64,000 bases of DNA from Nitrobacter sp. 62-23. GTDB taxonomy: Bacteria > Pseudomonadota > Alphaproteobacteria > Rhizobiales > Xanthobacteraceae. How positions within the stretch are numbered: the stretch's first letter is position 1; every line of letters begins with the position of its first letter. The DNA lies in assembly GCF_001897285.1 (NCBI RefSeq), contig NZ_MKSM01000104.1, positions 1-64,000 of the forward strand. The letters run 5' to 3'. Shown here in pieces: positions 1 through 64,000 of this stretch. A program made the position numbers and the translations under genes. The notes beneath the pieces are model-generated. The model saw only the letters and a list, made by a program, of their open reading frames with translations. It had not been told where the DNA came from and did not search any database.

Positions 1-166
1 AGAACTGGCGATGACTCTCAAGGCTGGATTTCCTAAGGTTCGGGCTCGAGACCGGTCCGGACAGGGGCGTCCTGCGGCCGTTGAGGCGGTTTCGGGCCGC
101 AACATACTGATTTGGCCCGTCGGCGCCAGTGGTTTGCGGCCGATTCCGGTCGATTGCTGAGGATGG

Positions 167-1210
167 ATGAGCGGGATTTCTCCCTGGTGGGATCAGGCCA
201 GGCACGCGGACCGGAGGCCGTTTTTGCAGGCGCGCTGTGCCGTGACCAAGGCGCTGCGGGCCTGGTTCGACGCGGAAGCGTTCGTCGAGGTCGAAACCGG
301 CGTTTTGCAGGTGTCGCCGGGCAACGAAACCCACCTCCATGCGCCCCGCACCGCGCTGACGTCGCCGGCCGGCGAGCGGGTCACGCGCTACCTGCGCACC
401 TCTCCTGAATTCGCCTGCAAGAAGCTGCTCGCGGCCGGCGAACGGAAGATCGTCGAATTCGCGAAAGTATTTCGCGACCGCGAGCGCGGCGACCTGCATC
501 TGCCAGAATTCACCATGCTGGAGTGGTATCGCGCAGGCTGTGCCTACGACATCGTCATGGCCGACTGCATCGCTGTCATCGCCCGCGCAGCCAGGACGAC
601 GGGCATCGGCACGTTCTCCTTTCGCGGCCGGCGCGCCGATCCGCTGGCGGAGCCGGAGCGGCTGACCGTCGCCGCTGCGTTCGATCGCTTCGCCGGGATC
701 GATCTCCTGAAAACCGTAGCCGCCGGGGAGGGCGATCGCGCAGCGCTGGCATCGGCGGCGTTGGGCAAGGTGCGGATCGCGGACGACGACACCTGGTCGG
801 ATATTTTTAGCAAGATGCTGGTCGAGCACATCGAGCCTCAGCTCGGGCAGGGGCGGCTGACGATCCTGTTCGAATATCCCGCGCCGGAAGCCGCGCTGGC
901 GCGGGTCAATCCGAATGACGACCGCGTCTCCGAGCGTTTCGAGGTCTATGCCTGCGGCGTCGAGCTTGCGAACGGGTTCGGCGAATTGACCGACGCCGCC
1001 GAACAGCGCATTCGTTTCACGCGCGCGATGGACGAGAAGCAAAGCCGCTACGGCGAGCGTTATCCGCTGGACGAGGATTTTCTCGCGGCGGTCGATTCGA
1101 TGCCGCAAGCGAGCGGGGTGGCGCTCGGCTTCGACCGGCTGGTGATGCTGGCAAGCGGCGCCTCAAGGATCGATCAGGTGGTGTGGACGCCGCCCGCGGA
1201 GGATGCATGA
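167..1210 (+). CDS. epmA: EpmA: elongation factor P--(R)-beta-lysine ligase
   Basis: This is a class II lysyl-tRNA synthetase catalytic core without the anticodon-binding domain. The family attaches (R)-beta-lysine to a conserved lysine of translation factor EF-P in the cytoplasm. Visible marks are motif 2 (VFRDRE, residues ~101-106, then EFTMLEW ~114-120), the ANGFGEL segment near 265 and motif 3 GFDRL at ~321-325. Its 347 residues are close to the 325 of E. coli EpmA and far shorter than a full LysRS. The start was chosen for the GAGGA just upstream. The stop overlaps the epmB start (ATGA), so the two are almost certainly co-transcribed. efp itself is not seen in the window. Family and function are well supported. 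Confidence 0.93.
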   Translation: MSGISPWWDQARHADRRPFLQARCAVTKALRAWFDAEAFVEVETGVLQVSPGNETHLHAPRTALTSPAGERVTRYLRTSPEFACKKLLAAGERKIVEFAKVFRDRERGDLHLPEFTMLEWYRAGCAYDIVMADCIAVIARAARTTGIGTFSFRGRRADPLAEPERLTVAAAFDRFAGIDLLKTVAAGEGDRAALASAALGKVRIADDDTWSDIFSKMLVEHIEPQLGQGRLTILFEYPAPEAALARVNPNDDRVSERFEVYACGVELANGFGELTDAAEQRIRFTRAMDEKQSRYGERYPLDEDFLAAVDSMPQASGVALGFDRLVMLASGASRIDQVVWTPPAEDA

Positions 1211-2307
1211 GCGGAAGGAGCGGCGAGAGCGTGGTTTCGACTTTGCGGCGGCCGGAAGACCTGATTGCCCATGGCCTTGCGCCGGCTGCGGCTTTGCCCG
1301 ATCTCGTGAAGGTCGCCGCGCGCTATGCCATTGCGATCACGCCGCATGTGGCCGGCCTGATCGATCCGGCCGATCCCCACGATCCGATCGCGCGGCAGTA
1401 TGTGCCGAGCGGCGATGAACTTGCGGCCGAACCCGGCGAGCGCGCCGACCCCATCGGCGACCACGCACATTCGCCGGTGGACGGCATCGTCCACCGCTAT
1501 CCCGATCGGGTGCTGCTCAAGCTCGTCCATGTCTGCGCGGTCTATTGCCGGTTCTGCTTCCGTCGCGAGATGGTCGGCCCGGCCAAGGAAACCGCGCTGT
1601 CGAAATCGGCGACCTCGGCCGCGCTCGACTACATCCGGTCGCATCAGGAGGTCTGGGAAGTGATCCTGACCGGCGGCGATCCCTTGATGCTGTCGCCGCG
1701 GCGGCTGGCCGAGATCATGGCTGAACTCGCCGCCATCGATCATGTCAGGATTATACGTATTCATACCCGCGTGCCGGTGGCCGACCCCGCGCGGGTCACT
1801 GACGAGATGGCGGCGGCCCTGAAAGTCGCGGGCGCCACCACCTGGCTGGCACTGCATGCCAACCATCCGCGTGAACTGACGGCTGCGGCGCGGGCGGCCT
1901 GCGCGCGGATCGTCGAGGCCGGGATTCCCATGGTCAGCCAGTCGGTGCTGCTGCGCGGCGTCAACGATGAGGCCGCGACGCTGGAGGCGTTGATGCGCGC
2001 CTTCGTCGAATGCCGCATCAAACCCTACTATCTGCATCACGGCGATCTCGCGCCGGGCACGGCGCATCTGCGGACCACGCTGGAACAGGGACAGGCCTTG
2101 ATGCGCCGGCTGCGCGGCCGGGTGTCCGGCCTGTGCCAGCCGGATTACGTGCTCGATATCCCGGGCGGATACGGCAAGTCGCCGGTAGGACCGGACTATA
2201 TGTCGCGCGCAGATTTAACCTTGGGAAAAGGTGAATATCCGCCGGAATCGCGGTATCATGTTGTCGATTATTGCGGAGGCGTTCATCTCTATCCACCGTT
2301 GCCCTAG
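1207..2307 (+). CDS. epmB: EpmB: EF-P (R)-beta-lysylation protein, lysine 2,3-aminomutase family
   Basis: Radical-SAM, PLP-dependent lysine 2,3-aminomutase homologue that makes beta-lysine for EpmA. The [4Fe-4S] motif CAVYCRFC gives cysteines at ~110, 114 and 117. The likely PLP lysine is in GGYGKSP (K~324). At 366 residues it has the short length of EpmB rather than that of catabolic aminomutases, which carry a C-terminal extension. The ATG at 1207 overlaps the epmA stop and sits behind a GGAGGA, so it is preferred over an in-frame GTG 24 nt upstream. The tight coupling with epmA supports this call over lysine fermentation. Confidence 0.93.
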   Translation: MSGRSGESVVSTLRRPEDLIAHGLAPAAALPDLVKVAARYAIAITPHVAGLIDPADPHDPIARQYVPSGDELAAEPGERADPIGDHAHSPVDGIVHRYPDRVLLKLVHVCAVYCRFCFRREMVGPAKETALSKSATSAALDYIRSHQEVWEVILTGGDPLMLSPRRLAEIMAELAAIDHVRIIRIHTRVPVADPARVTDEMAAALKVAGATTWLALHANHPRELTAAARAACARIVEAGIPMVSQSVLLRGVNDEAATLEALMRAFVECRIKPYYLHHGDLAPGTAHLRTTLEQGQALMRRLRGRVSGLCQPDYVLDIPGGYGKSPVGPDYMSRADLTLGKGEYPPESRYHVVDYCGGVHLYPPLP

Positions 2308-2470
2308 AGTGGGATCCGAGAATGCGCATGATCTTTTCGCCACATCGCTCACACTTTGGCGGATCATGCGCTGGTGGATCATACGCTCGACGGTCCAAGC
2401 CGAAAAGGTGCTTGCGCAAGTCGCGGAACGTTGAAGCTTCCGGAACGTTCCCGACAATACCATGGCGGAC
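2308..2470. repeat. intergenic palindromic repeat
   Basis: The gap after epmB holds a perfect 10-bp inverted repeat, GCGCATGATC at 2324-2333 and GATCATGCGC at 2362-2371. A third, imperfect copy (GATCATACGC) follows at ~2378. Further on, the GGAACGTT motif at ~2426 and ~2441 forms another small inverted arrangement. The GATCATG core recurs in the repeat near 9714. It looks like a degenerate dispersed intergenic repeat rather than a gene. No clear promoter was recognised. Confidence 0.5.
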
Positions 2471-2524
2471 ACCATGAGCGGACACCATGAGCGGACATTG
2501 GAGCAGCGGAATGGGAGCAGCGGA

Positions 2525-2791
2525 ATGAGCAAGACCTTTGCGATCGCGGTTTCTGTGGCTTTGATCGGAGCGTCCGCGGCGGTGGCGCAACAGGGAACGA
2601 AGGGCGGATTGAACGATCCGGCTGCTCCGGCCGCTACCCCGTCATCGCCTTACACCAACGCACCGGTTGGTCACCGTCAGCCGCGCCTGAGCGACCTTCC
2701 TCCGGAAACCAGGGAGGCCGAGAAGGCGAAAGTCGATCCAGCGGATGCCGCTCTCGACCGCAAGATCAAGAGCATCTGCCGGGGCTGTTGA
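2525..2791 (+). CDS. small secreted protein, hypothetical
   Basis: An 88-residue protein with a typical Sec signal peptide: MSKT, a hydrophobic stretch to about residue 17, and likely cleavage after AVA near residue 20. The mature part is Pro/Ala rich, then charged (ETREAEKAK) and ends with a cysteine pair CRGC. The start at 2525 follows a GGGAGC; the in-frame ATG at 2462 would put 21 polar residues before the signal peptide and is rejected. No family is recognised. It is convergent with the HdeD-like gene, with 6 bp between the stops. Confidence 0.6.
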   Translation: MSKTFAIAVSVALIGASAAVAQQGTKGGLNDPAAPAATPSSPYTNAPVGHRQPRLSDLPPETREAEKAKVDPADAALDRKIKSICRGC

Positions 2792-2797
2792 CGGTCC

Positions 2798-3376
2798 CTA
2801 ATCCGCGTTGCGTGCCGCGAGCGCCATTGCGATCAGCGTCGCGCCGCCGAACATCATGTTGAGCCCGACCAGCAATCCGACGGCCCATCCGGCCGTTCCG
2901 GGCAGCCCGACAATGATGACGAAGGCGACGATGATGTCCATCACTCCCGCCGTCAGCAACCAGCCCCATCGCTGCGAAAGTTCACGGCGATGGTCGAGCG
3001 CGTACATGATGGTGACGGCGCCCTCGGCGAGAAAGTAGGCGCCGACCACGATGGTCAGCGTCAGCATGCCCCGGACTGGCTGGATCACCAGCAGGATGCC
3101 GACCAGCAGCGCGAGCGCTGCCGAGAGCAGAGACCACCAGAAACCGGGTATCCGTGGCGCCCAGAACGTCATCATCAGGCCGCCGATGCCGCCGATGAGA
3201 AACAGCCAGCCGAGGAAGATCGTGATGGCAAAGCTTGCGAGCGACGGCACGATGACCGCGGCCATTCCGAGGAGCACCAGCAGGATGCCCTCGAACAGGA
3301 AGGCCTTCCAATGCTCGTGGACCTCGGTGGTAATTTTCAACTGAAGACGTTCGAAATCCTGGGAAGGGGTTGTCAT
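2798..3376 (-). CDS. HdeD-family membrane protein
   Basis: A 192-residue inner-membrane protein with six predicted hydrophobic segments arranged in pairs, as in the HdeD/DUF308 family (acid-resistance-associated membrane proteins of unknown biochemistry). The glycine-rich membrane segments (LGWLFLIGGIGG, VVGAYFLAEG, LVGLNMMFGG) fit that family. The ATG at 3376 has GGAGCC upstream and begins a short cytoplasmic tail (MTTPSQDFERLQ). A longer frame to 3451 would add 25 residues without any domain. Confidence 0.8.
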   Translation of the reverse strand: MTTPSQDFERLQLKITTEVHEHWKAFLFEGILLVLLGMAAVIVPSLASFAITIFLGWLFLIGGIGGLMMTFWAPRIPGFWWSLLSAALALLVGILLVIQPVRGMLTLTIVVGAYFLAEGAVTIMYALDHRRELSQRWGWLLTAGVMDIIVAFVIIVGLPGTAGWAVGLLVGLNMMFGGATLIAMALAARNAD

Positions 3377-3570
3377 CGGCTGGCTCCATGAAACGAAAAC
3401 CGCGCATCCTTCGGGCCGGAGTTTAACGCACGACGGCTCAAAAAGTGGCAAAAAATCCGTGTTCTGAAACGTTTCATGTCCTGACTGGCATTTTGATCAG
3501 CCGTCAGCGCCGGGCTTGACCGGAATCCATCAATCTTTCAAAGGAGATGGACTCGGCAGCGATACCGAAA

Positions 3571-4605
3571 TCAATCTGGATCGGCGGGACTCGTTCCGGC
3601 CCCGGCCATTCGCAGGCGGTTGCGTCCGCGCACATAGATGGCGGAGGTCATGAGGAGGAGGACGGTCCCGATCAGGATCGCAACCATCCCCACCGGGACG
3701 AGGTAGGTGGCGACGTGCCTGTCCACATTGGTCATCCATCGATGGATCGATGACAGGATGAAGGCCGCGCCGAGAAAGCTTACCCCGCCGCCGCCGACCA
3801 GCAGCGCCCACATGCCGCGCAGGTTGCGCAGGCGCTCGCGCGAGGTCTCGGTGCGAGGAGCGTGGTGCGCGCCGACACGCCGAACCAGATAGCCCGCAAA
3901 CAGGATGGCGCCGAATCCGACCAGCATGGCCGTGCCTTCGAGCACCAGCGCCCCGGGTCCGCTGAGATCGGGATTGCGTTGCAGCGCCAGCAGCGGCGCG
4001 TCGAAACTGGCATGCAACACGATGGGCACCGCGAAGATAGCCACCCGGTTGCGGATGCGCGCCCAGTCGCGGGCATGGCGGTGCGCGCCGAGCGCGGTGC
4101 CCGCACGCGCGATGGCGATGTAGGCGCCGGCGATAATGCCCAGCGCGCCGTGGAACGGAACGGTGAGCACGCTGCGCAGCACAGCGAGCGAACGCCAGAT
4201 GTCGGCATGCTGCATCAGGTAAGCGAGGTTTTCATAGGCCGCGAAGCCAAGCCCCGCGGCGGCGCCGTACACCACCGCATCCATGGGATCGGCGGGCTTG
4301 CGGCGCATCGCGGCAACCGCGGCGATGGCGGCGATCTTCACCAGTTCCTCGGGGGCGGCGATCGCAAAAAGCGAATGCAGGATCAACGCCAGCCACGGCG
4401 GCTCCGTCACGTTTACCAGCGGCGCGAACGGCGCCCGCGTTAACCCAAGCAGCGATACGCTGGCTGCGCCGAGCACGAACGCCGCCCAGACCATCGCGGG
4501 CGGTCCCGGCCTTTCGTCGGCCGCGATCACCAGCCACAGCAGCAGCAGCGCAGGAGCGATGGCGGCTGCCCCCATGACAGTGGGAAGAGTTTCGAGCAGA
4601 TTCAT
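3571..4605 (-). CDS. PrsW-family intramembrane metalloprotease
   Basis: A 344-residue polytopic membrane protein carrying the conserved PrsW motifs: PEELVK (85-90), FAAYEN (121-126), FHGALG (His152) and LHASFD (His198, Asp202). The Glu and His residues are those proposed to bind the catalytic metal in PrsW/CAAX-like proteases. In Bacillus, PrsW cleaves an anti-sigma factor. No sigma or anti-sigma gene is next to it here, so its substrate is unknown. It lies ~195 bp upstream of, and on the same strand as, the HdeD-like gene. Confidence 0.82.
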   Translation of the reverse strand: MNLLETLPTVMGAAAIAPALLLLWLVIAADERPGPPAMVWAAFVLGAASVSLLGLTRAPFAPLVNVTEPPWLALILHSLFAIAAPEELVKIAAIAAVAAMRRKPADPMDAVVYGAAAGLGFAAYENLAYLMQHADIWRSLAVLRSVLTVPFHGALGIIAGAYIAIARAGTALGAHRHARDWARIRNRVAIFAVPIVLHASFDAPLLALQRNPDLSGPGALVLEGTAMLVGFGAILFAGYLVRRVGAHHAPRTETSRERLRNLRGMWALLVGGGGVSFLGAAFILSSIHRWMTNVDRHVATYLVPVGMVAILIGTVLLLMTSAIYVRGRNRLRMAGAGTSPADPD

Positions 4606-4884
4606 GTCAGCCGAAAATAAACGGTTTCAAATGCTTATGCGCAACTCCACAACTCATGTCGCAGCCCTGGAGGCCGGTGATCCCGATTCCGCAAAGGGCG
4701 TCGCAATCAGCCATATGGGATCGGAGAGGGCCATGCCAACCCGTCACCCCGATTCCACGCCTAACCAATTCCATAGCGTTTCACAGTGTTTTGACTGAAG
4801 CATGGCCTCAGACTTGACCTGGGGGACGGATGCCGGCTCTCGTGAACAAAACGTGTTAAATCATAGTCTTAAGAGACGATCTCT

Positions 4885-4946
4885 CAGAAACGAAATGACT
4901 CCAAAGTCCTTCACCGTTTCCGTGAAATGATGAAAGACTCCAGGTC
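4885..4946. repeat. degenerate copy of the GGTGAAAGACTCCAG repeat
   Basis: Between the PrsW-like gene and the small gene at 4987 (381 bp), the segment AAAGTCCTTCACC ... GATGAAAGACTCCAGG is an imperfect version of the inverted repeat found intact at 16611-16653. The rest of the gap (4606-4884) shows nothing I recognise. Confidence 0.5.
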
Positions 4947-4986
4947 GTGGTGTCGTTTCAGATATCAGCGAGCTTTGCCGCTGGCC

Positions 4987-5289
4987 TCAACCACGCGCAG
5001 ACACGCCGTTGCAAGGGGCGCTATTCCAATTACCCCAGTGAACGCTGGCGAGACTGCGATAATCGGTCGTCCGCGGACGGCGGGTCCGTTTCTCGTAGGC
5101 GCCGATGACACGCTCGGAGGTGGTGATCTTGCGCTGCAGGTCGGCCACCAACCGTTGCTTCTCGGCGCGCGCCTGGGGCTCTGCGGTCTCACCGAAACGA
5201 AAACGGCGAACCTCCATGTCGCGCAGAACTTCGCGATGTTTTTTCAACCGGGCGCGATGCCAGGCAATGGTGCTGTCGCTGTCCGCCAT
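4987..5289 (-). CDS. small charged hypothetical protein
   Basis: A 100-residue protein that is strongly charged and probably helical in its first two thirds (ARLKKHREVLRDMEVRRF, then AEKQRLVADLQRKI), with a heptad-like pattern suggesting a short coiled coil. It is followed by a less regular tail. The ATG at 5289 has GAGG six bases upstream; the in-frame start at 5352 lacks support. No domain is recognised. No signal peptide or membrane segment is visible. Confidence 0.55.
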   Translation of the reverse strand: MADSDSTIAWHRARLKKHREVLRDMEVRRFRFGETAEPQARAEKQRLVADLQRKITTSERVIGAYEKRTRRPRTTDYRSLASVHWGNWNSAPCNGVSARG

Positions 5290-5700
5290 CGAAACCTCAC
5301 TCCTGCTACGGCCGTCATCGGGCCGCGATAAAGAACGAGCGAGCCGAAACATTGCTGATCCGCGGGACTCCCGTTCGGCAGCGGAGCGAGCAACGCAGGC
5401 CGGAAAAGAGCGTCGCCGGATTCTGGTTAATCAATGGTTAACGACCGTGAAGCCCGCCTCGGCGCAGGCGTCGTCGCGCGCGTTCGGCGACCCGAAACCA
5501 TGCGATGCTGGATGTCATCTCCGATGACCGGTGAAGCCCGGAAATGTCTGGAATCGCTCCAAATCCGACTATACGCCTTGAAGTTTTACGCTATATTGTA
5601 AATGATATTACGAGAGGGATTCGGCCTCATCGGCCGTCCGCCACCGGCGCAAGCCGGTAAAAAGAGTCGGACTTCGGTCCGAACTTGTTCCCCAGGACTG

Positions 5701-5730
5701 CCGCGCTGTTCACCTTGGTGGACAGCGCGG
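5701..5730. other. 30-nt near-perfect hairpin
   Basis: CCGCGCTGT pairs with ACAGCGCGG, and inside the loop CACC pairs with GGTG, giving about 13 paired bases with only a T/G mismatch between the two stems. It is followed on the plus strand by TATTTTG, which is a weak T-run. It could be a terminator or a structural remnant. No gene ends just before it on either strand. Confidence 0.45.
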
Positions 5731-5929
5731 TATTTTGCGTGAACGAGTCCCCCGGTCTTTCCCGGCACTGCGCGACCCTTCCCACACACGAGCCGACCGT
5801 CTGAATCGCGGGAGAGGGCATGCGCGCTGCGGGCAGGAGAGCCAGATCTGGCGGCGCGGTGGTCAACCATGTGGGATGCGGCGCTTGCCACCGGAGCTGC
5901 TTCCGCTTCGGGCAAAACCGGAGGTATGA

Positions 5930-6030
5930 ACTCTATGATTTTGATCTAGCGTGTTTTCCTCGTTCAATCGGGCGCCCATTCTCAGGCCGGGGCGAGGCCG
6001 TGCATCGCTTGTAAACGCTATAAAGCATCC
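5930..6030. repeat. dispersed intergenic repeat remnant
   Basis: The edges ATGATTTTGATCTAGCGTGTTTTC and GTAAACGCTATAAAGCAT match, with changes, the edges of the repeat family seen better at 16655-16722 (TTTGACGCGTTTTC ... AAAACGCTATAGCAT). The centre differs. It lies ~95 bp upstream of the small membrane gene at 6124 and could carry its promoter, but I cannot place one. Confidence 0.45.
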
Positions 6031-6123
6031 CCTGCCGGGTACCCCTTGTGTGGCTTCTCACCCGACGATACGATTCCATCGAAGTTGAGTAAGTATGAAG
6101 TTGAGTAGCAGGAGGCGCACGCA

Positions 6124-6483
6124 ATGCTGGCGGACATCAAGGAGCAGGTACTTTCAGTAATGAGCCTTCGGCTGATAGCGATCGTGCTGCCGGCGATGGT
6201 CCTGTCAATACTGACGGCGATGGCGATGTACCAGTTGGGTTTCCCGACGATGGTGTACAGAGAAGTGGTCCTGATTCTGACGACGCTGATGCACGTGGCG
6301 CTGGTTCTCTGGTCGGCGCTGAACGTTATTCTCTATGGGATCGTGATTGCCGGACTTCTGGTCGCCCTTTTTCTGCCGGCCTTGATCATTCTGTGGGAAA
6401 TCCGCAAGAAGCGGGACGAGTCTCCGGCGGCTGCCTCGAGTCCTCATCCCTCGTCCAATATGGCGGAGGCGATGCGGCAATAG
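6124..6483 (+). CDS. small two-to-three-span membrane protein, hypothetical
   Basis: A 119-residue protein preceded by a clear AGGAGG at about -12. Hydrophobic segments lie at about residues 16-36, 46-64 and 68-90, followed by a basic stretch (IRKKRDE) and a Ser/Pro/Ala-rich cytoplasmic tail. No family is recognised. The upstream region carries an intergenic repeat and the downstream region a heptanucleotide repeat. Confidence 0.65.
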   Translation: MLADIKEQVLSVMSLRLIAIVLPAMVLSILTAMAMYQLGFPTMVYREVVLILTTLMHVALVLWSALNVILYGIVIAGLLVALFLPALIILWEIRKKRDESPAAASSPHPSSNMAEAMRQ

Positions 6484-6702
6484 ACGCGGGACGCCCCATC
6501 AACTCGGCCATCCCGGCTGCAGACCACGCGCAAATGCCTTGTCCCAGCCGGTATGTTCGGCAACCTGTCGCTCGCTCGTTTCATACCGAACCGGCGCGTG
6601 CGAATAGCGGCAGGACAAGTTGCAGTGCCGCTCCTCTTTCGCCGAACTGAAACTAAGTTTCCTGCCCGCTGAACCGTTTGGCGTGGCAGCTTTGGCCACA
6701 CC

Positions 6703-6783
6703 TTCTCTCTTCTCTCTTCTCTCTTCTCTCTTCTCTCTTCTCTCTTCTCTCTTCTCTCTTCTCTCTTCTCTCTTCTCTCTTCT
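6703..6783. repeat. heptanucleotide microsatellite (TTCTCTC)x11
   Basis: Eleven perfect copies of TTCTCTC (6703-6779) followed by a partial TTCT. Because seven is not a multiple of three, all three minus-strand frames stay open through it (Arg-Glu-Lys-rich frames), but none looks like a real protein. It lies in the 489-bp gap between the small membrane gene and the PAP2-like gene, about 190 bp before the latter's start. Perfect tandem repeats of this kind are prone to slippage. Confidence 0.95.
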
Positions 6784-6972
6784 GCGATTGCCACAGCGCA
6801 GGTGGGCTTTGATTCTTGCTGGCGCGCATGAATCGGTGCCTCGGGTCAAGCTCGAGCACGCGCTTTGCTCAAAAACGCTACATCATTGTTTTATTGACCG
6901 GCAGCGGTTTGCGCGTAATAGCAGTGCCGCGAAATTTGCGTCTGTTTCGACCCTTCATTTCCGGTTGATGCG

Positions 6973-7668
6973 ATGAGTTCTATAGCAGCGACAATTATGG
7001 GCCTTGATAGGCAGGTTCTGCTTACGCTCAATTCAATCGGTGGAAGAAATCAGGACCTCTGGGACCTCGCCAACAATTCGCTCTTCAGGGGATTCCCCCT
7101 GTTCTTTTCCATTGTCGCGCTGTGGTTCTCCAGCGAACAGCCGGAGCGCCGTGGTCGAATGCTGGCCGGCCTGATGGCGATCTGCCTGGCGACGATGCTC
7201 TCGGTCTGGTCGCAGTTTCATACCGCGGTTCACATACGCCCGATCCTGGATCTGGCAATTCCTCTGGACACCGTCATGCCGCGAACGCCCTGGGATCGGA
7301 CGAATTCGTTTCCGAGCGACACCGCGACCTTGTTTTTCAGCCTTGCCGCCGTTGTTCTCGTTGAGAAGCGCTGGCTCGGATTATTCTGCTTCGCATGGGT
7401 CGCGTTGATCATCGCGATTCCCAGGGTCGTTGTCGGGCTTCATTATCCAAGCGACATCATCGGTGCGCTTGTTCTCGGGCCAGCGCTCGTTTTCATTTTT
7501 GCAAGCCTTCCATACCCGAAGCGTTTGTTTGAATGCGCGCTCAGGTGGTTCGATGGCCGCATGTACATTGTTCACGCATTCCTTTTCATTTTTCTGGCGG
7601 AAGCGTTCGACATGTTCCCGAGCTTGCAAGCTCTCGGAAAGATGTTCGCGCGTTTGCTTCACGCATAG
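6973..7668 (+). CDS. PAP2-superfamily membrane protein with altered catalytic motifs
   Basis: A 231-residue protein with about six membrane segments and the PAP2 (phosphatidic acid phosphatase 2/BcrC-like) layout. Motif 3 is intact: R151, H157 and D161 in PRVVVGLHYPSD. Motif 1, normally K-x6-RP, appears as HIRP with Phe where the Lys is expected (R89, P90). Motif 2, normally PSGH or PSDH, reads FPSDTAT (113-119), so the His is replaced by Thr. Family members hydrolyse lipid phosphates or undecaprenyl diphosphate at the membrane face. Activity here is uncertain. It stands alone behind the heptanucleotide repeat. Confidence 0.78.
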   Translation: MSSIAATIMGLDRQVLLTLNSIGGRNQDLWDLANNSLFRGFPLFFSIVALWFSSEQPERRGRMLAGLMAICLATMLSVWSQFHTAVHIRPILDLAIPLDTVMPRTPWDRTNSFPSDTATLFFSLAAVVLVEKRWLGLFCFAWVALIIAIPRVVVGLHYPSDIIGALVLGPALVFIFASLPYPKRLFECALRWFDGRMYIVHAFLFIFLAEAFDMFPSLQALGKMFARLLHA

Positions 7669-7714
7669 AGTTTATGCTTTTGGCTTTGAGGTGACGGTGC
7701 CGGCCCGGAGCGGG

Positions 7715-7945
7715 TTGAGGTTTGACGAATTGTCGTGCCCGGCTTGTGCCGCGTATCCCACGTCTTGAAACGTGGACCGGATCAAAGACGTTGGATGGCG
7801 TCGTTGAGCGCGAAGCAACGCTGTTCCTCGAGCCAGCACAGCGACGCCGTTCTTCGAGCAGCCATAGGCGAGCACGGCGACGCCGTTCTTCGAACGGCCA
7901 TAGGCGAGCGCAGCGACGCCGTTCTTCGAACGGCTATGCCATGAC
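7715..7945. repeat. composite intergenic repeat with 36-bp tandem units
   Basis: The segment at ~7732-7777 (GTGCCCGGCTTGTGCC ... CCCACGTCTTGAAA) resembles a dispersed repeat common in this bacterial group. It is followed by three direct units of 36-bp period beginning at 7841, 7877 and 7913, each starting GCGACGCCGTTCTTCGA; a degenerate fourth unit precedes them at ~7808. In the later units CCGTTCTTCGAACGG forms a small hairpin. A plus-strand frame (7735-7944) reads the units as a 12-residue repeat, but I regard that as incidental. Confidence 0.75.
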
Positions 7946-8087
7946 GCGTTGAGAACGCATCATCGTCAACTCATCCCGTTCCAGTTGGGCTGAAACGGGA
8001 TTTTGAGGCGCTCCACCGCGCGCGCAGCGCCTCAAGTGACACAGCGCCATTTATGGTTCACGGATTCGAAGGCGAGGGCGGTTCTCG

Positions 8088-8576
8088 CTATTTCGCATTA
8101 GGCGCCGGTGGTTCTGACGCACCTGCAGGCCCCGCAGGCCCTGGTGGGCCAGCAAGTCCGGCTGGCCCGGGAGGTCCCGGTGGTCCTGCGGGCCCCGCCG
8201 ATCCAGCGGGGCCAGCGGGTCCAGTTGGTCCGGGCGGTCCGGCAGGACCGGGCGCTCCTGCTGCTCCGCAGTTTTGAATCACCGCGTCACGGGTCTGGGA
8301 CCCGGAGGTGATCGTCACGATGCAGGTTGAGGGAAACTCAGCGCCGGACCATCTGAATGCCCCGGTCCCCGTGCTCTCGATTTTCACCGTCTTGGCCGGG
8401 TTGATCTTGATTTCGACGTTGGGGTCGCGCGTGCCCCGGATCCGTCCCTCGATCACCAAATCCCCACGCCTGATGGTGGCGCTCGTGATGAAGATATCGG
8501 CGGATGCGCTGATCGGCCATGCGGCGGCAAAACAGGTGACCGCGGCCGCGGCGGTGCTGACTAGCTTCGAAAGCAT
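8088..8576 (-). CDS. secreted collagen-like protein
   Basis: A 162-residue protein with a signal peptide (MLSKLV, hydrophobic to about residue 25, cleavage near ASA). A predicted beta-rich domain follows at ~27-103 and contains two cysteines (one in STCIV, one in IQNC). The C-terminus is 17 uninterrupted Gly-X-Y triplets, mostly GPA/GPP (DNA 8115-8267), then EPPAPNAK. Bacterial collagen-like proteins form triple helices and are usually surface exposed or secreted. ATG 8576 is chosen because GGAGG lies nine bases upstream; the ATG at 8585 would touch the same Shine-Dalgarno. The function of the N-terminal domain is unknown. Confidence 0.82.
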
Positions 8577-8741
8577 ATTGAACATCCTCCCCCACACGAA
8601 CCAAATCTCATCACGAAAATACGCTGAGAGCAACCACGAGCGAGGATAAGGATCCTTATACAAGCATCGCTTGTGAGGAATTGTTGCGATCGGTCACGAA
8701 GTGACTTGCGGGTTGGGCCAAAGGGCGCTACTCGCCCCCCT

Positions 8742-8960
8742 ATGGCATCATCGAAGCGTCACACACCCGGCGTGCGAACCCGCGATGGAGGTGAATATAC
8801 CTGTCCGGGGTGCGGAGCAGTCTATCAGGTGACGGTCTATACCAGCCCGTTCAAGGACACGAACCATCAAGACTGCGATATCTGCAATATGAGCATCAAA
8901 AGCTGGAATCACGCCACCACCTGGTGGTCCTACAAGTTGACCAAGCGGCCACGAAAATAG
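8742..8960 (+). CDS. small zinc-ribbon-like hypothetical protein
   Basis: A 72-residue basic protein with two Cys pairs, CPGC and CDIC, separated by about 22 residues, as in a zinc ribbon. The ending is rich in Trp and Lys (WWSYKLTKRPRK). No family is firmly recognised. The start is uncertain: ATG 8742 has no clear ribosome-binding site, and an in-frame GTG exists at 8673. Confidence 0.5.
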   Translation: MASSKRHTPGVRTRDGGEYTCPGCGAVYQVTVYTSPFKDTNHQDCDICNMSIKSWNHATTWWSYKLTKRPRK

Positions 8961-9094
8961 ACCGTCCGATGAAGCGCCCGAGCTGAAAAGATCGCGTGCC
9001 GGGCCAAAGGCCCATTCCGCTTGGTTCACCTCATGGCTTGGCTCACCTCATGGCCGCGATCCAGCGGCTGGACAATCCCGAATGTCGAGCGGTC

Positions 9095-9388
9095 CTAATA
9101 ATTGACCGAGATCACATGTTCGGCCGCGGCACAGCAAAAATGCCGTCGCCAGCCATAATAGTAAGCGGGGCCAGGATACCAGCCGTGTGCGAAGAAGGGT
9201 ACGGTTAACGGCGTCGCACCACGTATACCGGCCACCAGTCCGCCCGAAATGGGCGCGCGCCAGTACTTCGCGTGGTGATGGTGACGGGCAATCGTGGCCG
9301 CAAGCCGCATATCCTCCGCCGCCTGGACAGTGGCCGTCGAAACGACCACAGCGGCGGTCGCCAACACGAGAGTTCGCAGTTTCGCCAT
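9095..9388 (-). CDS. small secreted His/Tyr-rich protein, hypothetical
   Basis: A 97-residue protein with a Sec signal peptide (hydrophobic to ~20, cleavage near VQA-AE). The mature region has an ARHHHHAKYW cluster and a Tyr/Gly-rich segment (YPGPAYYYGW) with adjacent cysteines (FCCAAAE). GAGGAC lies upstream of the ATG. It resembles the many short periplasmic proteins of this bacterial group whose function is unknown; the His cluster could bind metal, which is a guess. Confidence 0.6.
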   Translation of the reverse strand: MAKLRTLVLATAAVVVSTATVQAAEDMRLAATIARHHHHAKYWRAPISGGLVAGIRGATPLTVPFFAHGWYPGPAYYYGWRRHFCCAAAEHVISVNY

Positions 9389-9614
9389 CGATCCGTCCTC
9401 AATCGTGAATCCATTTTATCCATTCTGCACAACATCGGGGAACGGCAAAAGTCCCGACCGAAGGAAATTACAGGTCACAATTCGAAAAAACGGGCGTGAC
9501 GGCTGGGAAGGGCGTTTTCCTTGTTCTGCCGTCCACGCGGCCACGCCTTGCGAAGAAGGCGGAGGGACGTAATCATGTCGCCCGCGTTCTCAACACCACA
9601 CCGGACCCTGCCTC

Positions 9615-9713
9615 ATGATTTCGATCCTGTTCACACTCGCATTTGTTGGCGTCATGCTGTTCATCGGAGGGCGGATCGTCCTGGGCTGGATCCTGCCGAA
9701 GCGCCGTCGCTAG
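9615..9713 (+). CDS. possible 32-residue membrane micro-protein
   Basis: A short frame begins MISILFTLAFVG, continues with one hydrophobic segment, contains a GGR turn and ends WILPKRRR before TAG. The positive C-terminus after one membrane span fits a single-pass small protein. There is no good ribosome-binding site directly upstream; the strong GGAGGG at 9561-9566 instead serves a different frame starting at 9575. The call is tentative. Confidence 0.3.
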   Translation: MISILFTLAFVGVMLFIGGRIVLGWILPKRRR

Positions 9714-9835
9714 AACATGATCCCGAAAACTGGAAACCGGTTTTCGGAAAAGATCATGCTCAAACAAAAAGATAAGCGACGAGTCTGATGCATCGCAGTT
9801 GAATGCATCGCAGTTGAAACAGACGCCAGATGGCG
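9714..9835. repeat. dispersed palindromic repeat plus 15-bp tandem duplication
   Basis: From 9714 the arms CATGATC and GATCATG enclose a second pair CCGAAAAC/GTTTTCGG, a palindrome frequent in intergenic regions of this bacterial family. It is followed by a perfect tandem duplication of ATGCATCGCAGTTGA at 9788-9802 and 9803-9817. No gene is present between here and tRNA-Arg. Confidence 0.7.
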
Positions 9836-9935
9836 ACTGACGCGGCTGGATGCCATCGCGGAAACGCGAGAAGCTATCCCAGGCCAGCGCGGACGCGGCT
9901 GACGCTGCAATGCCAAGCTGAAAGAGAATGGCGGT

Positions 9936-10012
9936 TGGCGCGCTCGGAGAGATTCGAACTCCCGGCCCTCGGAATCGAAATCCGATGCTCTATCCAGCTG
10001 AGCTACGAGCGC
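9936..10012 (-). tRNA. tRNA-Arg (anticodon TCG)
   Basis: A full cloverleaf is seen: acceptor GCGCTCG pairs with CGAGCGC, the D stem is GCTC/GAGC, and the anticodon stem TCGGA/TCCGA encloses loop TTTCGAT with anticodon TCG. The T arm is GGGAG TTCGAAT CTCTC, with a G-U pair. Discriminator G and an encoded CCA end the gene. It reads Arg codon CGA. Confidence 0.96.
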
Positions 10013-10364
10013 CCCGCACCCTTATAGGGAGAGCGAGGTCCCGATGTCACGCCCTTTGCCGGGTCGTCCTTGGAGAACCGCGAGCCACCTTGACGGTCCG
10101 GGGTGTGGATTGGAGATGGGAGCGCGGCGCGGCTCGATTCGTCTCTTTGGCTTAAAATCGCGAGGCATGGCCAAGTCATTGATTTTACTTGTTCAAAGTG
10201 TGGTAAAAAGGTGACTCCGCGCTGAAATTGCGTGGCCCGACGGTCAGCCTCGTTTCAATTGCGTCCGCCGACGCTAAGCTAAAATTTATTAAGCTGCGGA
10301 TTTTCTCGATATTCCACAAAGATGGAACGGAAGCCTCGCATCAAAGATAGCTTTGGGTGGCGGC
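10013..10364. other. intergenic region, no feature recognised
   Basis: About 350 bp between tRNA-Arg and the TPR/beta-barrel gene. It is AT-richer at 10165-10320 (for example AAAATTTATTAAG), which may hold the promoter of the downstream gene. No conserved RNA or small gene was recognised. Confidence 0.4.
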
Positions 10365-11705
10365 GTGAAATGTGTTCAGACGGCGAAAGCCGTATTCGTT
10401 TTGCTGGCGACCATTGCCTGCTGCTCGGCGGCTGCGGCGCAATCGCCGGCGCCGCCCGTCACGGCGGCGGCGGTGGTCCAGCAGGACTACGACGCGCTGT
10501 TTCAGCAGATGTACAAAAATCCCTCCGACCTGGAGGCGAGTTTCAAGTTCGCCGAACAGGCCGTGAAGCGCGGCGACTATGAAGCGGCCATCGGCGCGCT
10601 CGAGCGCATGCTGTTCTTCAATCCGAATCTGCCGCGCGTGAAACTCGAACTTGGCGTTCTGTATTTCAAGCTCGGCTCATACGAACTCGCGCGCAGCTAT
10701 TTCCAGGAGGCGATCAAGGCTGGCGACGCCCCTGATGAGATCAGGGCGCAGGTCCTGGCCTATTTGACCGAGATCGACCGCCGGATGGCGCGATACGAGT
10801 TCAGCGTGTTCACCACCGCCGGCTTCCGCTATCAGACCAACGCCAACCTCGGCCCTTCGAGCTTGATGGTGCGCGCGCTCGGTCAGGACGCGCTTCTCGA
10901 CGGCACGTACGGCAAGCGTCCGGACTGGAGTTTCTTCCAGACCCTCACAGCCAACTACGCCTACAAGATCGGCACGCGGGGAGACGCCATCGAAGCAAGT
11001 TTCCTCGGCGTCAATTCACGCCAGTACAAGCTCAACCAGTACAATTTCGGTCTCGTCGAACTCGTCGTCGGGCCGCGCATCGCGATCGGCCAGAACGCAT
11101 CGTTCAAGCTCTACGGCATCGGCGATCAGGTCTGGCTCGGGGACGCCAATTATTTTTCGGCCGGCGGCGGCGGCGTGTCCGCGCGCACGACGATCGGCGA
11201 CCGCGGACTTCTGGAGGCGTTCGTCGAGGGGCGGCACCGCGATTTCTCCGATTCGAACAACTTTCCCACGGCCAGCCAGCAGAGCGGGGATCTGCTGTCG
11301 GCGGCTGTGATGTCGGATCTGCGCTTCGGAGCGCTGCACTGGACGGCGCGCGCCGGATTCGATCAGAACCAAGCGGTCTTTGATTATTACTCCTACAAGC
11401 GTTACTCGATCGACATGGCCTTCCCGTATGCGTTCGCCCTGCCGGTGTTCGGCACGCCGCATCAATTCGTGATCGCGCCGACGATCGGCTTTAGCTGGGC
11501 CAACTACGATGCGCCCAATCCGATCGTCGATCCCGTCACGGTGCGGAACGACACCGAGCAACGTTACGGCGCGATTTTCGATGCGCAGGTGTACAAGAAC
11601 GTCGGCGTGCGAACGCAGGTCCAATATATCAGGATCGACTCCTCGCTGCCGAACTACGCGACCGATAACCTTTCAGTCTCGATCGGGCCAACCGCGCGGT
11701 TTTGA
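10365..11705 (+). CDS. TPR plus outer-membrane beta-barrel protein (Slam-like architecture)
   Basis: A 446-residue protein with a signal peptide (AVFVLLATIACCSAAAA, cleavage near residue 26). TPR-like helices follow at ~35-140, including NLPRVKLELGVLYFKLGSYELARSYF-type repeat signatures. The rest is an amphipathic beta-strand region ending in Phe, as expected of an outer-membrane barrel. TPR followed by a barrel, with the junction segment YQTNANLGP, resembles the surface lipoprotein assembly modifier (Slam, DUF560) layout. I infer an outer-membrane export or assembly role. GTG 10365 is taken as start; TTG 10353 is an alternative. A CHASE2 cyclase follows on the same strand after an opposite-strand gene. 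Confidence 0.68.
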   Translation: MKCVQTAKAVFVLLATIACCSAAAAQSPAPPVTAAAVVQQDYDALFQQMYKNPSDLEASFKFAEQAVKRGDYEAAIGALERMLFFNPNLPRVKLELGVLYFKLGSYELARSYFQEAIKAGDAPDEIRAQVLAYLTEIDRRMARYEFSVFTTAGFRYQTNANLGPSSLMVRALGQDALLDGTYGKRPDWSFFQTLTANYAYKIGTRGDAIEASFLGVNSRQYKLNQYNFGLVELVVGPRIAIGQNASFKLYGIGDQVWLGDANYFSAGGGGVSARTTIGDRGLLEAFVEGRHRDFSDSNNFPTASQQSGDLLSAAVMSDLRFGALHWTARAGFDQNQAVFDYYSYKRYSIDMAFPYAFALPVFGTPHQFVIAPTIGFSWANYDAPNPIVDPVTVRNDTEQRYGAIFDAQVYKNVGVRTQVQYIRIDSSLPNYATDNLSVSIGPTARF

Positions 11706-11736
11706 GCCGAACCTGCTCTGCGACCGGAGCCGCGCG

Positions 11737-12156
11737 TCAGAGCGCTGCGGCGGTGTATCCGCGCAGGTGCACGACCTGCGGGACCGACCGCCTGTCCTTT
11801 GCCGGAACGTATCGCGCGGTTGCGGAGGCCCGCGTTCCTTTGCCGGCATCCTCCACGGCAACCGACATCGTCAACCCCTCAACCGACGGCCGGAGTTTCC
11901 GGACGATGCCGGGTTGCGTTGCGAGGACGGTCCCGGCCGCCGCCATCGCTTCGGCCAGCCGCATGTCAGCGGGCTGATCGATATTTGTCGCCAGCGAGTT
12001 GACGCCCGCGAGCGCCGCGTCGTCGGCAATGTCCTGCAAGCGCGTGTTCGTCCCGGCGTGGACGGACATCACGAAACCGGCTGCCGTCACAAAGGGGAGG
12101 GCTGTCGCCGCCATCACGGCGAAACTCCGTTTGCTGAAAAATGTCCGGGCCATCAT
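11737..12156 (-). CDS. TadE/TadG-like pilus-assembly-type protein, short
   Basis: A 139-residue protein with an N-terminal membrane anchor (FAVMAATALPFVTAAGFVMSV) and the segment TRLQDIADDAALAGV, which matches the signature after the anchor in TadG-like proteins (R-L-Q-x-A-x-D-A-A-A-L-A-G). TadE/F/G are minor pseudopilins or secreted factors of the Tad pilus. No other tad gene is nearby, and the protein lacks the long von Willebrand-type domain of full TadG, so this is a short orphan. It lies on the opposite strand, between the TPR/barrel gene and the cyclase. Confidence 0.6.
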   Translation of the reverse strand: MMARTFFSKRSFAVMAATALPFVTAAGFVMSVHAGTNTRLQDIADDAALAGVNSLATNIDQPADMRLAEAMAAAGTVLATQPGIVRKLRPSVEGLTMSVAVEDAGKGTRASATARYVPAKDRRSVPQVVHLRGYTAAAL

Positions 12157-12394
12157 TGTAGGCTGCCTCTGCTGCTTTGCTGATCGGCTCTGGCGGCAAG
12201 CATGAGAGACAGACGGCGGATTTGTCGTTAATCTGCTGCGCGTGGCCTCGCAAAACCTCTTACAGTGCTGAAAAATTGGCTATTTTCGTCGCGCCAAATT
12301 GAGCGGATTTCGTTAATGTGCCGGTAACACTCGTGCCGTCTGGTCCGCCGGGCCATCGAGCCACCGACTGCAAATCGAGGAGCCGGATTGAGGC

Positions 12395-12515
12395 TTTGAT
12401 GTCGTCGCTTCCCACAGCGTTTTCGAGCGAAGTGGAATCCGGTTCGCGTGAAGAAAACGGGTCACAGCAAGAGGTTCGCCGTTTTTGTAAAACGACGAAG
12501 GACTCCAGTTGCGTC
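12395..12515. repeat. dispersed intergenic repeat copy
   Basis: The sequence GCGTTTTCGAGCGAAGTGG ... CCGGTTCGCGTGAAGAAAAC is the reverse complement of the 3' part of the repeat at 16660-16715. It is followed by a decayed arm (ACGAAGGACTCCAG). It lies in the 370-bp gap between the TadG-like gene and the cyclase start, so cyclase transcription probably begins within or before it. Confidence 0.7.
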
Positions 12516-12526
12516 GGGGTCGAACG

Positions 12527-14812
12527 GTGAAGACTGCGGCGCATCTCCGCGGCACCTTGGGCGTGCGCATCACACGGGCGGTGGCACGTCTGCGCCGGCT
12601 GACGCGCAACAAGAATCTCCGCGCCGTCGGTGCGGCGGTGGTGACGCTTGTCCTGCTCACGTCGCTGCGCGCTTACGATCCGCGCATCGTCACCGAATTG
12701 AAAGAGCGCACGTTCGATACCTATCAGCGGCTCAAACCGCGAGCCTATACCGACCTGCCGGTGCGGATCGTCGATATCGACGAGGCCTCGATCGCCGAAT
12801 ACGGACAATGGCCATGGCCGCGGACGCGGCTTGCCGCGCTGACGCGGAGGCTCGCCGATCTTGGCTCCGGCGTGATCGCATATGATGTCGTTTTTTCGGA
12901 GTCGGATCGCACCACGCCGAGCCGGCTCGCCCAGGACTTGAAGGATTCCGGCGTCCCCGATCTCGACCAGACCATGAAGCTGCTTGCGAACCTGCCGGAT
13001 CATGACCGGGCGTTCGCGGACGCCATCAGCAAGACCGGGGTCGTGCTCGGCTTTGCCGCCAGCACCACAGCCAATGCCCAGCGCCCGCCAGTGCGGGCCG
13101 GGCTGGCCTTCGTCGGTGTCAACCCGGCCAAGGTGCTGGTGCCGTTTCACGGCACAGTGTCGAGCCTGCCGATTCTCAACGACGCGGCCGCGGGCATCGG
13201 CGGCATCAATCTGAGTTCGCACGATCGCGCCGGCATCGTCCGCCGCGTCCCGATGCTGTTTTCCGATGGCGCGAACGTTTATCCGGGCCTCGCGGTCGAG
13301 GCGTTGCGCGTCGCCCAGAACCAGAGAAGCATCATCGTCCGCGGAACCGGCTCGAGCGGCGACAGCGACACCGGCCACGCTGCGCTGATTGATATGCGGG
13401 TCGGGCAATTCAAGCTCCCGCTGACCAGCAACGGCGAATCCTGGGTCTATTTCAGCCGCGACCAACCGCAACGCTATGTGTCCGTGAAAGACATTCTCGA
13501 TCCCGCCAAGGAGGCCGCAGTCAAGCCTCTGATCGATGGCGCGATCGTTCTCGTCGGCGCATCGGCCGCGGGCCTGATGGATGCGCGGGCGACGCCGCTC
13601 GGGGGATTGGTTCCGGGCGTGGCGATCCAGGCCCAACTGATCGAACAAATCCTCGCGCAGGATTTCATCGAGCGCCCGGATTGGTCGAACGGGCTTGAGA
13701 TCGTCCTGACCGTTCTGTTCGGTGCGCTGGTCGCCGGCCTGGTGCTGGCGTTCGGCGCCCGGTTTTCATTCTATGCCGGCGGCGTGGTGTTCCTTGCTGG
13801 GCTCGCCGGATCATGGATTGCGTTTTCGCATTTCCGGTTGTTGATCGATCCGATCTTTCCCGCGCTGGCGGCGCTGGCGGTTTATATCGCGGTGGAACGC
13901 GTACTTCACGTTGCTTCCGATCATGAAAAGAAATTCGTGCGCCAGGCCTTCGGCCAATATCTCGCGCCGGAACTACTCGCACGACTTGAAAATTCGCCAC
14001 AGGCGATGCGCCTTGGCGGTGAGTCCCGCGACATTTCCGTGATGTTCATGGATGTGCGCGGCTTTACGCCGATCTCCGAGGCCCTGTCGGCGACAGAGCT
14101 GGTCGATTTCATCAACACGCTGCTGGCGCCGTTGTCGGATGCCATCCAGGACGAGATGGGAACGATCGACAAATATATCGGTGACTCGATCATGGCGTTC
14201 TGGAACGCGCCGGTGGAGGTTCCCGATCATGCGACCCGGGCCTGCCGCGCCGCGCTCAAGATGCGCGCCGCGATTGATGCGCTTAACGGCTCCGACGTCT
14301 TCGGATTTTCTGCCCGCGGCTTCGAGGACCCTCGCGTCAGGATCGGGGTCGGCATCAATGCCGGACTGGCCTGCGTCGGCAACATGGGATCGCAACGGCG
14401 ATTCAACTATTCCGCCATGGGCGACGTTGTGAACGTTGCGGCCCGGATCGAGTCTGCGAGCAAGGCGTTCAATGCGGACCTTCTGGTCTCGGAAGACGTG
14501 GCGCAGCGGGCAAAAGGAATCGCGTTACTGGAGGCAGGCGAAATTCTTTTGAAAGGCAAGTCGCGGCCAACCAAGATTTACGCGATTGCGGGAGACGAGG
14601 TGGTGGCGGCATCGCCGGAGTTCGCCGAATGGAAGCGCCAGCACGGCGCGTTGCTTGCTGCGATCAAAGCCGGTCACGTGCAGGATGCGGATGCGGCGCT
14701 GGCGCGTTGCCGTGAACTCGCCGGCGATGACATGCGGGATTTCTATCGCCATTTCGCTGAACAAGCAGCAACGCTTGAGTCCGCTTCGGCAGGCAAGCTG
14801 GTGCATCGATGA
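12527..14812 (+). CDS. CHASE2-domain class III adenylate cyclase
   Basis: A 761-residue membrane sensor. A basic N-terminus and one membrane helix (~30-45) lead into a periplasmic CHASE2 domain (~50-385). Three membrane spans follow (~395-460), then a class III nucleotide cyclase domain (~480-690). Metal-binding aspartates are D509 in FMDVRGFT and D553 in YIGDSIMAFW; the transition-state Asn/Arg are in GDVVNVAAR. It should make cAMP in response to an unknown extracytoplasmic signal. GTG 12527 is preferred; TTG 12509 is also in frame. In related genomes such cyclases sit near FecR and TPR proteins; here only the TPR/barrel protein is close. Confidence 0.88.
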   Translation: MKTAAHLRGTLGVRITRAVARLRRLTRNKNLRAVGAAVVTLVLLTSLRAYDPRIVTELKERTFDTYQRLKPRAYTDLPVRIVDIDEASIAEYGQWPWPRTRLAALTRRLADLGSGVIAYDVVFSESDRTTPSRLAQDLKDSGVPDLDQTMKLLANLPDHDRAFADAISKTGVVLGFAASTTANAQRPPVRAGLAFVGVNPAKVLVPFHGTVSSLPILNDAAAGIGGINLSSHDRAGIVRRVPMLFSDGANVYPGLAVEALRVAQNQRSIIVRGTGSSGDSDTGHAALIDMRVGQFKLPLTSNGESWVYFSRDQPQRYVSVKDILDPAKEAAVKPLIDGAIVLVGASAAGLMDARATPLGGLVPGVAIQAQLIEQILAQDFIERPDWSNGLEIVLTVLFGALVAGLVLAFGARFSFYAGGVVFLAGLAGSWIAFSHFRLLIDPIFPALAALAVYIAVERVLHVASDHEKKFVRQAFGQYLAPELLARLENSPQAMRLGGESRDISVMFMDVRGFTPISEALSATELVDFINTLLAPLSDAIQDEMGTIDKYIGDSIMAFWNAPVEVPDHATRACRAALKMRAAIDALNGSDVFGFSARGFEDPRVRIGVGINAGLACVGNMGSQRRFNYSAMGDVVNVAARIESASKAFNADLLVSEDVAQRAKGIALLEAGEILLKGKSRPTKIYAIAGDEVVAASPEFAEWKRQHGALLAAIKAGHVQDADAALARCRELAGDDMRDFYRHFAEQAATLESASAGKLVHR

Positions 14813-14844
14813 CCGCATCGCTCCGGATTTTCGCCGGAATGTGC

Positions 14845-14920
14845 TGCCGCCCTCAAGAAAACGCGTCAATCAAAATCATAGAGCCCCGCTTCTGATCCGT
14901 CAGAAGCGGAAAGGCTCTAG
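14845..14920. repeat. palindromic repeat, possible bidirectional terminator
   Basis: A hairpin is formed by GCTTCTGA and TCAGAAGC (loop TCCG), extended by outer GAGCC/GGCTC pairs, at about 14889-14919. Next to it the sequence AAGAAAACGCGTCAATCAAAATCAT is the TTTGACGCGTTTTC edge of the dispersed repeat family. The hairpin lies between the convergent cyclase and cupin genes and overlaps the cupin stop codon, so it may terminate both. Confidence 0.6.
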
Positions 14921-15405
14921 CCGTAAGGTGTTCCGTCCTTGCGTGTAAATACCCAGTGGCCGGGCGCAGCCATTTTCGCCTGAATATCATCGGCGGGGTA
15001 GCTGCCTTCGTCGCCGGGTGAACGATCGCCGATCTCGATATAAACCACGTCGGCAGCCGTCCGATTGACGAGGTGATGGGCACGGCCGGCAGCTGGAAAA
15101 CCCGCGCACATGCCAGGCTCGAGATCGATCTCACCTTCATCCGTGACGAGGGTCGGCCGTCCTTCGAGGATGTAGATGAATTCGTCCTGCTTGCTGTGCC
15201 GGTGCAGCAACGCGGATTCCCCGCCAGGAAACAGCCTGGTCAGGTTCACGCCGAAATTTGTCAGGCCGAAATGATCGCCCAGCGGACGTTTTTCCCGCTT
15301 CAGCATCCGCGAGAAAAATGGCTCGGGATAGTTCGACGGCTTCGTGCGGAGCGGAGTATCGACTGCGACAAGCGCGAGAGGCGGTTGCTTTGTGGAATCG
15401 CTCAT
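14917..15405 (-). CDS. cupin-domain protein
   Basis: A 162-residue single-domain cupin. Motif 1 (GGESALLHRHSKQDEF, with His/His/Glu metal ligands) is at ~61-76. Motif 2 is around PGMCAGFPAAGRAHH at ~97-111. It starts 13 bp after the stop of the formaldehyde dehydrogenase gene on the same strand, so they are likely co-transcribed. The family includes small metal-dependent isomerases, dioxygenases and sugar-binding proteins; the substrate is unknown. A role linked to formaldehyde or thiol metabolism is only suggested by context. Confidence 0.78.
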   Translation of the reverse strand: MSDSTKQPPLALVAVDTPLRTKPSNYPEPFFSRMLKREKRPLGDHFGLTNFGVNLTRLFPGGESALLHRHSKQDEFIYILEGRPTLVTDEGEIDLEPGMCAGFPAAGRAHHLVNRTAADVVYIEIGDRSPGDEGSYPADDIQAKMAAPGHWVFTRKDGTPYG

Positions 15406-15418
15406 GCGCTATTTCGAT

Positions 15419-16558
15419 TCAGAACGTCACGACGCTGCGGATCGACTCGCCTTTGCGCATCAGGTCGAACGCCCGGTTGATGTCGTCGAGCGGCATGATG
15501 TGAGTGATCATCGGGTCGATCTCGATCTTGCCCTGCATGTACCAGTCGACGATTTTCGGCACGTCGGTGCGGCCGCGCGCGCCGCCGAACGCGGTGCCTT
15601 TCCAGACCCGCCCGGTGACGAGCTGGAACGGCCGCGTCGCGATCTCCGCGCCGGCGGAAGCAACGCCGATCACGATCGACTGTCCCCAACCGCGATGACA
15701 GGCTTCGAGCGCCTGGCGCATCACCTTGACGTTGCCAGTGCAATCGAAAGTGTAGTCGGCGCCGCCGATCTGATCGGCACCGGACTTGGTCATGTCGACA
15801 AGGTGAGGGACGAGGTCCTTGCCCATGTCCGTCGGGTTGACGAAGTGCGTCATGCCGAAGCGTTCGCCCCACGCCTTGCGGTCGTCGTTGATGTCGACGC
15901 CGATGATCATGTCGGCGCCGGCGAGCCGCAGCCCCTGCAGCACGTTCAATCCGATACCGCCGAGGCCGAACACGATCGCCTTGGCGCCGGGCTCCACCTT
16001 CGCCGTATTGATGACTGCGCCGATGCCGGTGGTGACGCCGCAGCCGATGTAGCAGACCTTGTCGAACGGCGCGTCATCACGGATTTTCGCGACCGCGATC
16101 TCCGGCAACACGATATAATTGGCGAAGGTCGACGTGCCCATGTAGTGGTGGATCTTCCTGCCATCAAGCGAGAAGCGGGACGTGCCGTCGGGCATCAGTC
16201 CCTGGCCCTGGGTGGCGCGGATCGCCGTGCAGAGGTTGGTCTTGCGCGACAGGCATGACGGACATTGCCGGCATTCCGGCGTGTAGAGCGGAATGACGTG
16301 ATCGCCTTTCTTCACCGACGTCACGCCCTTGCCGACATCAACGACCACGCCGGCGCCCTCATGGCCGAGGATCGCCGGAAACAAACCTTCCGGATCGGCG
16401 CCGGACAGCGTGAACTCGTCGGTGTGGCAGACGCCGCTGGCCTTGATCTCGACCATGACTTCGCCGTCGCGCGGCCCGTCGAGTTCCACGGTCGTGACTT
16501 CCAGCGGCTTGCCGGCGGCAATGGCGACTGCGGCGCGAACGTGCATGGTGATTTCCAT
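15419..16558 (-). CDS. S-(hydroxymethyl)glutathione dehydrogenase (class III alcohol dehydrogenase)
   Basis: A 379-residue zinc alcohol dehydrogenase. Catalytic-zinc ligands are in the CHTDEF and GHEGAG segments. The structural-zinc cysteines are in PECRQCPSCLSRKTNLC. The Rossmann motif is FGLGGIGLN. The GTSTFANYIV segment and length are typical of class III enzymes that oxidise the glutathione adduct of formaldehyde with NAD. The start at 16558 (MEITMHV) could alternatively be the ATG at 16546. It heads a two-gene unit with the cupin. A strong hairpin lies 16 nt upstream of the start. Confidence 0.92.
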   Translation of the reverse strand: MEITMHVRAAVAIAAGKPLEVTTVELDGPRDGEVMVEIKASGVCHTDEFTLSGADPEGLFPAILGHEGAGVVVDVGKGVTSVKKGDHVIPLYTPECRQCPSCLSRKTNLCTAIRATQGQGLMPDGTSRFSLDGRKIHHYMGTSTFANYIVLPEIAVAKIRDDAPFDKVCYIGCGVTTGIGAVINTAKVEPGAKAIVFGLGGIGLNVLQGLRLAGADMIIGVDINDDRKAWGERFGMTHFVNPTDMGKDLVPHLVDMTKSGADQIGGADYTFDCTGNVKVMRQALEACHRGWGQSIVIGVASAGAEIATRPFQLVTGRVWKGTAFGGARGRTDVPKIVDWYMQGKIEIDPMITHIMPLDDINRAFDLMRKGESIRSVVTF

Positions 16559-16573
16559 TCTCTGTCGGTGGGG

Positions 16574-16599
16574 AGGTTGCGCGCGTCGCCGCGCAACCT
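16574..16599 (-). promoter_or_regulatory. 10-bp perfect hairpin in the leader of the formaldehyde dehydrogenase gene
   Basis: AGGTTGCGCG pairs perfectly with CGCGCAACCT around a six-base loop, ending 16 nt before the ATG. It could act as an operator for a dimeric repressor or as a leader hairpin limiting translation. No strong Shine-Dalgarno is seen downstream of it. The role is inferred from position only. Confidence 0.45.
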
Positions 16600-16610
16600 G
16601 TTGTCATCAT

Positions 16611-16722
16611 CTGGAGTCTTTCACCATTTCCATGAAACGGTGAAAGACTCCAGATTCTCGATTTGACGCGTTTTCTTCACGCGAACCGGATTCCACTTCG
16701 CCCGAAAACGCTATAGCATAGG
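16611..16722. repeat. best-preserved copy of the dispersed intergenic repeat
   Basis: A perfect 15-bp inverted repeat, CTGGAGTCTTTCACC (16611-16625) and GGTGAAAGACTCCAG (16639-16653), is followed by ATTTGACGCGTTTTC, TTCACGCGAACCGG, TCCACTTCGC and CGAAAACGCTATAGCAT. Partial copies occur near 4885, 5930, 12395 and 14845. It lies between the divergent-free same-strand genes for peroxiredoxin and formaldehyde dehydrogenase. No open frame of note is inside. Confidence 0.8.
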
Positions 16723-16757
16723 TTCGTGCGTGCATGGCGGCAACCGCAGGGCATGCC

Positions 16758-16786
16758 ATAAAAAGAAAGGGACGCCGCAGCGTCCC
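16758..16786 (-). terminator. Rho-independent terminator of the peroxiredoxin gene
   Basis: On the minus strand GGGACGCTGCGGCGTCCC folds into a stem (16769-16786) followed by TTTCTTTTTA. It begins 30 bp after the peroxiredoxin stop. Confidence 0.8.
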
Positions 16787-16816
16787 TTCATGCACACTTT
16801 CGAACTCGAGGAAGGC

Positions 16817-17479
16817 CTAGTCCTTCGGCTGCTCGACAATGCGGAAATACGGCTTCGGTGATTTCCAGCCCTTGGGGAATTTCTTGCGCGCCTCTTCCTC
16901 CGGCACCGCAGCGGAGAAGAACACGTCGTCGCCCGGTTTCCAGTCCGACGGCGTGGAGACGCCATGCTTGGCGGTGAGTTGCAGGGAGTCGATCGCGCGC
17001 AGCACTTCCTGCCAGTTGCGGCCGGTGCTCATCGGGTAGACGAAGACCAGCTTGATCTGCTTGTCAGGACCGATCACGAAGATATTGCGGACAGTCTGGT
17101 TGTCCGCCGGCGTCCGCTTGCTGACGTCGCCCGAGGTGCTGGCCGGGAGCATGCCGTAGAGCTTGGCGACGTTGAAATCGACGTCAGCGATCAACGGATA
17201 GTTCGGCGCGACGCCTTGCGTCTCCTCGATGTCCTTGGACCACAGATGATGCTTGTCGGTCGGGTCGACGCTGATGCCGATCAGCTTGACGCCGCGCTTG
17301 TCGAACTCCGGCTTGAGCCGCGCGACGGCGCCAAGCTCGGTCGTGCAGACCGGCGTAAAGTCTTTCGGGTGAGAAAAGAAAAGCCCCCAGCCGTCGCCGA
17401 GCCATTTGTGAAAGCTGATGTGGCCTTCGGTGCTCTCGGCTTCGAAGTCCGGCGCAGGCGAACCAATCGATAAAGTCAT
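16817..17479 (-). CDS. 1-Cys peroxiredoxin (Prx6-like)
   Basis: A 220-residue thiol peroxidase that reduces peroxides in the cytoplasm. The peroxidatic cysteine is in DFTPVCTTELG (Cys ~45), and the family arginine is in the downstream NQTVRN segment. The long C-terminal dimerisation part is that of the Prx6 group, and no resolving Cys is evident. The ATG at 17479 has AAGGAC at the right distance; a GTG two codons upstream is also possible. It ends at a clear terminator. Confidence 0.9.
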   Translation of the reverse strand: MTLSIGSPAPDFEAESTEGHISFHKWLGDGWGLFFSHPKDFTPVCTTELGAVARLKPEFDKRGVKLIGISVDPTDKHHLWSKDIEETQGVAPNYPLIADVDFNVAKLYGMLPASTSGDVSKRTPADNQTVRNIFVIGPDKQIKLVFVYPMSTGRNWQEVLRAIDSLQLTAKHGVSTPSDWKPGDDVFFSAAVPEEEARKKFPKGWKSPKPYFRIVEQPKD

Positions 17480-17840
17480 CGTCACGTCCTTGTGTCAATT
17501 AACGGCGGGATATGGCGAATATAGGCGGCGGGAGCAGGAAACGGAACCGGTTATGAAAAAGACAATATCTTTTTTTCCGGCAGTCGTTGCGGAGCATCTT
17601 CCTGTCGGGGCCCGGCTGATGTGACGAATTAACGCCTACGGCTTTGTGATCGAGATGCCGCGATGTTGCCGCGACCATGCCCCACGCGCGCCGGAGCGTA
17701 TTGCGATCGAGTTGAACCGCGATGCGCATCGCGGCGACGAACCGGTAGTCGGTCATTCAAGACGGCGACGGATCGTCGGATTTTAACGAACGATTCACAC
17801 CCGCGTGAAATTGATCTGATCCAGAAGTGAGACCTCCAAC
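17480..17840. other. intergenic region without convincing gene
   Basis: The 361 bp between the divergent peroxiredoxin and the hypothetical gene contain a minus-strand frame (17499-17756, 85 residues) with no ribosome-binding site or recognisable domain. Divergent promoters are expected here, but I could not place them. Confidence 0.35.
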
Positions 17841-18425
17841 ATGCCCTCCGCCATGCCTTCCGACACGTTCGCCGCCGTCGGTCCGATCGACATTTCCACC
17901 ATTGTCAGCCCGCAGGCGGTTGTCGAAGCGCTCATCACGGTGCGGGATGGCGTCATCACGGGGGAGGGACCTACCGCGCACGGCCGCATTCACTTTTCCC
18001 GCGTGCTCGATTCGACCGATACGTCCTGGTGCGAGCGGCTCCTGACGGTTGTCGCCGTGGATAACCACCCGGTGAGCCGGGAGGAGGCCGAAGCCCTGTT
18101 TGAAATCAACGATGCCGCGACCGAGCGCAGCGACGACGGGCGGTTCGACGATCTTTTTGCCAAGGCGATCGTGCACCACGCCGCGTCCGCTTCGGGTCTG
18201 CCGGTGCCGCCGCGCAGCATCGCGCTGTCGCCGGCGACCGCCATCGAGAGTTGGGCGCCGACCAGGGCAGTGGGCGTCAATATCGAAGTGCTGGAATGGA
18301 TCGCAACCCAGATGCGTGGCAAACGGCGCAGCAATCGTCATCTGATGGCGCTGGTCGCGAGCCTGATCGGGGCGGCGACCCTGCCGCTGATGCATCTCCC
18401 GAACCTTCTCGATCTCGGCATGTAG
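17841..18425 (+). CDS. conserved hypothetical protein, possibly TerB-like
   Basis: A 194-residue acidic, mostly soluble protein. A segment at ~72-115 (VSREEAEALFEIND ... RFDDLFAKAIVHH) resembles the EAE-LF-I-D / LF-KAI-H pattern of TerB-like helical domains, which is suggestive only. The C-terminus has a short hydrophobic stretch (LMALVASLIGAATLPL). An alternative ATG is four codons in (17853). It lies ~160 bp upstream of the carboxylase gene on the same strand. Confidence 0.6.
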   Translation: MPSAMPSDTFAAVGPIDISTIVSPQAVVEALITVRDGVITGEGPTAHGRIHFSRVLDSTDTSWCERLLTVVAVDNHPVSREEAEALFEINDAATERSDDGRFDDLFAKAIVHHAASASGLPVPPRSIALSPATAIESWAPTRAVGVNIEVLEWIATQMRGKRRSNRHLMALVASLIGAATLPLMHLPNLLDLGM

Positions 18426-18582
18426 GCCGCCGAGCAATCTTGCGTGGACGTTCCGGCTGAAAAGCCTTTGCTCCTGTTTTCTTTTTTCTATACGACGGAA
18501 TGGTTCGCCGCGTCCCAAGGCCAGATCGCGCACACCGTCCGCAAGACTGGACCGCGCCTCAAGGTTGCAGGTCAACAGGCAG

Positions 18583-20598
18583 ATGTTCAAACGGATACTG
18601 ATCGCCAATCGCGGCGAGATCGCCTGCCGGATCATCAAGTCGGCTCGCCGGATGGGCATCGAAACCGTAGCCGTGTATTCGGAAGCCGATCGCGACGCAC
18701 TTCACGTCCAGATGGCCGATGAGGCCGTTCTGATCGGACCGCCGCCGGCGGCCGAGAGCTATCTCGTCATCGAGAAAATCGTGGACGTCTGCCGCACGAC
18801 CGGGGCGCAGGCCGTTCATCCCGGCTACGGCTTCCTGTCGGAGCGCGAGGCGTTTGCGCGCTCGCTCGCCGACGCCGGCCTGGTTTTCATCGGGCCCAAT
18901 CCCGCCGCGATCGCCGCAATGGGCGACAAGATCGAATCCAAAAAGGCCGCGGCAAAGGCCGGGGTTTCGACCGTTCCGGGCTTCCTCGGCGTGATCGAGG
19001 ACGACCGGCACGCCGTCAGGATCGCGGACGAGATCGGCTATCCCGTGATGATCAAGGCGTCGGCGGGAGGCGGCGGGAAGGGCATGCGCATTGCGCATGC
19101 GAGCGCCGAGGTCGCCGAAGGGTTCAATCTCGCGAGGGCGGAGGCGAAGTCGTCATTCGGCGACGACCGGGTCTTTATCGAGAAGTTCATCGTCGATCCC
19201 CGCCATATCGAAATCCAGGTGCTCGGCGACAAGTATGGCAACACGATCTACCTCGGCGAGCGCGAGTGCTCGATCCAGCGGCGAAATCAGAAGGTCATCG
19301 AGGAGGCGCCGTCGCCGCTGCTCGACGAAGCCACGCGGCGCAAGATGGGCGAACAGGCCGTCGCGCTGGCTCGGGCCGTGAACTACGACTCGGCGGGCAC
19401 TGTCGAATTCGTCGCCGGCCAGGACAAGAGCTTCTACTTCCTCGAAATGAACACGCGGCTGCAGGTCGAGCATCCGGTCACGGAACTGGTCACCGGCATC
19501 GATCTGGTCGAGCAGATGATCCGCATCGCAGCCGGAGAAAAACTCCCGATCGCGCAGCAAGATGTGAAGCTGACGGGATGGGCGGTTGAATCGCGCGTCT
19601 ATGCGGAAGATCCATTCCGCGGTTTCCTGCCCTCGGTCGGCCGCCTCGTCAAATATCGTCCGCCGGCGGAAACGAACCGCGACGGCATCATCGTGCGCAA
19701 TGATACCGGCGTGTACGAGGGCGGCGAGATTTCCATTCACTACGATCCGATGATCGCCAAACTCGTGACGCACGGGCCCTCGCGCCGCGCCGCCATCGAG
19801 GCGCAGGCTCACGCGCTCGACGCGTTTTACATCGACGGCATCCGGCACAACGTTCCTTTTCTGTCGGCCCTGATGCACCATCCGCGCTGGCGCGCCGGCC
19901 ATCTCTCGACCGGCTTCATCGCCGAGGAATTCCCTAACGGATTTACGGCGCGGACACCGCAAGGCGAGACGGCGTTCAGGCTGGCCGCGGTGGCGGCTGC
20001 CATCGATCACGTGCTCGGCGAACGCAAGCGGCGGATTTCCGGCCAGATGTCCGGCCGCGTCGTCAGGCGTGAAGGTCGCCGCGCGGTCTGGCTCGGCCGC
20101 GATGAAATCCTGCTCGATGTCGCCCGCGAGGACGATGCCATCGCGATCCGCTTCGTCGGCAAGGATGGGGATTTCGGCGATGCACAGCGGCTGCTTTCGC
20201 GCTGGGTGCCGGGCCAACCGGTCTGGCAAGGTACGATCGACGACAATCCGGTCGCGATGCAGGTGAGGCCGATCGCAAACGGATTCCGGCTCGCGCATCA
20301 GGGCTTCGAGGTCGCGATCAACGTGTTCACCGAAACCGAGGCGGCGGCGGCGCGGCTGATGCCGGCGGCGACGGCGGCCGATAACGGCAAGAAGCTGCTG
20401 TGTCCGATGCCGGGCCTCGTCGTTTCGATCGCCGTGACGGAGGGACAGGAAGTCAAGGCCGGCGAGACGCTGGCGGTGATCGAAGCCATGAAGATGCAGA
20501 ACGTACTGCGGGCCGAGCAGGACGGAGTCATCAAGAAGATCGCGGCGGTCCCCGGAGCGACACTGGCGGTCGATGCGCTGGTTCTCGAATTTGCGTGA
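18583..20598 (+). CDS. pccA: acyl-CoA carboxylase alpha subunit (propionyl-CoA carboxylase type)
   Basis: A 671-residue biotin carboxylase/biotin carrier fusion. Domains in order: biotin carboxylase N-domain (FKRILIANRGEIA, 2-14), ATP-grasp with GGGGKGMR at ~165-172 and the EMNTRLQVEHPVTE catalytic segment near 290, a linker/BT domain, and a C-terminal biotinyl domain with EAMKMQ (biotin on Lys637). Length and layout fit propionyl-CoA carboxylase alpha. 3-methylcrotonyl-CoA carboxylase alpha is the main alternative. The beta subunit gene is not adjacent. ATG 18583 follows an AGGCAG; TTG 18565 is less likely. Confidence 0.88.
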   Translation: MFKRILIANRGEIACRIIKSARRMGIETVAVYSEADRDALHVQMADEAVLIGPPPAAESYLVIEKIVDVCRTTGAQAVHPGYGFLSEREAFARSLADAGLVFIGPNPAAIAAMGDKIESKKAAAKAGVSTVPGFLGVIEDDRHAVRIADEIGYPVMIKASAGGGGKGMRIAHASAEVAEGFNLARAEAKSSFGDDRVFIEKFIVDPRHIEIQVLGDKYGNTIYLGERECSIQRRNQKVIEEAPSPLLDEATRRKMGEQAVALARAVNYDSAGTVEFVAGQDKSFYFLEMNTRLQVEHPVTELVTGIDLVEQMIRIAAGEKLPIAQQDVKLTGWAVESRVYAEDPFRGFLPSVGRLVKYRPPAETNRDGIIVRNDTGVYEGGEISIHYDPMIAKLVTHGPSRRAAIEAQAHALDAFYIDGIRHNVPFLSALMHHPRWRAGHLSTGFIAEEFPNGFTARTPQGETAFRLAAVAAAIDHVLGERKRRISGQMSGRVVRREGRRAVWLGRDEILLDVAREDDAIAIRFVGKDGDFGDAQRLLSRWVPGQPVWQGTIDDNPVAMQVRPIANGFRLAHQGFEVAINVFTETEAAAARLMPAATAADNGKKLLCPMPGLVVSIAVTEGQEVKAGETLAVIEAMKMQNVLRAEQDGVIKKIAAVPGATLAVDALVLEFA

Positions 20599-20669
20599 GA
20601 CGGCGGTGTTCGCCAGTGCCTTGAAGCCTTGCCTGACCGCAGTGTGAGGTTGTCGGAAATGAAACGCTA

Positions 20670-20969
20670 ATGGACGATGTGGTTCGTCAGGTCGTGATCC
20701 GTGGCCGCGTCCAGGGCGTCGGCTTCCGCTACTGGACGATGATCGAAGCCATTCGTCTCGGCGTTGCCGGCTGGGTGCGCAACCGCCGTGACGGCAGCGT
20801 CGAGGCCTTGTTCACGGGGCAGGCCGAAGCCGTCGCCGACATGGTGGCGCGCTGCCGGAACGGACCGGAATTCGCGCGCGTCGATGCGGTCGAAGATCAG
20901 CCTGTGATGGCGGACGCCTTGAAGTTGATCCGGCCCGGCGAGCGCTTCTCACAACTTCCGACGGTGTAA
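20670..20969 (+). CDS. acyP: acylphosphatase
   Basis: A 99-residue protein with the complete acylphosphatase signature: phosphate-binding RGRVQGVGFRYW (11-22, catalytic Arg) and GWVRNRRDGSVEA (catalytic Asn). It hydrolyses acyl phosphates in the cytoplasm; the physiological substrate is usually unknown. It lies 71 bp after the carboxylase alpha gene on the same strand and may be co-transcribed. It is convergent with lipB. Confidence 0.93.
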   Translation: MDDVVRQVVIRGRVQGVGFRYWTMIEAIRLGVAGWVRNRRDGSVEALFTGQAEAVADMVARCRNGPEFARVDAVEDQPVMADALKLIRPGERFSQLPTV

Positions 20970-21026
20970 GCAGACCGACGGCGCCACGGCCTGCGACCAA
21001 GCGGTTTCGTACCAGCAACGCGGAGG

Positions 21027-21749
21027 TCAGGTGTCTTTTCCTGGCATACGCAAATCCGACCCGAACACTTCTGCGAACGCTCGCCGGAGCGCGATGTCGA
21101 CATCCGCCAGCCCGATGCGAAGGCCGAGATCGGCCAGGCTGGTGACGCCGTAGCGCGGGTCGGTGACGCCGCATGGCACGATGGCATCGAAATGTCTGAG
21201 GTCGGGTTCGACGTTGAGCGAGACGCCGTGGAACGATACCCAGCGGCGTAGCCGCACGCCGATCGCCGCGATCTTGTCCTCATGGCCCGATCCCTTGTCC
21301 GGGCGCGCCACCCAGACGCCGACCCGGTCCTGCCGCCGTTCGCCGTTGACGTCGAAAGCGCGGAGCGTGCGGATGATCCATTCCTCAAGTCCGGCGACGA
21401 ACGCCCGCACGTCGGGACGGCGACGCTTCAAGTCGAGCATGACATAGGCCACGCGCTGGCCGGGGCCGTGATAAGTCACCTGGCCGCCGCGCCCGGTCGA
21501 AAACAGCGGAAAGCGGGTCTGCAGCAGATCGCCTTCGCGCCCGCTGGTGCCGGAAGTGTAGAGCGGGGGGTGCTCCAGCAGCCAGACCAGTTCCGACGCT
21601 TCGCTCGAGGCGATCGCGGCCGCCCGTGCCTCCATGGCGGCAACAGCCTCCGGATAGAGCACCGGTGCGTCGGACAAGACCCAATCGACAGGACTGCCGG
21701 GCGAGGCTGCGAGCGGCTTCAAATCGAGAAGCTGGCGGTCATTAACCAT
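21027..21749 (-). CDS. lipB: LipB: octanoyl-[ACP]:protein octanoyltransferase
   Basis: A 240-residue cytoplasmic enzyme that transfers octanoyl from ACP to lipoyl domains as the first step of lipoate synthesis. Signature segments are [12 protein letters not shown] (~87-98), the catalytic lysine K159 in KIAAIGVR and the acyl-thioester cysteine C193 in IVPCGV. Its partner lipA is about 38 kb away in the same window. The start is 42 bp from the divergent SpoA-protein gene. Confidence 0.95.
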
Positions 21750-21791
21750 TGTCTAACCATAACGTGGTGGTCTTGGACCGTATCAATTTGC

Positions 21792-22055
21792 ATGGTCCGT
21801 GAGTCCGTATTCGTGGCGACGCTCGATAAAGTATCTGTCGATCTCATGGTGGTCCTGGGGACCACGTCGATGCCCGTTCATCAGGTGATGCGGCTCAGCC
21901 GCGGCGCCATCATCGAACTGGACGCCACCGAGCAGGACGAGGTCAAGATCCTCGCCAACAACATGCCGGTCGCCAGCGGGGTGGTGATGGTCAACCGCAA
22001 CCGCATCGCTGTCGAAGTCAAACAGATGCTGCCAAGAACGCCAGACCGCAGATAA
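21792..22055 (+). CDS. stand-alone SpoA-domain (FliN/YscQ C-terminal) protein
   Basis: An 87-residue protein that is essentially one SpoA domain: LMVVLGTTSMPVHQVMRL, then SRGAIIELD, then NMPVASGVVMVNRNRIAVEV, the pattern of FliN and type III secretion C-ring proteins. No other flagellar or secretion genes are in the window. It is divergent from lipB. The ribosome-binding site is poor, but the domain is clear. It may be a FliN paralogue with a role apart from the motor. Confidence 0.8.
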   Translation: MVRESVFVATLDKVSVDLMVVLGTTSMPVHQVMRLSRGAIIELDATEQDEVKILANNMPVASGVVMVNRNRIAVEVKQMLPRTPDRR

Positions 22056-22279
22056 GCGCGGACTTGCGGGTCCGCAACGAACGGACCCGAGAGAGGCGGC
22101 GGGATCAAGGGCATATCCGAAATCCCTGATTCCAGTATGGTTATGGCTTCCAGGCAATACTGTTTCGAACCGTTTTGCCTCGGGGAAGAACGGTTCGCCG
22201 GGCCTTGTCCCCCCACCGTTGTTTTGTTACATCGGCGCCGTCGATCCAGTCGGGGCGCGAGCCTCGGCTTCGGTCCAAA

Positions 22280-22364
22280 GCGCTCGTGGCGGAATTGGTA
22301 GACGCGCTGCCTTGAGGTGGCAGTGAGTAACATCGTGGGGGTTCGAGTCCCTCCGAGCGCACCA
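22280..22364 (+). tRNA. tRNA-Leu (anticodon GAG)
   Basis: Acceptor GCGCTCG/CGAGCGC with discriminator A and encoded CCA. The anticodon stem CTGCC/GGCAG encloses TTGAGGT, anticodon GAG (codon CUC). The long variable arm is typical of Leu, and the T arm GGGGG TTCGAGT CCCTC is present. Confidence 0.96.
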
Positions 22365-22497
22365 ATCGCAGATTTTCCCGGCCGGGGCTTGGCGCCACGC
22401 TGGCTATCTGCCGTCCGTTGACGACAGTTCGCGTCCAAAGCCTCGCTATAGGCATCCCGCATGGCCCGAACCCACGGTGAACACTAATAAATTGACC

Positions 22498-22680
22498 GCT
22501 TTTGAGCTGCATCGCAACGTGTTGGGATGACGGCAATGGGGTCGTAAGCTGCCTTTGCCGACCTTCGAGATTTATCGGGCTGTAGTGTAGAAACGGCGGT
22601 TCTCAGCCTCGCTTGGTGCGAGTGCGGTGATCGGCGGCAATAGCGCACTATAGAGAGCATTCGGCGGGATGGCGGAAAGG
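22498..22680. repeat. direct repeat copy 1 flanking the NUDIX gene
   Basis: About 183 bp that aligns with 23391-23571 in the same orientation at an offset of about 890 bp, by eye roughly three quarters identical. Shared blocks include GCTTTT, AATGGGGTCG, ATCGGGCTGTAG and GCGGTGATCGGCGGCAATA. It ends TGGCGGAAAGG, which resembles the 3' end of the tRNA-Ser gene to which copy 2 is joined. The rest of 22365-22816 has no recognised gene. Confidence 0.75.
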
Positions 22681-22816
22681 AGACGAAGAAGGCGAGAACT
22701 ACACCTACGCTATAGCCCTATAGTTTGGGGCGAGGGCGAATGGCCATCGGGGTGGGGAGCGGACTGGCGGCCTTTGAGCGGATCCGTGAAGAAGCCGACA
22801 AGATCAGTGCCCCGCC

Positions 22817-23305
22817 TTATGAGGTAGAGATAATTTGCAGCTTTTCCGGGTATTCTCCCGAAAGGATTGGGCGGAGAAGGTCAGAGAGACCAATCGGGAA
22901 AATCAGGTCCGTGGCCTCTTCAATTTCCTGAATGCTCCACCATCGCATCCCTAAAATTTGCTGATGCTCATGCTCTGTCCACCCGTCCTTGCTAAGCTCC
23001 TCAGTCACGGAGTGGGCAACAATGAAGTGCTCCTTGAACGTTATCCCCCAAGCGCCACCCCTTATGCTATCTTCGCCATACCAGACCACCGGACCAAGGG
23101 TCACGGCGGTGATGCCCGTTTCTTCCTTGATCTCGCGAAGGGCCGTATCGGCGATAGTCTCACCTACCTCAATCCCGCCACCGGCAGTCGTCCAGCAAGG
23201 GCGATCTATCCCTGACGGGCCTGTGTTCCGGTATCGGATTAACAGAACTCTTCCCAAAGGCGAGATAAGGACTACTCGCACACGGCTTGGCGTCGAAGGT
23301 GTCAT
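22817..23305 (-). CDS. NUDIX hydrolase
   Basis: A 162-residue protein with a complete Nudix box, GGIEVGET ... LREIKEETGI (about 43-65). These enzymes hydrolyse nucleoside diphosphates linked to another group. A Trp-rich segment (MRWWSIQEIEEA) is typical of MutT-like relatives. Codon use and GC look lower than in the flanking genes. It lies between two diverged direct repeats and between tRNA-Leu and tRNA-Ser, which suggests acquisition as a small cassette. The substrate cannot be predicted. Confidence 0.88.
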   Translation of the reverse strand: MTPSTPSRVRVVLISPLGRVLLIRYRNTGPSGIDRPCWTTAGGGIEVGETIADTALREIKEETGITAVTLGPVVWYGEDSIRGGAWGITFKEHFIVAHSVTEELSKDGWTEHEHQQILGMRWWSIQEIEEATDLIFPIGLSDLLRPILSGEYPEKLQIISTS

Positions 23306-23390
23306 CTAACGGCACCGGTGAAACGTCAGGTTGTTGCGATGATCATCCTGCATGATGTGCGCGCTTGTGGTAAGAAAGAACTTAATGGCT

Positions 23391-23571
23391 GCTTTTAGGC
23401 TTCTGCACAACGTGCCGGAATGACCAAAATGGGGTCGATAGCTGCCGTCGCTGCTCAAGATATATCGGGCTGTAGCGTAAAATCGGCGGTTTACTCCCTC
23501 ACCCGATGGCAATGCGGTGATCGGCGGCAATATCGCGCTATGGAGGGCTATCGGCGGTGTTTGGCGGAAGG
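23391..23571. repeat. direct repeat copy 2, abutting tRNA-Ser
   Basis: Second copy of the ~180-bp repeat (see 22498-22680). It runs directly into the 3' end of tRNA-Ser: the final TTGGCGGAAGG block is part of the tRNA itself. The shared edge at the tRNA end is what an attachment-site duplication would look like, though no integrase was seen. Confidence 0.75.
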
Positions 23572-23651
23572 GGTGGGATTCGAACCCACGGTACCCTTGC
23601 GGGCACGCCGGTTTTCAAGACCGGTGCCTTAAACCACTCGGCCACCCTTCC
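23562..23651 (-). tRNA. tRNA-Ser (anticodon TGA)
   Basis: Acceptor GGAAGGG/CCCTTCC with discriminator G and encoded CCA. The anticodon stem CCGGT/ACCGG encloses CTTGAAA with anticodon TGA (codon UCA). The long variable arm (GCCCGCAAGGGTACC) and T arm GTGGG TTCGAAT CCCAC fit a serine tRNA. Its 3' end joins direct repeat copy 2. Confidence 0.96.
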
Positions 23652-24104
23652 ATCCCGGGAGTTGGATCGCTTAGCGCACGCCTTGGCGGAGCGCAATGCG
23701 ACGAGGTTTTTAAACAAGTGGGGTTGGCGAACATGATCCGGTCATGCTGCCCGGACTTTCCTTCAGGAAAGCCTCAACCGCTCCAATAAAATGGTATATT
23801 TCACAGTAATATGCATAGACATTTTTATTTTTACCTTGAGCCGAAGCCGCGCCCTTTGCGCCTTGTGTCGCCCGGGGGTGCAGACGTGCGCTCGCCGCTT
23901 GGGATCGATTGATAGCCGCGGGGAAAACTGACCGGGGTGCTCGTGGCGAGGTAAGATGTAATAAAGGGAGCCGACGCTACAGAACGTCAGGTATATTTGT
24001 GTTTCGTTAGGCTGGTCGCGCTAGAATTCATCCAGCGAGAGAGAGCAAGACTGCGCGCGATTATAGGTCACATTTAAATCCGAAATAATACGTTCCTGCA
24101 GACG
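23652..24104. other. 453-bp intergenic region, AT-rich in part
   Basis: No gene recognised. An AT-rich patch at about 23785-23835 (AAAATGGTATATTTCACAG, ATTTTTATTTTTACC) is far below the local GC and could hold a promoter or be foreign. The upstream region of the PilZ gene near 24070-24095 is also AT-rich. Confidence 0.4.
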
Positions 24105-24377
24105 ATGAAATCACCCATGGAAGATCGCCGCAAACATCCGCGAGTCGGAATCGACGAACCGGCTTATATTTCCGCGGGCGGGCTGAGCATGCGGTGCCGG
24201 CTCCTGAACGTATCCTCCGAGGGAGCCGCTCTCGAAGTCCCGGATCCAACTTTTGTCCCGTCGGATTTTCAGCTCATGACCGAGAAGGACCGCGTGATTC
24301 GGCGCTGCCGGGTGATCTGGATCAAGAAGAACAGGGTTGGAGTTGCTTTCGATCAGTCCGGCATGAGGGGCGGCTGA
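24105..24377 (+). CDS. PilZ-domain protein (putative c-di-GMP receptor)
   Basis: A 90-residue single PilZ domain. The RRKHPR motif (8-13) and the NVSSEGAAL segment (~36-44) correspond to the RxxxR and D/N-x-S-x-x-G c-di-GMP-binding motifs. The rest is beta-barrel-like and ends in VGVAFDQ. It stands alone, so its target is unknown. An alternative ATG lies four codons downstream (24117). Confidence 0.87.
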   Translation: MKSPMEDRRKHPRVGIDEPAYISAGGLSMRCRLLNVSSEGAALEVPDPTFVPSDFQLMTEKDRVIRRCRVIWIKKNRVGVAFDQSGMRGG

Positions 24378-24552
24378 TCATGCCGGGCAACAAGCTTTGA
24401 TTTACCACGCGTTTGGTCTTCCGCAGGCCTTCCCCATTTCCGCCGTGTTTACGCTGAGATATGTTCGCCGGCGTGATGGGGGCGTGGGCCGGATCATGCC
24501 GACCGGCGCGTGGATGCGTGGTATCGCGTCGGGGAACGGGTCTCGGGGACGG

Positions 24553-25491
24553 ATGGGGAAACCAGTTTCAGATCGAATCGGACGTGCTGCGTGCGCTATA
24601 GCAGCCGCAGGCGCGTGCCTGATGCTGGCCAACTGTAGTTCATCGGGCAAATTGAGCCGGATCGATCCTAAATACGGAGTTTCGAGCAGTCCGCGGGTCG
24701 TCGCCTTCGGCGAACCGGTGCCGAAAGGCGGCGGCACATATCGGGTCGGCAAGCCTTACACCGTTGCCGGGCGTGTCTACGTTCCGGAGGAAAACACCCG
24801 TTACCGCGCCGAAGGGCTCGCTTCCTGGTACGGCGATGATTTCCACGGCCGCCTGACTGCCAACGGCGAAGTTTTTGACATGACCTCGCTGTCCGCCGCG
24901 CATCCGACGCTGCCTTTGCCGTGTTACGCGCGAGTGACCAACCTCGGCAATGGCAAATCCCTCGTCGTTCGCGTCAACGACCGCGGACCGTATCATGGCA
25001 ACCGGGTGATCGACGTCTCGAACAAAGCCGCGGAATTGCTGGAGTTCAAACGAAACGGCATCGCGCGGGTGAAGGTCGAATATGTCGGACGGGCGCCGCT
25101 CGAAGGTTCGGATGACAGGCAATTGATGGCGACCTTGCGGACCGGCGAACCGGCTCCCTCGCCATCCACGGTCAGGATCGCATCGGCGCGGCCGTTCGTG
25201 CCTGAACTCGCGTCGTCCGGACGCGCGATCAGCGGCGACGTTCCCACGCCGGACGGGCGGCCTTATACGCTCGGACATACCTCGATGGACGTTGCCTCGA
25301 TCAACGCGACGTCCGAAATGTCGGCGTCCGGCCGCGCCCGGTCACACCCGCAGGCGCGGGATAATCCGCGGGCGGTCTCCTACGACGCCAGCGGCGACGA
25401 TGTGGCGAAGGATGTCCGCCCGGTCTCCGCCTACGCGCCGGTCGATCCGCGCGGGCCGAGCGAACTGCTCTCGGGCCGCGGACTCTACTGA
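24553..25491 (+). CDS. RlpA-family septal lytic transglycosylase-like lipoprotein
   Basis: A 312-residue lipoprotein. The lipobox LANC gives a lipidated Cys at ~28 after a type II signal. The double-psi beta-barrel domain of RlpA covers ~85-175 (ASWYGDDFHGRLTANGE, VRVNDRGPY, IDVSNKAAELL). The catalytic-region residues (the GE/D of TANGEVFD and the Asp of NDRGP) are present. The C-terminal ~130 residues are Pro/Ser/Ala rich and lack a recognisable SPOR domain. RlpA cleaves naked glycan strands at division sites in Pseudomonas. The start is ambiguous (ATGs at 24496, 24514, 24553); 24553 gives the cleanest lipoprotein signal. dacC follows 270 bp downstream. Confidence 0.83.
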   Translation: MGKPVSDRIGRAACAIAAAGACLMLANCSSSGKLSRIDPKYGVSSSPRVVAFGEPVPKGGGTYRVGKPYTVAGRVYVPEENTRYRAEGLASWYGDDFHGRLTANGEVFDMTSLSAAHPTLPLPCYARVTNLGNGKSLVVRVNDRGPYHGNRVIDVSNKAAELLEFKRNGIARVKVEYVGRAPLEGSDDRQLMATLRTGEPAPSPSTVRIASARPFVPELASSGRAISGDVPTPDGRPYTLGHTSMDVASINATSEMSASGRARSHPQARDNPRAVSYDASGDDVAKDVRPVSAYAPVDPRGPSELLSGRGLY

Positions 25492-25644
25492 GCGCAGCTC
25501 ACCTGCAACCGATCGGCCGTATCGATGTTCCGGTCGGATTCGCTGACGCGGGCGCCTCGTGTTGTTCGCGATAGCCCCAACTGTTAGAATCCGCCATTAT
25601 CAGGTGAGAGTGCTCCTCTTTGCCTCTCCCAACCGGTCGAGGAC

Positions 25645-25658
25645 GGGCGTATACGCCC
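25645..25658. promoter_or_regulatory. 14-bp perfect palindrome upstream of dacC
   Basis: GGGCGTATACGCCC reads the same on both strands, about 105 bp before the dacC start, in the 272-bp gap after rlpA. Such a site could bind a dimeric regulator. No promoter elements were placed with confidence. Confidence 0.35.
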
Positions 25659-25763
25659 TTACGCCCTTGGGAAGAGTCGGCACCGTAAGTCTTCGACGCG
25701 CCAGGGTGCCGGATGAGGGGAAACGTGAACCGCTCCAGAACGCTCTAATTCGGAACACGGTGC

Positions 25764-27008
25764 ATGAGAGCCAGACTTTCCACGCCAGCCGGAAGCCGGG
25801 GATTCATACGGTGCGGTCTGATGGCCGCCCTCGTCACCCTCGCGATCGGGATTGGGAACGTTGCGCTTGCTGCCAACAACAGCGTGCAGGGCGCCAGGAA
25901 GGAAGAGGGCTTCGAGACCGGCGCCCCGACCGCAATTCTGATCGAAGCCAACAGCGGCAGCGTACTGTTCGAAAAGAACGCCGACGAACTGCGGGCGCCG
26001 TCCAGCATGATGAAGCTGATGACGGTGGAGGTGGTGTTCGACGCCATCAAGAAAGGCCAGATCAAGCTCACCGACGAGTTCCTCATCAGCGAGAATACCT
26101 GGCGCAAAGGCGGGGCGCCCTCCGGAGGATCGACCATGTTCGCGGCGATCAACAGCCGTGTCTCGGTCGATGATCTCCTGCACGGCGCGATCATCCAAAG
26201 CGGCAACGACTCCTGCATGGCGCTGGCGGAGGGCATCGCCAATAATGAGAGCGTCTTCGCGGAAAAGATGACGGCGCGGGCGCGGGAACTGGGCATGACC
26301 CGCTCGACCTTCGCCAATTCCAACGGCCTTCCGGATCCCGGCAACAAGATGTCGGTTCGCGAGCTTGCGGTTCTGGCGCGCCACATCATCCTGACGTACC
26401 CGGAATTCTATAAGCTGTTCGGTGAACGCGAATTCACCTGGAACAAGATCCGCCAGTTCAACCGCAATCCGCTTTTGACCGCGATGGAGGGAGCGGACGG
26501 ATTCAAGACCGGCTATACCAAGGAGGGTGGCTACGGCATGGTCGGCTCGGCCGTTCAGAACGGCACGCGGCTGATCGTGGTGGTGAACGGCCTTGGGAGC
26601 GCTGATGACCGCGCGTCCGCGGCGAAGAAATTGCTGGAATGGGGGTTTCGGAATTTCGAAGTCCGGACCCTGTTCGCGGCGGAACAGCCGATTGGCTACG
26701 CCAAGGTGTTCGGGGGCGACAGCGGCTCGGTCGGGGTCGCGGCATCAGAGCCGGTCCAGGTCATGGTCCAGAAGAACGGCAACGACAAACTGCTCGCGCG
26801 CATCGTCTATGACGGACCGGTCCACGCGCCGGTTGCGCCGGGGCAGTCCATCGGACTGATCAAAATATGGCGCGGCAAGGAAGTCGCAGTCGAAACGCCG
26901 GTTCATGCCACGAACGCCGTGGGCGTCGGCTCGACGATGCGCCGCGCCATGGACGGCGCGATCGAGCTTGTCATCGGGATGGTGCGCTCGGGCGCCGAGA
27001 AACTCTGA
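25764..27008 (+). CDS. dacC: D-alanyl-D-alanine carboxypeptidase (PBP5/DacC family)
   Basis: A 414-residue periplasmic penicillin-binding protein that trims the terminal D-Ala of peptidoglycan stem peptides. A signal peptide ends near residue 36. Catalytic motifs are SMMK (Ser81/Lys84), SGN (146-148) and KTG (248-250). A C-terminal PBP5-type beta domain follows (~290-385). The amphipathic C-terminus (RRAMDGAIELVIGMV) fits a membrane-surface anchor. The stop overlaps the tmk start by one base. With rlpA upstream it forms a cell-wall remodelling pair. Confidence 0.92.
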   Translation: MRARLSTPAGSRGFIRCGLMAALVTLAIGIGNVALAANNSVQGARKEEGFETGAPTAILIEANSGSVLFEKNADELRAPSSMMKLMTVEVVFDAIKKGQIKLTDEFLISENTWRKGGAPSGGSTMFAAINSRVSVDDLLHGAIIQSGNDSCMALAEGIANNESVFAEKMTARARELGMTRSTFANSNGLPDPGNKMSVRELAVLARHIILTYPEFYKLFGEREFTWNKIRQFNRNPLLTAMEGADGFKTGYTKEGGYGMVGSAVQNGTRLIVVVNGLGSADDRASAAKKLLEWGFRNFEVRTLFAAEQPIGYAKVFGGDSGSVGVAASEPVQVMVQKNGNDKLLARIVYDGPVHAPVAPGQSIGLIKIWRGKEVAVETPVHATNAVGVGSTMRRAMDGAIELVIGMVRSGAEKL

Positions 27009-27700
27009 TGATCGCGGCCGCGGCCAATGCGGGCCCGGAGCGCGGGCGCTTCATCACCTTCGAAGGCGGCGAGGGGTCGGGCAAATCGACGCAGATCAAG
27101 ATCCTCGCCGAACGCCTGAACGCTGCGAAGCTGCGCACCATCGTCACGCGGGAACCCGGGGGCTCGCCGGGCGCCGAAATCATTCGTCACCTCGTATTGT
27201 CCGGCATGGGAAAGCTGCTCGGCGCCGATGCCGAAACCTTGCTGTTTGCGGCCGCACGCGACGATCATGTTCATACTGTCGTCAAGCCGGCGCTGGAGCA
27301 GGGCATCTGGGTGCTCTGCGATCGGTTTGCGGATTCGACGCGCGCCTATCAGGGACGGCTGGGGAATGTGCTGCCTGGCGTGCTGAACGCGATGGAGAGG
27401 GTCACGATCGGCGATCTCAAGCCTGACCTGACCGTGATTCTCGACATCCCGGTGGAGATCGGAATGCAGCGCGCCGCCGCGCGCCGCGGCAGTTTTGCAC
27501 CGGATCGCTTCGAGGCCGAGGACATTGCGTTTCACCGGCAACTTCGCGACGCTTATCGGGACATCGCCGCCAGCGACCCGCAACGCTGCGTGGTGATCGA
27601 TGCCAATGCCGACGTCGCAACCGTCGCCGCGTCCGTATGGACAGCGCTGCGCGATCGCGTGCTGACTGCGGACCCCGTCAAGGAAGTCACACGCACATGA
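27008..27700 (+). CDS. tmk: thymidylate kinase
   Basis: A 230-residue enzyme that phosphorylates dTMP to dTDP. The P-loop GGEGSGKS is at ~20-27, the DR motif is in VLCDRFADSTRAYQG, and the lid region is ARRGSFAPDRFE. The ATG overlaps the dacC TGA (TGATG), and the tmk stop overlaps the holB start (ATGA), so dacC-tmk-holB are translationally coupled. Confidence 0.95.
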   Translation: MIAAAANAGPERGRFITFEGGEGSGKSTQIKILAERLNAAKLRTIVTREPGGSPGAEIIRHLVLSGMGKLLGADAETLLFAAARDDHVHTVVKPALEQGIWVLCDRFADSTRAYQGRLGNVLPGVLNAMERVTIGDLKPDLTVILDIPVEIGMQRAAARRGSFAPDRFEAEDIAFHRQLRDAYRDIAASDPQRCVVIDANADVATVAASVWTALRDRVLTADPVKEVTRT

Positions 27701-28737
27701 TCGCCCGCTCCACGGCCGCGGAGATATCGGTCAAGCATCCCCGCGAAACGACCGCATTTTTCGGCCATGGCGAGGCGGAGCGAACGTTGCTCGACGCCTA
27801 TCGTGGCGGTCGTATTCCGCACGCATGGCTGATCGGAGGCGCGCCGGGGATCGGCAAGGCGACGCTGGCCTACCGGATGGCGCGATTCGTGCTTGCGCAC
27901 GGCGATCCCGCGCTGTCCGACGTGCAATCGGCGCAGACGCTCGAACTTGACCCGACGCATCCGGTTGCCCGGCATGTCGCGGCCGACACGCATGGCGGAC
28001 TCCTGACATTGGAGCGGATGCCCAACGACAAGGGCGTGTTGCGCACAGTCATCAGCGTGGAGCAGACGCGGGAAACGATCGCCTTTTTCGGTTCGACCGC
28101 GGCCATCGGCGGCTGGCGGGTGTGCATTGTCGATACCGTCGACGAACTCAATCCCAATGCCGCCAATGCGCTGCTCAAGGTGCTCGAGGAGCCGCCGCGG
28201 CGGTCGCTGTTCTTTCTGATCAGTCACGCGCCGGCGCGGCTGCTGCCGACAATCCAGTCGCGCTGTCGCAAGCTGATGCTGCGGCCGCTGGCGACCGCCG
28301 ATGTGATTCGTGCGGCGGCCGAAGCAGGGCGGCTCGCGCCCGACGATGCATCGTTGCGGGAAGCCGCCGACGCAGCGGAGGGAAGCGTGGCGCGGGCGCT
28401 GGCGCTGATGGGGGGCGGAGCGCTGAAGCTCCACCAGCGGACGACGGTGCTGCTGGATAGCCTTCCCCAGGTCGACCCGCGCGAACTGCACATGCTGGGC
28501 GACGCGCTCGGCGGCAGCGATCGAGCCGCGCTCGGCGCCTTCGTCGACAGTGTCGACCGCTGGATCGGCGAACGCCTTCGTGTCGGCGATGCGAACGCCG
28601 ATCTTCCTCGTCTTGCACGGCTCGCGGAGGTATGGGAAAAGATCAACAACGCCGCGCGCGAGACGGAGACCTACAATCTCGAGCGGAAACCGCTGGTTTT
28701 CTCGGTGTTCGGGCTTCTGGCAGAAGCAACGCGATAA
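27697..28737 (+). CDS. holB: DNA polymerase III subunit delta'
   Basis: A 346-residue clamp-loader subunit. A Walker A-like [10 protein letters not shown] is at ~47-56, the segment [11 protein letters not shown] is the conserved delta'/gamma motif, and the SRC motif appears as QSRCRK. It follows tmk, the usual order in proteobacteria, with a four-base overlap. The zinc-binding Cys cluster of E. coli HolB is not evident. Confidence 0.93.
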
Positions 28738-28796
28738 TAACGCTCCGCTCACGATCGTTTTTCAAAACCCCGCCTGAAACTCATAAGGAATTTGTG

Positions 28797-30776
28797 GTGG
28801 CTCCCGCTAAAAAGAAAACGGCAAAAAAATCCCGCGTGAAGCCGCGCAAACAGCGCCGCGTCGTTGCCGCCAAAGCGCGCAGCAAAAAGGCCGGCGCTCG
28901 CAAGATCAGCAAACGCGGAAAGACGAGCGCGAAGGCAACGACGAAAGCGCGCGCGCCGAAGAAGGCCAAGAAAGCCGCAAAGAAGATTGTAAAAAAAACG
29001 GTCAAGCGAAAGGCCAAGAAAACAGCCAAAAAGCGGTCGACGACAAAAGCCCCCCGAAAAACGGCGGCGAAAAAGGGAACTCCAAAACAATCTGTGACGA
29101 AAAAGTCCGTGACAAAAAAGTTTGCGGCAAAACGGCCGGTGACGAAGCGTCCGGCGAGGGCCGTAAAACCCGCACCAACGGTCCCGTCTGATCCGGCTGC
29201 GACTCCGGCATCTTCAAGCGCGCCGCCGTCGAGCGCCAATACGTTCTACATCACGACAGCCATCGTGTATCCGAACGGCGCGCCGCATATCGGTCACGCA
29301 TATGAGGCCATCGCCACGGACGCGCTGGCGCGTTTCCAGAGGCTCGATGGCAAGGACGTCTTTTTTCTGACCGGCACCGATGAGCACGGCCAGAAGATGG
29401 TGCAGACCGCGCAGCGTGAAAACATATCAGCTCTCGAACTCGCCACACGGAACGCCGAATTGCTGCGCAAGCTCGACGAGACCCTGAACATCTCGTTCGA
29501 TCGGTTCATTCGCACCTCGGAATCCGCGCATCATCGCTCGGTGCAGGAAATCTGGAAGCGCATGGCGGCGAACGGCGACATCTATCTGTCGAACTACGCT
29601 GGCTGGTACTCTGTGCGCGACGAAGCCTATTACGCCGAGGACGAGACCGTCGTCGGCGAAGACAACGTGCGGCGCGGCCCGCAGGGCACGCCGGTCGAGT
29701 GGGTGGAGGAAAAGAGCTATTTTTTCAAGCTGTCGTCCTATCAGGACAGGCTGCTCGCGCTGTACGAAAGCCAGCCGGATTTCATAGGCCCGGATTCCCG
29801 CCGCAACGAAGTCGTCAGTTTCGTGAAGGGTGGGCTGAAGGATCTCTCGATCTCGCGCACGACCTTCGATTGGGGCATCAAGGTGCCGGACGATCCCGAG
29901 CACGTCATGTATGTCTGGGTCGACGCGCTGACGAACTACATCACCGGCGTCGGCTTTCCGGACGAGAGCGACAGGAACTGGCGCTACTGGCCTGCCGACG
30001 TTCATATCATCGGCAAGGACATCATCCGCTTTCATGCTGTGTACTGGCCTGCCTTCCTGATGTCGGCGGGCATTCCGTTGCAGAAGCGTGTCTATGCGCA
30101 CGGCTTTCTGTTCAATCGCGGAGAGAAGATGTCGAAGTCGGTCGGCAACGTCGTCGATCCCTTCAACCTCGCCGCACAATACGGCGTCGATCAGATGCGC
30201 TACTTCTTCCTGCGCGAAGTGCCGTTCGGGCAGGACGGCAGCTATAACCACGAGGCGATCGTGGCGCGCATCAATGCCGACCTCGCCAACGACTTCGGCA
30301 ATCTTGCCCAGCGCTCCTTGTCGATGATCGCCAAGCAGCACGACGGCGTGCTGCCCGAGCCCGGAGATTTCAGCGACGCCGACAAGGCGATCCTTGCGCA
30401 GGCCGACGGCATGATCGCGCTCGCGCGAGAAGCGATGAGCACGCAGCAGATTCATCAGGCGCTCAACGCGATCTGGGCTGTCGTCGCCGAGGCCAACCGC
30501 TATTTCGCCGGCGAGGCGCCCTGGGTGCTGGCCAAGACCGATCCGGCGCGGCAGAAGACGGTACTCTATGTCACCGCCGAGGTGGTGCGCCAGATCGCGA
30601 TCCTCGCGCAGCCCGCGATGCCGGCCGCATCCGCCAGGATGCTCGACATTCTCGGCATTCCCGCGGATGAACGAAATTTTGCGCTGCTCGGCGGCCACGT
30701 CCGCATCAAGCCGGGCACGACATTACCGCCGCCGGTCCCCGTGTTTCCGCGCTATGTCGAACCGTCCTTGACCTGA
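28797..30776 (+). CDS. metG: methionyl-tRNA synthetase with Lys-rich N-terminal extension
   Basis: A 659-residue enzyme that charges tRNA-Met. The catalytic core begins near residue 148 with a HIGH-type HIGH box (PHIGHAYE, ~163-170) and a KMSKS loop (KMSKSVGN, ~443-450), followed by the helical anticodon-binding domain. No zinc-knuckle CxxC is seen in the insertion. Residues 1-147 are almost only Lys, Ala, Arg, Thr and Pro ([20 protein letters not shown]), like a histone H1 tail. The start is taken as GTG 28797 with AAGGA at -12; GTG 28794 is possible. No C-terminal Trbp111-like domain is present. It follows holB by 59 bp. Confidence 0.92.
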
Positions 30777-30787
30777 CCGCAAACCAG

Positions 30788-31579
30788 ATGCTTGTCGATA
30801 GTCATTGCCATCTCGATTTTCCTGATTTCGCCGATGAGCTCGACGCTGTCGTCGCGCGCGCAGAAGCGGCAGGGGTGGGGCGCATGGTGACGATCTCCAC
30901 TCGCGTGAGGGAACAGGAGAGGCTGCTTGCGATCGCGGAGCGATTTTCGAATGTCTACTGTTCGGTCGGCACGCATCCGCATCACGCCAACGAAGAGGAC
31001 GGCATCACGCCGGACGAACTCGCCGCGCAGACGCAGCATTCGAAGGTCGTGGCGCTAGGGGAGGCGGGGCTCGATTATTTCTACGAAAACGGCTCACCCG
31101 AGGCGCAGGCGCGGGGATTCCGTGCTCACATCGCCGCCGCCCGCGCCACCGGTCTGCCGCTGGTGATTCACACCCGCGAGGCGGATGAGGATTGCGGACG
31201 CATTCTCGATGACGAAATGGCGAAGGGACCGTTTCGCGGCGTGCTGCATTGCTATACTGGCGGCCGCGAACTCGCGATGAAGGCTGTTGCGCTTGGATTG
31301 TACATCGGCTTCACCGGAATCCTGACGTTCAAGAAATCCGATGCGTTGCGCGCGCTCGCTGCCGAGTTGCCCGAGGATCGCATTCTGGTCGAGACCGATG
31401 CGCCATATCTTGCACCCGGCAAGTTTCGCGGCAAGCGCAACGAACCCTCCTATGTCGTGGAGACGGCCAAGGTGCTGGCCGATGTGCGCGGCGTTTCGCT
31501 CGAAGAGATGTCACGGCAGACCACGGAAAATTTCTTCCGGCTGTTCTCCAAAGTGCCGCGCGGGGAGGTAATCGCATGA
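30788..31579 (+). CDS. TatD-family metal-dependent hydrolase (DNase-like)
   Basis: A 263-residue TIM-barrel hydrolase with the TatD metal ligands: DSHCHLD at 4-10, GEAGLDYF near 92, HTREA near 128, LHCYTG near 154, and ETDAPYLAP near 203. Family members are 3'-5' exonucleases or D-tyrosyl-tRNA-deacylase-like hydrolases. It lies 11 bp after metG, and its stop overlaps the next gene (ATGA). Confidence 0.93.
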   Translation: MLVDSHCHLDFPDFADELDAVVARAEAAGVGRMVTISTRVREQERLLAIAERFSNVYCSVGTHPHHANEEDGITPDELAAQTQHSKVVALGEAGLDYFYENGSPEAQARGFRAHIAAARATGLPLVIHTREADEDCGRILDDEMAKGPFRGVLHCYTGGRELAMKAVALGLYIGFTGILTFKKSDALRALAAELPEDRILVETDAPYLAPGKFRGKRNEPSYVVETAKVLADVRGVSLEEMSRQTTENFFRLFSKVPRGEVIA

Positions 31580-32400
31580 CGGTGACGCTAACCATTCTCG
31601 GGTGCGGATCGTCGGCCGGCGTACCGCGTCCTGCGCTGGGCTGGGGCGCCTGCGATCCCACCAATCCGAGAAACCGCCGCCGCCGCTGCTCGCTGTTGGT
31701 GGAACGCGCATCGGAGCAGGGGACAACGCGTGTCCTGATCGATACGTCGCCGGACCTGCGGGAGCAGTTGATCGACGTCAACGTCGATCACATCGATGCG
31801 GTGTTTCTCACGCACGAACACGCCGACCAGACACACGGAATCGACGACCTGCGCTCCATCGTGCTGCATCAGGGCCAGCGGATTCCGGTGTATCTCAATC
31901 AATCGACATCCAAGGAAATTCTGGCGCGCTTCTCTTACTGTTTCGTGTCGCCCGAGGGCAGCGGCTATCCGCCAATCCTGGACAGCCTCTCCATCGAGGC
32001 GGGCGAAAGCCAGGCGATCGATGGCAAGGGCGGCACCCTCACGCTGTTGGCCTTTCACGTACAGCACGGCAACATTCCGGCGCTCGGTTACCGGATCGGC
32101 AACGCTGCCTATACGCCCGACGCGCACGACATTCCGCATGAAAGCTGGCAGGCGCTGCAAGGCCTCGATCTGTGGATCATCGACGGACTGCGATACGCGC
32201 AGCACCCCAGCCATTTCAGCATCGCGGACGCACTGTCGTGGATCGACCGCTTCAAGCCCAAGCGCGCCGTCATCACCAACATGCACGCCGATCTGGACTA
32301 CGAGGTGCTGCGCCACGAGTTGCCGGAAAATGTCGTGCCGGCCTATGACGGGATGCGGCTTCAGATCGGCGACCCCAGCCTCATCTCGACGCTCGAATAG
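31576..32400 (+). CDS. MBL-fold metallohydrolase (PhnP-like)
   Basis: A 274-residue metallo-beta-lactamase-fold protein. The metal motif HEHADQTHG is at ~78-86, with further ligands in AYTPDAHD and NMHAD. It resembles PhnP/PqqB-like phosphodiesterases often encoded after tatD in alphaproteobacteria; the substrate is unknown. It ends the dacC-tmk-holB-metG-tatD run. The ATG overlaps the tatD stop. Confidence 0.9.
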   Translation: MTVTLTILGCGSSAGVPRPALGWGACDPTNPRNRRRRCSLLVERASEQGTTRVLIDTSPDLREQLIDVNVDHIDAVFLTHEHADQTHGIDDLRSIVLHQGQRIPVYLNQSTSKEILARFSYCFVSPEGSGYPPILDSLSIEAGESQAIDGKGGTLTLLAFHVQHGNIPALGYRIGNAAYTPDAHDIPHESWQALQGLDLWIIDGLRYAQHPSHFSIADALSWIDRFKPKRAVITNMHADLDYEVLRHELPENVVPAYDGMRLQIGDPSLISTLE

Positions 32401-32416
32401 CAGGGCAAGAAATAGC

Positions 32417-34060
32417 TTAAGCCGAGATCGCCTTCGCCGAATTGACCTGACTCCTCAGCAGGAACTTCTGGATCTTTCCCGTCGATGTCTTCGGGATCGT
32501 CCCGAACACCACGGCCTTCGGCGTCTTGAATCCCGGTATGCGCTCGCGGCAAAAGCCGATGATATCTGCCTCGGTCGCGTGCGCGCCGTCTTTCAGTTCG
32601 ATGAAGGCGCAAGGCACCTCGCCCCACTTGGCGTCCGGTTTGGCGACCACGGCGGCGAACAGCACGGCAGGGTGCTTGTACAGGACGTCCTCGACCTCAA
32701 GCGAGGAGACGTTTTCGCCGCCGGAAATGATGATGTCCTTGGAGCGATCCTTGATGATGACATAGCCGTTCTCATCGAGCACTCCGAGATCGCCGGTATG
32801 AAACCATCCGCCGGCGAAGGCTTCTTTCGTCGCCTTCTCGTTCTTGAGGTAACCCTTCATCACGATGTTGCCGCGGAACATGACCTCGCCGACGGTCTCG
32901 CCGTCGCGCGGCACCTCGCGCATCGTCTCCGGGTCAATGACGGTGATGGCTTCCTCGAGCGGATAAGACACGCCCTGCCGTCGCTTGAGTTGGGCGCGCT
33001 GGTCGGCGGGGAGGTCGTCCCAACCCGGCTGTTCGGCGCAGACCGCAGCGGGACCGTAGGTCTCCGTCAGTCCGTAGACATGAGTGAGCTTGATGCCGAT
33101 GCTTTCCGCGCCCTCCAGCACGGCGACCGGGGGCGCTGCGCCGGCGATCAGCCCGATGATCGGCCGGGCGGCTTTGCCCTTGGGCGCGCCGGGTGCGTTG
33201 ATCAAGGTGTTGTAGACGATCGGCGCGCCGCACATGTGGGTGACGCCGTGCTTCGGGATAAGCTCGAAAATCCTGACGGGATCGACCTTGCGCAAGCAGA
33301 CGTTTACGCCCGCCGCCGCCGCAACGCTCCAGGTGAAGCACCAGCCGTTGCAGTGGAACATGGGCAGGGTCCAGAGATAGGACGGATGCTGCCCCAGCCC
33401 GCCGGCCAGAATATTGCTGATAGCATTGATGTATGCGCCGCGATGGTGCGTGACCACGCCCTTCGGATTGCCCGTGGTGCCGGAGGTGTAGCTCAGCGCG
33501 ATTGCGTCCCACTCGTCCAGCGGCGGCACGGCGATGAAATCCGGATCCCCGGCGGCGACGGCCGCCTCATATTCGATTTCGCCGATGCGCTCGCCGCCGG
33601 TAAAGGCCGCGTCATCCACGTCGATGACGAAGGGTTTGGGGCCGGTCATCAGCGCCAGCGCCGCGGCGATCACGGCGGAGAACTCCGGATCGACCAGAAC
33701 GACCTTTGCGCCGCCATGGTCCAGCATGAAGGCGAGGGAGGCCGCCTCAAGGCGGATGTTGAGCGGGTTGAGTATGGCGCCGGTCATCGGCACGGCGAAA
33801 TGGACCTCGTTCATCGCCGGGACGTTCGGCAGCATCACCGCCACGGTATCGCCGCGCCCGATTCCGCGCCCCGCGAGATATGATGCAAAGCGTCGGCAGC
33901 GGGTAAAGGTCTCAGCCCAGGTGAAGGTGCGCCCCTCGTAGACAGTACTCGTCAGGCCGGGATACACAGCCGCGCTCCGCTCAAGGAAGCTCAGTGGCGT
34001 CAGCGGCACGAAGTTGGCGGCGTTCTTGTCCAGACCAACATTGTATTGATTTTCGATCAT
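32417..34060 (-). CDS. acyl-CoA synthetase (AMP-forming)
   Basis: A 547-residue ANL-superfamily ligase. The P-loop-like motif YTSGTTGNPKG is at ~189-199, YGLTETYGP near 335 and GWFHTGD near 420, with the adenylation lysine in TSTGKIQK (K529). It activates a carboxylic acid with ATP and CoA. The overall pattern resembles medium-chain or methylmercaptopropionate-type ligases; the exact substrate is unclear. It is the last gene of an apparent operon with a TRAP transporter, 95 bp after dctQM, so its substrate may be what that transporter imports. Confidence 0.88.
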   Translation of the reverse strand: MIENQYNVGLDKNAANFVPLTPLSFLERSAAVYPGLTSTVYEGRTFTWAETFTRCRRFASYLAGRGIGRGDTVAVMLPNVPAMNEVHFAVPMTGAILNPLNIRLEAASLAFMLDHGGAKVVLVDPEFSAVIAAALALMTGPKPFVIDVDDAAFTGGERIGEIEYEAAVAAGDPDFIAVPPLDEWDAIALSYTSGTTGNPKGVVTHHRGAYINAISNILAGGLGQHPSYLWTLPMFHCNGWCFTWSVAAAAGVNVCLRKVDPVRIFELIPKHGVTHMCGAPIVYNTLINAPGAPKGKAARPIIGLIAGAAPPVAVLEGAESIGIKLTHVYGLTETYGPAAVCAEQPGWDDLPADQRAQLKRRQGVSYPLEEAITVIDPETMREVPRDGETVGEVMFRGNIVMKGYLKNEKATKEAFAGGWFHTGDLGVLDENGYVIIKDRSKDIIISGGENVSSLEVEDVLYKHPAVLFAAVVAKPDAKWGEVPCAFIELKDGAHATEADIIGFCRERIPGFKTPKAVVFGTIPKTSTGKIQKFLLRSQVNSAKAISA

Positions 34061-34155
34061 ATCTTTTACCCTTCAATATTTTGCGAAGGATTCTTTATTT
34101 TCCGCTCCACCTATATCAGAAAATAGAGACGGAAGACCGACCAACTCTCTGGTCT

Positions 34156-36048
34156 TTATTCCAGAAATCCAATCGAAATCCATGGAAACGCGGCCACGGC
34201 GATCAAGCCGATCAACAGTGCCAGCATGTACCCCCAGATCGGCCTGATCCCGTCGGCAGGATCGACGCGGCCGATGGCGCAGGCGGCATAATAGCCTACG
34301 CCGAAGGGCGGAGCGAACAGGCCCATGCCCATGGCCAGAATGACGACCATCGCATAGTGAACCTCGTGAATCCCGACGGCTCTGGCGATGGGGAACAGCA
34401 GCGGACCGAACAGCACGACGGCCGGAATACCTTCGAGCACGCTGCCGAGAACGGCGAAGGCCGCGATCGAGACGGCGAGGAAGGCGCCGCCGCCACCGGG
34501 CAGGCCGGCCATCGTGGCCGCCAGAGACCGGGAAAAGCCCGACTGTGTCAGCCCCCAGGCCATCGCGGTCGCCGCTCCGATGATAAGCAGGATCGCCCCC
34601 GATAAAGCGGCGGTTTCAATCAGCATCGGCAGCAACCTACGCCAGTCGAACCGACGATAGAGCAACAGGCCTGCGAGAACGGCATAGACGATACCGATGG
34701 TCGACACCTCCGTCGCGGTCGCGATTCCTTCGACAACGGCGGCGCGGATCACGAACGGCAGCGCCAGCGCGGGCAGGGCAACGACGAACGTCCGGACGAT
34801 CTCGCCGGCCCCGGCCTTTTTGATGTGGCTCAGGTCGTCGCCACGGTGCCGCCACCACACCAGCGCCGACAACGTGATCGCCAGCACGGCGCCGGGAAGC
34901 AATCCGCCGGTGAACAGCGCCGCGATCGATACACCGGTCACCGAGCCGATCGTGATCAACACCAGACTCGGCGGAATGGTTTCGGTCTGGGCGCCGGTGG
35001 CAGCGAGCAGGGCGACGAGGTCACCCGGTTCGGCTCCGCGCTTCTTCATCTCCGGAAACAGCACGGGAGCCACGGCCGCCATGTCCGCCGCCTTGGCCCC
35101 GGAAATGCCTGACACCAGATACATCGCGCCGACCAGCACATAATGCAGGCCGCCGCGAACATGGCCGAGCAGGCTGGCAAGGAACGCCACCATGGCGCGC
35201 GCCATCCCGGTCATTTCGATCAGCAGGCCGAGGAAAACGAACAGCGGAACGGCGAGCAGGATGAGGTGGCTCATGCCCTCGTCCATCCGTCCGACCAGCA
35301 CAGTTAAAGGCGTTCGCGTCGTCAGCGCCAGGTATCCGTAGGTCGCAAGACCGAATCCGAAGGCGATCGGCACGCCTGCGAACACGCAGACTCCAGCCAC
35401 GCCGACGAAAAAGATCAGGAGGTTCAGGTTACCCAGCGGCAGCAGCCACGGCTGCATCAGCCAGAATGCGGAAATCACGACGACGACGGTCGCGACCGCG
35501 CCGAGCAGGGTCCGCATGTTGCCGGTGCGCACCAGCCGCAGCAGCGCGAAGACGGCCATCAGGCCAACGCCCACCGGCAGCGCCGCGGTGCGCCACGCGT
35601 TGGAAATCTGCAACGCCGGCGTGGTGATGAAGCTTTCGTCATAGGCATAGTCCCACGACGGCCGGACTATCAGGATCAGGAAGGCGAGGGCCGCGCAAAC
35701 CGCGACTGCGTCGAGAAAGGCGCGTTGCGCGGGACGAGACTGCGCGACCAGCGCGGTCATGCGCATGTGCTCGCCGCGGCGGAACGCCGCGACCGCACCC
35801 AGCATCGCCAGCCACAGGAACAGGACGGATGCCAGTTCATCGGACCAGATGAGCGGCCGGTGCAGCAGGTAGCGGGAAACCACGCCCGCGAACAGCACTA
35901 CGATTTCCGCGGCGACGAGCGCGGCTGCCGGCACTTCGACGAGATAGCCGAGACAGGCGTCGAGCGATGCCCCGAGCGGATGCCGGCGCGGGGTATCCGG
36001 CGTTTCCACGTCAGCCGTCGCGCCTCCCGTACCTTCGGCGTGAGCCAT
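34156..36048 (-). CDS. TRAP transporter fused small/large permease (DctQM)
   Basis: A 630-residue inner-membrane protein. The N-terminal ~170 residues form four helices of the small DctQ subunit (WSDELASVLFLWLAMLG is a typical DctQ segment). From ~200 on there are about twelve helices of the DctM large subunit, including SGAKAADMAAVAP, GAQTETIPPSLVLITIG and GLFAPPFGVGYY. It drives Na+-coupled uptake of organic acids delivered by the periplasmic binding protein. AGGAG precedes the ATG. dctP ends 30 bp upstream. Confidence 0.93.
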   Translation of the reverse strand: MAHAEGTGGATADVETPDTPRRHPLGASLDACLGYLVEVPAAALVAAEIVVLFAGVVSRYLLHRPLIWSDELASVLFLWLAMLGAVAAFRRGEHMRMTALVAQSRPAQRAFLDAVAVCAALAFLILIVRPSWDYAYDESFITTPALQISNAWRTAALPVGVGLMAVFALLRLVRTGNMRTLLGAVATVVVVISAFWLMQPWLLPLGNLNLLIFFVGVAGVCVFAGVPIAFGFGLATYGYLALTTRTPLTVLVGRMDEGMSHLILLAVPLFVFLGLLIEMTGMARAMVAFLASLLGHVRGGLHYVLVGAMYLVSGISGAKAADMAAVAPVLFPEMKKRGAEPGDLVALLAATGAQTETIPPSLVLITIGSVTGVSIAALFTGGLLPGAVLAITLSALVWWRHRGDDLSHIKKAGAGEIVRTFVVALPALALPFVIRAAVVEGIATATEVSTIGIVYAVLAGLLLYRRFDWRRLLPMLIETAALSGAILLIIGAATAMAWGLTQSGFSRSLAATMAGLPGGGGAFLAVSIAAFAVLGSVLEGIPAVVLFGPLLFPIARAVGIHEVHYAMVVILAMGMGLFAPPFGVGYYAACAIGRVDPADGIRPIWGYMLALLIGLIAVAAFPWISIGFLE

Positions 36049-36078
36049 CTTGATCTCCTGGCGTCCGAGGGCCGGCTT

Positions 36079-37101
36079 TTATGCGAGCCTGCCGACCGAC
36101 TTCTCCAGCAACGACCACGCCTGATCGCCGTATTTGCCCTTCCATTCGGAATAGAAACCGGCGGAATGCAGCTTGTCGCGGAACGGGGTGAGTTCGGGCT
36201 GATTGAAGATCAATCCCTTGGCGGTGAGCTCGGCCTGGACCGTCGCATTCAGCTTCTCGATATCCTCACGTTCCTTGACCGCCGCCGCGTTGATGTTCCT
36301 CGCGACGATTTCGCGGATGTCGGCCGGAAGCGCCTCCCAGGCGCGACGGTTAGCCAGGAACCAGAAGCCGTCCCACATATGATTCGTCAGCGAGCAGTAT
36401 TTTTGCACCTCATACAGCTTGGCGGCCGCAATGAGCGCCAGCGGATTTTCCTGACCTTCGACGACCTTCGTCTGCAAGGCCGAATAAACCTCGTTGAAGT
36501 TGATCGAGGTAGGAGAGGCGTCGAACGCCTTGAACATCGACGTCCAGAGCGGCGATACCGGCACGCGTATCTTGAATCCCTTGAAGTCGCCCGGTCCGTT
36601 GATCGGCCTGGTCGATGATGTGGTCTGCCGGAATCCGTTGTCCCAGATCTTGTCCATCACCACGAGATTGGACCTGGTGATCTCGCTACGAACGTATGCG
36701 CCGAGTTCGCCATCCATGGCTTTCCAAACCGTCGCGTAATCCGGAAACGCAAAGCCGATGCCGTTGATCGATGCCGCCGGAACCAGTCCGGACAGGATCA
36801 GGCCCGACATGGTGAAAAACTCAACGCCGCCGGAACGGATCTGGCTGAGCGAGTCGGTATCGGAACCGAGCTGATTGCTGGAAAAAATCTGCACATCGAC
36901 GCGCCCGTCGGTCTCGGTTTTGATCGCGGCCGACATTTCCTTGGCGCGGACGTTCAGCGGATGCGACTCGGGCAGGTTGTTGGCGAATTTGTAGGAAAAC
37001 TCGGCTTTCTGCGCGCGCGCCACGAACGGCGCACCGACACCGCTTAGGGCAACCGTCGCCGCAGCCGACGCTTTCAGCACTGTACGACGCGAAAAGCCCA
37101 T
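36079..37101 (-). CDS. TRAP transporter solute-binding protein (DctP)
   Basis: A 340-residue periplasmic protein with a twin-arginine signal (FSRRTVLK, cleavage near ARA at ~30). The DctP/TAXI-type fold is shown by NNLPESHPLN, the QIRSGGVEFF segment and KGFKIRVP, which contains the carboxylate-binding Arg of DctP proteins. ATG 37101 with GGGAGACGG upstream is chosen over an ATG at 37173. It heads the operon dctP-dctQM-acyl-CoA ligase. The ligand is probably a monocarboxylate, from the linked ligase (inference). Confidence 0.92.
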   Translation of the reverse strand: MGFSRRTVLKASAAATVALSGVGAPFVARAQKAEFSYKFANNLPESHPLNVRAKEMSAAIKTETDGRVDVQIFSSNQLGSDTDSLSQIRSGGVEFFTMSGLILSGLVPAASINGIGFAFPDYATVWKAMDGELGAYVRSEITRSNLVVMDKIWDNGFRQTTSSTRPINGPGDFKGFKIRVPVSPLWTSMFKAFDASPTSINFNEVYSALQTKVVEGQENPLALIAAAKLYEVQKYCSLTNHMWDGFWFLANRRAWEALPADIREIVARNINAAAVKEREDIEKLNATVQAELTAKGLIFNQPELTPFRDKLHSAGFYSEWKGKYGDQAWSLLEKSVGRLA

Positions 37102-37483
37102 CTGAACCGTCTCCCTGACGTCTATTGCTGGTCCAGCAAGTCCACGATACGAAGCGCCACGTCTGGTCATCACTCCGCGGTCACCGCGTCAAGCACTTCG
37201 CGCAAATTCCCACCGGGACCAACTAGGTCACGATCTCCTTGCAGGATTATTCCGAGGTCAATCCTGGGTTCAATAAAGATGTCGATCTCAGCCGAGCTTA
37301 CGGAAACGCCGCCAAGCCTTTGCGATTTCTGATATAAAAAACATTCCATAATATACCTTATGCGAATCAGAGACGGCGTCTCTGACCTGATGGCCCGGCG
37401 CGGATGGATCCATTTGACTTCCCCGTTGGACCCTTCCGCGAGCGAACATGTCTGGTCCGCGCTTCCAGATCCGGCTCGTCTGT
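37102..37483. other. regulatory gap between czcA and the TRAP operon
   Basis: 382 bp on the same-strand boundary. An AT-rich patch at ~37335-37360 (minus strand GGTATATTATGGAATG, TTTTTTATATC) probably contains the TRAP operon promoter or operator. A perfect 8-bp inverted repeat TCAGAGAC-GGC-GTCTCTGA lies at 37367-37385, about 100 bp after czcA; it lacks a T-run, so an operator is as likely as a terminator. Confidence 0.45.
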
Positions 37484-41686
<4,203 letters not shown>

Positions 41687-41690
<4 letters not shown>

Positions 41691-42958
41691 CTCGCAGTCC
41701 CCCGCGTCAGCACCAGCGGATGACCGACGAGACCCTCGATCGTTGCGACGGCGACGTGAAAATTCTGCTGGGCCTCCTGTTCGCGCAGGCGCGCCTGAGC
41801 GACGCTTGCCTGCGCATCGAGCACTTCGAGCAGCGTGAAGCGCCCCTGCCCGTATCCCTCGAAGATGGCGTCGGCTGCCTGGCTCGATTTCGGAATCGCC
41901 ACGTCGCGCAACACTTTCAACTCGCGCAACGATCCCTGCAACGAATCGTAGGCGCGGCCAGCGAGCACGATCAGCGTGTTGCGATTGGCTTCGCGCTCCG
42001 CCCTCGTTTTCGCGAGGCTTTCCCGAGCGGACAGGATGTTGCCCTGGTTCTGGTCAAACACCGGAATGGGAACGGACAGCGACAGCCTGACAGCGTCGTC
42101 GCCGGTCTCGTTATAATGACGCCAGCCGGCGCCGACGCGAACGTCCGGATAGGGCTTCAACCTCGCCAGCAGCAGTTCGGCGTTGCGCTGCGCGTAAACC
42201 GCGGTCCAGCGCATCAGTTGCGGATTTGAATCGATCGCGGCGACAACGGCCTGAAAAGAGGGTGGCCGCCCCAGATCGTCGAGCCGACCGGAAACGACTG
42301 AAAACTTCGCCGTGGCGTCGCCCATCAGCACCGCCAGTTCGCGCCGGGCGCTGGCGAGCGTCGAACTCACCCGCTCGCGATCCGCCTTCACCAATGCGGA
42401 CGCGACTTCAGCCCGGCCGATTTCAGCAGGTGATGATGCTCCGGCGTCCACACGCCGGTGCAGCAACGGGGACAACTTGTCGATCGCGGCGATCTGCTCG
42501 TCCAGTATCCGGACCCTGCGCTGCGCGCCGAGGACGCCCAGAAAGGCGACAGCCGTCTCCGACAGAACTTCGAGACGCACCGCCTTGCGCTGGATGGCGG
42601 CGGCCTCGACGCCGGCCTGCCCGACGGCAATTCGCGCGTCGCGCTTGCCGAAAAGCTCGAAGAGCTGGCTAATCTGCAGCGTGGTCTCCGCCGATTTCGT
42701 CCCACGATAGCGCCCGGAGCCGAACGAATTGTCCTGCTCATAGGACAGTTCGGGATTGATCAACGCACCGGCCTGGATGCGCTGGCCGGTTGCGATTCCG
42801 ACATCGCGCTCGGCGGCGGTCAGGCGCGGATTGGCGGCGAGCGCGCGCTGAAGCGCGGTCTTCAAGGTGAGCGTTTGCGAATGCGACGTCGCCATCAGCC
42901 AAGGGCTGACCAGCAGCGCCATCGTCCCCGCGAGACGCGCGACGGTTTTCGATAGCAT
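41687..42958 (-). CDS. czcC: CzcC-family outer-membrane efflux protein
   Basis: A 423-residue outer-membrane factor of the TolC/OEP superfamily with a signal peptide (cleavage near SHS at ~27) and two OEP repeats rich in long helices (TLKTALQRALAANPRL at the start of repeat 1, KPYPDVRVGAGWRHY before repeat 2). It is first of the three efflux genes and overlaps czcB by four bases. It completes the outer-membrane channel of the metal pump. Confidence 0.9.
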
Positions 42959-43011
42959 GGAAGATCCTGACGAACGGCGGAATCAGGGCGTCAATACGCC
43001 CGCGAACACGT

Positions 43012-43392
43012 TCAGGTCAGGCGTTTTGGTGGCGGAGTGTCGATGCCCGGAACAAGATCGGAGGCGCGAGAAAGCACTTTCGGCATCGCGGCGATCTGAG
43101 GTTCGATCGTCATGGAAAGCGACGGAGGGTTCGGCAGCGAAACCGGAAAACAGCCATGACAATGGTGTTCCGGGACGATTTCGGGGCCACCGGTGTCCGT
43201 AGGGTCCGGCGTCATCGAGACGACGATCCGGCCTTCGGGAGCGGTCACGTCGATGTCGAGGCATTGATGCAGCGCGCCAGACAACAAATAAGCCACAATC
43301 AGAAACACGACCGCGATCCTGCTGCGCGAGACGCACGGGCGAACGGTTTGATCGTGGGAGGTGGTGAGGGTCAATGGCCTACTTCGTCCCAA
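43012..43392 (-). CDS. small His/Cys protein upstream of czcCBA
   Basis: Up to 126 residues with one hydrophobic segment (IAVVFLIVAYLLSGAL, ~27-42), then a periplasmic part with the motif EHHCHGCFPVSLP at ~75-87. The clustered His and Cys residues suggest metal binding or sensing. It lies 53 bp before czcC on the same strand, so it is probably the first gene of the efflux operon. The frame opens with TTG at 43392 and no ATG start is available before the membrane segment, so the start is uncertain. No established family name is assigned. Confidence 0.6.
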   Translation of the reverse strand: MGRSRPLTLTTSHDQTVRPCVSRSRIAVVFLIVAYLLSGALHQCLDIDVTAPEGRIVVSMTPDPTDTGGPEIVPEHHCHGCFPVSLPNPPSLSMTIEPQIAAMPKVLSRASDLVPGIDTPPPKRLT

Positions 43393-43531
43393 GCCAGCGA
43401 TGTGTGTCTAACACGCCCGCGAATGGCGAGTCGACTGCAACACTATAACACATCCGGAGGTTTCGCGAGGAGGCGGACTGGCGGCTGCGCGGACCATATA
43501 TGCCGCCGCTGTCTGCGCCTGGAGAGTTCCA

Positions 43532-44248
43532 TCAAGCCGTCCGCGCTGCATACTCGCGCCAACCTTTTGCGCGCAGCCGGCACGCCGGGCACTCGCCGCA
43601 ACCATAACCCCAGTCATGCCGTGCACCGCGTTCGCCGAGATAACAGGTATGCGAGCGCTCGCGGATCAGATCGACCAGCCCCGCCTCGCCGAGTTCATGC
43701 GCAAGCGACCAGGTCGCGGCCTTGTCGAGCCTCATCAAGGGCGTGTGCAGTTCGAACTGTCTGGCCATCCCGAGATTGAGCGCGGCTTGCAGCGCCTTGA
43801 TGGTATCGTCGCGGCAATCCGGGTAGCCGGAATAGTCGGTCTCACACATGCCACCGACAATGTGTGATATGCCGCGCCGATAGGCCAGCGCCGCCGCGAA
43901 GGTCAGGAATACGAGATTGCGGCCTGGCACGAATGTATTGGGCAGTCCGCCCTCGCCCATTTCGATCGCGACGTTGCGGGTCAGCGCGGTATCGGAAATC
44001 TCCGCGAGCGTCGGAATGGCAAGCGTATGGTTTTCGCCGAGCTTCCCGGTCCAGTCCGGACGCAGCGATCTCATGCCAGCGAGCAGGTTGTCCCGGCATT
44101 GGAGTTCGATGACGTGGCGCTGGCCGTAGTCGAAACCCAGCGTCTCGACCCGCGCAAAGCGTTGCAGTGCCCAGGCAAGACAAGTCGCGGAGTCCTGCCC
44201 TCCGGAGAACAGCACCAGCGCGGTGCGGGAGGCTGGTTGATCGGTCAT
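43532..44248 (-). CDS. queC: 7-cyano-7-deazaguanine synthase
   Basis: A 238-residue ATP-dependent enzyme that converts CDG to preQ0 in queuosine synthesis. The PP-loop is SGGQDSAT (~14-21). Zinc cysteines lie near the C-terminus ([10 protein letters not shown], then GCGECPAC). ATG 44248 is chosen over an in-frame TTG at 44266. No preQ1 riboswitch is recognised upstream. Other que genes are not in the window. Confidence 0.94.
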
Positions 44249-44382
44249 GGCGAAAGCCAATAACACCCCTCGCCTTTACGCGCCAATCAGCGGGGGTTGC
44301 GCGGCCGGTCGCCTGCTTTTTGCTGGGACGGCGGCGCGGCTTGCGGCATAGAGGATGCACATTTCTCGCTATCGGTGACTTG

Positions 44383-45216
44383 ATGATGACCCCTTCCCGC
44401 GATATTTCATGCCTGATCGAAATCATGGCGCGACTGAGAACGCCCGGCACCGGCTGCCCGTGGGATCTCGAACAGACGTTCGCGACCATCGCGCCCTACA
44501 CCATCGAAGAAGCCTATGAGGTGGCGGAGGCGATCGCGCGCAACGATCTGGTCGATCTCTGCGACGAACTCGGCGATCTGCTGTTGCAGGTGGTCTTTCA
44601 CGCGCGCATGGCCGAGGAGCAAAATGCCTTTTCGTTCGGCGATGTGGTCGAAGCGATCACGCGCAAGATGGTCCGGCGGCATCCGCATGTATTTCCCGAC
44701 AGTTCAGGATACATCGCGCCGTCGGACGTCAAGGGAACATGGGAACGCATCAAGGCGGAAGAAAAGGCCGAACGCGCCGCGCGCAAATCGACGAACGAAG
44801 CGCCGGCCTCGGGTCTGCTCGCGGGCATCAAGGCCGGACAGCCCGCGCTGGCGCGCGCAATGGCCCTGCAGTGGAAGGCCTCTACGGTCGGATTCGATTG
44901 GAACGATCCTCGGGCCGTGCTCGCCAAGATCCGCGAGGAAGCCGACGAGATCGAGACGGCGCTGGATCGCGGCGACAAATCCGACATCGCGTCCGAGACC
45001 GGCGATCTCATGTTCGCGCTGGTCAACCTCGCGCGTCATGTCGATGCCGATCCTGAAATGGCGCTGCGCGGAGCCAATACGAAATTCGAGCGGCGCTTCG
45101 CTTATATCGAACAGACTCTTGTCGCGAAGGGCCGCTCGTTGGAGGATGCGTCTCTCGCCGAGATGGATGCATTATGGAATGAGGCCAAAGCTCAGGAAAA
45201 GGGTTTGAGCAGTTAG
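44383..45216 (+). CDS. mazG: nucleoside triphosphate pyrophosphohydrolase MazG
   Basis: A 277-residue protein with two tandem MazG domains: the first with EEAYEVAEAI and DELGDLLLQV, the second with EEADEIETAL and ETGDLMFALV. These acidic EExxE/ExxD sets bind Mg2+. It hydrolyses non-canonical and canonical NTPs to NMP and PPi. Full length compares with E. coli MazG (263). It is divergent from queC and convergent with the aldehyde dehydrogenase gene. ATG 44383 and 44386 are adjacent options. Confidence 0.93.
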   Translation: MMTPSRDISCLIEIMARLRTPGTGCPWDLEQTFATIAPYTIEEAYEVAEAIARNDLVDLCDELGDLLLQVVFHARMAEEQNAFSFGDVVEAITRKMVRRHPHVFPDSSGYIAPSDVKGTWERIKAEEKAERAARKSTNEAPASGLLAGIKAGQPALARAMALQWKASTVGFDWNDPRAVLAKIREEADEIETALDRGDKSDIASETGDLMFALVNLARHVDADPEMALRGANTKFERRFAYIEQTLVAKGRSLEDASLAEMDALWNEAKAQEKGLSS

Positions 45217-45230
45217 AGCCAAGGCCCGGT

Positions 45231-46667
45231 TCACACACCGGTCTGGCTGATGAACTTGGTGATGAGATAAGCCTCCATCGCCTCGATGCCGCCCTCGGAG
45301 CCGTAGCCGGAATCCTTGACGCCTCCGAACGGGTTTTCCGGCAAAGCGAGCCCGACATTATTAATAGCCACCATGCCGCTCTCGATCTCTGCACCAATCG
45401 CGGTCGCTGTCTTGGTCGAACTTGTGAAGGCATAGGACGCGAGCCCGTACGGCAGGCGGTTCGCCTCCTCCGCGGCCTCGTCGAAGGTCGAGAACGGCGA
45501 GATCAGCGCCAGTGGGCCGAACGGCTCCTCGTTCATGGCGCGGGCGCCCTTCGGCACGTCGGTCACCACAGTCGGTTCAAAAAAGTAACCCTTGTTTCCG
45601 ATGCGATGTCCGCCAGCCGCGAGCTGGCCGCCCTTGCCGATCGCGTCCTGCACAAAACCCTCGACGGCGGCAACGCGACGCGCGTTCGCGAGCGAGCCCA
45701 TCTTTGAATCGGCATCGAGTCCGTTGCCGACCTTGATCGCCTTCGCGGCTTCGGTGAATTGGCCGACAAAATCCTTGTATACCTTGTCCTGCACCAGAAG
45801 CCGCGTCGGTGCGATGCAGACCTGACCAGCGTTGCGAAACTTGGCGCCGGCGATGATCTTCACCGCGCCTGCGATATCGGCATCGTTGAACACAATGGCT
45901 GGCGCGTGGCCGCCAAGTTCCATGGTCGCGCGCTTCATGTGCTGACCGGCGAGTGCGGCGAGCTGCTTGCCGACCGCGGTCGAGCCAGTAAACGATATTT
46001 TCCTGATAACCGGATGCGGGATCAGATATTCGGAGATTTCGGCGGGCACGCCGTACACGAGATTGATGACTCCATCGGGCACGCCCGCATCGACAAATGC
46101 CCGCAGCAGTTCGGCGGGAGACGCCGGTGTTTCCTCCGGAGCCTTGACGATGATCGAGCAGCCGGCGGCAAGCGCGGCCGACAGCTTGCGGCAGACCTGA
46201 TTGATCGGGAAATTCCACGGCGTGAAAGCCGCCACCGGCCCGACCGGCTCCTTGATCGCGATCTGGTAGATGCCGGGGCCGCGCGCCGGAATCACCCGGC
46301 CATAAGCGCGACGGGACTCTTCGGCGAACCATTCGATGACATCGGCCGCCACCAGCGTCTCGATCCTCGCCTCATTGAGAACCTTGCCCTGCTCCATGGT
46401 CATCAGCGTTGCGATGTTGTCGGCGCGCTCCCGCATCAAGGCCGCCGCCTTTCGCATGATCTTGCCGCGCTCGAAAGGCGCGACCGCGCGCCAGACCTTG
46501 AAGCCCTTCTCGGCCGCGGCGAGAGCTTCATCGAGATCGGAGCGATCGGCGTGGGCCACCGTGCCAATCTGTTCCTCGGTAGCAGGGTTGAGCACGGCCA
46601 GGGTTTTTCCGGATGCACTGGGACGCCATTTGCCGTCGATCAGCAGCGATGTGTTTTGATAGCTCAC
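45231..46667 (-). CDS. gabD: NAD(P)-dependent succinate-semialdehyde dehydrogenase
   Basis: A 478-residue aldehyde dehydrogenase. The catalytic Cys is in [12 protein letters not shown] (~283), and the general base Glu is in MELGGHAP (~250). The NAD-binding motif is FTGSTAVGK, and PWNFPINQ is typical of the SSADH/glutarate-semialdehyde group. It oxidises succinate semialdehyde to succinate; a related semialdehyde is possible. No GABA transaminase gene is adjacent. Confidence 0.85.
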
Positions 46668-46788
46668 GGGCCTCTCCTGAGAGTTTCCTGCGATGATTTA
46701 AATCGCATCGAATAATGCGCCACCTTGCCGGTCAAGCCTGTCCTGCGCGGCCCTGCCTTGCGAAGACGGGAGAGGACGGCGCAGTTGG

Positions 46789-48168
46789 TCAAAGGGGATG
46801 CGGTATCGCGGCGTACCGGTTGACGAGAATGTCGCGTTTGGTCTCGTCGACGCGGACTGTCATATCGTAACGGCCGTCGCGCAGTTCCTTGGCGAGCACC
46901 TCGGAATTGCGGTGCAGCCAACTGATCGCCGCGCCGTCGGAGGCATCGACCGACAGGTCCAGCGTGGTTCGGGTCGCCGCGAGCCGGTCTTCGATCGCCG
47001 CCAGCAGCTTATCGAGCCCTTCGCCGGTTTCGGCGGAGACGAGGAAGCACGGCACTTCAGCCGAGCGGCGCGCCGCGATGTTTTCCAGATTTTCTCGCTG
47101 ATCCGCGTAGAAGCGATCGATCTTGTTCCAGACTTCGAGAATGCGAGCTCCGTGTTCCGGATCGATGCCGAGTTGGCGCAGCACGGCCTCGACATCGTGC
47201 TGCTGCGCCTCTGCGTCCTCGTGCGAAATGTCGCGAACATGGAGGATAACGTCTGCCTCCATCACCTCTTCGAGCGTCGCGCGAAAAGCGGCGACAAGCT
47301 GGGTCGGCAGATTGGATATGAAACCGACCGTGTCCGACAGCATCGCCTTGCCGCCATGCGGCAGCGTCAGCGCGCGCAGCGTCGGATCGAGGGTCGCGAA
47401 CAACATGTCGGCGGCCTGGACGTCGGCGCGCGTCAGCCGGTTGAACAGCGTCGATTTCCCGGCATTGGTATAGCCGACCAGCGCGACCACGCGATAAGGC
47501 ACGCGTCGCCGCCCGGCGCGATGCAGCCGCCGCGTCGCCTGCACCTTCTTCAGTTCGTTCTCCAGCCGCGTAATGCGGTCGCCGATCAGGCGGCGGTCAG
47601 CCTCGATCTGGGTTTCGCCGGGGCCGCCCATGAAACCAAAGCCGCCACGCTGCCTTTCAAGATGAGTCCACGAGCGCACCAGACGGCTACGCTGATAGTT
47701 GAGATGGGCAAGCTCGACCTGAAGCGCGCCCTCCTTCGTCTTGGCGCGGCGGCCAAAAATTTCAAGGATCAGGCCGGTCCGGTCGAGCACCTTGGTGCTC
47801 CAGGCTTTTTCCAGATTGCGCTGCTGGATCGGCGACAGCGCGCAATCCATCACCACGAGATCGGCGCCTTCGGCGGTAATCAAGCCGGTCAATTCCTCGA
47901 CCTTGCCCTTGCCGAGATATGTCGCGGGCCTGATCTGGTTGACCGGCGCGATGATCGCCTTGGCGACGTCGAGATCGATCGCGCGTGCGAGGCCGGCGGC
48001 CTCATCCAGCCGGGCATCGCTGTCGCGCATGGCATGTCCCGCCTGCGGCGTGCCGGCGTCGTCGCGCCGTATCCGCAGATAAGGGCCGATGACAATGGCC
48101 CGCCCGGTCGGTTTGCCCTGCATCGGCCCTGAACGGTCGATGCCCCCCTGGGGATGCCGGGGTTCCAA
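46789..48168 (-). CDS. hflX: HflX ribosome-associated GTPase
   Basis: A 459-residue GTPase. The N-terminal HflX domain has the GGPGETQIE signature. The G domain follows with GYTNAGKST (~231-239), DTVGF and NKID. HflX splits stalled 70S ribosomes under stress. It follows hfq on the same strand by 20 bp, the usual hfq-hflX pair. The frame opens with TTG at 48168; ATG 48123 is another possible start, so the N-terminal 15 residues are uncertain. Confidence 0.93.
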   Translation of the reverse strand: MEPRHPQGGIDRSGPMQGKPTGRAIVIGPYLRIRRDDAGTPQAGHAMRDSDARLDEAAGLARAIDLDVAKAIIAPVNQIRPATYLGKGKVEELTGLITAEGADLVVMDCALSPIQQRNLEKAWSTKVLDRTGLILEIFGRRAKTKEGALQVELAHLNYQRSRLVRSWTHLERQRGGFGFMGGPGETQIEADRRLIGDRITRLENELKKVQATRRLHRAGRRRVPYRVVALVGYTNAGKSTLFNRLTRADVQAADMLFATLDPTLRALTLPHGGKAMLSDTVGFISNLPTQLVAAFRATLEEVMEADVILHVRDISHEDAEAQQHDVEAVLRQLGIDPEHGARILEVWNKIDRFYADQRENLENIAARRSAEVPCFLVSAETGEGLDKLLAAIEDRLAATRTTLDLSVDASDGAAISWLHRNSEVLAKELRDGRYDMTVRVDETKRDILVNRYAAIPHPL

Positions 48169-48188
48169 TCAGGAAACTTTCATGTTGC

Positions 48189-48437
48189 TCAAAGCGGAGC
48201 GTCCTCGCCGCCTTCGAATAACTGGATCGGGGCGCCCGGCATGATGGTTGAAATCGCATGCTTGTAGACGAGCTGCGAATGACCGTCCCGCCTGAGCAGC
48301 AGGCAGAAATTGTCGAACCAGGTGACAATTCCCTGCAGTTTGACGCCGTTCACCAGAAAGATGGTCAGTGGCGTCTTGGTCTTTCGAACGTGGTTGAGGA
48401 AGGTGTCCTGAAGGTTTTGTGCGCGGTCTATCGCCAT
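48189..48437 (-). CDS. hfq: RNA chaperone Hfq
   Basis: An 82-residue Sm-like protein with Sm1 ([24 protein letters not shown]) and Sm2 (YKHAISTI) motifs; Sm1 is longer than shown by its core and spans ~22-45. It forms a hexamer that pairs small RNAs with mRNAs. In alphaproteobacteria hfq often follows ntrX; here dat lies between. Confidence 0.97.
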
Positions 48438-48620
48438 TTTTATTATCCCGCAGTTTTGTTTGTCTTTTTTGGACCGGACACAGCTCTCCCCGGAGCGTCT
48501 CCTGGCCGCCGGCCCCCTTTGAGATCCTCCTCGCGGACCCGGCGCCTTTGATTAGAAGGCAGAGCATGAGGTTAGGCAAGCCGGTTCGGGCCGCGGGTTC
48601 GCCCGGATAGGCAAAAACTG

Positions 48621-49478
48621 TCAGGAAAATGCTGAAAAACGGTGAAATTCTTCCCGAAGCCGCCTGGCAATGCCGCCCGGGCGGCCATTTCCCACGATCT
48701 GACCATCGATCGCCACGACAGGCATGACGATCTGGGAGGCCGAGGTGACGAAAGCCTCCGCGGCCTCGTGCGCCTCCGCCGGCGTGAACGGGCGCTCCTC
48801 CAGAGTGATCTGAAGCGCCGCCATGACCTCCATGAGGACGGCCCGGGTGATGCCCGCGAGAATACCGCTCTCGGCGGAGCGGGTGACGACCCGGCCGTCT
48901 TTGGTGACGATCCAGGCGTTGCTCGAAGCGCCCTCGGTGATGAATCCGTCGCTCCCGACGTACCAGGCCTCGTAAGCCCCCTTCTCGCGCGCTTCCTGCT
49001 TCGCCAGCACATTAGGCAGCAGCGATACCGACTTGATGTCCACCCGAGGCCAGCGATTTTCAGGCACGGTGACGACCTTGATGCCGGTCGCGGCGGTTTG
49101 CTGGTTCTTCGCATAGTTGAGCGCACGCGCCGTCACCACGACGGCTGGCCTCACTGTATCCGGCGGAAACGCATGATCGCGCCGCGCCACGCCGCGGGAC
49201 ACCTGCAGATAAACCAGTCCGTAGGTCACGCGGTTGCGGCGTACCACTTCTCGCATGACGATACCGAGCGCCGACAGCGGCATCGGTTCGGCGATCCGCA
49301 ATTCGCGCAACGACCGCTGCAATCGCGCCATGTGCCGGGGAAAATCCACCAGCCTTCCGCCTCGCACTTCGCAGACTTCATAAACACCATCCGCAAACTG
49401 ATAGCCACGGTCCTCGACGTTGACACAGGCGTCGCGCAGATCGCGATAGCGGCCGTTGACGTAAGCAATTCGCGACAT
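48621..49478 (-). CDS. dat: D-amino acid aminotransferase (class IV)
   Basis: A 285-residue PLP-dependent fold-type IV aminotransferase. The PLP Lys is in VDIKSVSLLPN (~141), the PLP-phosphate region is ITEGASSN near 175, and the segment EDRGYQFADGVYEV at ~22-35 is typical of D-alanine/D-glutamate transaminases. It converts D-alanine plus 2-oxoglutarate into pyruvate and D-glutamate. A branched-chain-type activity is the alternative. ATG 49478 is preferred over TTG 49490. It lies between ntrX and hfq, all on one strand. Confidence 0.85.
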   Translation of the reverse strand: MSRIAYVNGRYRDLRDACVNVEDRGYQFADGVYEVCEVRGGRLVDFPRHMARLQRSLRELRIAEPMPLSALGIVMREVVRRNRVTYGLVYLQVSRGVARRDHAFPPDTVRPAVVVTARALNYAKNQQTAATGIKVVTVPENRWPRVDIKSVSLLPNVLAKQEAREKGAYEAWYVGSDGFITEGASSNAWIVTKDGRVVTRSAESGILAGITRAVLMEVMAALQITLEERPFTPAEAHEAAEAFVTSASQIVMPVVAIDGQIVGNGRPGGIARRLREEFHRFSAFS

Positions 49479-49504
49479 CGGCGCGTCCAACCCCCGAAAG
49501 GCTT

Positions 49505-50875
49505 TTAGTTGACGCCGAGCGCCTTGAGCTTGCGGTGCAGCGCCGAGCGCTCCATGCCGACGAATTCGGCCGTCCGCGAGATATTGTTGGAGAAGCGGCT
49601 GATCTGGGCAATCAGGTAGTCGCGCTCGAACACCTCGCGAGCCTCGCGTAGCGGCAGGCCCATGATGTGCTCGCCGTTAACGCCGGACGGCATCGCCGGA
49701 ACCATCGAGCCGACGTCCTGCGGCAGCATGTCAGCGGTAATGATTATCTCCGGACCGCCGCCGGCCAGGATCATCACGCGCTCGACATTGTTGCGAAGTT
49801 GCCGGACGTTGCCCGGCCAGACGTGCGATTGCAACACGGCCATCGCGTCGTCGCCGATCCTGCGCTTGGGCAGCCCGCTGGCGGCGGAGATGTGGTCCAT
49901 GAAAAATTCGATCAGTTCGGGAATGTCCTCCCTGCGTTCGGAGAGCGGCGGAACCCGGATCGGCACGACCGACAGCCGGTGATAAAGATCCTCGCGGAAA
50001 CGCCCGGCGGCAATCTCCTCCTCCAGGTTTCGCGCCGTCGACGAAATGATGCGCACATCGACCTTGATCTTGTTTATCCCGCCAGAGCGCTGAAAGGTCT
50101 GATCGACCAGGACGCGCATGATCTTGTTCTGGGTCTCGCGCGGCATGTCGCCGATCTCGTCGATGAACAGCGTCCCGCCGTGCGCTTCTTCCAGGGCTCC
50201 TGTCTTGCGAGGCTGCTGGCCGTCGGTCTGTTCGATGCCGAACAATTCGAATTCCATTCGCTCCGGCGTAATCGCCGCCGCGTTGATGACGACGAACGGT
50301 CCCTCCGAGCGGCTCGACTGATTGTGAAGCGTTCGCGCTGCCAATTCCTTGCCGGATCCGGACGGGCCGACGATCATGATCCGGCTGTTGGCCTTCGCTG
50401 CGCGCTCGATGGTCTGCCGTAGCTGGTTCATGCACGGCGAACGGCCGACCAGCGATCCCGCCGCCGGCGCGAGCTGCTTCAGTTCCCTGACCTCGCGCTT
50501 GAGGCGCGAGGTTTCGAGCGCACGCGTCGCCACCAGAATCAAACGATCGGACTTGAACGGCTTTTCGATGAAGTCATAGGCGCCGCGCTTGATCGCGGCA
50601 ACGGCCGTTTCAATGTTGCCATGACCGGAGATCATGACCACCGGCGTGTCGGGACTGTCCTGCTTGATCATCTCGAGCAGTTGCAATCCGTCGAGCTTGC
50701 TGCCTTGCAGCCAGATATCGAGGAACACCATGTGCGGGCGGCGGCTTGAGACCTCCGCAAGCGCCTCATCGCTGTTGCGCGCGGTGCGGGTCGTAAAACC
50801 CTCGTCCTCCAGGATGCCTGCAACGAGGTCGCGAATATCCGCCTCGTCGTCCACTATCAGAATATCGTGTGCCAT
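49505..50875 (-). CDS. ntrX: nitrogen assimilation response regulator NtrX
   Basis: A 456-residue NtrC-family regulator: receiver domain with phospho-acceptor D53, AAA+ domain with GPSGSGKE (~167-174) and DEIGDMP, and a C-terminal Fis-type helix-turn-helix (SRTAEFVGMERSALHRKLK). The sigma-54-contacting GAFTGA loop is replaced by QPRKTGALEEA-type sequence, as is known for alphaproteobacterial NtrX, so it probably acts without sigma-54 activation. It follows ntrY by 17 bp. Confidence 0.95.
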   Translation of the reverse strand: MAHDILIVDDEADIRDLVAGILEDEGFTTRTARNSDEALAEVSSRRPHMVFLDIWLQGSKLDGLQLLEMIKQDSPDTPVVMISGHGNIETAVAAIKRGAYDFIEKPFKSDRLILVATRALETSRLKREVRELKQLAPAAGSLVGRSPCMNQLRQTIERAAKANSRIMIVGPSGSGKELAARTLHNQSSRSEGPFVVINAAAITPERMEFELFGIEQTDGQQPRKTGALEEAHGGTLFIDEIGDMPRETQNKIMRVLVDQTFQRSGGINKIKVDVRIISSTARNLEEEIAAGRFREDLYHRLSVVPIRVPPLSERREDIPELIEFFMDHISAASGLPKRRIGDDAMAVLQSHVWPGNVRQLRNNVERVMILAGGGPEIIITADMLPQDVGSMVPAMPSGVNGEHIMGLPLREAREVFERDYLIAQISRFSNNISRTAEFVGMERSALHRKLKALGVN

Positions 50876-50892
50876 GGATTGGATCCGCCCAG

Positions 50893-53193
50893 TCAGTTGC
50901 CGGTTGCAACCTTTGCTTTCGTTTCATCGCCGGTCGACGCACCGTCGTCAGTCGCTCCGCCGCTCCCGTCGGTTTCACTTTTTGCGCGCCCGGATATCGC
51001 AAACCGCAATCGCATCCAGGCTCCGCGCGCTTCCGGTCTTATGGCGGAGGCGTCATTGAGTTCGAGTTTTCCGCCGTGGTCTTCCAGCACGCGCCCCACA
51101 ATCGCGAGACCAAGGCCGGTGCCCTTCTCGCGCGTCGTGACGTAGGGCTCAAGCAGGCGCGCTCGCGCAACTTTCGGCAGGCCGATTCCGTTGTCGATTA
51201 CGTCGATAACAATGTCGTCGCCCTCCCGCGCGGCGATGACATCGATCCGGCCTTTGCCGAGTGTCTCCGGCGGCACCGCCTCGATGGCCTCGGTCGCATT
51301 CTTGATGATGTTGGTCAGAGCCTGCGAGATCAGCCGCCGGTCGAACTGGGCGCGCATCGGGTCGTGCTTGATGTCGGCTTCGATCTCGATTTCGGGATGC
51401 CCGACGCGCATGAGAAAAACCGTCTGCCGAACCGTGTCGGCGACGTCCTCGCCTTCCATCACCGGCTTCGGCATCCGCGCAAAACGCGAGAATTCGTCGA
51501 CCATCCGCCTGATATCCTCGACCTGGCGCACGATCGTATCGGTGCACTGCTCGAAGATCGGCTTGTCTTCCGTGATCGCCTTGCCGAACTTGCGGCGAAT
51601 GCGCTCGGCCGATAGCTGGATCGGCGTCAGCGGATTCTTGATCTCATGCGCGATCCGCCGGGCTACGTCACCCCACGCGGATGTGCGTTGTGCGGTCACG
51701 AGTTCGGTGATGTCGTCCAGAGTGATGATGTAGCTGTCGCGCGATTGACTACTCTGCTCGGCGCTGATGCGCACCGAGATATTGCGCTCGTTGCCGTCGC
51801 GATTGATGTTGACCTGTCCCTGCACCAGCCGCTGGGTCCCCTCCCTCGCCGTCTGCATGAGATCGTTGAGCTCCGGAATCACTTCGGACAGCGGATGTCC
51901 GAGCGTTTCCGATTCAGAATGACCGATCAGCTTCTCGGCAGACCGGTTAAGGATGCCAATGTTATTGGCGCCGTCGACGCCGATGATGCCGGCGCTTGCC
52001 GACGACAATACGGCCTCGATGAAACGGCGGCGGCTGTCGATCAGGCCGCTCGCGCTGACGAGTTCATCACGCTGCATCCGCAACTCGGCTGTCATCTTGT
52101 TGAAGGTTTCGCCGAGCTGGGCTAGATCGCCTTCGGATTTGAGGACAGGCACCTGAACGTTCAGGTCGCCGGTGGACACGACGTTCGCCGCGTTCATCAG
52201 GCGACGGACGGGTGCGACGAACCGGTCGGCGAAGTTCAGCGCCAGCAGCACCGACGCCATCAGGATGGTCAGCGCGATTACGGCAAACATCAGCGCGAAC
52301 GCCACCTGGATGCCGAGGCGCCGCGCCTCGATCGTGGCGTACACGGCCACGCTTGCCTCGGTCTGCTTCAGTTGCGCGACGACATGGGGATCGAGCAGGC
52401 GCGCCACATAAAGAAATTTATCGTCGAACGCGCGCAGCCGTATGACGGCGGCGACATAGTTCGCTTCTGGAAATACAGCGATTTGCGGTTCGTCTTCCCC
52501 GACGTTCTTGAGAAAATCCGGGTTGGGCGTGGTGTAGGTCCGCTCGATGCCGGTTTGCGCGGACACCAGCGCATTGCCGTCCTTGTCGATCAGCATCGCA
52601 CCCGGCAGGTTGCGGGCTTTCGCGTTCGAGGTCAGAAGCTGGTTGAATGTCGCGCGGTCCTGATCGTACAACGGCCGCGCGTTGGAGATATCATTGGCCA
52701 TGCCGATAATATCGCCGCGAATGAGCTGGGCGTGCTCGTGCAAATAGGCGTTGGCGACGATCAGCGAGTTCTGGATGACTTCCCTGGTGGGTCCAGAAAA
52801 CAGGCGGTCGAGACCGCGATCGATGGTGACGTTGGCCACCACCGACACCAGCACCGCCGGCAGCACCGCGATCACCGAGAACAGGCTGACGATCTGGACG
52901 TGGAGTTTCGCGGCGGCGCGGCCGCGCCTGCGGGCCTGAACCACCTGCCAGACTTCGAGGGCGATGATCCCGATAAGCAAAAGGATGATGGCGGCGTCGA
53001 TCAGCAGGAAGGTGACGACGACCCGGTGGTTCGGCTCGATCGGGGTGAGGCCGACCAGAACCACGAAGGTCAGGAGTGCAGACAACAGCGCGAGCCCGAT
53101 CGCAACCGCCGCTAGAAGTCGGCGCGGGGTCCAGCCGCGCGGCTCGGCAAATGACGGATCGTGGGAGGGGGCCCGCGTGTCTGCGCTAATCAT
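50893..53193 (-). CDS. ntrY: sensor histidine kinase NtrY
   Basis: A 766-residue membrane kinase. Three to four N-terminal helices (~30-110), a periplasmic region (~115-295), another helix (~300-320), HAMP (~325-375), PAS (~395-490), HisKA with HEIKNPLTPIQ (~515) and HATPase_c with GTGLGLAIV near 700 are seen in order. The C-terminal ~40 residues are low complexity (Thr/Gly/Asp/Ala). It phosphorylates NtrX. It follows ntrC by ~200 bp. Confidence 0.94.
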   Translation of the reverse strand: MISADTRAPSHDPSFAEPRGWTPRRLLAAVAIGLALLSALLTFVVLVGLTPIEPNHRVVVTFLLIDAAIILLLIGIIALEVWQVVQARRRGRAAAKLHVQIVSLFSVIAVLPAVLVSVVANVTIDRGLDRLFSGPTREVIQNSLIVANAYLHEHAQLIRGDIIGMANDISNARPLYDQDRATFNQLLTSNAKARNLPGAMLIDKDGNALVSAQTGIERTYTTPNPDFLKNVGEDEPQIAVFPEANYVAAVIRLRAFDDKFLYVARLLDPHVVAQLKQTEASVAVYATIEARRLGIQVAFALMFAVIALTILMASVLLALNFADRFVAPVRRLMNAANVVSTGDLNVQVPVLKSEGDLAQLGETFNKMTAELRMQRDELVSASGLIDSRRRFIEAVLSSASAGIIGVDGANNIGILNRSAEKLIGHSESETLGHPLSEVIPELNDLMQTAREGTQRLVQGQVNINRDGNERNISVRISAEQSSQSRDSYIITLDDITELVTAQRTSAWGDVARRIAHEIKNPLTPIQLSAERIRRKFGKAITEDKPIFEQCTDTIVRQVEDIRRMVDEFSRFARMPKPVMEGEDVADTVRQTVFLMRVGHPEIEIEADIKHDPMRAQFDRRLISQALTNIIKNATEAIEAVPPETLGKGRIDVIAAREGDDIVIDVIDNGIGLPKVARARLLEPYVTTREKGTGLGLAIVGRVLEDHGGKLELNDASAIRPEARGAWMRLRFAISGRAKSETDGSGGATDDGASTGDETKAKVATGN

Positions 53194-53392
53194 CCTGGGA
53201 ATAAGGTTTGAAGGTTTGAAGTTCGCTGACTAAACTGGCCGCACCCGGCAGCGAACTGATGCATTCCTACAACAATGTTGCACAATTGAGACATTTCCGC
53301 GGCGCGATCCTTCGCGCGGGGACGGGCCAAGCTTCGCATAATTTGCTGATTCGGTCTGGATTATAATCGAAAACAGGCCGAATGCGGCCGCG

Positions 53393-54835
53393 TTATTCTC
53401 CGGTCCGATAGACCTGGATATCCAGATCGCGGATTTTCTTGCGCAGCGTATTGCGGTTCAAACCCAAAAGGTCGGCTGCCCGAATCTGGTTGCCGCGAGT
53501 CGCGGCCAGAGCTGCCGTGAGAAGCGGGATCTCGATCTCCCGCAAGACGCGATGATACAGGCCCGGCGGGGGCACGCCGTTCGGAAAGGCCGAAAAATGC
53601 GACGACAGGTACATCTCGACGGCCCCGCCGAGGCTGTCGACGCCCTGGCGGCCGCTGCCGCCTGAAACCACGGGAGGAGGCGCAAGTTCGCCGTCGATTA
53701 CGGGGCCGGTGATGACGTCCTGCGGATAGAGCGCCGCCAGCCTGCGCGCCAGATTTTCCAGTTCGCGGACGTTGCCGGGCCAGCGATGCCGCTTCAGGCG
53801 CTCGATCGCGAGCGCATCGAGCTTCTTGGGCGGCAGCCCGTCCTTTTCGGCGAGGGCGAAGAAGTGCCGAATCAGATCGGGCAGATCCTCGATGCGTTCG
53901 CGCAGCGGCGGCAGGCGCAGCGGCACCACGTTGAGGCGGAAGAACAGGTCCTCGCGAAACAGCCCCTGCTGGATCAGAACGCGAAGATCCTTATTGCTGG
54001 CTGCGACGATACGAACATCGGTCTTGATCGCGGTGCGTCCGCCGACAGCAGTGTACTCTCCCTGCTGCAGCACGCGCAGCAGACGCGTCTGCGCCTCCAT
54101 CGGCATGTCGCCGATTTCGTCGAGAAACAGGGTCCCTCCTTCGGCCTGCTCGAAACGGCCGGAGGCGCGGTTATTGGCGCCGGTGAAGGCGCCGCGCTCG
54201 TGGCCGAACAACTCCGATTCGATGAGGTCGCGGGGGATCGCAGCCATGTTGACGGCGACGAACGGACCGTTGCGCCGCTTGCCATAGTCGTGAAGCGCGC
54301 GCGCGACCAGTTCCTTGCCGGTGCCGGACTCGCCGGAAATCATCACTGTCAGGTCGGTCTGCATCAGCCGCGCCAGCACGCGATAGATGTCCTGCATGGC
54401 GGGCGAACGGCCGATCAGCGGAATGGACTCGAATTCGTTCTCGCTACTGCGGCTGGCGGCGCGCTCCTTGGGTTCGGCGAGTGCGCGGCCGACAATCGCG
54501 ACCAGTTCCTTGAGGTCGAAAGGTTTCGGGAGGTATTCATACGCGCCACGCTCGGAGGCGCGGATCGCCGTCATGAAGGTGTTTTGCGCGCTCATTACGA
54601 TGACCGGCAGGTTCGGCCGCATCTTCTTGATGCGCGGCAGCAGGTCGAAGGCGTTCTCATCCGGCATCACGACGTCGGTGATGACGATATCCCCCTCGCC
54701 CTGGCTGACCCATCGCCACAGCGTCGCCGCGTTGCCGGTGAGACGCACCTCATATCCTGCGCGCGACAGCGCCTGATTGAGCACCGTGCGGATGGCGGCG
54801 TCATCATCTGCGACCAGTATGTGAGCTGCGGGCAT
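53393..54835 (-). CDS. ntrC: nitrogen regulation protein NR(I), NtrC
   Basis: A 480-residue sigma-54 activator: receiver domain with D54, AAA+ domain with GESGTGKE (~168-175), an intact GAFTGA loop ([10 protein letters not shown], ~210-219), GEVD-like DEIGDMP, and a Fis-type DNA-binding domain at the C-terminus ([20 protein letters not shown]). It activates glnA and ammonium-scavenging genes under nitrogen limitation. Nine bp separate it from ntrB. Confidence 0.95.
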
Positions 54836-54844
54836 GTGTCGTCC

Positions 54845-56020
54845 TCATCCTGGATCGCGTGAGGCGTGTGACGCCATCTCCGGGGCGGCGGCATCGTCGC
54901 TCTGCCGGTGCTTTGAACTTATGTCGAACATCGGGAGCAGGATGCGGAAGGTGGTTTTGCGCGGCTGCGATTCACATTCGACGATGCCACCGTGATCGCG
55001 GACGATTTTGGCGACCAGCGCGAGTCCGAGCCCGCTTCCGGCCGGCTTCGTGGTTACGAACGGGTCGAACAGGTTGGGCAAGAGATCCTCTGCTACGCCG
55101 GGACCATTATCCTTGACGCAAAATTCCAGCGGCAGCGACACGCGTGACTTGTTACCGGGCACCGACAGACGGAGGCCGGGACGGAATGCGGTCGTGAACT
55201 GGATTTCTCCCTCGCCTCCCAGATCGGCAACGGCTTCCGCGGCATTCTTGACGAGATTCAGAAAGACCTGAATCAGTTGATCCCGATCGGCGAGAACCGG
55301 CGGCAACGACGGATCGTAATCCTCGGCAAACCGGACGTTCCGCGCAAAGCCGGACTGCGCGAGCCGTTTGACATGATCGAGCACCGAATGAATGTTGACC
55401 GGGCCTCGCGTCACCGGCCGTTCATCGCCGAACACTTCCATGCTGTCGACCAGCGTGACGATGCGGTCCGCTTCGTCGCAGATCAGGCGGGTCAAAATCC
55501 GGTCTTCCGACGATGCTCCCTGTTCGAGAAGCTGCGCCGCACCTCGAATGCCGGAGAGCGGATTCTTGATTTCATGCGCGAGCATGGCCGCGAGCGCCGT
55601 CACCGAGCGCGCCGCGCTGCGATGGGTCAACTGCCGATCCATCTTGTCGGCCATGGTGCGCTCCTGAATCATCACCACGACGTGGCCGGGCCGTTCCGTC
55701 AGCGGCGCGACGTGCAGGTCGACCTGGCGGTCGCGGCCGATCCGCGGCGTGCCGAGATCGACCCGGAATTCGTTCACCGGCGAACCGGCGTTCCGCACCT
55801 GATCGATCAGCGGCAGCAGCGGGCTGCCGAACGGGACCACCTCCTTCAGCGGCAGCCGCTGCAGGAACTGCGCCGACATTTCGAAGAACGACTCCGCGGC
55901 CGCGTTGGCGTCGACGATCCGGCCGTCGGGCGCGACCAGCAGCACCGGATTTGGAAGCGCGTTGAGAACAGCCTCGCCGTCGGATGGCGCAGCGCGCGCG
56001 CGCTCCACAAGCGACGTCAT
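54845..56020 (-). CDS. ntrB: nitrogen sensor kinase NtrB
   Basis: A 391-residue soluble kinase: PAS domain (~15-120), HisKA with [11 protein letters not shown] (~145-155) and HATPase_c with GSGLGLALV (~335). It phosphorylates NtrC and is controlled by PII. ATG 56020 overlaps the dusB stop (ATGA) and has GGAGCG eight bases upstream; longer in-frame starts to 56113 lie inside dusB. dusB-ntrB-ntrC is a conserved arrangement in alphaproteobacteria. Confidence 0.95.
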
Positions 56021-57060
56021 GCTGCGGCGCTCCATCCGAAATCCTCGAATGCATCCACAAGAGAGCGCTGCACGCCAGCCGGATCGTCGGCCGTCAGAAT
56101 TTTTCCGCGCCATATCTTGAGGACGGACGTGGAAACATTTCCACTGGCGGCCGCGATCCCGAGCGCCCAGCCGAGATGTTTTCGCGCATGACGAAGACCG
56201 ATACGAAGGCCGTAGTGCCGAAGCAGATCGTCATAAAGCGCGCGGATATACGCCAACTGGTCCGCGAGCGACGGCGGCGGTTCGGCGACGCCCGTCTCCA
56301 ACCGGCGTCCGATCTGCCCCGGCATCCAGGGCTGACCTTGCGCGCCACGCCCCACCATGACGGCATCGGCGGTCGATTCCTCCAGCGCCGCGACGGCTGC
56401 CTCGAACGAGGTTATGTCGCCGTTGACCACCACGGGAATGCGGACCGCCTGTTTCACCGCCCGCACGGCTTGCCAGTCGGCGCGACCCTTGTAGAACTGG
56501 CAACGCGTGCGGCCATGAACGGTGATCATCCGCACGCCGGCGGATTCGGCGCGCTGCGCGAGCGCCGGCGCATTGAGCGAGCGATCGTCCCATCCAAGCC
56601 GAATCTTGAGCGTGACCGGCACCTTCACCGCGCCGACCGTCGCCTCGATCAGTCGCAAGGCGTGGTCGAGATCGCGCATCAAGGCCGACCCCGACTGGCC
56701 GCCTGTCACGTGGCGGGCGGGACAACCCATGTTGATGTCGATGATATCGGCGCCCGCTGCCTCGGCGATCCGCGCACCTTCCGCCATCCAGTGCGTCTCG
56801 CAGCCCGCGAGCTGAACCACGTGCGGTCCGCCACCGGTTGCTTCGCAACGGAGCACGGACATGGGACGCCCGCGCACGAGATCGTCGCTGGCGGTCATCT
56901 CGGAGACCACGAGCCCTGCCCCCAGCGATTCCGCAAGACGACGGAACGGTCGGTCGGTAATGCCGGACATCGGCGCAAGAAAGACGCGGCTGGCGATCGG
57001 GATATCCCCGATCATGAGCGGATTTTGATCTGATGCAGGGCGGGACGGGTTGGAAGTCAT
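56017..57060 (-). CDS. dusB: tRNA-dihydrouridine synthase DusB (NifR3-like)
   Basis: A 347-residue FMN enzyme that reduces uridines in the tRNA D-loop. FMN-site [14 protein letters not shown] is at ~27-40. The catalytic Cys is in [13 protein letters not shown] (~109-121). [12 protein letters not shown] and NGDI are also present. ATG 57060 with AAAGG upstream is chosen; TTG 57081 is less likely. It heads the ntr operon, which links tRNA modification and nitrogen control, as in other proteobacteria. Confidence 0.94.
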
Positions 57061-57286
57061 AAGCCTTTGGAACTCTTGCAAGCCGCCCCGGAACTGTCGA
57101 TTATTTGGGCAACAATATCGAATGCCTATAGTTTAGCCAATTTCTTACATGTTACAAGTGCGCTGCAGCACAAATAATCCGGGGCCAACCCCTTGGGACA
57201 CCTGCTGGTTTTGTTCCGAGCGTGGTAAGGGCAGTGACCCGAGCGGGATTCCCGTCTTCCAACCTCATTTATACCTGTCGATTCCA

Positions 57287-58483
57287 ATGCCGACCTCTCC
57301 ACGAACGGCCGCCATCATTGTCGCAGCGGGGCGCGGACTTCGCGCCGGCGCCGGCGGCCCCAAGCAATACCGGACAGTCGGCGGACGGACCGTGATTGCG
57401 CGGGCCATGGAGGCATTCTGCGATCACCCCGACGTCTTCGCTGTCCAGCCGGTGCTGAACCCTGATGACGCCGAGATGTTCAATCAGGCCGTCGCCGGGT
57501 TTGACTACCGCCCCCCGGCGAATGGCGGCGCCACGCGCCAGGCCTCCGTTCATGCCGGCCTCGAGGCGCTGGCCGCCGACGCGCCGGACATTGTGCTGAT
57601 TCACGATGCCGCCCGGCCGTTCGCAACGCAGGCATTGATCAGGCGTGCGATCGACGCAGCCAACATCACCGGCGCGGCGGTGCCCGTCATTCCCGTGACC
57701 GACACCATCAAGCAGGTCGATGCGTCGGGAGCCGTCAATGCAACTCCGGATCGCGCGACGTTGCGGATCGCGCAAACGCCGCAGGCGTTCCGTTTCGATG
57801 TGATCCTCGACGCGCATCGCCGCGCCGCGCGCGAGGGCCGCGACGATTTCACCGACGACGCTGCGCTCGCGGAATGGGTAGGATTGACGGTCGCAACATT
57901 TGAAGGCGATGCTGCCAACATGAAACTGACCACACCGGAAGATTTCGTGCGTGAGGAAGCCCGTCTTGCGGCGGCGCTCGGCGACATCAGGACCGGCACC
58001 GGCTACGACGTCCACGCCTTCGGCGACGGCGATCACGTCATGCTGTGCGGCGTGAAGGTCCCGCATAATCGCGGCTTCCTCGCCCATTCCGATGGCGACG
58101 TCGGCCTGCACGCGCTGGTCGATGCCATTCTCGGCGCGCTCGCGGATGGCGACATCGGTTCGCATTTCCCTCCGAGCGATCCGCAGTGGAAAGGCGCGGC
58201 CTCTGACAAATTTCTGAAGTATGCCATCGAGCGCGTCGCGGCGCGCGGCGGCCGCGTCGCCAATCTCGAAGTCACGATGATCTGCGAGCGGCCCAAGATC
58301 GGTCCTCTGCGCGAGACGATGCGCGCACGCATCGCGGAAATTACCGGCGTCGCGATCTCGCGGGTGGCCGTGAAGGCGACCACAAGCGAGCGTCTCGGCT
58401 TCACCGGACGCGAGGAAGGAATCGCTGCGACCGCCAGCGCGACCATTCGCCTGCCCTGGAACGAAAAGAGCGGGAGCGCCTGA
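57287..58483 (+). CDS. ispDF: bifunctional IspDF (MEP pathway)
   Basis: A 398-residue fusion. The IspD half (about 1-230) has the nucleotide-binding AAGRGLRAG and DAARPF. The IspF half (about 235-390) has GTGYDVHAF with zinc ligands and [15 protein letters not shown]. It makes CDP-ME and then 2-C-methyl-erythritol 2,4-cyclodiphosphate in isoprenoid synthesis. The fusion is typical of alphaproteobacteria. The ATG at 57287 (MPTSPRTA) starts right before the IspD fold. It is divergent from dusB. Confidence 0.95.
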
Positions 58484-58484
58484 C

Positions 58485-59111
58485 ATGAGCGGCAGCGACA
58501 TTCGCGCCATGTCGCGTTCGCTGCTCGATCTTTGCCGGATGCGCAAGCTCACTATCGCAACGGCCGAATCCTGTACCGGCGGGCTGGTCGCGGGCGCGCT
58601 GACCGAGATTCCCGGCTCCTCCGACGTGGTCGATCGCGGTTTCGTCACCTATTCCAACGACGCCAAACGCGCGATGCTGGGCGTCAAGGCCAGCACGCTC
58701 GACAGTTTCGGCGCGGTCAGCAAGGAAACCGCGACCGCCATGGCGATCGGCGCGCTGGAACGCGCCGGCACCGATCTGGCCGTCGCCATTACGGGAATCG
58801 CAGGGCCAGGAGGCGCAACGCCCGGCAAGCCCGTGGGCCTTGTTCATTTCGCCGCCGCCGCGCGGGACGGTCGCCTGACTCATCGCGAATGCCGTTTTGG
58901 CGCGATCGGCCGCAGTTCGGTGCGGCAGCGTTCGGTCATTGAGGCCCTGCGGATGCTCATGGAGCTGGCGCGCGGTCCGAAACCACCCGCAAAAGTCCGG
59001 CGCGAGCGCGCCAGCCGCCTGCATCCACGCAAGGCGCGGACACCGTTACGCCGGACCGGCGAGCGGCGACGCACAGCCGGACCAAGAAAGCCCGCGCCGA
59101 AGACAAGCTGA
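58485..59111 (+). CDS. pncC: nicotinamide-nucleotide amidase (CinA C-terminal domain)
   Basis: A 208-residue PncC/CinA-C protein. The active-site AESCTGGLVAG is at ~27-37, and the downstream TGIAGPGGATPGKPVG matches the family. It deamidates NMN to NaMN in pyridine nucleotide recycling. The last ~45 residues are a basic Arg/Pro/Lys-rich tail not usual for the family. It starts two bases after the ispDF stop. Confidence 0.9.
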   Translation: MSGSDIRAMSRSLLDLCRMRKLTIATAESCTGGLVAGALTEIPGSSDVVDRGFVTYSNDAKRAMLGVKASTLDSFGAVSKETATAMAIGALERAGTDLAVAITGIAGPGGATPGKPVGLVHFAAAARDGRLTHRECRFGAIGRSSVRQRSVIEALRMLMELARGPKPPAKVRRERASRLHPRKARTPLRRTGERRRTAGPRKPAPKTS

Positions 59112-59123
59112 AAGGACGTTGCG

Positions 59124-59591
59124 TTATCCGGCGGCGCGCGGCGTTCCGTAAACGACATCGGCGCGCTTTTCAAACGCCGACGCAAAGCGCTGGAACGCGG
59201 TATCGAACATTGCGCCCATCAACATCGCCAGCATCCGGCTCTTGAAATCATAGCTGATGAAAAACCCGACCTCGCAGCCTTGGTCTGTTTTCGGTTCAAA
59301 CGTCCAGCGATTTTCCATGTGGCTGAACGGCCCCCGGAGATACTCGACAAGAATTTTGAGGTTCGGCCGATCGAGAGTCACCTTGCTCGTGAAGGTCTCG
59401 CGCACCAGCTTGAACGACACGGTCATATCGGCCACCACGACTTCCTTGCCGTCGGCCGCCGGCGTGCGCTGCCGCACTTTCAGCGACTGGCACAACGGCA
59501 CGAATTCCGGATAGCGCTCGACATCCGCAACAAGATCGAACATCTGTTCCGAACTGTATCGCACGCGGCGCTTGCTGGAGAACGTCGGCAT
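59124..59591 (-). CDS. RatA/COQ10-like START-domain protein
   Basis: A 155-residue polyketide-cyclase/START-fold protein of the RatA/Coq10 family (RYSSEQMFDLVADVERYPEFVP at the N-terminus; the run begins at residue 11). Coq10 binds ubiquinone and aids respiration, while E. coli RatA is described as a ribosome-association inhibitor. For an alphaproteobacterium the Coq10-like role is likely. It ends the lipA operon, 11 bp after lipA. Confidence 0.87.
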   Translation of the reverse strand: MPTFSSKRRVRYSSEQMFDLVADVERYPEFVPLCQSLKVRQRTPAADGKEVVVADMTVSFKLVRETFTSKVTLDRPNLKILVEYLRGPFSHMENRWTFEPKTDQGCEVGFFISYDFKSRMLAMLMGAMFDTAFQRFASAFEKRADVVYGTPRAAG

Positions 59592-59602
59592 GTCGGTGGG
59601 GC

Positions 59603-60562
59603 TTACCGCGGCTGGTTCGCGCGCGCGGCCTGCAACTTCGCAAAGTCCTCGCCTGCATGATGCGACGAGCGCGTCAGCGGACTCGCCGACACCATCAGAA
59701 AGCCCTTGGTGTAGGCGACGGTCTCGTAGGCGGAAAACTCCTCCGGTGTGACATAGCGCATCACGGCGTGATGCTTGCGGGTCGGCTGGAGGTATTGCCC
59801 GATGGTGAGAAAGTCGACGTCCGCCGAGCGCAGGTCGTCCATGACCTGCAGCACCTCATGCCGTTCCTCGCCGAGCCCGACCATGATCCCGGACTTGGTG
59901 AAGATCGTCGGATCGATCTCCTTCACTCGCTGCAAAAGGCGGATGGAGTGGAAATAGCGCGCGCCGGGTCGTACCGTCAGGTAGCGCGACGGCACGGTTT
60001 CCAGGTTGTGGTTGAAGACGTCGGGCTTGGCCGCAGCGACTGTCTCAAGCGCGCCGTCCTTGCGTAGAAAATCCGGCGTCAGGATTTCGATCGTCGTCGC
60101 GGGGCAGCGCTCGCGGATCGCGCGAATGGTCTGGGCAAAATGCTCCGCGCCGCCATCGTCGAGGTCGTCGCGATCGACAGAGGTGACGACGACGTGCGCA
60201 AGCCCCAGCTTGCGCGTCGCCTCGGCGACATATTCGGGTTCGGACGATTCAAGCGCGCCGGGCATTCCGGTCTTGACGTTGCAGAAAGCGCAGGCGCGCG
60301 TGCAGGTGTCGCCCATGATCATGAAGGTCGCGTGCTTCTTGTCCCAGCACTCACCGATGTTCGGGCAGCCGGCCTCCTCGCACACGGTAACGAGGCCGTT
60401 CTCCTTGACGATCCGGCGCGTATCCGCATAGCCGCGCGTGTTCGGCGCGCGCACGCGAATCCAGTCCGGCTTCGGCGGTGACGGCGCATCGGGCCGGTTG
60501 GCCTTTTCCGGATGGCGCGGCCGGACGGGATTGGCGGAAACGGTATCGAGGACGACGACCAT
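59603..60562 (-). CDS. lipA: lipoyl synthase
   Basis: A 319-residue radical-SAM enzyme that inserts sulfur into octanoyl groups placed by LipB. The auxiliary-cluster motif [12 protein letters not shown] is at ~62-73, and the radical-SAM motif CTRACAFC follows at ~87-94. The C-terminal serine ligand region is [10 protein letters not shown]-like (SPLTRSSHH). It precedes the ratA-like gene on the same strand. Confidence 0.96.
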
Positions 60563-60682
60563 GAATGATCCGTTGTACAGGAAACTTTAGGTAATCCGCC
60601 TGGCGCAGCACTGCAACCCGCTTCGCCAGATCGGTCTAATGTGTAACATATCCCACCGCGTACCGCCCGCCCCCATTGCCGC

Positions 60683-61312
60683 ATGAAAACAACTCCAAGC
60701 CCGACGACATTCGACAGCCCGAACCCGACTGCTCTCGGCAAGCTGCTCCATCGCTCGTTTTTCGGCCGCAGCGTTCATGAGGTCGCGCCCGAATTGATCG
60801 GCGCGACGCTGCTGGTGGACGGGGTCGGCGGCCTCATCGTCGAGGTGGAGGCCTACCATCACACCGAGCCGGCGGCACATTCCCATCGGGGACCGACGCC
60901 GCGGAACATGGTGATGTTCGGTCCGCCCGGCTTCGCCTATGTCTATCGCTCCTACGGCATCCACTGGTGCGTCAACTTCGTGTGCGAAAAGAACGGCTCG
61001 GCAGCCGCCGTTCTGATCCGCGCGCTGCAACCGACCCACGGCATTCCGGCGATGCGGCGGCGGCGCGGGCTGCACGACGAGCGCCTGCTGTGTTCAGGAC
61101 CGGGCAAGTTGTGCCAGGCGCTCGGCGTATCGATCGCGCACAATGCGCTGCCGCTCGACGCACCGCCGATCGCGGTCCATCAGCGCACAGCCGAGCTTGA
61201 AGTCGTCACCGGCGTGCGCATCGGCATCACGAAAGCCGCCGACCTGCCATGGCGATACGGATTGAAGGGCTCAAAATTTCTGAGCAAGCCGTTCAGGAAC
61301 GTTGCGTCCTGA
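60683..61312 (+). CDS. DNA-3-methyladenine glycosylase (AAG/MPG family)
   Basis: A 209-residue base-excision enzyme that removes alkylated purines. The catalytic Glu is in IVEVEAYHH (~53-61), and [20 protein letters not shown] is the conserved active-site stretch (~69-88). It is divergent from lipA. Its last 20 bp overlap the convergent MFS transporter gene. Confidence 0.94.
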
Positions 61313-62459
61313 GATCGATCATCAGCGGGAATACAATCATCGGCACGACGGCGAGGCCGATCGGCACGAACGCGAAAGCGGCGTTCCCGGTGAAATCCCA
61401 GACCATCCCGCTGACAATCGAGATCAGCATCGCGATGCCGTAACCGATCGTGAACATTCCCGCGGACATGCGCGGCACGTCCTCCGGCGCAACGAGCAGC
61501 GCCGGCAGCGTCAGCACAAGAGTCAGACCCACGGCGCAGGTGCAGCCGACCAGCGCGGCAGCGCCTACGATTCCCCACAAGCTCGTGGTGGTTGCGACGC
61601 CCAAAGCGCCCAACAGGCCGAGAACGCCGGTGAGGACGAGCGGCCACTTCCGCCGCTCCAGCCGGCCTGCGATGAGCATGAGGAGAATCGATCCAGGCAA
61701 CTGTCCGAGGTTGAGCGCAGACAGCGCCGGCCCGATCAGGTCGGTATGGCCGGTTTGCAGCAGCAGGCCGGGCAGGAATGCATTCGTGCAGAAATAAAGC
61801 TGGTTGTTCGCGCTGGCGACGAGGCCAACCTTCCAGAGCAGCGGATCGCGCCAGTCCGGCATCCAGCGGCCATGCCGCGCCGCCACGCCCTCCCCGCCTG
61901 GGCGTGCGATGAAGACAACCAGTGCGATCGCAACCGAAGCAAACGACCAGAGTCCGAGGCTCGCGCGCCACCCGCCTCCCAGCAAGGGGACGACGATTGC
62001 CGCGAATATGACGGGAAAGATTTCCCCGCACAGCAAGCCGTTTGTGTAAACGGCGGTGGCGAAACCGATCCGGTGAGGCACCCATTGCCGCACCAGCGGC
62101 GGCAGTGCCGGTTGCATCAGGGCCACGCCAGCCGCCATCACCGCGGTTGCGGCGAACAGCGTCATCGCATCGAGGGCGAAACCGCGCAGCGCCGACCCTG
62201 CGCTGGCGACCAGAAGGCCGACCACCAGCGCCTTGATGGCGCCGACGCGAGCGATCAGCAGCGATCCGGGGACCGCGATCAGCGCGAACAGGCTGACCGG
62301 AATGGCGTTGAGAATGCCGACCTCGGTTCCGGACAGCGCAAGATCCGAAATGATGGCCGCCAGCACCGGCGGCACCGCGAGGATCGTAAGCCGCAGTCCG
62401 ACGCCGCTAAGCCAGAGCAGGCTCAACGGGCGCAGCGACGACGACCGCGCTGCACTCAC
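61293..62459 (-). CDS. MFS transporter (CynX/NimT-like)
   Basis: A 388-residue protein with about twelve membrane helices. The short loop pattern and the segment [21 protein letters not shown] resemble the cyanate/nitroimidazole permease (CynX/NimT) group of the major facilitator superfamily. The substrate is not predictable. The start overlaps the valS stop by four bases (ATGA), so it is likely read from the valS transcript. It overlaps the convergent glycosylase gene by 20 bp. Confidence 0.85.
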
Positions 62460-64000
62460 TCAGCGGCCTTCAAACGCTCCAGCGCCTCGACGAACTTCGC
62501 CTTGCGCGCAACTGCTGCTTCCCGCTTTTCCTTTTCATCCTCGACAATATCTTCGGGCGCGTTGGCGATGAAATTCTCATTGCCGAGCTTCAAGTCGACC
62601 CGCATGATATCGGCATCGGCCTTGGCGATCTCCTTCTCCAGACGTGACCGCTCGGCGGCGAGATCGATGACGCCCTTCAGCGGCAGCGCGGCGACTTCAC
62701 CGCGGATCAGCAGTTGCACCGAGCCAGCCGGCGGGCTTTCTACCGAGATCGTCCCCGATACTCTCGCCAATCGATTGAGCATGCTGTCCCAAGCTCGAGC
62801 TAACTCGAATGTCTTAGACGACGGCTTTATTAGCGCGAGTTGAACCATCGTTCTTGCTGGAACGTTCATCTCGGTGCGTATTGAGCGGATCTCTGTAATA
62901 AGATCAATTCCCCAGCCGATCTCGGCCTCCGCCGCGTCGTCGCGGAAATAAGGTTTCGACGGATTGGCAAGCGGCTCCGGCGCGGAATAGGGATCGCAGG
63001 CGACCGCCTCGAGCAGCGCCTGCTGCTGGTCGGTGAGTTCGGCCTTGACCGACCACGGAGACAGCGTCAGCAATTCTGTCCGCTCCGATGTCACCGCCCA
63101 CAACTCCTCGGTGATGAACGGCATGAACGGGTGCAAAAGTTTCAGGATTTCATCGCGCGCCCATGCGACCATGGCGCGGGTCTCCGACTTGGCGGGTCCG
63201 TCCTCGCCGATCAGAACAGGCTTTGCGAGTTCGAGATACCAGTCGCAATAGACGTTCCAGACAAAGCGGTAGATTTCACCGGCGGCGTCGTTGAAGCGAT
63301 AACCTTCAATGGCCGCGGTGACTTCGCTCGTGGCACGCGCGGTCTCGTGAACGATCCATCGGTTGAGCGTTTCCTTCGCGGCGGTGGGATCGAACCGAGC
63401 GGGAACGGCGCACTCGTTCATTTCCGCGAAGCGGCAGGCGTTCCAGAGCTTGGTCGCGAAATTGCGATAGCCTTCGACCCGCTGCGGCGACAGCTTGATA
63501 TCGCGGCCCTGCGCCGCCATCGCCGCGAGCGTGAAGCGCAGCGCATCGGCGCCGTATTTGTCGATCAGATGCAGTGGATCGATGACGTTGCCCTTCGACT
63601 TCGACATCTTCGCGCCGCTCTCGTCACGGACGAGCGCGTGAATGTAGACCGTGGGAAACGGCGCTTTCTTCATGAAATGGAAACCCATCATCATCATCCG
63701 GGCGACCCAGAAGAAGATGATGTCGAAACCGGTGACCAGCACGTTGGTCGGATAGTAGCGTTTCAACTCCGGCGTCGCGTCCGGCCAGCCGAGCGTCGAG
63801 AACGGCCACAGCGCCGAAGAGAACCAGGTGTCGAGCACATCCTCGTCGCGGGTGATGAAGCCATCGCGTTTTGCCGGATCGCTCGCCATTTCGGCGCCCT
63901 GCTCCGCGGTGATGACACCCTGTTCGACATAATAGCCGAGCGCATGGCCGACGGCTTCGTCCTCGGTCTCCGCGACGAAGACCTTGCCGTCCGGGCCATA
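62456..64000 (-). CDS. valS: valyl-tRNA synthetase, C-terminal part (cut by the window edge)
   Basis: About 514 residues of a class I synthetase enter from the right edge. Visible are part of the connective insertion and catalytic domain (DVLDTWFSSALWPFSTLGWPD, begins near 63835), the KMSKS loop in GAKMSKSKGN (~63590), the anticodon-binding domain and the C-terminal coiled coil (ERSRLEKEIAKADADIMRVDL). The start lies outside the window. It charges tRNA-Val. The stop overlaps the MFS gene start. Confidence 0.95.
   Translation of the reverse strand, partial: YGPDGKVFVAETEDEAVGHALGYYVEQGVITAEQGAEMASDPAKRDGFITRDEDVLDTWFSSALWPFSTLGWPDATPELKRYYPTNVLVTGFDIIFFWVARMMMMGFHFMKKAPFPTVYIHALVRDESGAKMSKSKGNVIDPLHLIDKYGADALRFTLAAMAAQGRDIKLSPQRVEGYRNFATKLWNACRFAEMNECAVPARFDPTAAKETLNRWIVHETARATSEVTAAIEGYRFNDAAGEIYRFVWNVYCDWYLELAKPVLIGEDGPAKSETRAMVAWARDEILKLLHPFMPFITEELWAVTSERTELLTLSPWSVKAELTDQQQALLEAVACDPYSAPEPLANPSKPYFRDDAAEAEIGWGIDLITEIRSIRTEMNVPARTMVQLALIKPSSKTFELARAWDSMLNRLARVSGTISVESPPAGSVQLLIRGEVAALPLKGVIDLAAERSRLEKEIAKADADIMRVDLKLGNENFIANAPEDIVEDEKEKREAAVARKAKFVEALERLKAAE

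Follow-up and report, generated by a model that had tools for sequence, protein, structure and literature searches.

The methionyl-tRNA synthetase (MetRS) of Nitrobacter sp. 62-23 begins with a long, very basic tail of lysine and alanine that resembles histone H1 in composition. We examined this tail in a 64,000-nucleotide stretch of the genome (the window) and in related loci from other genomes and found on a bacterial MetRS an appendix with a conserved start and charge that is nonetheless present in some relatives and absent from others. The long Lys-rich synthetase appendices described in PMC6213541, PMC8319005, and PMC3306390 are eukaryotic, and the passage of PMC6213541 that deals with the human LysRS appendix calls it absent from prokaryotic LysRS. 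No description of a Lys-rich tail on a bacterial MetRS was found in the open-access titles and abstracts searched, which is weak evidence, as the subscription literature lies mostly outside such a search. We consider the chances about even that the tail is a flexible, non-specific tether for tRNA and other RNA, comparable to the Lys-rich appendices of eukaryotic synthetases.

The gene, metG, is a single open frame that follows holB and precedes a tatD-family gene on the plus strand of the window (Table 1). The initial annotation had described an unbroken frame that runs from a GTG with an upstream AAGGA through a basic segment into MetRS, and this description is upheld by the open frame and by the conservation of its start. 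Of 105 tailed loci, 84 have an AAGGA no more than 16 nucleotides away from the start chosen for them. A second GTG, at 28794, directly precedes the one at 28797. Among related tailed loci, 73 match the motif [EDQ][FSI][VI]VA (VVA-type loci); in these, the codon equivalent to 28797 is always GTG and the codon equivalent to 28794 is GTG in 48, GTC in 19, ATC in 3, GTT in 2, and GTA in 1. Because the motif itself requires valine at the former position, the result is an invariable preference for GTG over the other three valine codons, as expected of a start. From this comparison, GTG 28797 is very probably the start of metG. A start at 28794 is less likely, given the variation of its equivalent codon, and the mechanical start of the open reading frame (28632) lies inside holB and is not conserved; one related locus (L002) has a stop shortly 5' of the tail. 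Another group of tailed loci, which includes Afipia, starts with ATG (MAKAKKT...).

Table 1. Features of the metG locus in the window
Feature	Position	Strand	Basis or remark
holB	27637-28737	+	NF005677
Shine-Dalgarno-like AAGGA	28785-28789	+	7 nt 5' of metG start
metG GTG start codon	28797-28799	+	GTG at equivalent place in 73/73 VVA-type loci
metG tail, basic Lys/Ala segment, residues 1-124	28797-29168	+	Translation, composition by fifths; boundary by eye
metG tail, Pro/Ala/Ser linker, residues 125-147	29169-29237	+	Translation, Pro 21% in last fifth; boundary by eye
MetRS catalytic and anticodon-binding core, residues 148-659	29238-30773	+	TIGR00398 512.7 bits, NF008900 659.7 bits
HIGH motif, MetRS residues 164-167	29286-29297	+	Translation
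KMSKS motif, MetRS residues 444-448	30126-30140	+	Sequence
metG stop codon	30774-30776	+	
tatD-family gene	30788-31579	+	TIGR00010

Two observations could have removed the tail from the protein, a stop codon within 28797-29237 and a translation start close to the core, near 29230. No stop was found there; the window's frame is open, as are all nine loci of its genus between the start and the core (for one of them, L007, from the contig end, where its sequence begins). A start near the core is impossible with the usual codons in 51 of the 105 tailed loci, where the last 30 codons 5' of the core include no ATG, GTG, or TTG; in 6 of the 105 the last 100 codons include none. In the window's metG, GTGs precede the core by 33, 43, and 48 codons, so that, for the window taken alone, a shorter MetRS product is possible. 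On the minus strand, a 152-residue frame (28781-29239) shows no sign of being a gene and is probably open because Lys and Ala codons give no stops on the other strand.

Translation and family matches confirm that the 147-residue tail is joined to a normal MetRS core from residue 148 on. TIGR00398 matches residues 150-628 above its curated cut-off of 336.35 bits, NF008900 matches residues 147-653, and both the HIGH and KMSKS motifs are present. The closest solved structures are MetRS chains (4dlp, 2x1l, 5xet, and others), which align from residue 140-149 on.

We defined loci as tailed if the 200 residues of open frame that lead up to the core contain at least 10 lysines; in 209 loci these counts are bimodal (0-7 or at least 10), with L147 (10 lysines, Arg-rich) as a borderline tailed case. 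The 105 tailed loci, which represent 102 distinct sequences (L051=L034, L061=L039, and L070=L011), have tails of median length 141 and median net charge +46, with 29% Lys, 27% Ala, 35% Lys plus Arg, and 1.4% Asp plus Glu; these figures include L147, for which the automatic start picker was wrong, and L138, for which it chose a start too far in. Composition by fifths was calculated from 103 tails, leaving out these two loci. Lys plus Arg accounts for about 45% of the first two fifths and for 19% of the last, proline rises from 2-3% at first to 21% in the last, and hydrophobic residues make up 0.7-2.3% of each fifth. Lys-Lys spacings of 4, 5, 8, 9, and 12 are over-represented, and spacings of 2, 6, 7, and 10 under-represented, relative to shuffles within fifths. 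The tail thus consists of a Lys/Ala segment with KKxxKK spacing, which repeats at about 4 residues and could align charges if the chain turns helical, followed by a Pro/Ala-rich linker. AlphaFold2 models most of the tail as coil at pLDDT of about 40; the whole model is poor (mean pLDDT 54, pTM 0.37), so the view that the tail is probably disordered rests on composition. As a strongly basic, acid-poor extension outside the core, the tail has the composition of a Lys-rich synthetase appendix. Scanned alone against Pfam and NCBIfam, it matches no family.

The longest tail, of 242 residues, occurs in an Afipia metagenome-assembled genome (L055); its Lys part is separated from the core by PVSETPVSETP-type repeats. 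Within the window's genus, locus L007 (genome G007; positions 1-437 of the locus) has a core 94% identical to the window's and a tail of other sequence, ending ARSLVADTAQKIRDVVGDVVTAVLKPLTSAQR. A search of the nine genus genomes with this tail returned itself and three weak matches (E 0.02-0.09), and no sister MetRS tail; the tail may have been exchanged as a whole, or the search may be blind to low-complexity sequence.

We evaluated selection in 36 close pairs of tailed loci with cores 92.7-99.4% identical; L138 and L147 belong to none of these pairs. Gaps placed without regard to frame are multiples of three in 124 of 127 cases, and in protein-guided alignments third positions change most (1005, versus 304 and 293). 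Pooled dN/dS is 0.35 for the tail and 0.06 for the core; with dN of 0.16 and 0.021, respectively, amino acids change about 8 times faster in the tail. Judged by these patterns, the tail is protein-coding and changes as protein. An A<->G change turns lysine (AAR) into arginine (AGR) at position 2 and into glutamate (GAR) at position 1, and the codon aligner scores K/R and K/E exchanges alike. Single-base exchanges in tails were K/R (AAR<->AGR) in 60 cases and K/E (AAR<->GAR) in 17 (binomial p 9e-7); the core shows the same preference (38 versus 5), so this test alone indicates constraint on charge and not function. Transversions of Ala codons to acidic codons, relative to other Ala transversions, numbered 9 versus 106 in tails and 21 versus 47 in cores (Fisher p 1e-4). 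By this codon-level evidence selection keeps the tail basic, and the favoured positive charge would fit nucleic-acid binding. The earlier description of an H1-like, very basic N-terminal tail accordingly gains in substance: start, frame, and composition are conserved in the genus and in Bradyrhizobium, and charge is under selection. The tail-coding stretch was also considered as a structured RNA and rejected as such (z -0.82; 17 of 100 shuffles fold as well).

The tail is present in all nine genomes read from the window's genus. It is patchy in the one GTDB family to which Bradyrhizobium and Afipia belong, occurring in 40 of 92 genomes read, which are a non-random draw, as long frames were fetched first from 150 listed of 179 matching genomes. 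By name, among the best 80 of 586 loci, which therefore lean towards the window's core, tails occur in Bradyrhizobium (56/56) and Afipia (4/5) and are lacking in Rhodopseudomonas (0/2) and Rhodoplanes (0/2); the Tardiphaga locus (L117), counted as 0/1, is cut before its N-terminus and is uninformative. Outside the family, no tail was found in 46 genomes read, comprising 37 and a further 9 from a phylum search, of which three belong to the window's order, one to its class, and five to other classes; frames left unread (<575 aa in the listed family, <=580 aa in the order, and <=564 aa in the class) could hold no more than about 70 extra residues, so that short basic tails would be missed. Outside the class, the survey covered MetRSs at E 1e-60 or better, present in 68 of 150 genomes. 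A core tree built from 122 of 161 non-redundant rows requires at least 15 changes of tail state, a count that rests partly on weak branches, as 46 of 119 inner branches are open. Similar tails with the same junction occur in distant family members (L022, L026, L132-L134, L138, L139, L144, and L153), and the cores of tailed and untailed relatives are 81-86% identical. By the core phylogeny, the tail is an optional trait, gained or lost repeatedly within one alphaproteobacterial family. Comparison of metG N-termini, as recommended in the initial annotation, therefore gives a split answer, with composition conserved in the genus and in Bradyrhizobium and presence patchy in the family.

Such turnover, together with the fast evolution and variable length of the tail and the commonness of 4-residue gaps (36 of 212), is what we would expect if short Lys/Ala repeats grew in frame at a tolerant N-terminus, under weak selection and with little use. 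We regard this as unlikely, because it sits poorly with the tail's dN/dS, its few acidic residues, and its retention in all nine genus genomes and, among the best 80 of 586 loci, throughout Bradyrhizobium. The window's tail also has hardly any DNA-level tandem repeats, with a single array of 2.6 copies of 15 bases, and this scarcity speaks against fresh slippage of DNA repeats as the sole cause of the tail.

Our preferred reading is the tRNA/RNA tether. About 124 H1-like Lys/Ala residues and a flexible Pro/Ala linker would form a translated, probably disordered appendage that binds phosphate backbones electrostatically, takes on some helical structure when bound, and serves as a non-specific RNA tether in cis. 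In this way, tRNA (including initiator tRNA) would be locally more concentrated and reside longer at a MetRS without an OB-fold tRNA-binding domain. Considered as sequence, a long basic, acid-poor chain with a linker and selection on charge makes nucleic-acid binding the most likely role and, on a synthetase, tRNA the first candidate. The appended domain of human LysRS is reported as disordered, becoming helical with polyphosphate and binding tRNA, other RNA, and DNA non-specifically (PMC6213541); Lys-rich extensions are said to be important for binding tRNA in a number of organisms (PMC8319005), and OB-fold fusions to aid several synthetases, including a MetRS core (PMC11286949). Against the tether, untailed relatives with nearly the same core manage without a tail, and results for yeast GlyRS, as given in PMC3306390, run contrary to a Lys-rich insert improving tRNA binding. 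Furthermore, the human LysRS domain bound DNA about as well as tRNA (PMC6213541), so composition is no pointer to tRNA. Natural tailed and untailed pairs (Bradyrhizobium or Afipia versus Rhodopseudomonas) allow a direct in vivo test of a non-specific basic tether.

The eukaryotic synthetases with Lys-rich appendices are class II enzymes. The tail described here belongs to a bacterial class I enzyme and comprises about 124 basic, Ala-rich residues plus a Pro linker, and its likeness to the eukaryotic appendices is one of composition. These are likewise N-terminal, very basic, and without fixed sequence, and they are disordered, as the MetRS tail probably is; their charged region is shorter, spanning about residues 19-40 in human LysRS (PMC6213541).

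Other Lys-rich proteins of the window's own genome bear on a different reading, in which the tail binds the nucleoid, as H1-like proteins or the lysine repeats of topoisomerase I do, and places MetRS near DNA or nascent transcripts. The pattern AKKxAKK has 7 matches in the genome and 1 in a backward control; 2 lie in the MetRS tail, 3 in a free H1-like Lys/Ala protein (L170; C31, about 25565-25741), 1 in a very short Lys-rich frame (L175; C109, about 37057), and 1 in a Lys/Ala C-terminal tail of DNA topoisomerase I (TopA; L176; C134, about 13221). TopA was confirmed by family search, as PheT was; the remaining Lys-rich proteins were judged by eye, and the free H1-like protein has no NCBIfam match at E 0.01. 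The looser pattern KKxxKK gave 34 matches versus 24 in the control, and among its 30 loci in this genome no other synthetase with such a tail was seen by eye. Small proteins with Lys-rich C-termini are encoded at C82, about 24737 (L193), and C99, about 84631 (L200).

The tail shares its composition and AKK repeats with the free H1-like protein and the TopA tail, and lysine repeats stabilise Streptomyces TopA on DNA (PMC7398561). Such repeats, which like the MetRS tail occur in GC-rich bacteria and have been compared to histone H1, are known from Streptomyces and mycobacteria and noted in Caulobacter and Bordetella; they differ in being C-terminal, on a DNA enzyme, and linked to processivity (PMC7398561). 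We nevertheless think attachment to DNA distinctly improbable. No task on DNA is known for MetRS, and in growing cells RNA is more abundant as a polyanion than DNA. When the human LysRS domain was purified in E. coli, what came with it was mostly RNA (PMC6213541). The H1-like family NF038053 scores 14.3 bits against full-length MetRS (residues 3-145), far below its cut-off of 80; its members are free-standing, and the likeness is again one of composition.

Polyphosphate is another candidate ligand. The tail might bind it, or enter RNA-rich condensates under stress, and so tune MetRS. Polyphosphate bound Lys-rich regions of two translation-linked E. coli proteins (PMC12345225, which also cites its binding to lysine stretches), and lysine/RNA condensation is described (PMC6606616); the tail, however, is poor in acidic residues, unlike the polyacidic PASK motif, and we hold out only a slim chance for such a sensor. 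More broadly, an H1-type tail might physically couple the charging of methionine and initiator tRNA to the nucleoid, the ribosome, or the cell's polyphosphate state, with lineages switching the coupling by tail gain and loss, an idea that we rate as rather improbable.

A further comparison for the tRNA/RNA tether is the C-terminal Trbp111/EMAPII-like OB domain of many MetRSs, likewise an optional appendage thought to help tRNA binding (PMC11286949), which differs in being folded and at the other end of the protein. The initial annotation had noted its absence and suggested that the tail replaces it. A Pfam scan indeed found no tRNA_bind domain (PF01588) in the window's MetRS; the sole match in its genome is PheT, and each of the nine genus genomes has one match. 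In all 207 loci with a core of at least 480 aa, tailed or untailed, 495-573 aa lie between the start of the core and the end of the protein, so that untailed relatives have no room for a Trbp111-like domain either. The missing domain thus stands, and the tail as stand-in for a recently lost one was rejected, since untailed relatives are equally without it. Two untailed genomes of the order, G038 and G040, carry another small frame with a tRNA_bind match (136 and 206 aa). Against the tether in general, core charge showed no consistent sign of compensation, as the direction differs between the close clade (mean net charge -13.7 in 94 tailed versus -11.7 in 22 untailed loci) and the remaining loci (-4.0 in 10 versus -12.3 in 81), with kinship ignored in both comparisons. 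G040 also has, beside its normal gene, a second divergent MetRS-like stretch (C4:387363-388885) with two adjoining matches of 46% and 36% identity. In the window, positions 63500-63844 on the minus strand match part of the MetRS core at 38% within a 997-aa open frame, which is perhaps another class I synthetase.
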